64,000 nt of DNA. Origin: Zingiber officinale (Eukaryota > Streptophyta > Magnoliopsida > Zingiberales > Zingiberaceae). Shown here piece after piece: positions 1 through 64,000 of this stretch. Under the pieces are notes generated by a model. The model had not been told where the DNA came from and ran no database searches. It saw nothing but the letters and a program-made list of their open reading frames with translations. The DNA is taken from assembly GCF_018446385.1 (NCBI RefSeq), contig NC_056000.1:47896722-47960721 (forward strand). The letters run 5' to 3'. Numbering within the stretch: position 1 is the stretch's first letter; every line of letters starts with the position of its first letter. The position numbers were made by a program, and so were the translations under genes.

Positions 1-307
1 CAATCAAATAACCTTGAATCTACTTGGGGTAATTTGAATTTGGTGGGAGCCAGATGAATTGACCAAACAGTTGAAAATAAGAGTTCACTCAATTTTGGTC
101 ATATCAGTGATGAATGAGGCAACTAGTGATGACCATTTCTAGAATGTTATCACTAGCTGTGAAAGACCAATAAGAATCATCCCAATAACATGGTTTGGCT
201 ACATCATTGTGGTCCTCATGCCAAAATTATGTCAATTGCTTCAACTAATGGCTGGTCAGATTGCCCATTGTCATCGCTCACTCACATAGAGTAGGACAAT
301 CTCATAA

Positions 308-333
308 GGAACAAGGAACAAGGAACAAGGAAA
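308..333. repeat. Short tandem repeat, 7-base unit ggaacaa
   Basis: About three and a half head-to-tail copies of ggaacaa are visible. No function is suggested. Confidence 0.8.
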
Positions 334-2937
334 AGGGATGTTGAAAACCCCTATTAGATCTGCTTTATAAATTTTATAACTTTAGTTGAATTGGTTCAAT
401 TTAGCTGAAAACAATTCTCTATTTAGCCATGTTTAACCCAATTAATCCTTGGTCCAACCTCAGTCTACCTGTGGTTTAACTTGAATCAACTCATATCAAA
501 CCCAACTTTACCAAACCCAAATTCACTTGTTGAGTAGGGGAGGATGTGAGTTTGTAGCAAGGTTTGAAGTATCATTATGAGTGGGTGTATGGGTTCCTAG
601 CCTGAATAATGTTTGTGCTTGTACAGTGCTTGTGTGTCAACTTGTGGTGCATTGAAACGAAGGATGAAGAAATCAGGAAGAGGATGATGAGGAGGAAAAT
701 AATAAATATGAAAAGAAGTACAAGAAAAGAAGGCAAGGATTTCTTACCTAGATGAAGCGTCACTCTGAACATTGGGAGATTGCCTCGCTCTCATGACTCC
801 ATGTAGAAGATCATGCCTCATCCTCACATGAGAAGTCTACCTCACTGCTCACAATTCATAAGAAGATTGCACCTCATCCTCGCTTCCTGGTGACCTGTTT
901 TGTTTGATCGTGAGGAAGCCTCATCTCTGCCACTCACAATTTCATAGATAATGTGCTGTTAGAATTGGTTGACAATTTTTATCTTGCAATATATATGATT
1001 CGCATGCAAACAATACGTTTTTTGTTTTTTTGCATATGAATCAAAATTTAAAAGAATATACACATAAATGCTAATTCCTACTTAGAAAAAGTAAAATCTA
1101 ACCACTGAGGATGTAAGGTAAATCTCATATATTAGGAAAAGTCATTATAAAAGAAGAAAGAATAAATTTTATGTTATACTATAGAAGTATAAATGTCAAC
1201 AATTGATCTCAATGTCAATGATGGCATAAAAGAAGAAAATCTTGTTATGTGGACTGTCTAATTATTGCCAAATTGGATTTGGCACCTAATAATAATTGAG
1301 AAGAATGAATTACATTGATACACAAAATGATAATTTGGGCGAAACTAATGATGACTTTGAATCCATATCATGACAAAGTTGTTCTCCGTCCTCTTTTCAT
1401 ATATCATGGTCATCGTGAGTTGATAGCAAAGGTGTAGTCAAATATGATTTTTTTTAAAAAAAATTCTTATTCATTTGAATAATGCAGTTTGTTTTCATAT
1501 TTTGTAATAAATTTACCAATTCCATTCATCTCATTTGACAACCTTGTTAAACAGTGCTTTAGTGCTTTCTAGTACTTGCAGTATCAAGATATCTCATGAA
1601 GAAAATGAATGAAGAATACAGATCTACTGTAAGTAGTGAACTTGCAACAATATGATATATTTATAATTTGTTCTATAGATTATGATAATAAATATTGATA
1701 GTATGATTTTATGATAACATGGATTATATTAAATAGTAATGATATTACTATACTATTTATGCCCTTAACTAAGGTTGGAACCAAGAAGCTGTCTGGATGC
1801 CTAGCAACTAGCACTAGATGGTACGAAAGAGAAAAAAAAAAACACTGATACTCACTCTGTAACTTAAAGGGAAAACTGTGCTTGTCTCTTTCAATTTGTT
1901 TCTAAAGAGCACGCACAAGGCATTGAAATGTCTAGCAAGACAACTGAGGCAGGAAGGCCAAAAAATAGTAATTGATTTTGGCTTTATAACATTGCATGTG
2001 CTATTATGTTATTAAAAGTGATTAATATTTGAATAAGGTAAGTTTTTTTTTTACCTTGATTAACTTACCATGTTCATGTATCACTATAGCCTGTTGGTAT
2101 TTAATGATGTGCAATATGCATATTATTATTTGGGTTTTTGAACTTTTTATATTATCTCATAGATGGAAAATTTTTAAGTTTTCTTCATTTTTAAAGTTTT
2201 TCTACTGATATTTAGTGTATTTATCCTAAAAAATTGACATGGTTGATACATAAGGTTTGAGCTAATTTAAATTTCTAGATGTTCCTCAAAAATTGCTTAT
2301 AGTGGATCAACAACCGAAGGCGCTTTGCTCCTCTTATTGTGCCTGCTTTAGGCATTTAGGAGATATGACTGCCGAAGGTACTCTTTTGCTTGGATTCATA
2401 ATGAAGGTGTGAATGCCTGCTGTAAGTTAGCATCTGCCAATTCATTGTAGAATGTTCTTTATTCCCCTTCAACTGGGATTACGTGGCAAATGGATTGAGA
2501 TGGTAATGTTAGATTTGTTGCTTCCCTATGTAGTGAATTACCATCCTTGATCAAGTGTCACCAATCCTTCATTGGTTTGCTCATGCTGAATTAATCAATG
2601 ATAACACGGGCCTACATCAATCGATTCATTATTATGTAATCTTCTCGATTGATTTCTAATGGAAGAATGAATTTTGTTTGCATGAACAAGAAAATCAAAC
2701 AATTTTTTTCAAATCAACTTGATGATATATTGCAGGTTTCTCAAAGTTCGAGGCCAATTTCTGAATTATAGTTGCCACCTCATGAAAGAGAGTTTTTTTA
2801 TCTTAACTTTTATTATTATTTTTTAAAGCAACTAAAGAGGGATAGACTTAATTTCCCAGAAAGTTTTATTTATGTAAAATTTAATCAAGCCCATGCTATA
2901 TTGCATGAAACTACGTGACACCATGAATCCGAAAACC

Positions 2938-3201
2938 TTCTTGGAATAAGCACCCGTGGTGCAGCGGAAGGGCGGAAGGACATCAAATTATCACCCAAGG
3001 ACCCGAGGTTCGATCCCCGCTATAGTGCATTTGCAGGGATTTTTCCTCCAAATGAGACACGCAACCACGGGATATTGAGTTTTTGGGCCGCTAGCGTTTC
3101 TTGATTTACCCTAACGGCCGGTGGAAAACTTTCGTGGAGCCAGGCTGGTCATCCCAAGTTCAGTGTTACCTAGTTCATCATTTTTTCTTGGAATAAGCAC
3201 C
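2938..3201 (+). mobile_element. tRNA-derived SINE with 17-base target duplication
   Basis: The 17-base direct repeat ttcttggaataagcacc lies at 2938-2954 and again at 3185-3201 and brackets a 230-base body. Just inside the left repeat is an RNA polymerase III A box (tggtgcagcgg) and about 50 bases later a B box (ggttcgatccc), the internal promoter layout of tRNA-derived SINEs. The body ends in a T-rich tract just before the second repeat. The perfect duplication suggests a fairly recent insertion. Part of the 3' half (ggccgct followed by gatttacc) resembles the SINE near 41.8 kb, so the two may be related families. Confidence 0.88.
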
Positions 3202-4028
3202 TTCCCTCGTTGAAATGAGTTCTATTTTTAGGGTTCATCTCTTTCAATACCAACTTGAAGGACCAATAAGTGATTCTATGTAGGCAAGGCACACCAATAT
3301 ATATGCACTATATCAAATAATACTGTGCAAAAGAATAAGACATTTACTTCTCAATTTTAGGAGAATATAAAAATTGGCATGGATACTTATGTAGTAAATT
3401 ATACCTACTCAATATGATTCGTGAAGTTAGTTTTAAGATGAATGGATATGAAAGTGATCCATAATATGATCCTGGTGTTTACATTTATGGAAAAATCAAT
3501 CATGAGAAAGGGTTGAATCAAAGCATGCTTAACAGGCTCCATTGGGGTTGAGTCTATTCAAATCTGCACAGTTGCTTGGGCAAGGGGAAGATCACATCCA
3601 AACAGAGGGTTTACTGTGTGATCACTAATAAGGATGGTATCCTAATGGCATTTTGATTGAAAGGCAGAATTTATAACAAAATCAGAAAGTTATTGATCAA
3701 CATGGGACTGGGGCCAGTTAATGATTCATCAAAATTTGAAGTCTTGAGCCGTGCTGGAGGTTCGGTTTTTGTACGATTTAGGTATTTTATTCAATGTTGA
3801 TGGTGAATTGGCGGTAGAAGAAGGGGAAGAAGAAAAAAAGAACAATTGGCAACTATATACTTATGGTTAAGAGTTAAAAGTATTGGCCTATGACTGAATT
3901 AGTACAATTTCGATATCATCTTGTGTTAACACTTGACATGTTTTGCATCGAAGCAGTTCCAAAAGGAATTTAGCTAGGATTTATTCCTTTAATACCCCTT
4001 CTTTTAGTTTACTTGTAACAATAAAAAC

Positions 4029-4197
4029 AATTAGACAGTTAAAAAAAGGATAATTTGATGCACGAAGCTCCTGCTAATGCAGGGTCATAGGAAAGAGTTG
4101 GACCACATTGAGTCTATTGTATACAACCTTACCCTACAACACAAGGTCACATGAGAGGAATTTTACTGTTGTGCCAAGGCTCCCTTTGAATTAGACA
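4029..4197 (-). mobile_element. Au-type SINE, internally deleted
   Basis: Read on the minus strand, this copy starts with gggagccttggcacaac and ends with the gcgggagcttcgtgc-like 3' block known from Au SINEs, including the segment ggtaaggttgtatacaat. A 9-base direct repeat aattagaca at 4029-4037 and 4189-4197 flanks it. The copy is about 151 bases, shorter than the usual roughly 180, because the middle part that would hold the B box and the following aacagcctctt-type segment is missing. It therefore looks unable to be transcribed by its own promoter. The family name rests on memory of the Au consensus. Confidence 0.8.
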
Positions 4198-5420
4198 ATT
4201 AATTGAATTAAATTTTATAGTATTATCTCATACCAATGGTTGACACATTTCAATGTGTCAAAGCATGATAAAATAAATTCATGTGTTTTACTCGTTTAAT
4301 TCTCATCATTTAGATTTTCTACTTTTAATAAAACTATCAATCAATAATTAAATTTAAAATAATTTTTCTAGTTAAATGTGTTTAGAGATTTACTTATATA
4401 TCTATGAAAACAAAACTTTATTTATTTAATATAAATTGAATAATTTTTTGGGCAAACAAGCTATAATAAATAATTACCATTACTTGAATTCATCTTAACA
4501 TATCAGCGCAACATGACATGATTGACACAGATAGCACAATAAAAATTATCCATCTTGAGCAATTTTGTGTTTTAGTAATTTATTGGAGCAATAGGGCTTC
4601 ACCATTCTAGTTGGCATGATAAGTGATTTCGTACCATAGATAAACCTGGTGTATTAGGTTTCTTTTGAGTTTTGACCCACATTGTAATGCAGCATTAGGA
4701 ATACTCAAAGTTGTTGTGACAGTCTTTAATGTTTAATCCATGATATCCATCTGCATAAAGACTTAGACTACAAGGTAAGGTGCCTACCTTTGCTTTTCAT
4801 GTATGTGTGTGATGTGTATGTGTGTGTGTCACACTGTCACTTGACCTCAGTTCCCTTTCTGACTTCTGAGTCCTGAAGATGCCTAGTTGGTAGTATGTTA
4901 AAACTAGAAGAAGGCCTATTTCTTAAGTTGCCAAGGGTATATTCAGCCTCTGCATGTTTTTTGCAACTATGCATAAACAATCTCCACCATTGGTGTAAAG
5001 ACCCAAAATTGTGGTTAAGGTGGTTTACTTTCAGGCTGCCTTAATACTTATGGGACTTATTGTAATTGATAAGAGGCTTAAAATTTATCTTATTAAAAGA
5101 AAAAAGAACCTCGATAATGATATTTCAGCTTTCACAAACTTAATTAGGAGCATTATCTTTTTTTTTATGGTTGCTAGATTTCCTCCCTGAATACTTTGGC
5201 AGTCTTCTGCCTTTTGGTATTCCCATGTCACATGTTTTCCTGCTTGTTCCTAATCTATTGTATTATTAATTTATTAACTATTGAGATCTGATTTAATTTT
5301 AGTAGTTCAACAATTAAAAGTTGATTTAGTACTTTTGACATACGTCATATTTATTTTTCCCTATTTAATCACATTATAGTAAGTGCAATATCTGTTTGCC
5401 GTTTCTTAACTGAAGACTAG

Positions 5421-8400
5421 CCTTGTCAAATTGGTGTGTTATTCACCGAAAGAAAGCAAAAATTATAGTTGAAACATGGGATGAAGCTTTCAACAATTCT
5501 CCAAATGAAAAAAGAGTGCCTTTTCTATACTTGGCCAATGACATCTTACAAAATAGTAGACGCCAGGGAAGTGAATTTGTGAATGAATTTTGGAAAGTAC
5601 TTCCCGGATGTTTAAAGAATGTCTATGAGAATGGTGAAGATCATGGAAAGAAAGTGGTTAATCGATTGGTAAGTACTTGTTACATTAAATCTCAGTGTGA
5701 ATTTTTCTGGAACTAAGTTTTCTTATGGCATCTGAAATATTATTATTACAAAAAATGGTGCTATATATCTTTTTACACAAATGGTGAGTATGTTTAGTTA
5801 TGTTTATATCTGTTGGTTAATAATTTGTTTAATTTTTTAGATGCTACAATTAAGGTAATCTCTTTTGGTATGTCCTTAATGGCCACTAATATGATAAATC
5901 CAACGTGAAATATTGATTAATTTGGGGAAACATTGAATGCAAAATTCCTGTATGCTCATATTTGGTTCATGCCACTACTACCTATTTGTTCATTTTCTTT
6001 GCCTCAGCACTTCTCCAAATACTTCATCTCTGGACTCCAACTTCTAGTAGATCAATCATGTATGAGTGTTTAAAGTGATATGATTTGAGTATATAGATAG
6101 CTGCAGAAAGTAGTATGAATTTTTTCTGACCGTATGCAACTGTCGGTACATTAGATGTTTAGTATGGTTTCATGTGTTTTCTTGATCTTATATCCTGGTC
6201 TTATATTCTTAGTGATCCTTTCAGTTCCACTTGTCATAATTTGATGTATCTATGTACCTACATATTTCTCAATCTATTAAACTTGTGTGTTTATCATGTA
6301 ATCTCATTTAAATTACCTTGTTGCAACTGACATTGATTATCATCTCCAGACTGATGGAATTTCATTTTTATGAGTACCCTGTTGCTTTTTCTCTTTGTAA
6401 CTAGCTCATTATGTATGCTTTTATGATATTTTTTTTTTCCTCTTTTGTTCATGTGCACTGAGAGGCCTTGTGCTCGTGCACTAGAGTGCATAACTATTTG
6501 TGCATACATGTGCCGTGGAAGTCTCAGGTAAGTTTGTATGGTGATTGGAGAATTTGGGTTTCATATATTAATTTTTATGACAGAAATTCAAAGAGTTTAT
6601 CCATTGTTGTTGCTGTGGACTTGCAGAGAGGGCAACAAAATCTGTGAAATAAATGATAATTTGCTGACGTTTCTTTTCTCCTATTCTAACTGTGAAAATG
6701 TAGTCTGTCTCCACCAAATCAGTGGTACAAAAGAAAGGGGAAAGAATGAAAAATACATACTCGAAAGAATGAGAATGCATACTAAGTGTAGAAAACAGAA
6801 CAAAATTTCATGTTATGTCTAGAAGGAAAGGGAACCGTTACAAAATTTCAGTATAATATTGACCTGTTATTTTTTAGATGCTACTGATAGTACATGCCTA
6901 TGTTTTGTTTTCTCTGTCGATTATGTAGAATCCCCCGTCCTTTCTTGTATTACGGTTCTCCCTCATTCACAAATCTCTCTATCTCTTTCTCTCACTTTTA
7001 ATAATGTCGGCTTCCATTTGCAAAAAAATCCATTTGCTTCCACAACAAATTAAAACTCTATTTCTTGATTGTTACATTCGTGATTATCAAATTCCCATTT
7101 GATTAACGATTTGGTTGAACTTTGTGGAACTAATTTAATGGATGGATCAAAGAATGGCTAAGCTTCCGGTCACTAATTCAATGGACAGACCAGTGGCCGA
7201 TTGAGCTTCTGGTCACTTATTTAATAGGCAGATCAGTAGGTTAACCGGATGTACCTGATGTCTATTTTAGAATATCTGAATACATATATAATATGTATTA
7301 GGAAAATAAAATAAAAATAAAAACAGTTTGTTCAACCTAGATCAACCAAGTTTTTTTGCTTTTTAATCTGTGAACTACAACAACCAAGTCTTATCCCACT
7401 AGGTGAGGTCGGTTATATAGATCTTTTTACACCATTGAGTTCTATCTCCTACTATATCATTATTTATACTTAAATAAATTTTATCTTATTTTATTATTGC
7501 TAATCAAGTTTTTTTTTGTTTTCCTTTTCCTCGTTTGATATGTGTGTTTGTCATAGTTTCATATCGCCTAATTGGAGCATTTATTGGTCGTTTAAGTACA
7601 TGACGTATCATCTTAAACGTGTCTCTTAGAGTTTTCCTTCAATAGATGTAACTCCTACTTTTTCTCTAATGCTCTCATTTCTTATTCTGTCTATTCTCTT
7701 ATGTCTACACATCCACCTTAACATCATCTCTGCAACTCTTATCTTCTACTCATGTGCTCAAGTCATAACCCAACATTCAACTCCATATAACATAGCAGGT
7801 CTAACTGCAGTTTTGTAGAATTTTCCTTTAAGTTTTAGAGGTATTTTACGGTCACATAAAACATCCGACGCTCTCTTCCATTTCAACCATCCTACTTGTA
7901 TTCTATGTAAGACATCTCTCGCAATCCTTTCATCATTTTGCAAAAATGATCCTAAATATCTAAAGCTCTTGGTTCCGGATAACTCGTCATCTCCTATTTT
8001 AACAATTGTCTCATTATGTCTAATATTGTTAAACTTAAATTCTATATATTCTGTCTACTAAGCCTAAAACCTTTCCCTTATAGTATTTTTTTGTCAAGAT
8101 TCTACTTTAGCATTTACTTCTTCACGTGTTTCATCTACCAAAATAATATCATCTGCAAATAACATGCATCACGGTATTGTGTTTTGAATGTGTGTAGTGA
8201 GTTCGTATATAATTAGTGTAAAAAGATAGGGATTTAGAGTTGATCCTTGATGTAACCGTATTTTTTTTTCGAAATGATTCAGTTACTTCGCCTGAAGTCT
8301 TTACTTTAGTTGTTACATCCTCGTATATATCTTTAATTAGTTCAATATATGTTACGCTAACATCTCTCTTTTCTAGAATTCTCCATATAATTTTTCTAAG

Positions 8401-11400
8401 AACTCTATCATAAGCTTTTTCTAAGTCAATGAATACCATGTGTGGATCTTGTTTTTGCTCTCGATATTTTTCAATTAATTGTCTAAGAAAATATATAGCT
8501 TCTATTGTCGACCATCCAGACATGAACCTAAATTGATTTTTGCTCACCATAGTCTCCTTAATCTTTTTTTATTACTGTTTCCCAAAGTTTCATGGTATGA
8601 CTTATTAGTTTAATACCCCTATAGTTTGTACAATTTTGTACGTCCCATATAAGGGAACTAGAGTACTTATTCTCCATTGATCAGACATTTTTTTCATTTT
8701 TAATATCATGTTAAATAATTTTGTAAGTCATTTAATACCTTGCTTTTGATTAATCAAAATTCCATTTAGGAAATTCTTCCATTTATTGTCTTTGATAACC
8801 ATCAAATTCAATTATTGCAACTATCTTTATTGGTCTAGACTCTCAGTCAGGCTGTTTTGCTGAGGAATTTCATGAGGAACTCATCAAATTGACAGAGAAT
8901 TGTTGAACCAGATCAGTAATGTCAAATTCTCGAAGTGGCAGGAGTTCGACTTCAACTGTCTTGTTCTTAGTTCCTCAACAGTGTGGATTTTCAATTGCTT
9001 GGAGTTTGTTTCATGAGTTGGTGGAGAGTAAATGAGATTTCCTTTGGCAGAATATGCCCAATACTAATGTTCTTACCTTTAATACTCTTTACTCAAAGAT
9101 ACTTATATTGCATAAAAAGATCTTATAGGCTTACTTGAACACCCTCAAAGGAAAATGACAAGGATGTTAGCTCTACTATTCAAGAAAAAATTGGATGAAC
9201 TCGCTCATTATTCTCTCTCTGCCAAAAAATCATCATGTGGAAAAAGAAGCAAGATGTCTTCTTTGTGGCTAAGTTTCTATTTGGTTACATTCTTCTCCAT
9301 TGGGAGATCAATAGTAGTTCATCAAGTTCATCTGCAGTGTTTCACAATGTTGTCTTGGCTTTTGAGTGATATGTTTTTGCTCTATCAAGTGATCAAATCT
9401 TGTCATTGATATGCATGGTGGTTATGGTGGCGAATGAAGAGACAGTTATTATGCTGGATGTGGGCATAATAGTATTCATCTTGTCCTTGTCCACATCGTA
9501 GTCATTCCCAGCCTCCTACCCAAATCATTATTCGCAGTATGATTATCATGTCATTACAACATGTTCCCCTCTCATAACCAATATAATGTTTCTTATTCTT
9601 CATTGACTCTTGCTATTGAATTTGCTGCAGTTTTTCATTCTGGTATGTCTTGGTCAGATTAGCATCAATTCATGACAGTTAAGTTGTCATGGTCTAATTG
9701 GGTTCAATTCTTTGAATCGTGGATGGTATATTTCGCCCGGCGTGCATGATCCTAGCAGATGTTAGAGAAGAATATAACTAAACATGACCTACCTCTATGC
9801 AAAATTAACAAAACCATGAATGCCTAGCACAAGAGTCTGGAAGTGTGCACAAATGTTCGAAGAAAACAATAGAAGAAATATCATCAATACATCTCATAGT
9901 TTAGGTTTTTTATTTCTTTCTATAACCTATCACAATGATAATTAATTGCTTGTGAGTGGTAGAACTAGGTGGAGATTCAATTACTTGCTTCATATTTGTT
10001 GTTTGAAACTTCAGATACACATCTAAGATAGTTGTAAGAGTACATGGTAAATTAATGCTCCCAAATAAAATATAATTATTTTTGAAAGTCAAACGTTAGT
10101 TTATCTAGACTGAGTGTTATCTTAAGATTGGCGCCTGTCTGTGTTTGATGTGTCATCATTTGCATACCCATTGTTGTTAAAATGGAAATGCAAATATAGT
10201 ATTAGTTGGTTTGCTAATCCGTGCAAGAGACTGGTGAAATAATTCTGCAATTTGTTGGATAACTTGACAATTTTGTTGTGTTCTTGCATTTCATTGGATG
10301 ACTTCAGGTAGAGATTTGGGATGATAGAAAAGTATTTGGCTCTCGTGGGCGAGGCCTAAAGGATGAGATCCTTGGTACTGTTCCTGTTCCTGTTCCTGTT
10401 TCAAACAATGGCAAGAGCAATTCAAATCCCATCAAATTAATTCGTAAGGATGCTAATTCAGTGCGAGTAGTAAGTATACATAACTTTTTAAGCTGACTCT
10501 GTCTGGTTCCTCTTGATGGACTCAAGTATGTAACCATTCAAAGCAGATTTTTAATGCTCATTCCTTGTGGACTATTTTTTGTTTTCAGAAACTGGCTGTT
10601 GGAGAAATGCCTGAAAAGATAGTGACTGCATATCAGTCTGTGCTTGATGAACATTCCAGCGAAGATACTGCTTTAAGCAAATGTAAGGATGCTGTTCAAG
10701 TTCTGGAGAAGATGGAAAAGGGCATTGATGTTGCAGGTAAACAAGGTACTGTAATGTGGTTTTATGCTTGTGACAATTTTTGGAACCAATAATTACCTTC
10801 AAATAAAAAACTATAACAACTAGAAAGGAAATTTAGTAAAAATTATAATTTTAAAATCAAACTGAAGTTTAATAAATCATATTATTAAATTAACAACCTA
10901 TAACATTGAATTATAGAACTTAACTTTAGTTCAAGGGTTAAAATCTCGTGACGCTTCGCTCGATACTGGCGAAACATCTCGTTCCGTCTGTGGACCAGCA
11001 CAGGTACTCCTCTGGTGCTGGTAGCCCCGAGGCCCCTCGGACGTGTCGCACGACCCGGCAACAAGTCCGAAGGCATCGCGCTAGCCGATGCAGGGTCGAG
11101 ATTTTAAACCTTGCTTTAGTTAATTATTAATTATAATCTATCAAGTAATTTTTATAATATATAGATTATAGTTAAAATAACAAAACCGGTTACTTTTAAT
11201 TTTAAGTTATAATTTTAATTATCTAAACTACAAACTATATAAAGTTCATGTGATTAATAAAATTATTAATCAGTTTTAAGAATAATTAATCAATATCATT
11301 AAAATTGTAACTTCATGCTAATTAGTTCCCTTCAAACGTACTCATACAATTAATAATTAATTAATTAAGTTTTAAAATAACAAACATTGTTTAAAATTTA

Positions 11401-13676
11401 AATATTAATCAGTGCTCTAATTTTTATAGAATAAATCAGAATTAATAATTGTATTCTTAAAATACAAAAATTACAATTAATCAACAAGAACTAATCAATT
11501 TGTAAACATTAATAGCTCTAATCAATTAACTTGATTAAATGCAAACGTTGATTAAATACATTTTTTTTGTTGATAAGAATAAACTATGATTAAAAAAATT
11601 ACTAATTCTATTGATTAAAATAAATAACTATGGTTAATCAATTAATCAACTAAAATAAATTTTGATTAAAATTTAAAAAATGTGATTAATCAACTACCAG
11701 TTCCTTCTCTCCTCAGTCACTTACCTTTGTTTCTAAATTAGTTCCTCATATTTACTTTTTTTTTCCCGTATCCTGGACCAATTAATAACTCCATAGCAAG
11801 TAATAATTGCCATACCAATTAATAATTTTGCCACCCTTCAGAGATTTCCAAGACTCGTTACTTCAAAGATACTGCTACTACACTAGATTTATGTCTTCTG
11901 TTTTTTTTTCTGTTTCCATTGTTGTCTTATGCTCTGATCCTCATTGGTGATGGTGTTTCTGTTGCATTATTGTTCTTGATCAGGTCACCAACTAGCACCA
12001 GCATTTATGAGTGAGCTTCAGAACCAGGAAACGGTACTTAAACAATGTATTGAACAGCTAGAAGCTGCAAAATCAACTAGAGCTATGCTGGTTTATCAGT
12101 TGACAGAAGCTCTAAAAGAGCAGGTGTTGCTTCTTATCTACCTCAGATTCTTGGTGATAAAATTAATCTCTTCTAATACATTTCACTTTCTACTCAAAAT
12201 AAATATTTCAGGAATTTAAGCTGGATCTCATCAATGATCAGTTACAAGTAAGAAACTTGTTTTCTCGTGTAAACTGATTTTAATATGTCATTTGTCCTTT
12301 TTCTTGGTTTTTAATAATATTTAAACATATCGTTACTAAAAATCATACCAATTTTTAGTTGGGAACTCAACTAAAGCAATATATCTTAATTATTTCCTGA
12401 TTTTAACATATCACTTTGTCAAGTTCAAATACAAAATCCTGCATTTGTTGTGTATGTACTTGCTGTGGTTCAGGAAGTTTCAACTGAAGTCTGAAATGGA
12501 CCACTTAAGTTGCTTTTTCTTGTACTTTGGCATTGATCATGTGTAAATTAATGCAAGTAAAAGAGATTCGTTTATGTTTTATAATGTCCGGATTAGAAGT
12601 CAGAGTTACTTGATACGTCCACATTGATTCTGGATTTCGTGTCCATTCAAAGTTCTATTTGCTCCAGAGCAACCATTTCCTAGTTTTGATGAGATGACCA
12701 TAAGATGATGAAATTTAGAGATGAATTGTGACTTAATGATTGCTTTCGACATAAATATATTATGTTGATGTGAATTCTTCTTAACAACTTGGTTGACAGT
12801 TTTTCATATAATTTCCAGATTGCCCATTCCCTCAATGATCGCGCCGGTAGCATGCGACAACGACTACTAGGCTTTGGTGTTGGGGCAAGCGGCTCTACCT
12901 CTATGGCACAACCGGCAAATATTTCATCAGAAGCAAAGCCCCTGACAGAATCAAACCTGCTGATATCCATCCCTCAACTTTTACCACCAAATTCGGTAAC
13001 TTCATTTGCCGGCAGCATAAGCAGTGCAGAAGATGATCACAAGAAGGCAGCTGCTGCAGTTGCTGCAAAGCTGACTGCATCATCATCATCGGCACAAGTT
13101 CTGTCTTCTATTCTGTCATCTTTGGCTGCAGAAGAAGCTGCTTCCATAGGCAACAGCTTGAATTCCCAAGTCCTCTCTGATGGCCAAGCTTCTTTCCCTT
13201 TGGAGAAAAAACCCAGACTTGAGAAGCTGATAACCATGCCCGATATGGGCAAAACCTCCTATTTTGGCCAGATGCAGCTGCAACAACATCAGTCAATTCC
13301 ATTTGCAGCTCCCCAAACCTCATCCGCTAACATACAACTGTCCCAGAGTAATCAGGCACCTCCGACTTTTGCACCGCCACTGCCACCTCTACCGCCACTG
13401 CCACCGCCGCCGCTGCAGCAGTTTGCACAAACAAGTGGAGTAACAAACATAGGACCTTATGCATTTGCAGCCAGTTCACTGCCCCCTCCGCCGCTATCCC
13501 ATCTGCCACTGGGGTTCACGAGACCCAGTATCCCACCTGTACCTCCACCACCACCACCTCCACCATCGCAGCAGCAGCAGCAGCAGTTGCAGTCAACCTC
13601 AATGGGCTTCTACCAATCTCCTGGCGTCGGGTTCTACGGCCAGCCGCAGACGGCTCCAACTGCCCAGCCACAGTGA
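5421..13676 (+). CDS. CID-domain protein, RPRD1-like regulator of pre-mRNA 3' processing (5'-partial model)
   Basis: Coding exons: 5421-5668, 10308-10469, 10589-10736, 11984-12123, 12212-12247 and 12819-13676; all junctions are GT-AG and phases agree. The first two encode most of a CTD-interacting domain (CID/RPR), with motifs such as SNWCVIHRKK, FLYLANDILQNSRR and VEIWDDRKVFGSRG. The fourth and fifth encode a coiled coil (QNQETVLKQCIEQLEAAKS onward) as in human RPRD1A/B. The last exon encodes a long Ala-, Ser- and then Pro/Gln-rich tail ending in TGA. Family knowledge: CID proteins bind the phosphorylated C-terminal tail of RNA polymerase II in the nucleus and affect transcription termination. 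The first coding exon, expected to add about 28 residues, was not found, so the model is 5'-incomplete. The gene is convergent with the WRI-like gene. Introns carry a LINE and a MITE. Confidence 0.88.
7140..7225. repeat. Diverged 43-base tandem duplication
   Basis: Two adjacent 43-base units (7140-7182 and 7183-7225) share the core gagcttctggtcact or its close variant and both end in aat. They lie in the long intron of the CID-domain gene, just outside the LINE remnant. A partial third unit may follow. Confidence 0.7.
7376..8790 (-). mobile_element. Truncated RTE-clade LINE (non-LTR retrotransposon)
   Basis: On the minus strand, blocks of a non-LTR reverse transcriptase can be read: MSDQWRISTLVPLYG near 8690, NQFRFMSGWSTIEAIYFLRQ and HMVFIDLEKAYDRV between 8550 and 8400, and GWLKWKRASDVLCDRKIPLK with ML-YGVECW near 7900-7750. 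These match the RTE-type LINEs common in plants. The 3' end near 7376-7425 carries the tail familiar from this group (tatataaccgacctcacc, then tagtgggataagac and ttggttgttg). The 5' part with the endonuclease is missing and the frame is broken by several stops and shifts, so the copy is dead. It sits in the intron of the CID-domain gene in antisense orientation. Confidence 0.85.
10924..11121. mobile_element. GC-rich MITE with 8-base target duplication (hAT-like)
   Basis: The direct repeat ctttagtt at 10924-10931 and 11114-11121 flanks a 182-base body. The ends are inverted repeats: left caagggttaaaatctcg, right (reverse complement) caaggtttaaaatctcg. An 8-base duplication fits hAT-type elements. 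The interior is strikingly GC-rich inside an intron that is otherwise almost pure AT. No coding capacity is present, so it would depend on a transposase elsewhere. Classification is inferred from the duplication length only. Confidence 0.75.
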
Positions 13677-14453
13677 AGCTGTTACATTGAGGGTTTTGCA
13701 AATGCCTGGCAGTCGTCCCTCTGGTTCTCTTATGTATACTATCAATAGCTTTAGTGTATCGAAGATTGATAAATTAGGACAGATCAATCAGGCAAGGCTG
13801 GATCAGGAGCACTGGATTATTGGGCAAGTTTCGGTATCATCAACCCATAAGTCCACCCATTGACAATGGGGAAAATACTGAATTTGTTGTAACCCTAACC
13901 AATCTACTCAGATTGTGTTTGTTCCCTTTTTTTTTTTTTTTATTTATATCACTTCTTGTAAGGGATGGTGACTCACCAACAGGTGTGGTAGAGTTTGCTA
14001 CAAGTTCCCCCAAGTTATTCTTTTGCTTGGATAAGGATGCTAATTTTCATATAAGCAGGTATAAACCACAAATCACTCATTAAATCAGTTTATCTAATCG
14101 CCATAATAAAATCTGATCCATAGATTCCATTGTGTCTTTCCAGCGTGCTTGTTCATGTCCATCTCAGCCTTTGCAGCATGATCCATATTACAAGTGATCT
14201 CAAGGCTTCCTGATGCAAACCTCAGCAGTAATGTATTTTAGATCACCGCGTAGTCGGTTTGATGGATTCGACCTCGATGTGACCAAATGCTAAGGTAAAG
14301 GTTTGATGGATTCGACCTCGATGTGACCAAATGCTAAGGTAAAGGTTTAGAACTTGTATCGAAGAGGTAAGCTAACCATTATTATTATCCTTCTTGTCAT
14401 GAGAACTTGATCAAGTGCAAGAGTTCATGTCTTTTATTTTCATAGTTACTCTC
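13677..14453. other. 3' flank between two convergent genes
   Basis: This interval holds the probable 3' untranslated regions of the CID-domain gene (plus strand) and the WRI-like gene (minus strand). Apart from a perfect 44-base duplication I see no further structure and no coding sequence. Confidence 0.6.
14256..14343. repeat. Perfect 44-base tandem duplication
   Basis: The two units at 14256-14299 and 14300-14343 are identical; each begins ggtttgatggattcgacc. The identity implies a recent local duplication. It lies between the 3' ends of two convergent genes. Confidence 0.95.
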
Positions 14454-15971
14454 CTAAGCAAAACTATTATCAAAAAGGAGATCCAAACGATCATTATTGT
14501 CGTCATCAAAATCTGATAGACGAGAACAAATGACCGCACGGTGATGATCGTAATGCTGCAACAAAACATCAAAGAGACTGCGCTGATGATCACCGAAAGA
14601 GAACATGGCTTCGTCAAGTGGGAAGGTGAAAGATTTTAACTCTCTCGGTGTCATTGATGAAGGTGATGGCGATGACAACGGTGAGCTCGGGCTGTGCTTG
14701 AGCGAGTAGGAGGCCGAGTCGAGCGAGTAGGAGGCCGAGTCGAAGTTGGTGATCGCATCAGGGCCTCTTAGCATGATCGCAGCCAAATCATATGCACGAG
14801 CCGCTTCATTCTCGCTCTCTAAATAATTTAGTTGAGAAAATACAATTCAATATGTTTTAACCATCAAGAATTATAATACAAATTAAGAACAAAACAACAA
14901 ATTTGGAGAAGAAAAAAGCAAAGAGAGGCATTTTACCGAAGGTTCCCAAGTAGAGATACTTCTTGTCAAAATCCTTTTTAATTCTTGCTTCCCACCTACC
15001 GTTGTGGTGATGCCTAAGAAAATTATAAATTGAAATAATTTCAAAAACTTGTCTATTTTTTATAAAATAATGAAAAAGAAATTCTAATAAAATTTGATTG
15101 AACAACTTTGGATAATTTACCTGGCGACTCCACGATACTTGGAGAGGCCTCTTGAGAATCCATTGCTCTTGCGCCTCAGACAAGCCAAGTAGTTCTCTCT
15201 GCTCATGCCCTTCATTTCTTCACACTCTTTTGTATACTTCTCCAGCTTCATTAAAGCCACAGCACAAATTATGCTTATCGAATAATTACACTGTCGTTTA
15301 ATTAGCTGATCGATTAAAAAGTTTTTCGATATTAGAAGAAGAAGAAGAAGAGCAAACTGGAAAATTTAATGGTGTCGTTGGCCCCCAGTGTTTGAGAGCA
15401 GCAAGATCATGAGCACCAGCTGCATCCTTCTCATCATCATAAGCACCTGCAATTAATCAATCAGCAAACTCTATAACTTCTGGTTGTTTTTTGATTTTTC
15501 CTATGACGTATTTGTCTTGGTTTGATTCACCACTTACCCAGATAAACTATAGCACCAGATGAAAATCCATTTTAAAAGAAGAGAAAGAAAAACAAACAAA
15601 CAGAAATGTCAATCACTCATCAAAGAAAGAAAAAACAATGAAAGAAAGGAAGCTAATTGAAACTCGTGAGCAGATCGAACAACTTTGTCTTCCTTTCTTG
15701 TTGTTTGTTGGATTCCTGAAGTTCTTGTCCCACAGATGAGCCTCAAACTTCCCTGTCCATCTATGCCTAAAATTTTAAATAATAAACAAACAAGCAAATA
15801 AATAGATAGATAGATACAGTATGATTTTAGGAAGAACAGAGTAGTGAGTTGATTAAATATATACCTGGTGACTCCTCTGAACACTGAGGTTCTCCTCTTG
15901 CTTGGTGTCTTGTCCTTTGAGTTTTTGGGCTTGCGAGAAGAAGATTCGGAAGGAGATGGAGAAGTCACCAT
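14454..15971 (-). CDS. WRINKLED1-like double-AP2 transcription factor
   Basis: Seven exons on the minus strand: 15971-15865, 15766-15684, 15546-15538, 15446-15358, 15245-15121, 15013-14937 and 14818-14454, giving 855 bases or 284 residues. Phases agree at each join. Two AP2 DNA-binding domains are present: the first starts at about residue 29 ([20 protein letters not shown]), the second at about 132 ([18 protein letters not shown]), joined by the linker [20 protein letters not shown]. This is the WRI subgroup of the AP2 family; members activate glycolytic, fatty-acid or cuticle lipid genes in the nucleus. The length is closer to WRI3/WRI4 than to the roughly 430-residue WRI1. The acidic C-terminus ([15 protein letters not shown]) could be an activation region. 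The second exon's donor is weak (caaa then gttgtt). A 21-base repeat near 14700-14745 duplicates SASYSLD. A TATA box lies about 70 bases upstream of the ATG. Confidence 0.88.
15538..15546 (-). other. 9-base micro-exon of the WRI-like gene (IYL segment)
   Basis: On the minus strand tttatctgg is bracketed by tatag and gtaagtgg, a good acceptor and a near-ideal donor. Together with phase-1 neighbours it supplies Ile-Tyr-Leu between NNKKGRQ and GAYDDE, exactly where WRI1-type genes are known to carry a 9-base exon for Val-Tyr-Leu. Without it the AP2 strand would lack three residues but stay in frame. Confidence 0.85.
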
Positions 15972-16036
15972 AAAATCTAGTGCTTCAGCTTGTTAATTAA
16001 AAAACAAAAAGTAGGGTTCGAAGAACAACACATGGA

Positions 16037-16045
16037 TTATTTATA
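16037..16045 (-). promoter_or_regulatory. TATA box of the WRI-like gene
   Basis: The minus strand reads tataaataa about 66-74 bases upstream of the start codon, leaving a short 5' leader of roughly 40 bases if transcription starts about 30 bases downstream. Confidence 0.6.
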
Positions 16046-18696
16046 CAGAGGTGGAGGATGAACTTTGAAGGTAAAGGAAAGAAATTAATGTTGAATAATT
16101 GTCTGTTGTTATTGAGTGGGTGTACATGTTATTTTTGTAATCTTTTAATTTTTATTTTGGTATACTGTAATTTTTAATGATACTAGATCATGTGGTAAAT
16201 TGCTTTTCCCATCCCCTCTAACAGCCCACCCCCCTCTCTAGAATGAATGGAAAAATAAGAGGAGAAAGACAAATTTCTTTAGTAGGTTTTGTTTTTAAAA
16301 GATTTTGTCGATGTACTGGAGTAAACCGTCCGTCTCCATAATTGGGTAGGTAAGAATTTGGATACATAGATTAATAAATAAATAATTTTACGAAACTCGA
16401 TCAATTGTAACAAAAAGTATAATATGTCATCCCAACAGCTTTAGTTTATAAGATCGACTGTACAACTATATATGAGGAGTTAAATCGAGAACATGTAATT
16501 GCTGAGAGTCGACTCTTATCTATTGTTACAACTTTTGGTCAGCAATAGCCAATCCAACCCTACCTCGGAGTTACGAAACTCGATCAAACTTTGTGTGTTA
16601 GTCGATTTGATAAATGATCAAACTAATAAAGTTATTGGTTGGATTGAGGGAAATCAGATCTTCTATCATTAAAATTTTCTATCCTCGGGTTCCATTTGTC
16701 ACCTTAGTTCACCGATAGTGGCCTTTTACCACTAGCCCGATCAGGACTATACCCTAGGGGGAAGGTAAGCCTAGGGGGATCACTGCCCACGTGATCGTCG
16801 CTAGAATCCGGACGACAGAGGAAAGTCTGTTCAGATCTGACCAGATTTTGACGTTGATTATGTCGGTGGCGATTCTCCAGAGTTCACCTTCCCTCCAAAG
16901 TATAGTGTTGATCGGACCGATGGTCAAAAGTCATCGACGGTAAGTTAAGACGACGAGTAGGACACGGAGAGAGGAGATTTTGAAGACCGAGATTACGATC
17001 TCGGATTGAGGGCAACTTTAAATTGCCATTAAGATGAATCGTTTATTTGATTCTTCACGAAACAAGAAATTAGTTAATTAATGCATTCGTTCTCATCAAT
17101 TAAAATCTTTTTACTTAATTTATGTTTTTGATCGTGACATGCATTGAATAGTCAAATATATCTTTTTTATGTTCAAGAAAAATGTGTGATTTTTTAATTA
17201 ATTATCATGAAATAATTTACTAAAAAATTTATATTATATTATATTATATTATATTAATAATAAATTGGGAGAATAGTATTAATTTATTCATGACAAACGT
17301 GACTGACCTTGTGTGTTACGTGAGCTTGAAATTAATTAAATATGTCCAAAAAAAAAAAAGTTTTATGCGTATATCGAAAGCTTAAATTGAGATGTAACTT
17401 TTTTAATTGATGAGGCAGGTGATAATGAATTTATAACTCAATAAATGCATTATCTTTATGAAAATAATATTAATTCTGTCTATATAAATCACATTTTCTG
17501 AATTTTTTATTTTAAAAATTCATTACAATGTATATTTTTTTAAAATAAAATTCTATAGGCCATATAAGAAAAAAGAAATATTTTAGAAACATTAAGCATC
17601 TTATATTTAAAAATGAGTTTGGTTAAAGTATAATAGTGATGAACTTCATTTTTATTATTTTAAATTCATTTCTAGAACTTATCTCGATTTATTTTAAGTT
17701 TTAGTCTTCATTAGACTTTCTCTTAATTGGTAGCTTGAACAGTTTTGTAAATTAATTTTCACCTATTTTTAGAAAAAAGAAAAATAAAATTATATTAATT
17801 TAAAAAATGATATAAAGCTCTAGCACGACCACTCTTAATCCCCTATTTATTCCCACAGATTAACTTAAATTTATACTATTAATCCCTAATTATCAGATCG
17901 TACCCTTGCTTTCCCTAATGGTCATTGCTCTTTCTATCCATTTAGTAATATGCTTAGATTGCTTGCCCTGGGGTTACAGTCCTAGATCTTATCTCAGGAA
18001 TTTCAAAGTTGAAACTCAGCTGCGTCGAATTATAAGAATATTTTCCTTTAATGACTAGTGAGTCTGGGAAAGCGGGTTGGATCGATTATTTCAAAATTAA
18101 TCTGTTCGAATAATTAAATACTATGCTAACCAAAAATAAAAAATAATAAAAAAAAGTAATGCTTTGATTGCTATTTGTAGAATGACTAATCTTATATTTG
18201 TTTTGGATAGAACTTTGCATTAGTTCATCTTTAATATTTGACCGCGTGATATCACTATCTCATTAAAATTTTGAGCTCCTGGAATTATGGTACAGTAATA
18301 TGACATCTAAATTATTATCTAAATATTTATAGTTTGATTCCAAACTAAAATGCATGTTTTTATAAATAGGATGCATAATCAAAGAATACAGATTTATTAT
18401 TTTTCATTAATTTCAAAGTTAAACACGCTTAGGCAAAAGTAGTACTAGAATGGATAAGATAGCCGCTACGCCTTTTGCCAGCGCTTTCAAGTCAAATTTT
18501 ATTTGATTTCTAATAAGTTGTGAGAGATTCTTGAAGAGCTAGAGTAACTTTCACAAATAGATTTTTTGAAGATTTGAAAAGCTAAAGTGATATAGTAACG
18601 AACAAATAGTATCATATTTAAGGGGAAAATGATAAAGTAAAAAAAAAAACAACCCAAAGATCCTTTCAAACATCCAATGATAATGGCTAAAGCTAA
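16046..18696. other. Intergenic region without recognised genes
   Basis: This AT-rich interval holds no convincing coding sequence. A 5-base microsatellite (tatat-type, about 17231-17256) is present. A more GC-balanced block near 16500-17000 may be an old repeat, but I could not identify it. Confidence 0.55.
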
Positions 18697-20628
18697 GAGC
18701 ATCCATGGTTGTGAATACTTTCAAAGAGCCCCTTTAATATAATATCATGTCAACGTAGTATCAAAAGTAAAAATCTCTCAATTTCTTTCTACTATAAAAA
18801 AATTTCTCAATAATTTTTTCCTGGAGGTCCCATATTTTTTCATTATATATGTTTCTTATTTCTATTTTTTATATTTTAACTTATATATAATTAAATTTTT
18901 ATAGAATTTAAATTTGCTAACAGTGGAATAACATTAATAATTAAAAAATACATAAATATTACCATATATCAAATAAAAAATATAACATTATCACAATTAA
19001 TAAATTATTTTTTTTACTAATTACAACCATAGAGTGCCTAGATATGTTCAACTAAGTCGACTTGAAGATGATGATACAGTTGATTATCACGTAGCTCGCA
19101 ATTTCTCCGAAGGTATTCTTAAAATTCTTGAATGGAGTTTTAAAATATTTGTGACCGAGGATCTCCTTCATGATCCGACCAATTAACTGCATCTCCCTCA
19201 TTCTCAATAATCATGTTGTATAAAATAATGCATATATACATGATATCCTTTAAATTATCCTGGTACCAAAATTATACTGGACCTCTTATCATTGCCCATC
19301 GAGATTGGAGCACTCCAAATGTCCGCTCAACATCATTTCTCGAGGTCTCCCGTCGTTCCTTAAATATTTTTCTCTTGGGATCTTGGGGGCATAGAAAGCT
19401 CTTGACGAAAGTAGCTCATTTCGGATAGATCTCATCGGTCATATAGTATCATTTTATATATTGTGTATTGTTAACGGTAAAATTAACCTCTAATGCATTT
19501 CCTTGCAAGACGTTGTTAAATAAAGATGATTCGTTAAGTACGTTGATATTATTACACGACCCTACAATCCCCAAAAAGGCATGTCATATCCATAAGTCTG
19601 TAGATGTGACTGCTTCAAGGACAATTGTTAGAACGCTATGATCTCCCCGAGTGAACTGACATTTCCAAGCGACGAAGCAATTTTTTCATTGTCATTGCAT
19701 ACAATCAAGACTACTTAACATGCCAGGGAAGCTGTGTCTTTGCTCAGACATTTCAAGCAAATGTTGGATATCAATAACATTAGGTCTTCTCAAATATTGA
19801 GCCTCGAACACTTCAATTATACATCGACAGAAGTTGAATAAGCATTAGATAACAATTGTTTCAGCAATCCATAGATACTCATCATAATGATCAGTAGAAA
19901 CTTCATATGCCAATTGACGAATAGTCGTTATACATTTCTGAAGTGGCGACAAACCTTTCTTTTCCCATTGTATCGACCTTACATTGAAAATATTCTAAAT
20001 GGTTTTTCAAAGCATCAACTATACGATGGAATAACCCTCTTTGTATTCGGAATCGACGTCGAAATATATCATCAGGATATATTGGCTCATTAGAGAAATA
20101 ATTGTTAAAAAGACGAGCATGTCCAACTTCATGATTCCGATTTAAATACCTTCTCCTTTGTGTTTTGTCGGAAGAACTTTGAGTTCATTGACGTATCATT
20201 TGTTATTACTCAATAGCCGGAACATTCTTTATTCATTTATATCATCCGCATCTTTCTTCAATTGATTTATCTAGAATTCACGGAGCATAGAACGATCTAG
20301 ATTTCTAACCATCAAATCTTCTAAGATATTTTCATGGTTGAAAGAAATAAAGAGTTAAGAAAATGATAAGAAGAATGAAATATTAAGAATATATTTATCG
20401 GGAAAAAATTAATTAAAAAGAATTAACTGTTGAATAAACGTTGCTCAACGGTTTTATTTCAACATTTACTAGCCTTTTTTTACTGTTGGTTGGATGTATA
20501 TATTTTTTAATAACAAATATTAAAAAATAATAATTAAAAAAAAATACTAACGACGGAGGTTCGTCTCTTATGCCACGCCACCAATGAGAGCCCTTTCAGC
20601 TCCAAAAGAACTCCTATTGAAGATGCTC
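18697..20628 (-). mobile_element. Decayed PIF/Harbinger DNA transposon
   Basis: The minus strand preserves blocks of a plant Harbinger (DDE_Tnp_4 type) transposase: RRRYLNRNHEVGHARLFNNYF with IYPDDIFRRRFRIQR near 20160-20000, and RNDVERTFGVLQSRWAMIRG near 19345-19280 followed by DIMYICIILYNMIIENEGD. Stops and frame changes are frequent, so the protein is no longer encoded. The ends show short inverted repeats: gagcatc at 18697 and its complement gatgctc ending at 20628, with TA-rich flanks (taa on the left, ttta on the right) as expected for the 3-base TWA target of this superfamily. Length is about 1.93 kb, short for an autonomous copy. The accessory Myb-like ORF was not seen. Confidence 0.85.
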
Positions 20629-21310
20629 TTTAGTAGGCACAAATCAAAAAGATTTTCAAAGATTCACCTATTAATCAATGTAAATTATAACAAATATGCA
20701 CTAAATGATGTTAATCACTCCCTAGTGTTTTTTTAAATATCCAACTATCCGATTAATTTTGAAAATGAAGTGACTTGATTCCATAGAAAATTTCCATTTA
20801 AATCAAAAAATGCAGATGAATCCTGAAACTCGCATTATCTAGAGATCCTATCCCACAAATTATCATTATCATCGAGCCATAGCACTGGGATAATCACTCG
20901 CTAGTTAAACTAAGAGAACGGCGACCAATAGAATCTACCTTTTATCGTGCTTGAATATAAACAAATATTCAATGGCAACTGCCAAATAGACTTTGACAAT
21001 ATAGATCAAATAGCAAGAGAGTGGTGACTAAAGTTAGACTTTTCATTAGGGACAAATATTATAGAGATAAACTTTAAATTAAGAGAGAAGACCGTCTACA
21101 AAATAGAGCAAAAAAAAGATAAACATTCTAAAATAAGAACAAACAAGGGTTAAGAATCAAGGGCACAATAGAACAATATGAAACTTGCAAATAAGAACAA
21201 AGAATGAATTGTAATTTTTTTTCTCTTTAAAAATATTTAAATGCAGTATAAATAAATTAAATTAAATAACAAAAAATTCTCTCTGGATATCATTCTCCAG
21301 CCAACAGCTC
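20629..21310. other. Intergenic, AT-rich
   Basis: No coding or structural features were recognised here. Confidence 0.5.
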
Positions 21311-22134
21311 CTAACGATCATCAAGCCAACTGTCACCGTCGCAGCCAAACTTTGTCTCCGGCGGTGCTCTCCATCCTTCACATCCATAGCACATGCACGA
21401 ACCGCTGCGTCGGTGCATCCCCCGACTCGCGGCTGCGGCGGTTCTCATTCGATCCTTACGATCCGGAAGAGATGAGAAGCCTGCTTGATCGGTACCGATG
21501 AAATATGATGTATAATTATCAACAGAAAAGAGAGACGAGAAACCTACTCGATCGGATCTGGAGAGACACATAAAACTGCGAGATGAAATGAGGGGAAAAA
21601 ATTGTTCTTTTTTGGCAGATGCCAAGCAACTGAAACCATCGAACAGGACGGCGATCGAATGTGAGCTCATTGAGCTTCAACAGATCGAAGAAAATGTAGC
21701 AAAACGATCAGAAACAAGATGTTGAGCGAAGTTATGCAACATAAAAAAGATCAAAGGCGACGGTAAATATCATTTCAATCGACCAAAAAATCGTGGTTTC
21801 AAACCGATTCGAAATCAGGGGGGAAATGGGGAAAAATTGATTTGGGGGAACCCGCGAGGCCGTCACTGCACGACCAATACGCGTGCTCCGACCGCGGGTA
21901 GTCGTCATCACAGCGGCGGTGGCGGCGGCGCACATCTCTCTCCGCACGCACGCAGCAGGAAGCAAGAGAGGAGACCGACGGAGGCCGCTACCAAACCCGG
22001 AAAAGAGGGGGCAGCAGTCCCATCGCAGAGGCCTCCTCGCGCCCGGCGCGGTGGAGGACGTAGAGGCAGACAACCATCGCCGCCGCTGCTCGGATAAGAT
22101 CAAGTAGTTGCCTCTCCTAAAACCCTAGCAGGGT
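21311..22134 (-). other. Possible transcription unit of unknown function
   Basis: A TATA box and telo-box lie just upstream on the minus strand, and the first 300 transcribed bases are GC-rich like a plant 5' exon. Open frames exist (for example 22103-21732 without a clear ATG, and 21670-21311 starting near MSSHSIAVLFDGFSCLASA), but none resembles a family I know and no spliced model was convincing. It could be a non-coding RNA, a gene with small exons, or a decayed gene. Treat as a region to test for expression. Confidence 0.3.
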
Positions 22135-22144
22135 CCTTTTATAG
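22120..22144 (-). promoter_or_regulatory. Candidate core promoter: TATA box and telo-box
   Basis: The minus strand reads ctataaaagg at 22144-22135, followed closely downstream by a telo-box (aaaccctaa-type; plus-strand aaaccctа at 22120-22127). Telo-boxes near the start site are typical of translation-related and snoRNA genes in plants. Confidence 0.5.
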
Positions 22145-22149
22145 CGAGG

Positions 22150-25100
22150 AGAGCGACGGATGGACGGTCCTGATTCCATAAACAAACCCACAAATCAACA
22201 ACCAACGGACGAGATGAAACCTGGCTCCCGCCTTCCCCGTCGGCCAGCCACAAGGCTCCTCTCAGATTTCCCGGCGCCGACGAGCAGTTTCCTCTCAGAG
22301 AACACTCTGTTTGCGCCTTGTTCGATGGCTCAAAACTGTTTGAGCTTTGTTTTTCTTCTCTTCTTCTTGCTATGGATCATTCTCATCGAGATTTCACCGC
22401 ACATATCAAAGACAAGACGAAGATCGAAGATACGATCAGCCGCCAAACAAGTTCGCACTGAAATCTTAAAATTGTACAGTAGAATTCATAGCTAGATCAT
22501 GAGCAGCATGCATCTACTGATGCCTCTGTTCTTGGTGCCTTTGTTTGGCCTTTTAGGAGGTCAACGACTGATAACTCACGTAGAAAGTTTAAATAATTGG
22601 AATATTGATAAGGATACATCAACTAATCATGCAGGATCAGGAATTCAGGATGGTTTAGTTTAGATTGTGTTTTAACACTCACTTCCCTCATATTCTCTAG
22701 ATCGCCAATATAGAGGAATTTGTATGGCACTATTGTCTAGTTCAAACACCTCGACAAGTCAAAAGATGATTTTTGTGATATTTTCCTATGTATAAAACAA
22801 ACACACCAACTCATTGATTAGTTCTAACTCAAAGTATATGTTCACTAGAACACTCAAGTTGGACCCCATAATTTTACAACTCGTTTAGATTGAGTGTAAT
22901 TAATGGTACCGTTGTGACTCATGTTATTAGATTTATCTAACCTATATATCAGGTACGATAGAAACGTGTGACATGACCACATATGTTTAATAAAATAATT
23001 AAGTACTTCAAGGTCTTGTAAAGTGATGATCTTGATGTTGATGAAGCTCATGGCCCTTAACTTAGTTGGAGAGCAGGGAGAAAAGAAAGGGTATGTATCC
23101 CTTAATAGGTAACCTGGATTTTCGAGGGGATGAGTTTTAAAAATTTAAAACATTAGTGTAAGTAGATTTTCACACTACAAAGTTTAGATTTCAAATTTAA
23201 GGAGCTAAAAACGAATTTAAATTTAAAATTTTCAACCTTAGCCTTTGGTTCTAGTTGAAACAATGATCTATCGATTCCCAAATCTTATTTATGATTCAAA
23301 GTTAAAAAATTATTTATCTTTGTAAGGTTACAAACATAATCCCACATTGTAAAACACATGAGAAAGATCATGGGTTTATAGGAAAAAGATATCTCCATTG
23401 ACATGAGGTCTTTTGGGTAGAGCCCAAGAGCAAAATCATGAGGGTTTAGTCCAAAGTGGACAATATCATGAGATATTTTAGGTAGAGCCCAATATCATGC
23501 AAATGGACTTCTATTCCTATTTAAATAATCATCTTAAATAATAATCTAATAAATAAAATTTATATTTTACAATTTTCTTTCAAATAATGAAACATGAAAG
23601 AAAAAAGGAACAACTTATCTCTTTTATTTTTATTGTGGTTGGACAAAGGGAAAAATAATGCTTGTTGGAAAAAAATAGGAAGAAATCGTTACTTTTGAGA
23701 AAACAAAGAGAAGATAAGGAGGAAGAAACAAAAATAAAAAAGAGAGCTAGCTTTACTTTTTTCGTTAGCAACCTTAACTAGTTTTGATGAGCTCGACAAC
23801 GATACAAAGAGAGCAAGACAAAAATCCAAAATAAAGCTATTCTTATTATGCCAACAAAAGAAAATACGAGAAAAGGAAGAAAATGCGAAGGTTAAGGGTT
23901 GTTCTTGTTACTGGAAGAGGGTAGCAGATGATGCTACATTTGTTACTTGCTCAAGAAGAAAAAGAAAAAGAAAGGAAAGTTCTGGTAATTGAGAATAGGG
24001 GAGGAAAAAACTATAGGTTTATTATTATTGAAGAAGAGAAGAAGAAAAAAGAAATGTGAGAAAAGATGAAGAGAAAAATAAAAGAGAGGGCTAAGCAAAG
24101 TATGGCGAGATTCCATCATGCGTAGAGAGAAAAGGGAGGAAAAAAAAATGAAAGCGAATGTTTCTTCACAAACACTCTAATTTATTTTAAACCGATTAAA
24201 CTTATTAATCCTTAAATTTGATTTAGCTATAACTTAACCAAATCAACTCCAAATCAAGTTTGATTTAAACCAACATGATCTTTATCTCCACACCTACTCG
24301 TTGGATTTAGTTCGAATCTAATCTAATTTAAATTTAGTGTCTCACTTTTGTGTTTTACGATTTAGTTTATTATTCTATTTTTTATTTTTAAAATTTAATA
24401 GTTAACCATTCAAGTATACTTTCTTATAAAAATGATATCAAAATGGATAACTTGGGTCAAGACCTTTTCAAATATATAATCAATTTCATTTTTCCGATGA
24501 CAAAGGGAGTGGTCTCACCCCCTATCCCAATGTGGCTACGCCACTACTCTTAATTATAGTCCATCTACTTACAACTACTAATTAAGGGTAGATTCTTCAT
24601 TAAGGGTGGTCCCATAAATGGTGTGCACTAACATTGCTAGCTTTAAACCACACCAAGCAACTTCCTAGTTTTTACAATAATTATCGACTAAAATATTTAA
24701 ATTTTAGAGTAGTCCCCTCTATTACATCATATATAATATAGTGTGCTATATCACTTTTTCCTAAAGCAACATTAATTGTAATGATTAGAGTAACATGATA
24801 ATTAAAAAATTTATAATATTTTAGTGGTATTAAATTTTTTGAGTATTTAAAAATGAAGGTAAATTTCATGAAATTATATTTGATAGATTGTGATGGACTG
24901 CGATATTAAAATGGTTACATTATTTTGTACTAGCTAGTGATAAAAGAAAATTTGATTTAATTGGTCTAATTGACCTAGTTTATTTGACCGGTATGTATTG
25001 ACTTGACTATTCTAACCTATGTGCTTAGTCTAACCAAATTGGTTAGCGTGATGAGATATAGTCCACCTTGAATATATGACTCAATTAACTTTTCTAGTTT

Positions 25101-26380
25101 GTCTGACTTGACCAACTTACCCACCTAACTAGTTAAGTAGTTCAATTAAGCAATTTGACCTAACAAGCAAATAGAGTTCAATTGACCTATCTAACCCAAT
25201 CATTTGATGTATATAATTAGTCAGTCCACTCTACTCGACTCGACCGATACAATTTACACAATTAATCTACTTCTCATCATGACTCAATTGGCTTGCTCAA
25301 TCCATGAGCTTAACCAACTAAGATCTATCTAATTGCCTTAATTAATCTATCTAATTTGCTCATATTTCACAAAACTAACTCAATTAGTTTGATCAACTCA
25401 ACAACATTTATCTACATGTTAAAAAAATTGCCATTATTTATCACTGCATGGCTATTATAATCAATATCACAATCACATTATTGATAAGCTTTATTATTAA
25501 TTATTATTAATTAATAATTGAAAAAAAAAGATTATCACCTATCACACTCACATTTATTGACAAGCTGAACTAACACTACTAATTACTAACAGATTTAACA
25601 ATAATCACTGATCTTTCTCACAACAAATTAAATTAACCATGAATATTTCACCACTAAGGATAGTAACCCTAGTGCATGTTGTGCTGTGGGGCATGGAGAT
25701 GACCATGGTGCATGGGGTGAGAGTTCACCTCCATGCCATATCCATGGACACACACAGTATGAGCACTAATGTTCTTGAGTGAAAAAAAGACAGTCAATAG
25801 TGGCAGCAAAGGCCAAGCTCTGACCATGTACCAGTGACTGCCTCTGCCTCTGCTCTCATAGTAGAGACTTTGGACACACCCACACATACATCCACCATTT
25901 CTATAGATCTCATCTCCAAGATAACTCAGAGAGAACTAATGATGCATCCCTCACATGTGTGTGTTCTCATATTTGCCACCTCTCTCTTTCTCTTTGGTTG
26001 CTTTCATTTCTTTATTTATTTTATCCTCTCACTTTCTCTCTACAGTTCTCAGATGATCATGGCCTCTGCCTATATCTCCCGTGGGCTTCCACCTTTCCAC
26101 TCACAGACCTATCTCCTCTCTTTTACTTCTCCTGAAGCCACCAGGTTCAGCATCATGCTGCATGACTCCCTTCTTTGTGATCTTTGAAAAAGTAGGGCAG
26201 CATGCTGATTCTTTGATATGGCTTGAGGAAGTAGGAAGGAGGAATTAGGGTTTGGACTTGGCAACTGTTTCTTCAGCACATCCCAAGGGAAGTGAAGAAT
26301 CCTGCTAGGGTTCTCATTCTACTGTTTGAAGAACACTTTCTCTAGATTCTCTCTCTCTCTCTTTTTCTCTCCACAACAAA
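22150..26380. other. Intergenic region, AT-rich, no recognised gene
   Basis: Long AT-rich stretch with purine-rich tracts near 23580-24150 and a low-complexity zone near 24950-25420 where ttgacc- and aattgac-like words recur. No protein family or RNA gene was recognised. The last kilobase (about 25.8-26.4 kb) contains CT-rich runs and a tatatat motif and could belong to the promoter or first exon of the MIR319 transcript. Confidence 0.5.
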
Positions 26381-27010
26381 GTACTACTATATATCCTTTA
26401 GATCAAGAGGTATGTTTCTAGCATCACTGATACTTGTAGATCTACGCAACAAATACTGTGATCTTCAGATATCTTCTGTTTTTTTTCCTTTGTTTTCAAG
26501 CTCTTCATCAATACCTAATGGTTATTACTGATTCTTTTTCGAGTATGTCACATATATAATGGATCTCTAATCTATAAATAAGTACTTTCCTACATAATTT
26601 AATCTTTACCTTACTGTTGAGCTATATCTAAGAACTATTCCCTCAATCATTCGCTTTCATATTTGTTTCAGCTTCTCATAGAAAATTCAGTGACCTTATT
26701 ATCCAACTAGATATCTGCTACCTACATATGATTGATTATTGTTCTCTCTTTTTTTTTTTCTTCCAGAAAATCACTTATTGTTTGAGCACAAGATCTTTGA
26801 AGTTGGACATGCAAGGAAAATTTCCGTTTCTTTGCCACTTAATACCCTAAAACGAGTTCTAGTCCTACAAAATGCAATAGTGCAAGTCTTCTCTTAAAGT
26901 CTTGCTTTGATCATTATATTTAATTATCTAAGTACAAGTTGCTTATTTCAACTAATGGACTTAATTAGTGTTACAAAATTCATGGAAAAAAAGAGAAATT
27001 AAGAGAAAAG

Positions 27011-27215
27011 ATTGAAGAAAAGTGTTTGAAAGAGCTTCCTTCAGTCCACTCACCGGATGACTGTGGGTTTGAATCAGCTGCCGACTCATTCATTCAAACA
27101 CAATGGTAGACCTTGAGCTACTATGTGAACGAGTGAATGATGCGGGAGACTATTCTCTCCCAACCATTCCATGCTTGGACTGAAGGGAGCTCCTTCTTCC
27201 CTAGCTTTCAAATTC
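27011..27215 (+). ncRNA. MIR319: MIR319 precursor
   Basis: The mature arm starts at 27175 with TTGGACTGAAGGGAGCTCC and runs to about 27195, identical in these bases to plant miR319 (the form ending in CTT). The complementary star arm lies at 27031-27051 (agagcttccttcagtccac). The two arms pair and are separated by about 123 bases, the long loop known for miR319 hairpins, which also contains a second paired segment. Known role: miR319 cuts mRNAs of CIN-type TCP transcription factors and so controls leaf growth and timing. The primary transcript probably begins several hundred bases upstream and may be spliced; its start was not fixed from sequence alone. Confidence 0.95.
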
Positions 27216-28031
27216 TAAATTTCCCCCACACGTCTTGTGACTGTACATCTACAAGGACCAACAAACTCACCGGGGTTCTCAATTGCTCGGGACTTGAGCA
27301 AGAACACGGAGGTCTTTGTTTGCCTCATGCAGTTGCTTTCTAGAAATATGTAACCAATGAATACAACTCCACGTACGTAGGTGGACATGGGAGGCCACTC
27401 GTCTTTGGCTCTGCGTCAGAGTGCATTGATGGAGAAAGGTGGCGGTGGGGGAAGGCTGATTCACATAATATCACATCGCATCAGTCTTTAAAGTATGAGG
27501 CCTGTTGTTTACTGCACTCGTGCAGTGTTTCAAAGGCATGGAAAAATGGATAAAAGTGGTGGATCTGATGAAAAGGTTTTCAGAACGCTCCTCTCGTGCA
27601 TCGACAGTGGAAGAAGTACAGCCGATGCGCAGGCGAAGGAAGTAGCCAAGTAGGAGGGCTGTTGCTTGGGAGTCGAGCAACGAGACGAGCGCCTCGAAAG
27701 GTGGAGAAACATGCCGCATTGGGGTTGCCGCTGCTGCCAGCCTTCATGTATGTGTTTTACACCGTCATCAAACCACAATTTTTTTTTTATTATTTTCCTT
27801 TAAAAAAAGTTCCATTGTATATTTATTACTTAAAGAACGCAATTCGAGGTGGAAATCATAAACGCAGATGAAACTCGCAAGCAATAACACGTTTCAGATA
27901 TCCAAAAACAATAAATAGAGGCAACGCAGGATACGAGCAAAGCAAAAACATTGTTCTAACACTTGTAATTTGAGTTGAGTAGGTCAGATTCCTCAAAGAT
28001 AAATTGCGTCACTTGGTGGAGGGGAAAGGCA
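27216..28031. other. Downstream flank of MIR319, no recognised gene
   Basis: Likely the 3' part of the MIR319 primary transcript followed by spacer. Short open frames around 27470-27780 on both strands resemble nothing I know. The final 100 bases probably belong to the 3' untranslated region of CDKB1. Confidence 0.45.
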
Positions 28032-31000
28032 CTAAAATTGTGACTTGTCCAGCGTATCGAAGTAATGATGATCCATTGCTGCTTTAGCTGATATTCTGTT
28101 CGCTGGGTCATATTGAAGCATCTTCTGCAAGTTTAGATGCATAAACAAGGGCCTCAGTGACAAAACAAATCGCATCTCCACTCAAATTAGCTGGAAACAA
28201 AACTAAAAAAAAGCCTAAAGTTTTCCATCTAAAAATAAACAATAAGTATACTGTGTTTTGTTTCTGATGGTTTGGAGTATTAAACAAGAGCAAATACGAA
28301 ATCGTAAAAGTTATCCATGAGAGTAAAAGCTTACTACAGTATAATCGATCTAACTTCATGATGAGAATTGAAAGAAAAACTTATGATTTACCGACAAGAG
28401 GTCGATTCCATTAGGATCCAGGGACGGAACAGCACGTGCCAAATTTTGAGGTTTCCACTGTGGATATTCATGCCAGTCTCGCAAGGAAGAAACTCCAGGC
28501 CATTGCTCTTCATTTGGGGTCCCTAACAACCTTGCGATCAACGAACCGACAAAATCAAAGATGTGATAAAAAAAAAAAATCAAGCTATTTGTATATGTCA
28601 ATGAGATATTTTCCTGTCTCAGAGTTTGCAAAATCTCTATCTTGTGGAAAAAATTGTGAAATGTGATTCAGTGTATAGTTTGGCTGATTTCAGATAAAAT
28701 CTTGTAGTTTTCATATCATTGTATAGTTTGGTTATACAATAGGCACATGTTTTTTTTATCTTTCTTGAGGTACACGGTGCATTAAAAGGTTCGACATGTA
28801 GGAAAGTTGGCGTTTTGCACATCAAACACAATAGGCTCAAGAAGGATGCCTCAAGTCGGAAAACTAACCTGAATATGTGAAGCAATTGCTGTAGTTCTGA
28901 ATCACCAGGAAAAAGTGCTTGTCTTCGGGCCAGTTCAGCTATTGGGTAAAAGAACAGATTAAAACACTGAGATAGGAGAATGAATTAATAAAAAAAAATA
29001 GTGGAACAGAATCCCGAGTGAAATATTTGAAAGCACACAGTTGAGATTTACACTCTTCAATGAAAAGGATGTAATAGAAATTAGTGAAAATACAACGAGT
29101 TTGAATAGGATACGTTTGAGCTATTGGATTTCTATTACGTGTGCTCTTTATCTTTAGATTCCTATCAATTTTTTACCAAATCTTGAAGAAAATTGATCAG
29201 GTATCTCAGAAAGCTTTGTGGAAGTTGATGTAAGTTGTTCTAGGAGTGCTAAATCATCTTCCATCTTGGAAAGAAGATGCCGAAAGACATTTCCTAATTT
29301 GGCATATCAAGTTCCAGAAGCTATGATGCCTTTTGTGTTTGAATAACATTTTCTATCACAATCTATTTAAGACCAGATGAAAAGTACTGTGGATGTTAAG
29401 AGTGTGCTGGTAAGTGCTGAGGCGAGAGGAAGATGGTTGAAGAAGGTGCAAGGGAAGATTGATGAAGAGAGGTAGAAAGAAAGGAAGGCTGTTGAGGTGA
29501 GTAAAGAGTATTAGTAAAAAAACACAGAAACAAAAAGAATAGTAGCTGTGAACAAACAAGGTAATCATGGAAGTCATCATTCTATTTTTCCTAATGTCTC
29601 ATGGAATGTAGATGTGATGTGGGTTCGACAGCGTAATTTTCTAGAAGCCATAATTTTTTACTCGGGATTCAGAATCAAATTCTATCGAGGGCTACGCATG
29701 CAAAGTTCAAAGATCTACGTTTGTTAGGGAACTCATAACAGCTAAGCTTCGGGCCCAAAACTCATTATTTAGGCCCTCAATCGAGGCTCCGAACATATTT
29801 TTACTATTTTTGATAAATTTTCAATTTTATGGTATTTCAGATATTTTTGGTATTTCTAATATATATAGGTTAGGATTTGTATATGTTAGCATATTGTTTT
29901 GTTAATTAGAATTTCTGTTAAGAAATTTTCTTTTCTAGTAAGATTTCTTTTCTTTATGTAAAAGATAAGAATTGAGGTCCATATATGAGGATTTCTTTCC
30001 CTTTTTCGAGTCTTAGGATATGAGGTCTATATAAGTGTCATGTTTCATGTTTTGAAGAAAGTTTTTTATTAATGCTATTTTTGGCTAAGCCGTTATTTTC
30101 CTACTTCTTGATATTCTTCTTTGAATTAACATGTTTAAAAGATTGCTTCTGGTATTCGTGATCGAATCAATGGATTCGATAGTCAATTTCGGTATTTGTG
30201 TGCAACTAAACGAAATTGATAGTTATCTGTTGTATCAAGATATCATTTAGAAAATGTTCTACCAAAAATAAGATCATATGAAGAAACTATTAGTCAATGA
30301 GTGACATTAGATTGTTAGCTGATATCTCAAAAAATGATACATCTGCATAAAACATGTAATGCATTTTCAATGTTGCTAAACCATAAAACTGTACTACATT
30401 CAAAATACCAAAGACTAATCCATAATGATTTAGATGCCCAGCACATATAAAAACCTAAATCAGTTTCTGCATCAAGCAATAGAAGATGCATTGAAATCGT
30501 ATCACAATTTCACTAAGAATTAATCACGTAAAAGAAATTTTACATTAATCAAATAACAAATGGTAGTAAACATACCAAATATGCATCCAACAGACCACAT
30601 ATCCACTCCAGTTGAGTAATGAGTTGTTCCCAGCAAGACTTCAGGAGCTCTATACCAAAGTGTCACGATCTACAAACATAGAACAATAACAGTCCGCATG
30701 AACTCCAATAAGAAAAGGTAGCCAGAAAATTGTTTAAAGTAAAACGTTAGCATGATTAATACAAATCGACAGTAAATTCTAAGTTCATTACTCTAAATAG
30801 AAATTTAAGCTCATAAGAACCTCATGAGTGTAACTCTTCAGAGGGATAGTGAAGGCTCTTCCCAACCCAAGATCCGCAATCTTTAATATGCCTTTCTCTT
30901 TGTCAACAAGGAGATTTTGAGGTTTCAGATCTCTGTTTTGAAGTCCAGTCATGCGTAAGAGAAAATTACTTTGAAACGATACCAGATGAAAAAGGAAGAA

Positions 31001-31596
31001 TAGAACCTGTGAAGAACACCATGACTATGGCAATGAGCGACTCCTTTACACAATTGAAACATAAACCTCTGCAGACAAAAAGAGAGTCCGTCAAAGGAGA
31101 GTAAAATGAATGAAAATCAAGGAAAAGGAAGAGCAGAACTCGTAGGTACCTGGACAACCGTGGAGGGTATAGGCCTAGGGTTGGGCCCTTTGCGATGAGA
31201 ATCGATGAACTTCTTGAGATCGATATCTAAATATTCAAACACTAGATAAAGCAGCGGCTTTCCATTTTTCTGCACTTGCTCTACATTCAGTAGCCTGTCC
31301 AACAATTTAACACTAAATACTAGAGAAAAACGCACGCATATTTTACTTCACTTAACGATTTCCAGAAAAGAGTAGGGGGAAAGGAGGACAGAGCGATACT
31401 GGACGATGTAGATCGAGTGGGAGAGCAACTGGAGGAGGGAGATCTCGCGGAGGGCAGTGGGAGGGATGCCCTCCTCGTCCATCTCGAGGCGCGTCTTCTT
31501 CAGCGCGACGAGCTTCCCCGTCTTCTTGTCCCGCGCCTTGTACACCTTCCCGTACGTCCCCTCGCCGACCTTCTCCAGCTTCTCGTACTTCTCCAT
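28032..31596 (-). CDS. CDKB1: B1-type cyclin-dependent kinase
   Basis: Eight exons on the minus strand: 31596-31400, 31294-31150, 31068-31007, 30932-30821, 30669-30576, 28938-28869, 28530-28392 and 28124-28032. They total 912 bases, 303 residues, the usual CDKB1 length, with all phases in agreement. Visible motifs: glycine loop GEGTYG at 11-16 with the inhibitory Thr14/Tyr15 pair, ATP lysine 33, the B1-type cyclin-binding helix PPTALRE at 45-51 (B2 kinases have PPTTLRE), catalytic HRD at 134-136, DLG at 155-157, the activating Thr170 in SYTHE, and the end LDKSQF. All catalytic residues are present. Role: plant-specific mitotic CDK acting with A- and B-type cyclins at G2/M in the nucleus, also needed for stomatal divisions in Arabidopsis. 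The start [13 protein letters not shown] was chosen over an upstream in-frame ATG because it matches the family. Intron 5 is 1.6 kb. Confidence 0.96.
29640..30235. mobile_element. Possible old LTR fossil (Copia-like) inside CDKB1 intron 5
   Basis: The segment has LTR-like composition: a tatataag-like promoter region near 30032, a downstream T-rich stretch, and at its right end a sequence resembling a primer-binding site for initiator tRNA (ttgtatcaaga). No internal coding domains are seen. Edges and target duplication were not established, so this is a weak call; it looks like an old solitary end. Confidence 0.3.
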
Positions 31597-31758
31597 CGCC
31601 CCCGGCGCCTTCTCCTCCTCCGCCTCGAAGAACCGAAACCTAATTGCAGATCGCCACAAATGTCAAGGAGAGGGAAGAGATGGTTTTGAAATGATCGGTT
31701 GAGGCATATTTGGGCTGGGCGATGGTGGGCCTTTTCATAAAAACCGACCGACAGGCGC

Positions 31759-31769
31759 TCGAACGGTCA
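31759..31769 (+). promoter_or_regulatory. MSA-like element upstream of CDKB1
   Basis: tcgaacggtca matches the mitosis-specific activator consensus (YCYAACGGYYA) at 10 of 11 positions including the AACGG core. It lies about 165 bases upstream of the CDKB1 start codon. MSA elements are bound by three-repeat Myb proteins and give G2/M-phase expression, which fits a B-type CDK. Confidence 0.6.
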
Positions 31770-32106
31770 AATGATTTGAAATTTGAAATGGAAACGATCT
31801 AGAGACCACGACTCCACGTGTTTTTTCATTAAGAACGCAAACAAATAAATTATAATAGTGACTGATTAGTTTCATTAAGAAGGTAAATTATAGACTTTAA
31901 ATAAAAATGGAAAAATGATATCATCAAGAAAAAAACTTAAAAACAAGTTCAAGGTCTATTCTTGAATTTTTACTTAAATTTTTTTTAGTATATCATTGCT
32001 CATAAAAATGATTTCGTAAATCCTTTGATCAATTTAATTAAATACAAATGCTATATAGAAAATAAGATAAAGTGTGTTGACAGCCTCTTGGATAATGAAT
32101 CCAAGT

Positions 32107-32295
32107 GCCTCAGACGAGAACAAATCCTCTGGTCCGTAAATTACAGATCAAAAAATGGTCTATTACATAAGAATCCTTGATTTGAATGGATTCTATCTTT
32201 AAATAAATGGGGTCCATTCAAATCAAGGGTCCACATCAATAGATCATCCCCTGATCCATAATTTATGGATCAGAGGATCCCTACTAGCCTCAGAC
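32107..32295. mobile_element. Fold-back MITE with 9-base target duplication
   Basis: The 9-base repeat gcctcagac occurs at 32107-32115 and 32287-32295. The 171 bases between them form a near-complete fold-back: left aatcctctggtcc pairs with the right end gatcagaggatcc, and the centre holds the arms ccttgatttgaatgga and tccattcaaatcaagg. A 9-base duplication fits Mutator-like elements. No coding capacity. Confidence 0.75.
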
Positions 32296-32389
32296 TTGAT
32301 CAATTAAATTATACTGATTTATATTTAAATCGATAATAAAATAATTTTTTATAAAATAATTTGTGCACAATGAAATATAATTAACAACG

Positions 32390-33600
32390 GCCTGATTCCC
32401 ACCAATCCGCCATCGCGATTCTTCCGTCCATTCTCATCCGGAAAAATCCGCTCTCTTCCCAACCATCATCGCTCCGGTGCTTCGTCCGGTGGATCTCTTC
32501 GAGTGTCGGCGAAGAAGACGAGTCGTCGGCTGACTTTGTCTGATCTCTTCCAGCGCTTGGCAACAGACGTAGTCGCTGAGAAGCATATATTTTCTACCTC
32601 TTGTTCTGCCAGGTACTGCTCTTCCCTGTTCCATCTCAATTCGTTCTTGGGTGCTTACGAGGGAGACTAGCGCAATTTTCATGAGTGAATAAATGGGTTC
32701 CTGTTGGGTTGTTGTTTGGAAGGGAACTCCTCGAGTTCCATGGCTTCCTCAATTTGTCCTGTTCGTTCAAGGATCGCTTTGCAGTTTTGTGCGAATGAAC
32801 TGTTTGATGATATGCTTCAAAGAGATCTGCCTTCTTTTTTACGAAGTGACATGTTACGAAAACTTCTGTTTGCGCACAATGAAGTGGATGAGTTTGGACT
32901 AGGTGCTAAAATATGTGCTGATGCGGTACGATGAACTTGATTTTAGTTGAACGGGAGGCCTTAGGATTGATCATCTCCATATGAAGCTAGATTTCATATT
33001 TATTACATGCTTTGTATCATTGTATGTGTTTCCGTGGTTAATTGGTTAGTAATTCTGTGGAGATTTGCAAGTTCCATGGCCTGCCCTTCTTATACAGTGC
33101 TGTTTTGCCCTCGAACGTGGCATGGATCATGCATGTTCCTTGTTTCAGAGGCAACTGTCCCGTTATGGGACAGTGGCTGATTCTTAGTTAAATGGAACAA
33201 TTGAGACATGGCCTGTGAATTTAGATAGTACATGGATAGTGCACGTATTTGTCTCTCTGAAAGCATGTTTGAGAGACGCTTGTCCTCTTATGTGAGGCTT
33301 GACCTGTTTTTAAAAGGCTGCAAAATCGTCCATGTATATGTAAGAGATCACTGAGAATTTCTGTCAGCACTCTTGGATATGAGACACCGCCCTCTTGCCA
33401 CATGAAAGCAGGGTTAAGGCAGAAAAGACTGGTATGGAAGTAAATGTTTTGAAGAGAGATCTGCAGGCAAAAGTCTTGAAGAAAGGACTGACTGAAGGAA
33501 GAAAACAGACTAACAAAAGCTGAAAGAGATGCAATTACAGATCTGGAGGTCGTTTCAGCAAAGCTGCATCTGGCTTAATTCATGGAATATTAAGTCTTCC
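32390..33600 (+). other. Possible unrecognised gene or gene remnant
   Basis: A TC-rich block at 32400-32610 ending in a splice-donor-like ccaggtactg looks like a 5' exon. An ATG frame at 32740-32934 encodes 64 residues (starting MASSICPVRSRIALQFCAN, with LFDDMLQRDLPSFLRSDMLR) and also contains a possible donor near its end. Near 33410-33580 charged, coiled-coil-like words appear (KAEKTGMEVNVLKRDLQAK, and in another frame RLTKAERDAITDLEVVSAKL). I do not recognise the protein, and the frame switch in the last block suggests either an unmodelled intron or decay. Confidence 0.3.
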
Positions 33601-33964
33601 ACTAAAGTTCAGTAGTGAAAGAAATACCCTGTTTTACCTAAGACTCTCTTGCTTAGTAATACCCTATTTATGATCACCCTAGTTCCGTTGCTCAGATTCG
33701 AGAGGCTATAAGTTATTAAAAATTTAACAGAGAATCTGGGATGTGATCCTGGAACAGAGATACATGTAGGTGGATAATGCATAGCTTTTATTTTGTATGA
33801 AAACCCTGGTGATTAGCAGAGTTCCACAGTATACTGCCTAATTGATTGATGAACATATCAAACTTCTTCCAAATGATAAGTACAATTTGACAAACATGAA
33901 AGAAGTTTTCTTCTAGAGCTCCGGGTTGAAGAGACGATTGCTTTACAGCAGTCAGGGCACTTAT

Positions 33965-35009
33965 CTATTTGTCGGGATAATTCATTAAAATACCCCTAAT
34001 GTTTCAACCGTGTCCCAATTATATCCCTAAAGGATTCCAGGGGTTGAATGCGGCCTTTATCTTTTTAAATGTGTGTCAAATATATCCTTCCTGTTAACTT
34101 CGTCATTTGTAATTAACGAAATGAGCATGTACTTCTCACATGAGTCCTCAATCTCCACACGTAGGTTATCTATATGAGCCATAATTGCCAAATCCCTTCT
34201 TCCTGATTTCCCTGCAAGTCATCGACTTTCCTCCGGTTGTGGGCTGCGACGGCGCCGGGAGCTGCAGCGACGTCAAGCAACCATTGTAAGTGAACTATTT
34301 ATTTTTATGTCGATTCCTAGGATAGGAGTGAACAAGTTGTAAAATTTACTGAACTTTTTAATTATGAAAATGGAAAATTCTCTTGGTGTTGACTGCCATG
34401 TAGTTGGTATTTTTATGGAACCACATAAATCTGTTTGTGCTCATCTTTCTCTTCTGTTCGGTGTGAATCTTGAATTTTCTGTGCTCATCTGCGAGATTGA
34501 GAGCTATTTTTGTGTTCAATTTTACAAGTTAGAAAATTTTTGTCAAACAACGAATAATTTGATTATCGAATTTGAAGGAATTGAATTCATATTGAACAAG
34601 GGAAATACATTTCTGCATTGAGTTGTGATGGCTAGATGAAGTAAATGCTTTTTGGAATTCACCCGAGACTATGGTATTTTTGTCCTTTTTCAGTATTTAG
34701 TTATATATTTGTTGTTTAATTACTTGGTAGATGACACTCATAAAACTTATTTTTGTGTATTTGTTTTTTATTTATATTGGAGAACCTGGTTTTTTAGTTT
34801 GGAAACTATATTATAATGGAACAACAAAGGGGACAACGAAGCACATGCTCATTCTGTTAATTATAAACGACGGAGTTAAAGGAAAGGATATATTTGAGAC
34901 ACATTTAAAATGATAAGGGGCGCATTCAACCCCTTAAATTCTTTAGGTATATAATTGGAACAAGATTGAAATATTAAGGATATTTTAATGAATTACCCCT
35001 TTATTTGTC
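33965..35009. mobile_element. Non-autonomous Mutator-like element with long inverted ends
   Basis: The first about 145 bases (33974-34119) and the last about 143 bases (34858-35000) are inverted copies of each other, roughly 80-85% alike by eye (for example taattcattaaaata, ttccaattatat and aaatgtgtctcaaatatatcc-like words on both). A 9-base near-repeat, ctatttgtc (33965-33973) and ttatttgtc (35001-35009), flanks the element. Long inverted ends with a 9-base duplication are the signature of MULEs. The 740-base interior has no transposase; it includes a GC-rich patch at 34200-34290 ending in a donor-like gtaagtg, and an open frame at 34364-34621 (85 residues, start MKMENSLGVDCHVVGIF) of unknown origin. 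The interior could be a captured host fragment (Pack-MULE). Confidence 0.82.
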
Positions 35010-36247
35010 TATTGATGGGAAAAGGTTGCGGAATCCTTCATAAAGAATTCCTACATGCGATGGCAAATATCTTCTTGGGAGAAGCATCTCTCATTTCTAA
35101 AAGAAACATATGTCAAATATCTCATATTACATTTTTCTGTAAATGTCTACTAAAGATAAAGTGATCCATTGGCCAAAATAACTCAGATGTCTACATTCAG
35201 TTCTTCGGCTGCCTTTTTTTTTTCTTGTTGAACCAGTAAAAAATCAAGCTTATCCAGGTCTCTTGTATGTTTACATTGTGTTGGATTGGCCTCCTGTTCC
35301 AAGGTTAATCAATTGATTTGCTGTTAAGATTATATAAACAATAGAAATGAGTAGGAGTTAAAATGTAGGCCTTTGAGAAAAGAACACGTACAAGATCCAG
35401 TAGTATTAGTAATTAGTGGTTATCCAATTTTTTTCTATTATTTTAGCATTCATTCTAAGAATGTATGTAGCTGCTATGAATTTAATTTTCATTTCTGTGA
35501 GACTTCTTTTGCCACAATGCAGGGATGCATGAATAAGTAGCTTTGATGACAGGTCAGTGTGATTTCTATCAACTGTGACAAACAAATGTACTGATTTTCT
35601 TTTCTTTTATCAGAAAATGATTAAAACCAAGCTACTCTGAGTTCTTCATATGCTTGCTACTGTTTGTGTAATTTCTAAGGCGTTTTGATTTACACAAGAA
35701 GACATATACAATTTAAGTTGTTAGCGTCCTGCAATATCTGATCTTTTGGCTTGTTGTGTATCTGTTTTTTTTTTTCTTTTAATTACTACGGCAGCTTTAT
35801 CATTGTGATATTTTTTTTTCTTATTTTGTCCATGTTTTTATGTAGCTAAGGAATTAGGAAGGCCAATTGTGCCTTTTGAAGTAAAATTATGGATGATTTT
35901 CGAATAAATATATGTTCATTTTGATGCTTGAATCTATTTACATTTCAAAAGTAGCACTAGTTTTTATATTTCTCACTCTAAAAAAATTTGTCTAGCAAAA
36001 TTTAGATGTTGTTATACATTCCTATTAGAGAAAGACAAGTTTCTTACATAAAATATGGAGCAAATGCAGCCCTCCTTTCAGAAAAACACCCATCTTTCTC
36101 CACAATACATGAACTCAAATAGACAAATCCTAAGGTCTCTTCATGATCTCTGCTCTACCATCCTAGACACTACCTTGTAAGTCTATGCACATCTTATGAG
36201 TTTTTGTTTGATTCAGAATGGTAGCTGAAGGGACAACAAGTTGCGAG
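35010..36247. other. Intergenic and NAC 3' flank
   Basis: AT-rich, with several T runs. No coding sequence was recognised. The right 200-300 bases probably hold the 3' untranslated region of the NAC gene. Confidence 0.5.
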
Positions 36248-37255
36248 TTATGATCTTGGTTGGCTGCGTCCATAATGGGGCACTGGTAATCCGAAACTCA
36301 TGCAAGAGGTCTGCAAGTCTTCCAGTTTCAAGTCCCTAAACCATTCACTGTCTTCTTTCTGGCATCTGTGAACCATCTGAAGTCCATCTTCATTGCAGGT
36401 GCTCAGTGCTTGTTGTGGTCCAGTAGCAGCTTGGGTCGTGCCGAAAAGATCACTGATATTTGGCAACACACTGTCATTTTCGACGTCGGATTCTGCTGTT
36501 CTGAAGCTGTCCGACACTGTGTCATACGCCAAATCCATGGTCTCTACAAATGACGACTTCTCCTCGAGCTGCATCTTCTCCCAGGTATTCTTCTTGTTGT
36601 ACAACCGGCAAAGAACCCAATCATCTAACTGCATCCACGCACTCTACTAGTTTTAGTATACACATTAACTAGATTGCTAACTACATATAATTTGGTGATT
36701 TGCGTACCCTTAAACTTCCTTTGTTGTGGCCTCGTTTGGCATCGGCCAACCTGTACTCGTGCATGATCCAGTCAGTCTTTACTCCTTGCGGTGCCTTCCC
36801 AGAGTAAAAGACCAAAGCTTTCTTGATCCCAGCCGTCGCGCTGCTGCCCTTGGGCGAGATCGGCTTGTCGGCCCCCGTCGCCTTCCAGTAGCCTGTCCCT
36901 GCAGACCTGTTCGGCCTTGAGCCGTTCGGGTACTTCCGTTCGCGAGGGGTGAAGAAGTACCATTCCTTCTTGCCGAACAACGCCTTTGCTGCGCAATCCC
37001 ACGAAATTAGACGGTAAAACCATGAAGTGCTTGCTCTATCATTTTATGTTGCATTGGCTTTTGTTTTTTTATTATACCTGGAAGTTCCCAGGGGTCGAAC
37101 TTGTAGAGGTCGATCTCTGCGATGATAGGAACCGGCTGGCACTGGCCGGCGGCCTTCCGGCAGAGATAGTGCACGACGAGCTCCTCGTCGGTGGGGTGGA
37201 ACCGGAACCCCGGCGGCAAGTTGAGCTCGGCCTCAGCGTCTCGCGTCCTCGACAT
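36248..37255 (-). CDS. NAC-domain transcription factor, ATAF/NAC2-like
   Basis: Three exons on the minus strand: 37255-37078, 36988-36708 and 36628-36248; 840 bases, 279 residues, phases consistent. The NAC domain fills residues about 11-165 with all five subdomains: [70 protein letters not shown], and [12 protein letters not shown] with [13 protein letters not shown]. This pattern is that of the stress-related ATAF/SNAC group. The two introns sit at the positions usual for NAC genes. The C-terminus (126-codon last exon) is acidic with DLFGTTQ- and [12 protein letters not shown]-like stretches, as in activation regions. Expected role: nuclear activator in drought, ABA or senescence responses; the exact orthologue cannot be set from sequence alone. 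The start was taken at [11 protein letters not shown] rather than at an upstream in-frame codon. Confidence 0.93.
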
Positions 37256-37388
37256 CTTTGCTCTCGGACAACTCCACCAATGGAAGCCGAGATTCTGGAG
37301 TAAGTTCGCCCTCACTGCTCGCTTCCTCGCTCCTGTTTAGATATCCCGTCGGTCGCCCACGAAGATTTCTTGGGCATGCAATGCGTCG

Positions 37389-37395
37389 CCTTATA
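37389..37395 (-). promoter_or_regulatory. TATA box of the NAC gene
   Basis: The minus strand reads tataagg about 134 bases before the NAC start codon, with a sensible leader of about 100 bases. Confidence 0.5.
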
Positions 37396-37399
37396 GTCT

Positions 37400-39598
37400 C
37401 ACGTTGTCCGGGATTACGTGGGGCCAGACCCTGCGATCCAGGAAACTTCGCGTGCCGTCCTCAGTCAAAGGCGGCTGGGATTACTTCACAAACCATGGGC
37501 AAAGTGATGGAGGCCAGGCGCCGCCCTCCATCACTGTAATTCAATGCAGTCTGAGGTAAGAAAATACAAAACTGGTTCTCAGCAATTTTTTTTTTTTTTT
37601 TTTGAATTATTTTGTACCTTTCTCTACTTACTATCTCATAACTTCTTCCGTTGTTTGGAAAAAGTTGTCCCCCACTCTGTCGTTCGTCAGATGCTCCGCA
37701 TGAGGCATGTCTAGATAGACATATTTAGAATCGTATATCGGGACTTATCTAACGATGGGACGTGGAAGATCAGGTCCATTGAACGTGGAGAAAAATCAGA
37801 AAATGGTGGATAAATAACTAAATACGGGCGGCGAAAAGTAGATGGCTCGACTAGACGGAATGTTGCCGTTCCGTTTCCTTTCCGAAACATTCCGTTACAT
37901 TTTGAAAAGTCATCGTTTCCTGTCCCGCCGGTGCATTGCATCCGGACACTGTCTTTGTCACGGGCTCGTTGATTCTCGCTGCGGGTCTCTTTCTTGGTCA
38001 GCAAGGAACTCCTCCCCAGCGGCCGAGCGATTCGGCGGGTCCGGAGGCAGCTGGTGTGTTTTGTCTTGCGTTGAAAAGATAGAGAAGTCGTGGGAATCAG
38101 GGTGCGATCAAAGCGGAGCGCCGCGGTGGCATAGAAAAAAAAACAAGCACGGGGGGTCGAGACGGTTCGCTTGACTCGTTCTTCGGTATGGCGCATGCCC
38201 AATTGTGGCTCTCCCAGAAGGCTAAGTTACTAGGTAATGTCACATCGGCTGAGGTGGAAGGGCAATCTGCGTGAGTCAGTGGTTATCTAGTTTTAGAATA
38301 TTATGCGGTCCAGGGATACTACTTTAAAAAAGTAATAAATGTTTAGAGATGGAAAAATAAATTAATATAATTATTTTTAAAAAAATTGTTGAATGAACTT
38401 TCAATAATTAAAGATATTGTTAGCTTGGTTTGATGTTTTTTATGTTTTTAAATTTGATTCAAATTTAATTAGCTTAGTTTATTTAGATGTTACTGTCCTA
38501 TCAATTTAAATTTATTTGATTGTCTAAAATTTAATATTTTAATTAATTATTGAATTGGATAATATAATTCGTTCATTTTGAAATTTTTATTTATTATATT
38601 ATATTAATAATTTTTTAATTTAAGATATCTAGATTTTCGAATCGATTAATTTTGAGATAATCGATTTGATTTCATAGAAATTTTTCATCGTTTATCAAGT
38701 TTATTGATGAATATGATTTATAAATTTTATTCATGAATAATTTATAATAAGTGGTAAAAATGATTTGCTCATCCCAATATCTCTCAACATTAGTTCCATA
38801 GAAAGATAAAGAGCGAGAGGAATTTTAAAGGATTAATAAATATTAATGAATATATGTATTTTAGTTTATTTATTTAATTAATATTTATATATATTACACC
38901 AACACAAATAAATTTTTATTAAACCGAACATTTTAGATTGCCCAGGAATGTTTGATTCGTTGACAACTTCAAACAGATGATTTGTTTTGGCATTATTAAA
39001 TGTTCAGTTTGGTTTACAATCTTTTTATTAGGATTTAGATTCAGCTCAACTTAATACGAAGGGAATGATTACCCTGATGAAGGTTTATGGTTTGTCATTC
39101 AAAGAGTTGACATTGAGTAGTAATATTTGCTAAAAACTCTGATGGGTTGATCTATAATTTGCTTCTATTTACAATGGCTTGAATCCCTGGAGCAGTGCTC
39201 CATAATTGGATCTAAACTCCAACCAGTCCCAAAAGATATAACGAAGACAGCCCACCAAGATATGCCACTGATAAATCCGATCAAGGCATCTCCTCTGGTG
39301 GTTTCTTTTTTCCCAAAATGATCTCGAGCACCTTGGCATGTGTTTCCGACATTAGTGTTTGAGCTTTATGCTCGGTAACCTCATCTGGACCTAAGAACAT
39401 GTGCTTTCGGCTATTGATAAGGGGATCCAAGGGACGAACTGTTCTCAGAGAGAAGTGGCAACGGAATCCGTAATTTGCAAGAGCTGGCTGCATTCTATGA
39501 AGATAACCATCATGCCAAAATCAAGGATCAGACAACGACGTAGTTGAGCAATAAGACGACGAAGGCGGATTCTGGGCAACATTTGGTGACACTACAAA
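37400..39598. other. Intergenic: NAC upstream region, AT-rich spacer and 3' flank of the membrane-protein gene
   Basis: A GC-richer block at 37830-38270 has open frames on both strands (163 and 110 codons) that match nothing I know, and I take it as promoter-proximal spacer. A run of about 18 T lies near 37587. From 38290 to about 39100 the sequence is very AT-rich. About 39275-39598 is likely 3' untranslated sequence of the next gene; the small frame at 39281-39493 lies after its stop codon. Confidence 0.5.
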
Positions 39599-42500
39599 TC
39601 ATTGCAATTGCAGTTTTCTCGAATCATTATCAACCTGCAAAGAAGTAATGGAGTCATAATCAAATACCATCAGGAAAATAGCAACAAAAAAAATATATAG
39701 TTTAAACATTTAAACAGATGATAGTGTTCCAATTAGAGATTGGTAGACTAAAGTAGAAAGTTGTTATTTACTTGATTTATTTGGTGGGTATTACATCTGT
39801 TCAATTTGTAGATCAAATTGATACTTTAAAAACCCATCATTTGCAATTTAACAGCTTCAGAGATCATGTGTAGCACTCTTAAAGGAAACCAAACTTGGAT
39901 CAGAACCCAATACATCATACTATTCATAGTAATAAGTGCATTATAGCTTCTTTTTTCCCTTGAAGAGAGAGAGAGATATAAAGAGGTCAAGAATCTGGTG
40001 CAAGCTAAGGAGTCTCTATATTGTCTTCTTTGAACATACATGGGGAACTCGCCTGAAGCTAAGAGATGTCTTAATTAGTTATAATGTTCAAGTTAACATC
40101 AGATGTGTTCAGAAGATCTGATGCTTAGACAGTCATCATTAGCATCTCTGAATAAGATTTGCAGAGATCAAAGAATTCCCAGCATTTATAAAGAATGTGT
40201 GCATTTTCAAAGGATATTGCGCTTCAAATGGGTTTACATTTCTTGCAGCATGATTAGCTGAAAAACAAACTGCTGCACTATTATTATTGTTTATTTGATG
40301 TAAACCATGACTTATGACTGCACAAGAAAGGATTTGACCATAAATATAATCATCAACATCTGGTAGTTTATATTATAAAGATTTATAGCAAGATAATACA
40401 TGTAATTGGAAAGTAAGGTGGCTCTTACCAACCAAGGAAAGATGCAAAATAAGTTTTTTTTAAAATGTTTAGGATATTGACATTTGCCCTATGGCGAGAA
40501 TACTATGTGTTCGTCGAGACACATTGTGCTTATATGATCAGATTATGGAATTGGAGCTCGTCGTGCTTGAGACAGAACATAAGTTGCAGAGACTCTAGGC
40601 CACTTTACACAAGCTAGCATGAGTCTACACTATCAGATGGAGTTTGATATCCATAGAAAAGGTGGGATGTGATGGTTATGAAGGGCTGGGTAAAAATTAT
40701 TAAGAAAAATGAGCATGATGTGCTTACAAAGTTCACTAAAGCATAGCAAAATTAGCTTGCAACTCTATGCCACAACAATGGATTCCTGAGGCAAGTCATG
40801 GTTTCAAGAGCTGGTCCTCTGTCCCTATAAACCATCAAAGACTACCGTTTTTTCCATCGATCGCCTCACTAAGCTTAGGACAAATTTCACTCCATAGGAA
40901 CACTTATTTAAGCAAAAATTGAAATTCCACCAACTTAAAAACCGTAATTCTCCATTGTACTTGGTATTAATAAAAAGATAGAATACTTGTATAGATTGGA
41001 TTAGGCAGATTAATTCATACTGATGTAAGGCCTTCTAATGTCTATAGATAGAATTCTCCCTAACTATTTTTGCAAGGGATTATTACTTCACCAATGTCCA
41101 AGTTTATCACTAGATACCAAGTTACCAATGGGTCATCTCCTGTCTGCTGAAGTTTCCCCGTGATTTTCCCAGGAGCATTATTCATACAGCAGAGATCTTT
41201 CTTGACCACCATCATGCTAGTCTCAAAGTGAATCAAATTCCTAAGACTGACATTCCTAAGAACATTGTTTTCAATTCCTCTAGGCATTTATTACCTATCA
41301 TATTATATCTGTTTCCTATTGAAAACAACACTATCCATCATTGCCAAGATGCCTCCATTAAAGTTATTACTAAGTAGAAAAGTCTACCTAAATTCTTGTG
41401 TTAACGCTGACGTTGTCAGATTTTCTAAATCATTTACTGCATGTTTATCTAAGTGTCTTAAATTGGATGCACATTCTAATTTCTACATATTTTACCTATA
41501 GTGCTTGAGTGGTGCATTGAAGCACCTTGGCATACATCTATCATTAACATCACATTCTTCATTCATTCATTCTTGGCTCATTCATATATATAAAAATAAT
41601 CATCACATTCAAGCATCAAGTTGTAAGCTTAACTTGAAAAGTTTTCACATTGGCTAAAATTTTCCTTGCATATAATTTACCATCTCAAATATTTGGGCAA
41701 GATCCTTTCACAATAGTATTATGGTTAATTGTGTGATGTCCCCATAGGTATAGTCGAGTTGGTACTTGGATGACAGAGTTGTTTCATTGGCCAAGGGTCG
41801 ATTCTAGCGGGGTTCATTTCCTTGCGGATGCCCACCTAGAAGGCCGCTGGGTACCAAGATTTACCTCCCTTCATCTCGCTATGAGGTCGGCGATAAGGGG
41901 CACTCGGGGTGAGCGAAATCACATTTTTTACTTCATGGTTAATTGTGTAACTATTTGTCCAACAAGCTTAACATATTTGGAAATGGCCCAATCAATACTT
42001 GTATGTCTTGGAAATTAAAGTCAAATTATGTCCAGTGCATATTTTGTATCATGGCATTTCATCAAGGCAGGCTGTTTAGTGTTGATAAAGGCCTATTGTG
42101 AGATAAAGAAGAGCAGAAGTGGAATAGAATGAATCAACCAGGCTGTTTAGTGTTGATTTAGTTACACATGACAGCTTTCAAGTTGAAAAGGTGCAGATCA
42201 TACCTCAGGCATGTGTTGCGTTTCTTGAATATCTTCAAAAAGGGAGGAGAAATAGGCTGGATCATAAATGGAACCTCCCAAAATCTCATCAGCAGTGGAG
42301 GCCTGCCTAGCTACTTCATTTGTTGGACGATTCACAAAGCTATCTCTAACATTATAATCTGCACGGTATACGTTGCTATCCACTGTCGAAACCCCCAATC
42401 TGTACATTTGAACCCATAAAAATGAGGACAAAAACCTCACTGAAAAGCCAAAGATTTCCATCAACAATGCAAGTCTGATTGAGAAGACAAATAGTGGCCC

Positions 42501-43648
42501 AAATTTCTGATCAGGATCGAAATTCCTATAAAATACAACATTACATGAAAGAAATAGTGAACCTCCATAACATGATAAAACATGTGAGGTAATAAAGACT
42601 TCAGGTAAATCAATTGACAATCTAATATTTCAGTCCCCACTAATACAATTGGAAGTTAATAATAACTCCACATGTAATCATGAGCAACCAAGAATACTAA
42701 TGTACTGTTTAAAACAAATCCATGCACAAGCAATAAGTACAGTCGGAGATACTTGCTGATCAAGAAATTATAATACAATATAAACAATTCAAGAAATGAA
42801 CATGGCATGTGGGAATAAGTTTCCTTTCTTGACAATTTGGGTCCTTTGTCCAATGGAAGCACTCGAGAAACAATTTGACTGCACATCAAAGTAGTTACCT
42901 ACCTTTTATTGACCTTACTTGATCCTCTCCCTGTATTTTGCTTACTCTCAAGGTTCAATAGTAAAGATGGTTTTACCCCTAATGAACTCAACTAGTATTT
43001 TTCATGTTACAATTCAACATTTCACTTTAAAAATTAGTCTCTAAAAACGACTAAAGATACACTAGGCTTGACTTGGTCATGCAACACATAGTCCAATACA
43101 TCTTCTTGCAATCAACAAATAATGCAATCTTCATCAAATCACACAATCAACACATCTAAGGTCAAGCATGCATGTTGAATAGCTTCATTAGGCTCTCACC
43201 AGGTAGTGTGCGAGAAAAATACGAACCAAGCAATGTCAAGCACGATAGAGAAGAAGAGAAGCACTGCATAAGTCCTTCCCAGGCTCTGGCTACTGCTCTC
43301 AATTGCAACGAGCGCAAAGAGCGCCACCGCCAGATTGATCAGCAAAACTCCATTGAATAACGCGCCAAGCGATCCCAACATAGCACAGCCGATCTAGTAT
43401 AACAAAATGTGCATAAAAATGTCTTACATCATCCCTTCCAACCCCATTCCGAAAACACTCCCTCGCACATCGACTCTAAGAATGCTACAGAAACACTAAG
43501 CCAGTCCTAACTAAAGAAGGGAGCGATAAAGAACAGGTAGACGGCTTACCTGGATGTAGATGAGAGCGACGGCGACGGATTGCAGGCGATCGTAGTCCCG
43601 CAGCCAGGATCGAACTCTTGATTCGAGGTACGAAGAAGACCAGCGCAT
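39599..43648 (-). CDS. Plant multi-pass membrane protein of unknown function
   Basis: Four coding exons on the minus strand: 43648-43550, 43393-43200, 42525-42204 and 39634-39599; 651 bases, 216 residues, phases agree. The N-terminus is basic (MRWSSSYLESRVRSWLRDYD). Hydrophobic segments follow at about residues 24-43, 44-63, 75-95 and 107-138 (for example GVLLINLAVALFALVAI, RTYAVLLFFSIVLDIAWFVF, and LFVFSIRLALLMEIFGFSV). The C-terminal 80 residues are soluble and polar. I recall similar uncharacterised proteins across land plants but no assigned function, so none is given. The last exon adds only 11 residues (VDNDSRKLQLQ) after a 2.6-kb intron; it is the least certain part. That intron contains a SINE. 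Upstream GGCCCA motifs suggest a housekeeping promoter. Confidence 0.75.
41721..41948 (+). mobile_element. tRNA-derived SINE with 14-base target duplication
   Basis: The repeat atggttaattgtgt at 41721-41734 and 41935-41948 encloses 200 bases. An A box (tagtcgagttgg) and a B box (gggtcgattct) lie near the left end in the correct order and spacing for RNA polymerase III. The tail is T-rich. It sits in the last intron of the membrane-protein gene, antisense to it. The 3' half shares short blocks with the SINE at 2.95 kb but the tRNA-like heads differ. Confidence 0.85.
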
Positions 43649-44328
43649 GGTTTAAACAAATCTCGCGGATCGCGAGGGTTGAAAGATTGAATCGAACAGC
43701 GAAAGAGAAGATGGCGGAGGAAGAGTAGAAATGAAGGATTTACCCGAGAAAGTCGAGCGAGTCGGCTCTCCTCGCTTTTTGAATTCCTTCAGGCTCGTCG
43801 GCGGTGGCCGAATTACATGCTCGATGGATCGGAGTCATCGGACCATTAGGTATCTACTTACGGGGACCAGGGATCATAATTCCGGGAAATTGCAATTTAG
43901 CCCTCGCAATTTGCCATTTAAATTCAATCCGACCCGAGTACTACAACGCATATTTTTATTTTTTTATTATAATTTCCTTTTTTAAAATATAAATTTGGTA
44001 TTTTAAATATTAACATCTGACACCTTTTACTTCCATCCGTCACGGTTAAAACAGAATACTATCCGACCCAAACTTAAATGGGCCAGCCTTCTAGGCCCAA
44101 TTAGAACTGTATTTACTTTATGTTATAGTTGCTTTAAGGGAAATTTGGTATGTACCCAAATCACACCGTGCATTTTAAATTATTAAATTACACAACAGTT
44201 TCCCTACAACAAAACATAGGCCCAAGCCTTCTCCGATACAATTTGAGATCGTGTTTTTTGGAAGTTTTAAACCGGTTTTTGCATCGACATAATCTAATCC
44301 GTTATGGTAGATAATTAACGGGGTATTA
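43649..44328. promoter_or_regulatory. Promoter region of the membrane-protein gene, with Site II motifs
   Basis: Spacer between the CRF 3' end and the start of the membrane-protein gene, both on the minus strand. TGGGCC (44079-44084) and GGCCCA (44094-44099) are 10 bases apart, resembling Site II (TCP-binding) elements of constitutively expressed plant genes. They lie about 430 bases upstream of the ATG. No TATA box was convincing. Confidence 0.4.
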
Positions 44329-45012
44329 TTAAAGTACGGTAGGGGGCGGTTCGATGGGGAATAGATCGCCGATCTCCCCGAAGCAATCGTCTCCCTGAGA
44401 CGTCGACGATCCCAACGCCAAATCCCACGACGCCGAAGATCCCACGGGGAAACTCGGATCCGGCATCCCGAAATCCCAGATTTCGGTGTACGGTGGCACG
44501 CCTCCAAACGATGGGCAGGAGGAGATAACCCGGAGGACGGAGGTTGGAGATGAGAGCGCGTGCGACTCGGAGCCGGCGGACAGGTGCGTGGGGTTGATTT
44601 CCCGAGATGTGGCGGTAGGGGCGGCGGAGCGCCGGGAGGAGGATGGGGAAGAGGACGACGAAGAGAAGTTGGTGGCGGCGCCGGGACCGCGTAGCTGGAT
44701 AGCGGCGTCGTCGTAGACCAGGGCGGCTTCCTCGGCGGTGTCGAAGGTACCTAGCCACACGCGCACGCCCCTTGACGCGTCGCGGATCTCCGCTGCATAC
44801 TTCCCCCACGGCCGCCGCCGCACGCCCCTGAACTTAGTGCTCCCTGCCGGCGACGCCGCCTTCTCCCGTGGCTTGACGGCGGGCTTTGTCCGGTTCAGCA
44901 GTCGACACACCCCGCTGCGCCCAGGAAGGAAGCAGCGCTCTTCATCGTCTGAGGAGCAGTCGGTGACATCTGGGTCGTTCCAAAAGATGCGCAAGGAGCG
45001 AGCTTTCGCCAT
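44329..45012 (-). CDS. Cytokinin response factor (ERF group VI transcription factor)
   Basis: Intronless frame of 227 residues starting [19 protein letters not shown]. Residues about 6-24 form the CRF domain ([20 protein letters not shown]), diagnostic for ERF group VI. One AP2/ERF domain spans about 60-116 ([42 protein letters not shown]), with the ERF-type Ala and Asp in the second strand. A Ser run follows, and SPTSVL at 155-160 is the MAP-kinase-type motif typical of CRFs. The C-terminus is acidic and hydrophobic. Role from family knowledge: CRFs move to or act in the nucleus in cytokinin signalling, controlling cotyledon, leaf and senescence programmes via GCC-box-like sites. The gene is GC-rich and single-exon, as is normal. 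CACGTG-type G-boxes occur 700-770 bases upstream (near 45752 and 45780). Confidence 0.93.
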
Positions 45013-46315
45013 GGCCTGTCAACCTCAGGGGCTATCTAATCCTTTGCTCCCGTAAAGGAGGAACCTTGACGAGATTGGACAGCCCACGAAACAGGAGCAC
45101 CAACCCGGCAGCGAGACCAAGTCCTTTCCAGACCAGAGCGACAGAGATAGGCGAGAACACAGACACTAGCACCGTAGCACGAGCTAGAGAGAGATAGAAG
45201 ATGCTACGGATGCGCACTGAGCACCGCTAATGGCGTAGGGAGGTGCGGTGAGAGCAGAGCCGTAGCGCAACATCCTTGTGCTCTGCTACTAATGGCTGTC
45301 CATTTCCATACGAGGCCCAAAAATTTATGTCCACAAAAGCAGAGAGCAAGACGAGGGAACAAATTGCACGAAGCCACCTCTTCCCCTTTCGTGTCGTGCG
45401 ACAGCGGCCGGAAGAGCCTGTTCCATGTTCGGCTCCGAGATCTACAGGAGATAAGCACAGTGTGTTCCGACGTGTCCGGCCAACACTGGAAGCTCCGTTG
45501 TATGCTGTTTGGAACAGGAAAGCCTGATCTTCCTCGCCGGACGCGTGGCGGGCAAGAAGCCCGGCGGCAGGGGTTAATTCGATCCTACCTGTACAGGTAC
45601 TGTCCCAATCTCTCACAATGAGATGATGGAGCCCACACTTAAGTAGTGGATCCCACCATCTCATTGTGAGAGGTTGGGACAGTACCTGTATAGATAGGGT
45701 GAAATTTACCGGCGGCAGGGCGACACTTCGTCCGGTTCTCGGGGTTCGCGGATCCACGTGGCCGTGGCAGCGTGGATTCACGTGACGGTGGGGTCGACGG
45801 CAGGAAGAAGCTGCTGCGCCACCGCGCCGCGGTTGGGGCGCCGAAATAAAGAATGCGGTCAAATCCTTGGGCACGGTGATGGGCAGCTCTGCCCTGTAAA
45901 AGCCCTCACTGACCGCGGGTAGTTTTAACTGGTAGACAAATTTAAAAAGTTAAGGGTGCTTTTGATTTGTACTGTTTTTATTTTTATTTTTTGAAAAATA
46001 TGTATTTTTTAAAAACAGAAAATAATTTTTTATCATTCTTTATTTTTTCTAGAAACTGATAATCAATTTTTTAAAAAATACACACGGAAAATATAAACCA
46101 AACATTATTTTTCAGAAAACGTACATTTTTCAGAAAATAAAAATAGAAAACGTGCATACCAAACCTCCCCTAAGATTCCGATCGGCATTCACTGTGCAAA
46201 TCCTCTCAAGTAACTGCGATGAGTCAGTGACATCTATGAGCTCCTGAACGAGAGGCATTTCTTTCTGATTTTCAATGATCATTCATCTACAAGAACTGTA
46301 ATCGATCATATTTTG
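45013..46315. other. Intergenic: CRF upstream region and receptor-kinase 3' flank
   Basis: The GC-rich part (45200-45880) contains long open frames on both strands, but they run straight through a fold-back MITE and have no family resemblance, so I do not call a gene. G-box-like words (cacgtgg, cacgtg) suggest promoter sequence for the CRF gene. The part from 45920 to 46190 is an A/T-rich run of gaaaata- and tttttaaa-like words. Confidence 0.5.
45561..45720. mobile_element. Fold-back MITE with 12-base direct repeat
   Basis: The direct repeat ccggcggcaggg (45561-45572 and 45709-45720) brackets 136 bases that fold back on themselves. The arms are nearly identical over about 45 bases: acaggtactgtcccaa at 45593 and ttgggacagtacctgta at 45673, then ctctcacaatgagatg and catctcattgtgagag. 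The loop is about 25 bases. Inserted in GC-rich DNA upstream of the CRF gene. A duplication of 9 or more bases fits a Mutator-like origin; the exact family is unknown. Confidence 0.8.
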
Positions 46316-49076
46316 CTATCTAGGCGACATAGTAGAGTGGCTACAAGTAGCCTTCGATGATCTATAGCTCGCCATGGCCGAGGAAGACGAAGGCAAATCG
46401 AAGAAGTATCTCCCCTTCATCGTTCTGTAAACACTGTGCAGACCTTCCTCTTGAAACTCCTGCACTGCCTGAGGCATCGGCGGCTCGTTGATGGACACTG
46501 AGCCTTCCAACATCCGCACCACCTCCCCCATGGAAGGCCTCACCACTGCCTCTTCTTGGATGCACCAAAACGCCACATGGAGAGCCCTCACCGCCTCCTC
46601 TTCCTCCACGTTCCTCTTCAGCCTCCTGTCGACGGCATTGCTCGCCGTTCCATTCACCATCTCCTGTAAAATTCAGCTCGATCCATGTTTCACTTCGAAC
46701 AGAGTCTGAAGCGAGCTTTTAGTGATCGCACCTTGAAAGCCCATGCAGGGTAGAAGAACTCCTTCTCGTCCAAGGAAGAATCGAGGTTCCTTCGTCCTCC
46801 GACAATCTCCAGCAGCAGCATCCCGTAGCTGTAGACGTCGACCTTGACGGTGACCGGGCGGTTGCTGACCCACTCCGGCGCCAAGTAACCCCTCGTGCCC
46901 CTCACCATGGTCACCACCTGCGAGTGCTGCCTGCTCATCAGCTTCGCCAGGCCAAAGTCCGAGACTTTGGGGCAGAAGTCCTCGTCCAGCAGAATGTTCT
47001 CCGGCTTGATGTCGCAGTGAATGATCCGGTTCCTGCACTGCTCGTGGAAGTAGGCGATCCCTTGAGCGATCGCCGTCGCTATGTTAAAGCGAGTTCGCCA
47101 GTCCAAAACCCTGTCTTCCCCTGAACGAAAGATCCACTTGTCCAGTGATCCTCTACTCATGTATTCATACACTAACAGCCTAATCAATGTGAACAAAAAG
47201 CATGAATGAACAAACAACACTTCTAGTTTTAGTTCTTAAGAGGAGTGATCAGTGCGGTGAAGGATCGGTCACCTGTGCGATTGCTCTGAGCAGAATCCAC
47301 AGAGGCTGACCAAGTTCATGTGGTGCATGGAGCCGATGGTGGTGACCTCTGCTATGAACTCCCTTTCTCCTTGAGGCAGCAGCCTGTCTAGTTTCTTGAC
47401 TGCCACCATCGTCCCGTCTCTCAGCGTTCCCTTGTACACGCTGCCAAATCCTCCTGGTCTCGCATCGAACAAGCACGATCGATTGAGAGAAGAATTGTGT
47501 TTTTGGCTTGATCGGGATTGATGATTAAGAAGGTAAGATACCTGTTCCGATCAATTGGGAGAAGTTTGAGGTAGCAATCTGCAGTTCATGGTAGCTAAAG
47601 CACGCCGGAGCTCCCGGCAGCGACACGCATCGCCGCATCGCCTTCTGCTTCCTCTTCCTTCGCGCGCAGTAGAAAAGCAGCGCGCTCAGGAGCGCAACTA
47701 GAGCGCCGAAGCAGATCAGCAACGGCAGCAGCACGCTGGCGCTCGGTGAGCCTGAACTCGATTCGCCCGTCGCCGACTCGTTTCCGGCGAGGACCTTCAC
47801 GTACAGTGTCGAGCTCGGGTCCTGCATCCCGCCGAAGTCCACCCAGCGCAGCGTCCAGCACCACGACTTCGCGTTCTCCGGCGAGGGCCCGTACACCGCC
47901 GCCACGCACTCGCAGTTGTCGGAGCAATGCCGGGAGCACTCCGTGCCGTTGACGTCGCCGCTGTAATTCGAGATCGTGGACTTGCCGGGGAAGTAGTAAT
48001 TGGTTTGCGGCATGGTTTGCATCTTGATTTGCCCGCCGTTTCTTCCGCTGCAGTTCACCGGCTTCAGCGGCGTGCAGCTGAAGGTGTTGTTGCTGGAGTC
48101 AAGGTTGCAGATGCCACTGCCACAAATTCCGGCGGCGGTGCATGGGTTCGACACGGCGGTCCACTCCACCGCCCAGTTCTTGTTCGCTTCCAAGCGGTAG
48201 AGCCGCAGATTCCCGTCGTTTCCCAGCGTGATCCTGCGCAGAAACGTGGACTGCGTGTCGTTCTTGTGGATATACATCGTGCCAGCGGAGGAAGCGCCGT
48301 AGCTAACGCCGAAGTTCCCGGAGGAGTCCAAGACGGCGACAACCTCGCCGGTGGCGTTTGATATCTGTGGGCTAGACCAGTAGGAATAGTTGGAGTTGGA
48401 CGTCGGCGAGACGTAGGCAAGGGCAAGGCTGAGGGAGGTTCTCTGCTGAAGCATTTGGAGGGCATAGTGCCCGGAGGAGGACGTGGCGGAGGTGAGCGCG
48501 AGGTCCACCGTCAGTTTTTGCCCTGGGAGGAGAGTATCAGAGGGGTAGGAGAAGCTATGCCACACGGCGGCGGCCGTCCGGCCCGTGACGTTGCCGCCGG
48601 CGCATAGTAGGAAGTCGCCGGAGTCCGACATTACGCCGAAGCTGGGATTCAACTGGGAAGTGTTGGAAGTCCACAGAACGGCGTTACCGTCTCTGAGCAC
48701 GAGTTCGCCGGAGTTTTCCAGTCGCACCACCGCGTCTCTTCGCGCCGGAAAACCTCTGCATCAATCGGAACGACAAGAAAGATGAAAAACTAAGAATCGG
48801 TGGCACAAGATCGAAACAAGAAATCCACCTATTCGGCGACCAAACAATGGTCGGATGATCCGGAAGGCCATAATACCAAATCGCCAACAGAAATTGATCG
48901 CGAACGCTTGCTGAATCCTGCGCGAACCCAAACGCGAAGATCTCATTCTCAGAAACCCACGATTCATTGCCGCCGGCGGAAAGCTCGGAGCCAACCGGTA
49001 TGCGATATTCCAAACAGCAAACTCCAGAAAGAAACAAGAAGAAGAGCAATGCAAGGGAAGAGAACAGAGACGCCAT
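46316..49076 (-). CDS. G-type lectin S-receptor-like serine/threonine kinase
   Basis: Five exons on the minus strand: 49076-48829, 48755-47542, 47453-47273, 47179-46732 and 46663-46316; 2439 bases, 812 residues, phases consistent. Order: signal peptide ([20 protein letters not shown]), bulb-type lectin domain (about 25-180, with [15 protein letters not shown] and [13 protein letters not shown]), an EGF-like cysteine stretch ([14 protein letters not shown]), a PAN-like segment ([17 protein letters not shown]), a transmembrane helix at about 424-447 followed by RRKRKQK, and a kinase with [33 protein letters not shown] and APEW. The catalytic arginine position is Cys (HCD), so this is a non-RD kinase, as is common in this subfamily. 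The end SHSTMSPR resembles Arabidopsis At5g24080. Likely plasma-membrane receptor; ligand unknown. An in-frame ATG 29 codons upstream was rejected because it would bury the signal peptide. Confidence 0.93.
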
Positions 49077-49163
49077 TGACCATGCAGCGAGAGCACAGAG
49101 TGATCCCGCTTTAAATTGGTTTGGGATTGCGATCTCCATTAGGTCACCAACCAAGTTCTTCAT

Positions 49164-50487
49164 TTTTCAATTGTGTTGAAATGGATGAACTGGTCGGCTG
49201 AGTGATCGCGAACGATGATCCATGTGTCGGAAACTGGGTAGGACAGGTAGAGATCTATTTAAGATTGGAGATAATTAAGTGATTAAATCGATAAGGTTGG
49301 AAATAAAGCCGATGATTGATCAGGTTACGAAGAACAATGCGTGGTGTGGCGAGTAATTAAGGGGCGAAGACTTTAAAACAGAGCAATAATTGAGGCTAAT
49401 CACAAGCTTTTGAGCTGACTCAAAAATATTTCATTCCTATTTTAAATTATCAAATTCAAATGGAACTAGGGCACTTAGTTAAATTTATGTGTATTTAAAT
49501 TTATTTGATAAGATATTATGTAGATGTTATAGAACTTTCAATTAAATTTTATTTAATTATTTATTAATTATTAAACTTGATAATTTAAATTTATTTTTTT
49601 AAAAAAATATTTATTTATTTAATATATTAATAAAAATTTTATTAATAAACATGATTTCAAATATTATTAATAATAATTATTTTTTATTAACATTAACGAA
49701 TTAAATATATATGTATTCAAATTAATATTTATTTTATTCATACAACTTAAAAGCCAGAACTGAATTTTATTTTTTTACACAATTTTAATTTACAAACGTT
49801 CAAATTAAGCCTTCATTCTTAGAATAGAATGAACAAGTTTGATTTCTAAAAAAACATCTATGCATTCGTTGATTTCTTTATTCTTTGATTTTCAACAAAG
49901 TAGTACACTTTTTGAAAAATTAAAGAATTCAATATTTAAATATCATGTTCAATGTACATGCTTTATATTCATATATTATTATGTTTTTTTGGTTAAATAG
50001 CACATTTATCTTTAATAGTCCAAACATATTTTCTTGGCCAGATGAGCATTGTTTAGTAGAAATTTTAGCTTTATATTTTCCGTATTATCTTATGCTTAGA
50101 ATAAAGAAAAAAAATTGCATTAAATGATTATTCTGAAAAAATTTATCAGTTTGACATTTTATCATTATAGTCAATACCACTGTAAGCACTAATTTTGTTT
50201 CTTAATACACAACTAATCTATAAAATAAAATTATAATTAAGATTTAGAAACTAAATAAGACGAATTATTAATAAAACGAAGTTTTTAGATATGAAAACTT
50301 TAATTTATAAAGTTTAATTGGTTTAATAAATTTAAAAAATTTCATTTTAAGAAGACTTAGTTTATGAAATCATAATTCAATTTACTAAATCGTTTTTTTT
50401 TTTTTTGCAATAAATTTCATGAAGATTCTAGTTATCATTGCAGTCTCATAAATCGTCTTAAATATACGAAAAACATTTCCGTCTTCC
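49164..50487. other. AT-rich intergenic region
   Basis: Mostly AT-rich spacer; nothing coding was recognised. The first 100-200 bases are the receptor-kinase promoter. A T run lies near 50393-50406. Confidence 0.5.
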
Positions 50488-51436
50488 TTATCGGGACTCC
50501 AATGAGAGAAATGGAGACCGCCATCGCTGAGCGAGGAGACGTGCAAATTTCGCACAGTTTTTGAACTCGGTAGGCATTTTAAAGCTTTGACAATGAGCCT
50601 TCAAGCCTTCGATTTGTGCTTCTGCTAAGAAAGGTGGCGTTTTGAAATAAAGATAGGCGGAAGGAATCCGAGAAATTGTAAGATTCACAAATTTTTCAGG
50701 AATCAGATTACAACGAAGATTGAAAACCGGAATTGAATTGAAATAAAGCATGCAAAGATTGAGAGATGGAGAAAGATCAAACCTTTTTGACTAAGGAAGA
50801 TGTGTGAAGACAAGAGGGACGATTTGTTTGTGCGGCGAGCTACTGGTGAAACACCTTCATGGAAAAAAAAAGAAGAAGAAGAAGAAGAAGACGCTAGCAG
50901 CGAACCTGTCATGGACTGATGTCGATCTCCTCTGAATCCGTTAAGCACCTTCAACAACCCTCATCTGCAATTAGTGTAGGTCTTCTTCCCTTGTAATACG
51001 GTTCTCCCTCATCTGCGATTCAGAAAACATATGCAAATCGTAGAATTCCAAATATATCCAAATGAATGCGATGTAATCACAATGTTCTCAATAAGGCATA
51101 TAAAATCCACGGAAAACCAAATAAAACGATGGCACATTACAAATCGGATACGAAAACCAGATTCAAAAAAACTAATCATAAAACAAACAGGGAAACCAGA
51201 GAGAAGGCTCAGCAAGAACGTAGTGATTAGTATTGCACAAATCATGCGCAGAGAGCGTCTTAACGAGTGTGAATTTCTTCATCATGGCCTCCTCCTACAC
51301 TGGGAAAACTGATCTGTGAGCAAAACATTACAACCAAAATCACAGAAAGGACCAGAAAAGGGAAAGGATGAGGAACGCCATCGCCGCTCCGCTTGGGAGC
51401 CGAAGGAGCTCGCCTCCCAATCTCAATATATTGTTC
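50488..51436 (-). ncRNA. Probable snoRNA host transcript (boundaries approximate)
   Basis: Downstream of a telo-box and Site II promoter the minus strand continues for about 950 bases with no recognised protein. Small open frames exist (for example 50751-50488, 87 codons, start MLYFNSIPVFNLRC) but resemble nothing known. Two acceptor-like ttgcag/atgaggg words occur near 51018 and 50968, so the transcript may be spliced. Because it carries a candidate box C/D snoRNA near its 5' end and the promoter type used by plant snoRNA genes, I take it as a non-coding host transcript. The 3' end is a guess. Confidence 0.4.
51203..51292 (-). ncRNA. Candidate box C/D snoRNA guiding 5.8S rRNA methylation
   Basis: On the minus strand a perfect C box ATGATGA lies at 51285-51279 and a D box CTGA at 51212-51209. 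The flanks GGAGGC (51292-51287) and GCCTTC (51208-51203) form a 6-pair terminal stem. Total length is about 90 bases, normal for the class. Directly upstream of the D box, ctacgttctt is complementary to 10 consecutive bases of plant 5.8S rRNA (aagaacgtag in the gatgaagaacgtagcg segment). The fifth base before the D box pairs with the A after gaag, which by my count is A47, a 2'-O-methylated position I recall as reported for plant 5.8S. The inner C'/D' boxes are weak. Function: guides fibrillarin-dependent ribose methylation in the nucleolus. Confidence 0.78.
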
Positions 51437-51479
51437 AAACCCTAGCTCATCGATCTCGCTAATGGGCTTTAAATGGGCT
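51437..51479 (-). promoter_or_regulatory. Telo-box and paired Site II promoter motifs of the snoRNA unit
   Basis: A perfect telo-box (aaacccta) is at 51437-51444, and two Site II words (tgggct) are at 51463-51468 and 51474-51479. This combination is known from promoters of plant ribosomal-protein and snoRNA genes. It lies about 150 bases upstream of the candidate snoRNA, in the orientation expected for minus-strand transcription. Confidence 0.65.
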
Positions 51480-51638
51480 CAAACTCAGAATTAGTCTTTG
51501 AAGGTTTTTTATGGGAAATTTTACATGTCTATCATAATTATTTATGAATAAATTAAAAAATAGATTTAAAAATAGAGAAAATGGGAGAAAAGTTTCTAAA
51601 TACACTTTCAATTTTCCATACAGTCATATCCCCCCCCC

Positions 51639-51672
<34 letters not shown>

Positions 51673-52061
51673 TTTATTTCCATTTCATACCTATAAAAAT
51701 TTATTTACTTCAACTCTCTTATACAAATATCATTACATAATTATCTCTCATATTCTTATAAAAATTTCAAAAAATAAATATAATTACTCTTAAATTTAAC
51801 ACTTTAAAATAGAATCAAGTATATTTTCTATCAAATTGAGCATAATTTTTTTCCGCTTAATATAATTTTCTTAAATTCAGCACCATTAAAAGAAAAAATC
51901 TAGTATATTTTTCATCTGAGCATTATTTAAAAAAAAATCTATTATATTTTTTATCCAATTAAGGTGGAAAAAGAGTCATGATCAATTTGATACAAAATAT
52001 AATAGATTTTAGTTTAATGTGGTGAATTTAAGAGGAAATATACTCATTTTTGGATCTTTTA
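51480..52061. other. AT-rich spacer with homopolymer tracts
   Basis: Contains a run of about 11 C (near 51629-51639) and a run of about 27 A (near 51644-51670). No gene was seen. The right part borders the old LTR element and could include its degraded left end. Confidence 0.45.
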
Positions 52062-55000
52062 TATTTGGTCATCTGTGGGAACGCAGCCTGTATCTAAGAC
52101 ATGAAGATAGAAGACACTAGACAACTCATGACGGTGACACTACAAAGGAGGAATTAGATATATTGATATAAGTCCGAGCGGCAAAAATGATAGAGCAACA
52201 ATAACAACAGGCATTGGCCGAGCGTCAGATACATGAGCCCACGGCATCAGCAGCAGGGCAGTAGGTCGTATATAGAGACCGAGCGAAATATATATCCGTT
52301 CGGGGGCAGAATAAGAAGTTGACCGGCACATACGAGGACCTGCTCAATGCGTTGATCCTCCTTTCATTGTGCGTTATTCCACACTCCTTCAAAGGAACAG
52401 GGCCGAGCGGATAGAGAACCAAGATCATCCTCGGGTCGCGCCCCTATCCGTGATGGACAAAAGGAAAAGGTACCCTGGGTCGATGATTCGCCCGAACGGA
52501 TCAACGAGCAATTCTCTCAAGGGATTTTGACGATACGTTGCAGCGACACTATACCCCATTGACAATCGAGGAATACAATGGGATGATTGATCCAAGGATC
52601 ATCTGACTAGATTCGACAACACAGCCGCACTCCATCAGTACACCGATGAAGTGAAATGTCGAGTCTTTCTCACCATCCTCTCCGGATCAGCGCAATGATG
52701 GTTTAGACGATTGTCGATAGAATCAATTTACAACTTAAAAGACTTCCGAGCGACATTCTTGCACCACTTCGCTAGCAGTTGTCGCTACTAGAAGACAAGT
52801 GTTAATCTGTTCGCTGTGAAAAAGGGGCCCAAGGAGACATTAAGAGCGTACATCAAGTGGTTCAACCAGGTGACCATAGATATTCCATTGATATTCTTGG
52901 AGATATCGGTAAATGCCTTCTCTCAAGGGCTTACCGAAGGGGAATTCTTCCGCTCACTCATATAGAGGTCGCCAAAAGACTCCGACCACTTGCTCAAGCG
53001 TGCCATCGAATACATAAACGTGGACGAAGCCCAAACGACGTGAAGGAAGGAAGTGACTGCTGAGTATACTACTTCCCCTAAACGGCGACCGACCATCAAT
53101 TATCAACTACCAAAAGGTCCCCGATCGAGAGTAGCACAACTGCACGATGAGCAAAGAACATATGTCGTGCAACATGTAGCAGCAGGTCGACCCAAAGCTG
53201 CAAAAGGCAAGACTTCAACGTCGTTGTTTTGCTCGTTCCATCAATCGGCGACACACAACATATTAGTGCAGATTGAACTAATAATCTAGTTTTAATTTAT
53301 GACAAATAAGTTAAAGTTAGATGTGATGTTTGTCTAACTTTTCTATCATGTGTGCAGGAGTTGACTAGTCTAAAGGACTTAACACTAGGCTAAAATCCAG
53401 CTAGGTCTGAGGGACCTGATAGCTGGTGGGAAGTTCATATAGGTCTGCGAGGCCCGATATCTGGTGGGAAGTGCAGTTGGGTTTGCAAGACCTGACAATC
53501 AGTCGAAGTCCAGTTGGGTTTGCAGACCTGACAATTGGCGGAAAGACTTAGTGGGTCAAAGGAAAGTCAAGTGACTACAGTTGGTAAGTGGAAGTAAGCA
53601 ACTGGATGAAAGATCCAATGAGTACGCATTCCCCTTTGAGGGAATTGTAGATGTCGGTCTAACTTAGGTTCATTTGTAAAATCTAAGTTGAGACCTTGAT
53701 TAGATCCTCATCTTGAGAGGACAGGATCTAATTACTATTGTTGTTTTATTATGTTGTGTTAACTTTATTTCGTGGGCATTCGGGTGGTCCGGGAGCCCAG
53801 AGTCGGTCTAAGCACCCGGACCAAAAATCTCATCCAAAAGCTGATGTGCAGCGCGTCGATTGATCGAACCACGTTGTCTACGCACCCAGAATGAGCCTAT
53901 ATAAAGGCCTTCGACCAAGATCTTCAGTACACCAACTACTATGACTTTCACTCTTGTCCGGTGCTCCGAAAAAACTCCAATGACGTTATGAAGCTCCTCC
54001 GACAGCCGACATTCAAGACATTCTTATTTTCTTTATTGTCGATAATACTACTTTTAGTTCTTGTACTTAACTTGTGTAATTGTTCGAGCTATTAGTGGAT
54101 TGCCCAATGAAAACATTTGAAAAGTGCGGGCATTGGAGTAGAATGCATCGAAGGCTCCGAACCAAGTAAAAATTGGTTTGTTAGTATTGTTTTCTTTTCT
54201 TCCCTACGTACTTCGATTTAACTCGCTCTCTAATTTCGACTATCTCTATTCATCCCCCCTCTAGCGTCTTTCCAATCCTACACAACACTCGAGATTGCTA
54301 CGATTTGAGAATGATTTCTAACTGATCGACTCCTCCAGGATATCGACGTCACTCACCAACTCCCGATCGACGACATCAACATCGGTCAGACGGGCATAGA
54401 GAAGAAGAGACAGTGGCGGACGAGTAGCTCCATCGCAGGCCTCAGTGAAGGGGAAATGCAAGTCCCGCCCGAGGTTTGGCTAAACGGACTACATCCTCAA
54501 CTCAGGAGGAAGAAAACCGAAGCAACACCGCTCGGGGCAAAATCAGAATGATCGTCGGGGAGCAGATTGGCAGTGATTCGAATCGAGAAAGGAAGTTGCA
54601 CGCTTGTCAATTAGAGATACATGTTGTGGAATGCAGCAATGAGAAGACCGAAGGATCAGAGATCAATTTTGACCCTCGGGACCTAGAGGGAGTGAAAATA
54701 CCTCGCAACGACGCCTTGATCATCCGGACAGTAATATCTAACTATACTATTCACCGAACTTTTGTTGATACAGGTAGCTTAATGAATATAATCTTTAAGA
54801 AGGCGTTCGACTAGCTGCAAATCGATCGAAGCGAACTGCAACCCATGATGACCCCGCTTTATGGGTTTATAGGAAAATGAAATATTATGGATCGGCCAGG
54901 ATTGGTTGGTCGTATCACTCACAAATTTCATTGTGGTGGCGCGCCGTCCACCTACAATGTCATATTAGATCAACCAGTGTCGAATGAATTTCGAGCTGTG

Positions 55001-56764
55001 GTGTCTACTTTTAGCAAAAAACTTCGTTCATATTTTCTCTCACATTTGATCATGTTGATGACCGACAGCACAATAGGAAGAGTTCTCCTTAACCCAGAAG
55101 TGTCCGGATGACTGATCAAATGGGCCACCGAGCTGAACAAATTTGACATACAATATCAATTGTGGACCAGAATCAAGACCCGGACCTTAGCTAATTTTGT
55201 CATCGAGGTCTAGAATGTCGAGCTGGACGTGACTTGGAAGATATATGTAGATGGTTCATCCACTCGGCAAGGTAGCTGGATTGGCATTCTCTTGATATCG
55301 CCGCAGGAAGATAGAATGCAATTGTCCATACGGTTGAATTATCGGGCTACAAATAACGAAGCCGAATATGAGACCCTAATAGCTGGCTTGCAAGCAGCTC
55401 GGCATGTAAGAGCCACAAGAGTTCTCATCCACTTGGGTTCTCAACTGCAAGCTCAATAGCTATTGGGCACGTTCGAGATAAGTAACATTCGGCTTAAGCT
55501 ATACACCGAAGCTTTTGAGAAGTTGAAGGTAAGTTTCTAAGAAGTGGTTATATAGAAGATCCCGTGGTTGGACAACCAGGGCGTTGAGGAGCTAGCTAAG
55601 TTAGTCAATTCGTTATCATCGATTGTCATTGATAAGCTGATTGAACAAGTCTCACTAGTGGCGCACATCGATAGGATGGATGAAATAACCTTCCCGAGCG
55701 ACTGGAGGACGCCACTGATAAAATTCCTCTGATCAGGAGTCACACAAGCCAATCAGGAGGAAGCTCGTTTGTTGGAAAAGAGGTCCGGGCGGTTCATTCT
55801 AATTGGAAACCAGCTATATACAAGAGATTTCTCAAGGTCACTGCTCAAATGCGTCGGGTCGGAGGACATTGAGTACATCTTTCAAGAGGTTCATAAAGGC
55901 TTCTATGGTAGTCATCCAGGCGGCAGATCACTATCCCGAAAGATCCTGTTGGTGGGGTACTTTTAGCCTACATTGCAAGACGCCGCCGCTTAGACGGTGA
56001 TCACTTATTTGTCATTTCAGAAGTATCATAACATCCCGCATCGACTCACCGAGGAGATGAAAACATCCACGGTATCCTGTCCGTTCGACTAGTGGGGCAT
56101 GGATATCATTATATTGTTTCCCATGGCGACCGGTCAGTGAAGATTTCTACTAGTGACAGTAGATTATTTCTCAAAATAGGTGGAGGCTGAGATTCTAGCC
56201 AAGATAACCGAGTATATGGTTATCAAATTTATATGGCAAAACATTTTGTGTCGGTTCGGCATCCCTCGTCGGCTCGTCTTAGACAACAGAAAATAGTTCG
56301 CAGGACTGAGGCTCAAGGAGTAGTGTGAGGGCTATGACATTGCACAAGCTTTCATGTCAATGGTCTACCCCTAAAGTAAAGGCCAAGAGGAAGTCACCAA
56401 CAGAGAAATTCTCGGAGGGTTACGGGCTCTGCTCGACCACGCCGGAGGCAGCTAGGCCGATGAACTGCCTAGCATATTGTGGGCTCATCGCACCATACCA
56501 AGAGAGGCGATCGGCATAATTCCATTCCATCAGGTGAACAGAGGGTGAAGTAGTGGTTTCAGTGGAAGTCGGAGTAGAGTCCGATCATGAGCAACTCTAT
56601 GACTATGGAAACCCCAATCGGAGACTCATTGAATTTAACCTAGTAGATAAAGTACGAGATAAGGCCGCTATCCGGCTCATGGCGTATAGGCAGCGCATAA
56701 AGCAGAGCTACAGTTGGAGGATAATCCTGAGGTCGTTCTAGGTTAGCGACTATGTATATGATCC
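52062..56764 (+). mobile_element. Old, heavily broken Ty3/gypsy LTR retrotransposon (Tat-like)
   Basis: The left edge has the leader word ggtcatctgtgggaacg typical just inside Athila/Tat 5' LTRs. Parts recognisable in order on the plus strand: gag-like sequence (about 52.1-54.4 kb, split by an insert), protease-like (about 54.5-54.8 kb), RNase H-like (about 55.1-55.6 kb) and integrase-like (about 55.8-56.75 kb). The protein words are similar to those of the younger element on the right, so both belong to related families. Many breaks are present (well over ten), so it is an old fossil. The right end is cut by the insertion of the younger minus-strand element at 56764/56765. No intact LTR of its own was found. 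Confidence 0.85.
53254..54286 (+). mobile_element. About 1-kb insert in the old gypsy copy, solo-LTR-like
   Basis: The repeat cacaac at 53254-53259 and 54281-54286 flanks a 1021-base segment; gag-like sequence of the host element is found on both sides. The insert has no coding domain. It contains a TATA box (tatataaag near 53890), several degenerate repeats of a word like ggtctgcgaggcccgata in its first 300 bases, and a T-rich region, all typical of a plant LTR. Its ends do not read TG and CA, so the class is uncertain. Confidence 0.55.
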
Positions 56765-57604
56765 TGTCCGAATGCCGAATCAACGGACGCTGGGCACGTG
56801 GCGCTTCCGGCTGCTGGCGTGGATCTTCGACTGGCGGCACAAAGCTCCGGCGAACCTGCACAGAAATCAAGCCGGGAAGGGATTCCCGGTGACGACCCTC
56901 CGACGCTCAAGTCAGGCGAAGCTCAAGAAAGAAACAGTGGCTTTAAAACTCGTAGACTGCGTACCTCCGGCGAACAATGAGAGCCTTTATATAGGGCAGC
57001 GAATAAGTGAGTGTACACCCCCCCGAGGTGTACACGTGTCCGTGGCCCATACTCCAGTAAAGACTTGTCAGTGAGCTTCCCTAACCCATACTGCTACAGT
57101 CTTAGCATGTCCTCGATGGGACAGCGGAATCCCCTGTCACAAGATTTGGAGCATGGCCCCCACGTGAAACATACCTGCTGTCAGAAAAAGACGTTCCTTG
57201 TCCTTTTCCCATTTGCTCCAAATCTGGCTTCCGGGCGGACAACTACCTCAACATCCGGCCGGACATATGCGGTGGTTTACTTGGGGAGATCCTCCAACAC
57301 GTGCTTTATGGGGACTATTAGCAGTGTTACCTTATGGCTTTGGCCGAGCGTGATGTCCGCTCGGACCCACGACCTTTTTCACTGAGCGCCGGAACCCTGA
57401 TTTCTACAGGGCGCCTTTAACCATCAGCCGAATATCGTCCGGTCATTCCGCCCGATCGGACCCATACCTCTCCGGGCGTTCGACTCCATCGGTCGGCTGG
57501 CCGTCCGGTCGGACCCGACCCTCTCCGGCCGGATAACTGCCACTGTGACTTCCACGTGGCGTTGACTCCACAGGGCGGGGTCCCCTGTTCTTACTACCGG
57601 ATCA
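56765..57604 (-). repeat. 3' LTR of the nested Tat element
   Basis: On the minus strand it starts TGATCCGGTAGTAAG at 57604 and ends TTCGGACA at 56765, the usual TG...CA ends, 840 bases. The TATA box ctatataaag lies at 56994-56985 in element orientation. The five bases left of it, gatcc, should recur beyond the right edge of the window as target duplication. Confidence 0.82.
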
Positions 57605-57622
57605 CTTGCCTCTCCTTCAAGT
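57605..57622 (-). other. Polypurine tract of the nested Tat element
   Basis: Minus strand cttgaaggagaggcaag directly before the LTR start TGATCC; this is the expected plus-strand primer of reverse transcription. Confidence 0.7.
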
Positions 57623-57970
57623 CTAGTCGAAGGAGGCGAATAGTCCGACTGACTGGACTAAGAATCTGGACGAGCGGCTCCTTCATGTTGGTATCCTCCG
57701 CTCGGCCAACCATAGAGGTAGCCTTAAGTGAATCAACAATGGCATTGACTGGATCTCCTCGTGCTTTGCGCCAATCTTCGACATTAAGGTTGAGCATGCT
57801 TTCATTAAATGCTCCGAATGATTGAATGCCACGTGGAGCACTGCCATCGGCGTACGGCGGCGGTGGCATGGTGTTTTGATGTGATCGAAGCGATTCGAAA
57901 TGGACGGCTTGATGCATGCTTTGATTCCCGTGACCTGGATCCAACGGTGGAGGCCGCCCGGCCTTCACCC

Positions 57971-57978
57971 TATAAATT
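57971..57978 (+). promoter_or_regulatory. TATA box in front of the antisense extra ORF
   Basis: tataaatt followed by a CT-rich stretch lies about 260 bases before the first ATG of the antisense ORF and points in the same (plus) direction, opposite to the LTR promoter. Confidence 0.5.
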
Positions 57979-58224
57979 CTTCGTTTCCTTCTCTCCCTCA
58001 CTTGCCTCCGTGATTTCGACTACTGCCCCTGCGCTTTGGAACTCCGACGATCCTGTTTCTGCTCTCCGACGCTCTCCGGCGCCTTTTCCTTGATCCCTCT
58101 CCCCGCAGCAAGGTTTTATATCTTTCCTTCCTCTTTTCCGGTGTTTCCTCCGCATTTCTTTCTCAGTTTCGATCCTTGAAACTTCCTTTCGTTTGCTGTT
58201 GTTTTTCTCCTTCCTTTTTGCCTT

Positions 58225-60477
58225 TTGACTCCTTCCGATCGGCCCATGGCTAGCTCTTCCAATCCCGAAGATCAGTCGCTCGGTCCATGGTACACCACCA
58301 TGCAGTCCCGATTCGAACAGCGGGACTTCGATATTTTGGCAGACAATTTTGAAATCCCAAAGGATTTCGAAATTCGCTTAGCTGGTCCTTCCGCTCGGCC
58401 TCACAGGCCGCTGCGCGGAGCTTTCTGTGTCTTCCGAGACCAGTTTACCGCCGGTCTTCGTTTTCCTGTACACCCTTTCATCATAGATGTCTATAATTTT
58501 TTCGGTGTGCCGCTCGGCAGTTTAGTACCCAATACCTTCCGTCTCCTCTGTGGTGTTGTCATTTTGTTCAAGATTCACAACATCCCCCTCCGACCGGAGG
58601 TCTTCTTCTATTTCTATTACCCCAAGCAAGCCGAGCCGGGCACCTTCATGTTCTAAGCTCGGCCCGGCTTGGTCTTTTTCAACAAACTTCCTACTTCCAA
58701 TAAACATTGGAAGGATTATTTTTTCTACATCCGTATGCCCAATCAGGCAAACTTCCCGACCCAGTGGCAGGTCAGTCTGCCTCCCACTCCCGAGTTGAAG
58801 AAATTCAAGACCCGACCGGACTACCTCCACGCTGCAAATATACTGGCCGGTCTGCGGCTCGACATCAACAAACTTCTCCACGAGGGAGTGATGTACATCT
58901 TCGGGCTGAGTCCTATACGGACTCCTCTTCCGGCCGGCTTCGGTAAGAACTTTGGTTGGGCATTTGCTTTGATTGCTAACTGATTTCTTTTCCTTTCTTT
59001 GCAGCGGACATCGTCATGGATTCGGTCATGGCCGGTGTTTTGAAGAGGAAGGCGGCCGCTCTGGAAGCCGCGGCGGCCAGAGAAATGGAAGCTTTGGGTA
59101 TCCAACTGGTCGGATCCCACGAAGGAGAGAGCGGGACTCAGGCTAAGTCGACCGCCCCCGCTTCTCAGCAAAACGTGGCCAGCGGGGCCACTCCTCCTGG
59201 AGAACCAACTGCCCCCGAGGAAGGTTCCGCTCGGGAGGAGGAGCAGCCTCTACAAAAGAGGCGCCGAGTGGAGACTCCCCTGCGGTCGGCGACCTCCGCG
59301 GTCCAACCATCCGAGCGGGTCACTGCGACCGCTCGAGGCAAGGCGCCAGTGACTGAAACCATTTCGTCTGACCGGACACCCTCAAAATGGGATGAGCCGG
59401 CCGCGCCAATGGAGGCTATTCCAATCAGCACCCTTCTGCCCGCTCGCCATTCAGTCCAGCGCTCGACCATTCATTCCCAGTTTTCTACGTCGGCTTCTGA
59501 TCCCCTTCCGACCGCCGGTCAGACGACCCCCGGTCATGGCCGCACAATTCGGGTCACTCTTCATCTCCCGACTGAAGAGCTGATTCCAGAAGCCGACCGT
59601 CCATCTGCGCCCGAGCACACCATCACCTTGAAAGGGCCCTTAGCTGAGATGTGGGCCGATGCTCGGGCCTGCACTGCGATGATACCCCTCGGAAATTTGG
59701 CTAACAGCCATATGCAGCAGGCCACGGGGGTAAGTTTGTAATCTACCAACTTTGGTATTCATTCTTTCCGATCGGCCGCTCATAACTATAATTTTCTTTT
59801 GCCAGAGATGGGTGGAGGAAATTGCGGTTTCCAACCGCTTGGCCTTGGTGGATGAAGAGCTACGGCAACTAAAGGTCGCAGTTGGTCCGTCCGGCCTTCA
59901 GGGCCCTTCTTATTCCGAGCTGCAAAAGGAGCTGAAGAAAGCTCAAACTATGCTGGCGGCCGAACAGAAGAAGACAGCCGACCAGGCCCATGCCTTGGTC
60001 GAGTCCGAGTCCGAGCGACAAGTCAAGTCGCTTGACACGAAAATAGCCCTAGCCACCACTCGGAAGAATACAGCTATCTCCGATCTGGAGAAGAAGAATA
60101 TTGAGGCTCGGGGCCTGGAGCTGAAGATAAAGGAGTTGACAGAGCAGCTCGACAGGGAGAAGACGGGCCGCTCGGCCGACGCAGAAAAGCTTAAGAATCT
60201 GAACGAGACCCTCACCGGCTCGCAGGCGGCTTTCAAAGAATATCAGGATGCCGAGCCGAGCCGAGTCGTCGCTCTACGACAGAGCTACATCCGATCGCCC
60301 AAATTCTCGGAGAAAATCTGCGAGCGAATGTACACAGCCTTCGACTTGGCCATGACTGCCACTATGACCTATCTGAAGTCGAAGGGCCTTCTTCCGGAGT
60401 CCACCAATATTCCGGCCGGCGATCAGGTGGCGCTCCTAGATACCATCCCCAAGACCCTCTACGATTATATCGAGTAA
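58225..60477 (+). mobile_element. Antisense extra ORF of the Tat element (gypsy-type transposon domain)
   Basis: Plus-strand coding blocks, antisense to pol. The first part (for example FEIPKDFEIRL, PFIIDVYNFFGVPLG, MPNQANFPTQW) resembles the domain listed in Pfam as putative gypsy type transposon, from memory PF04195. The middle is low-complexity and Pro/Ser/Thr-rich; the last part is a long coiled coil (KIKELTEQLDREKTG). Intron-like gaps of 60-75 bases bounded by GT and AG lie between coding blocks. At least one interruption is present. Antisense ORFs at this position are known in Retand/Grande-type elements; their role is unknown. Confidence 0.75.
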
Positions 60478-60851
60478 TTTTTGTAATTTGGCCGCTCGGC
60501 TAAATATGATCCCTTTTGTACTTAGGCCGCTCGGCCTGAGATTTTATTTTTAATGCAATGCTTTCCTTTCGCGCACTCTATCTTTTTGCACTTTGTCCTT
60601 TTGCCAATTAACATGTGTGTTGCCCACTCGCCTATTATCACACCTCTGGCATTCGAAAGGCATTTTTCCGAAGTACTTGGCGATGCCCTTCCGCTCGGGC
60701 AAATATTCCGGACGCGTAACATTCCGCTTTGCTAGCAAGGATCGCTCGCTATAAGCCGACGAGAACCTTTGGGCCCTGAGCCGAGCGGAACGTAGAGTCG
60801 GTCGAACGATATTGGCGGCGAACTCCTCGGACACTTGCAGCCTTTTTTTTT

Positions 60852-61236
60852 TTCCGCTCGGAATATTTATAGACGCCGGCTCGTCTCTCGATATTTAATG
60901 TCGGAGCTCGACGGTCTTCCGCTCGGACATTTATAGATGCCGGCTCGTCTCTCGATATTTAACGTCGGAGCTCGACGGTCTTCCGCTCGGACGTTTATAG
61001 ACGCCGGCTCGTCTCTCGATATTTAACGTCGGAGCTCGACGGTCTTCCGCCCGGACGTTTATAGACGCCGGCTCGTCTCTCGATATTTAACGTCGGAGCT
61101 CGACGGTCTTCCGCTCGGACGTTTATAGACGCCGGCTCGTCTCTCGATATTTAACGTCGGAGCTCGACGGTCTTCCGCTCGGACGTTTATAGACGCCGGC
61201 TCGTCTCTCGATATTTAACGTCGGAGCTCGACAGCC
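60852..61236. repeat. Tandem array, six copies of a 64-base unit, inside the Tat element
   Basis: Units start at 60852, 60917, 60981, 61045, 61109 and 61173, each opening ttccgctcgga and containing gccggctcgtctctcgat. The first is 65 bases, the others 64; they differ by only a few bases. Arrays of this type between pol and the 3' LTR are a known trait of Tat-lineage elements and can seed satellite DNA. Confidence 0.95.
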
Positions 61237-61362
61237 TTCAAGGCTAATTTTAACGCTGCCGATCGGCGGATCCATTGGTCATCCTTTGAATTAATTTTGA
61301 TTCCTGCATTACAAGGACACGGGGACTAACATATACAAAAATGATTTACATTCATGCACCTT

Positions 61363-64000
61363 TCACCCCGCTCGATAAGGTTGGAGATGATTCGCACTCC
61401 ACGGTCGATCTAGCTGCCGCCCGTCTTCATCCTCCAAATAATAAGCTCCCGAGCGGAGCTTTTCAATAACCTTGAAGGGGCCTGCCCAAGGAGCTTCAAG
61501 TTTGCCGACGTCGCCGACCGGCTTGACTTTCTTCCAGACAAGATCGCCGACTTGGAATGATCTGGGGATTACACGGCGGTTGTAGTTTTGCTTCATCCGC
61601 TGCCGGTATGCCATCAGCCGAACGGACGCCTTGGCTCACTCCTCGTCAACCAAATCCAGCTCCATGTTCCTCCGTTCGGCGTTGCCATCATTATAACTCT
61701 GAATCCGGACGGACTCGATGTCGACTTCAACCGGAATAACTGTCTCGCCACCATACACCAAATGGAATGGTGTGACGTCCGTCCCTTCCTTCGGAGTCGT
61801 CCGGATGACCCACAAGACGGCCGGAACTTCATCCGGCCAACTTCCTCCCAAATGGTCGAGCCGAGCGGACAGAATACGAAGAATTTCCCGATTGGCTACT
61901 TCGGCTTGACCGTTGCTTTGGGGATAAGCCACGGACGTGAAGTATTGCTCGATGCCGTAGCTCTTGCACCAATCCTCTAGCACCTTCCCTGTGAATTGCC
62001 GTCCGTTGTCGGAAATCAGTCGGCGAGGGATGCCGAACCGACAAATGATGTGTTGCCATATGAACTTTTTGACCATTTGTTCGGTGATCTTTGCCAGCGG
62101 CTCGGCCTCCACCCACTTGGAAAAATAATCGACCGCCACTAGCAAAAATTTCCTCTGCCCGGTTGCCATCGGAAATGGACCGACAATATCCATTCCCCAT
62201 TGATCGAACGGACATGAAACAGTTGATGCCTTCATTTCCTCGGCCGGTCGGTGGGAGAAGTTATGGTACTTCTGGCACGAAAGGCACGTAGATACTGTCC
62301 GAGCGGTGTCTGCTTGTAAGGTCGGCCAAAAGTATCCGGCTAGCAGGATCTTCTTAGCTAGTGATCGTCCGCCCGGATGTCCTCCGTACGATCCTTGATG
62401 TACCTCTTGGAGGATGTAAGCCGAGTCTTCCGAGCTCACGCATTTCAACAGCGGACGAGAGAAAGCCTTCTTATAAAGCTTATCGCCGATGAGTGTGAAC
62501 CGACCGGCCCTCCTTCTTAACAGCTGGGTTTCGTTCCGGTCGGACGGTGTGGCTCCCGAGCGGAGGAACTCTATGATGGGTGTCCGCCAGTCGCTTGGAA
62601 ATGTGAGGCCTTCCATCCGGTCGACGTGCGCCACCAACAGTACTTTTTCAATTGATTGCTGAATGGCGACCGGCGTTATTGCGCTCGCGAGTTTGGCTAA
62701 CTCATCGGCTGCTTGATTTTCTGCTCTGGGTATCTTCTGGACAATAACTTCTCTAAAATCAGCTTTGAGCTTCTCGAAGGCTTCAGCGTAGAACTTGAGC
62801 CGAGCACTATTGATTTCGAAGGTACCAGAGAGTTGCTGAGCGGCTAACTGCGAATCCGAGTGAAGAGTTACCCGACCGGCTCCCACATGCCGAGCTGCCT
62901 GCAAGCCGGCTATGAGGGTCTCATACTCTGCTTCATTGTTGGTAGCTTTATAATCCAGCCGGACGGATAAGTGCATCTTCTCTTCTTGAGGGGAGAGTAG
63001 CAATATTCCAATCCCGCTCCCGAGCCGAGTGGACGACCCATCCACATATATTCTCCACATAGCTTCCGTCTCTGGCCTTTGCACCTCAGTCACAAAATCG
63101 GCCAAGGATTGCGCTTTGATCACCGAGCGGGGTTGGTATTGGATATCAAATTCACTTAACTCCGTCGTCCATTTGATGAGCCGTCCGGATGCCTCTGGAT
63201 TTAGTAGCACACGTCTGAGCGGACTATTGGTTTTGACAACGATCGTATGCGCCAGGAAGTATGGACGAAGGCGCCGAGCGGCGAGAACCAGAGCGAAGGC
63301 TAGCTTTTCGAGCCCAGTGTAGCGAGATTCAGCATCTTTTAAAATGTGACTAAGGAAATACACAGGCTCTTCTCCACTCGACCTCACTAAAGCTGAGTCG
63401 ATTGCCTGCTCGGTCAAGGATAGATAAATACAGAGCGGCTCACCAATAGTCGGCTTGGCTAATACCGGGAGCGAATTCAGATATGCCTTTAAATCTTCGA
63501 ACTCCCGGTCGCATTCTTCGTCCCAGTGAAATTTTGTAGCCTTGCGCAAGATCTTGAAAAACGGAAGGCTCCGGTCGGCGGTTTTGGAAATGAATCTGGA
63601 CAGAGCGGTTATCCGACCGGTCAAACGCTGCACTTCCCTTGTATTTCTTGGAGGCGGCATATCTTGTAGAGCTTTCACCTTGTTGGGATTTGCCTCAATT
63701 CCCCGCTCGGTCACTATGTACCCCAGAAAGCGCCCTCCTTTTGCTCCGAACAGACACTTCTGGGGATTTAGCTTAACTCCATATTTGCGCAGCGTTCGGA
63801 AGGTTTCCTCCATGTCTTTGAAGAGATCGGCCGCTCGGACGGACTTAATGAGAATGTCGTCCACATAAACTTCTAGATTCCGTCCGATCTGCTCTCTGAA
63901 TACTTTATTCATCAAGTGCTGATATGTGGCCCCCGCATTCTTCAATCCGAACGGCATCACATTATAGCAATAAGTGCCGTCGGCCGTCACGAAACTGACT
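61363..64000 (-). mobile_element. pol region of the Tat element (reverse transcriptase, RNase H, integrase), cut by the window edge
   Basis: In minus-strand order from the right edge: reverse transcriptase palm with its YVDD box, RNase H regions, integrase with zinc-binding head and DD-E core, and the integrase C-terminal segment (VGDLVWKKVKPVGDVG). The frame is open over 2.3 kb with about one interruption towards its end. The upstream part continues beyond base 64000. Confidence 0.92.

Follow-up and report, generated by a model that had tools for sequence, protein, structure and literature searches.

Does a stretch of about ninety bases on the minus strand of a Zingiber officinale chromosome, lying among small open reading frames, specify a small nucleolar RNA, and if so, which nucleotide would this RNA act upon? 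The window analysed here is the whole stretch of 64,000 nt (GCF_018446385.1, NC_056000.1, forward strand, 47,896,722-47,960,721), and all coordinates are given relative to it, those of the locus itself in Table 1. Judged by its sequence, the element is very probably a diverged member of the plant box C/D snoRNAs that guide modification of 5.8S rRNA at A47. Box anatomy, terminal stem and spacing all point this way, as do a guide register that falls on a known Nm site, the best-matching Rfam family and the promoter motifs; boxes, stem, register, motifs and family likeness are direct observations. The window snoRNA would seem to be an unremarkable representative of a familiar class, one that slips under the standard RNA-family cut-off.

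Table 1. Features at the candidate snoRNA locus, in window coordinates.
Feature	Position	Strand	Remarks
Candidate box C/D snoRNA	51203-51292	-	about 90 nt predicted mature span
Terminal stem, 5' arm	51287-51295	-	9 pairs, 2 of them G-U
C box ATGATGA	51279-51285	-	RUGAUGA type, near 5' end; sequence scan
Possible accessory pairing element AATTCACACT	51266-51275	-	9 Watson-Crick and 1 G-U pairs to 5.8S 69-78
D'-like box CTGC, degenerate	51248-51251	-	putative, read by eye
C'-like box ATGATTT, degenerate	51239-51245	-	putative, read by eye
D guide CTACGTTCTT	51214-51223	-	10 uninterrupted Watson-Crick pairs to plant 5.8S 44-53
D box CTGA	51209-51212	-	near 3' end; sequence scan
Terminal stem, 3' arm	51200-51208	-	closes C and D boxes
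Telo-box AAACCCTA	51437-51444	+	about 150 bases upstream of C box
Site II element TGGGCT	51463-51468	+	motif scan
Site II element TGGGCT	51474-51479	+	motif scan

The earlier note on this DNA had described a perfect C box, a D box and a terminal stem of six pairs in correct spacing. Boxes and spacing are as described, the distance from C to D box being 66 nt and thus in the usual range for box C/D snoRNAs, but the stem is three pairs longer and is separated from the C box by a single unpaired C at 51286. Eight of its nine pairs are contained in the minimum free energy fold, and the folding energy of the candidate is ordinary (z -0.17). For the guide preceding the D'-like box no clear target was apparent in 5.8S rRNA or in the partial rRNAs of contig L001, the sequences to which this comparison was limited. 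That contig, the only one found by an 18S pattern, belongs to a metagenome-assembled genome labelled as a cyanobacterium (Coleofasciculus) and carries eukaryotic 18S, 5.8S and 28S rRNA at 1-2500 on its minus strand, that is foreign DNA in the bin. Since its 5.8S target region GAAGAACACAGC differs from that of plants, the contig probably does not stem from a land plant and serves as a weak comparison only. Plant 5.8S rRNA gave no match in either the genome-contig set or the viral-contig set.

The pairing and the numbering of A47 are based on an assumed plant 5.8S sequence. Realignment bore out the proposal that the D+5 rule points to A47: in this sequence the ten uninterrupted Watson-Crick pairs comprise D+2 to D+11 and place D+5 opposite this adenosine. 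Complementarity of ten bases to 5.8S rRNA, as had been noted, is thus present, but it does not begin immediately before the D box, since D+1 is a G that faces G43 unpaired; at the other end D+12, an A, is mismatched with C54. A control primer for 5.8S rRNA, published for three species of Apiaceae, confirms the target stretch GAAGAACGTAGC (PMC6539805). The statement of the earlier note that plant 5.8S rRNA is methylated at two positions, A47 being one of them, is found in print: RiboMeth-seq of Arabidopsis lists two 5.8S Nm sites, A47 and G79, and assigns A47 to the C/D guide SnoR9 (PMC8053127), the same two sites are given in a review (PMC8351944), and Table 2 of another review enters Am47 for Arabidopsis, Am48 for tomato, Am46 for tobacco and, as a prediction, Am42 for the alga O. 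tauri (PMC11542601). Methylation of A47 is therefore known from other plants and is predicted here for Zingiber officinale. With ten pairs the window guide falls inside the range of 10-14 pairs that comprises most Arabidopsis guide duplexes (PMC8053127, section 13).

A scan of the whole window against Rfam at gathering scores did not report the candidate. It returned only a MIR159-family hairpin, with one row per strand, which lies at 27020-27206 on the plus strand and scores 130.6 bits, its antisense strand likewise exceeding the gathering score with 93.6 bits. The 3' arm of this hairpin carries TTGGACTGAAGGGAGCTCC at 27175, which we take to be of the miR319 rather than the miR159 type. For the candidate, the proposed Rfam check gave a divided answer: the best match is indeed a C/D family, RF00356 (box C/D snoR32/R81/Z41), aligned end to end over 51202-51293, but its 29.8 bits miss the gathering score of 45. 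Over 701 bases this match has an E-value of 0.053, over a stretch of 100 bases one of 0.0075; scaled arithmetically from 701 bases to 64 kb it becomes about 5, and the match alone does not stand out in a search of the whole window. Among five matches in an E-value scan of 50900-51600, three were C/D families on the candidate; the others, MIR162_2 (E 5.4) and GHRLOS (E 1.8), lie just upstream and were taken as chance. When 100 bases were scanned, all ten matches were to C/D-box families on the minus strand, and eight of them took in both boxes, ending at 51202-51207 on one side and at 51289-51293 on the other, sR42 and sR3 covering the C-box side only. All ten stayed below gathering, and E was below 0.05 for RF00356 only, the remaining nine (0.099 to 8.2) being singly at chance level. 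One of these nine, the match to snoU30 (12.9 bits, E 5), which shares CUCGUUAA with the window RNA, was set aside as chance, because by eye only about six pairs fit its site in an assumed 18S rRNA sequence.

The RF00356 consensus itself forms 14 pairs (one G-U) with 5.8S rRNA that place D+5 on A47; in its second-best register it forms six. The nearest family thus has an A47 guide of its own, and the window RNA appears to have kept the guide while its body drifted. Both share the same ends, C and D boxes, a terminal stem and the guide CUACGUUCUU on 5.8S A47. On the other hand, the internal region and the letters of the stem have diverged, seven model positions are absent from the match and the score lies under gathering; D+12 is G in RF00356 but A in the window RNA, which therefore forms 10 pairs rather than 14.

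Among named counterparts, Arabidopsis SnoR9 has the same predicted target nucleotide, 5.8S A47, and is likened to the window RNA by target only (PMC8053127, Table 1). SnoR32 is given 18S A1330 as its target in the same work (PMC8053127). With an assumed 18S sequence, no guide for A1330 was seen in the RF00356 consensus, so that the label used by Rfam and the SnoR32 label of that work seem to be mismatched; a literature search for snoR32 and R81 together gave nothing. The name snoR32_R81 appears among the snoRNAs reported to shift in abundance in heat-stressed tomato pollen (PMC4575465), and snoR32 is also the name of one of the seven families of box C/D snoRNAs listed as conserved throughout land plants (PMC5122169). 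Outside plants, Neurospora CD29 is likewise a C/D snoRNA that guides the corresponding 5.8S adenosine (Am42), with a guide of 14 pairs, and this 5.8S methylation was mapped by primer extension (PMC2780460). The homologue table of that work enters snoR9 in the A. thaliana column for CD29 (PMC2780460). CD29 differs in that its D' guide serves 5.8S rRNA and its D guide U2 snRNA, whereas in the window RNA it is the D guide that is directed at 5.8S rRNA (PMC2780460).

TeloSII promoters are a mark of plant genes for snoRNAs and for ribosomal proteins (PMC4660826). The telo-box and two Site II elements that had been noted upstream are present, about 150-195 bases from the snoRNA and so within 1 kb, and a TATA-like ATATAT begins at 51431 on the minus strand. 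As evidence this signature weighs less than it seems to, and it is not rare here, since Site II elements occur within 500 bases at six of the ten telo-box places of the window, a telo-box with two Site II elements within 50 bases arose in 121 of 6,000 simulated windows, and the window contains a second compact instance at 23421-23491. The latter may drive a gene for a snoRNA or a ribosomal protein. Promoter motifs of this kind are weak proof and poor predictors when taken alone, for when promoter features were used to predict snoRNA genes in Arabidopsis, 24 of the 26 genes so obtained were unexpressed in one data set, and the remaining two are described as having low expression and other structures (PMC8053127). 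Further upstream of the promoter lies an inverted repeat (51761-52060) with 92-nt arms of 79% complementarity, perhaps a MITE-like element.

The statement that the snoRNA is in none of the protein reading frames did not hold, as two mechanical open reading frames, 51009-51245 (minus) and 51031-51312 (plus), overlap it. Pfam searches, which covered 8 of the 21 reading frames listed for 48000-55000, gave no match for the four small ones between 50488 and 51312, two overlapping the snoRNA and two just downstream. A coding reading of the locus was rejected, as these overlapping and adjoining small frames are without a Pfam family. At some distance, a reading frame at 47525-48730 (minus) contains B-lectin and S-locus glycoprotein domains, an arrangement that suggests a G-type lectin receptor-like kinase, though without a kinase domain in the part tested.

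A relaxed C/D-box scan of 50000-52500 on both strands gave the candidate alone; H/ACA RNAs were covered by the Rfam scans only. With no second C/D RNA in these 2.5 kb, the candidate is probably a single-snoRNA gene, which is the simplest reading of the sequence; alternatively, it may lie within an intron of an unrecognised non-coding host. Within the window, blastn found no second match to the candidate beyond short ones at chance level (E at least 0.57).

A further contact with 5.8S rRNA is conceivable through the accessory element near the C box, but the pairing is only weakly better than chance, so that we treat it as a possible contact and a hypothesis only. Among 2,000 exact dinucleotide shuffles of the snoRNA body, which included the last A of the C box, 83 gave at least nine Watson-Crick pairs, 93 gave ten pairs with at most one G-U, and 49 gave nine Watson-Crick pairs within 5.8S 1-97. 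The nine-base word of the element is found twice on the minus strand of the window. The RF00356 consensus does not contain the element and offers at 69-78 only a different, G-U-rich run of ten pairs. In Arabidopsis, extra pairs of 7-15 bases are described for 45 of 104 Nm sites, more than half of them directly beside the main duplex (PMC8053127, section 13); the contact considered here sits 15 bases from the main duplex and adjoins G79. It is rather unlikely that the snoRNA, with its diverged body and as the sole snoRNA of a gene of its own, grips 5.8S rRNA at two points, 44-53 and 69-78 beside the methylated G79. If it were true, the snoRNA would help to fold this part of 5.8S rRNA or to order its modification, besides methylating A47.

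It is quite unlikely that the locus is a silent or decaying paralogue, a pseudogene of an A47 guide whose intact copy does the work elsewhere. The A-C mismatch at D+12, which shortens the guide to ten pairs, and the divergence of the body from the RF00356 consensus would agree with decay, and in Arabidopsis SnoR9 is marked 'multiple gene variants' and several annotated snoRNAs are unexpressed (PMC8053127); yet C box, D box, all nine pairs of the stem and the positions D+2 to D+11 are intact, and the locus has a compact telo-box/Site II promoter.

How often such motifs meet by accident was estimated in the window and in 6,000 windows simulated by a first-order Markov model, in which a set comprised a C box, a D box and a stem of at least four pairs. 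RTGATGA occurs 30 times in the window, as compared with 25.5 expected, so that the C box alone carries no meaning. Two pairs of C and D boxes with a stem of at least four pairs exist in the window, the candidate with its 10-pair 5.8S guide and another with at best four pairs; the latter, at 25048-25106 (plus), has an 8-pair stem and lacks a 5.8S guide. The simulated windows contained 6,470 sets, about one per window, of which 67 had a stem of at least nine pairs. Only two sets carried a guide of at least seven pairs to A47 or G79 (seven and nine pairs, each with a 4-pair stem), and none carried one of at least ten. Guides of at least nine pairs to any 5.8S position were found in nine sets, with stems of four or five pairs. 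Without the demand for C box and stem, the 6,000 windows yielded 31 D boxes with a guide of at least ten pairs to A47 or G79. A separate run of 600 windows gave 651 sets, one of them with a 10-pair guide to 5.8S rRNA, counted over all 5.8S positions and stem lengths. By these counts the combination of C box, D box, stem and A47 guide is very unlikely to arise by chance. A random assembly of motifs without an RNA product is thus highly improbable: C boxes and whole sets do arise randomly and the Rfam score is below gathering, but no simulated set had a guide of at least ten pairs to A47 or G79, the known Nm sites of 5.8S rRNA, and RF00356, a C/D family that carries the same guide, matches best in Rfam and does so over its full length.

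If the locus is a functional A47 guide gene, the telo-box/Site II promoter would drive transcription of a precursor by RNA polymerase II, and the box C/D snoRNA of about 90 nt would be trimmed from it. Closed by the terminal stem, C and D box would together fold into a kink-turn that serves as the assembly platform for fibrillarin and the standard C/D proteins. The D-adjacent guide would then pair with 5.8S 44-53, and fibrillarin would methylate A47, the nucleotide opposite D+5, at its 2'-OH. For Zingiber officinale we infer these steps, from transcription and trimming to assembly and methylation, by analogy with established knowledge of C/D snoRNPs.

The window snoRNA alone opens no new biology. 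It is likely a real snoRNA that scores below the Rfam cut-off and would be lost to routine Rfam annotation, yet its boxes, its stem and the register of its guide make it recognisable. Were it expressed, Zingiber officinale would have in it a guide for a conserved plant 5.8S methylation.
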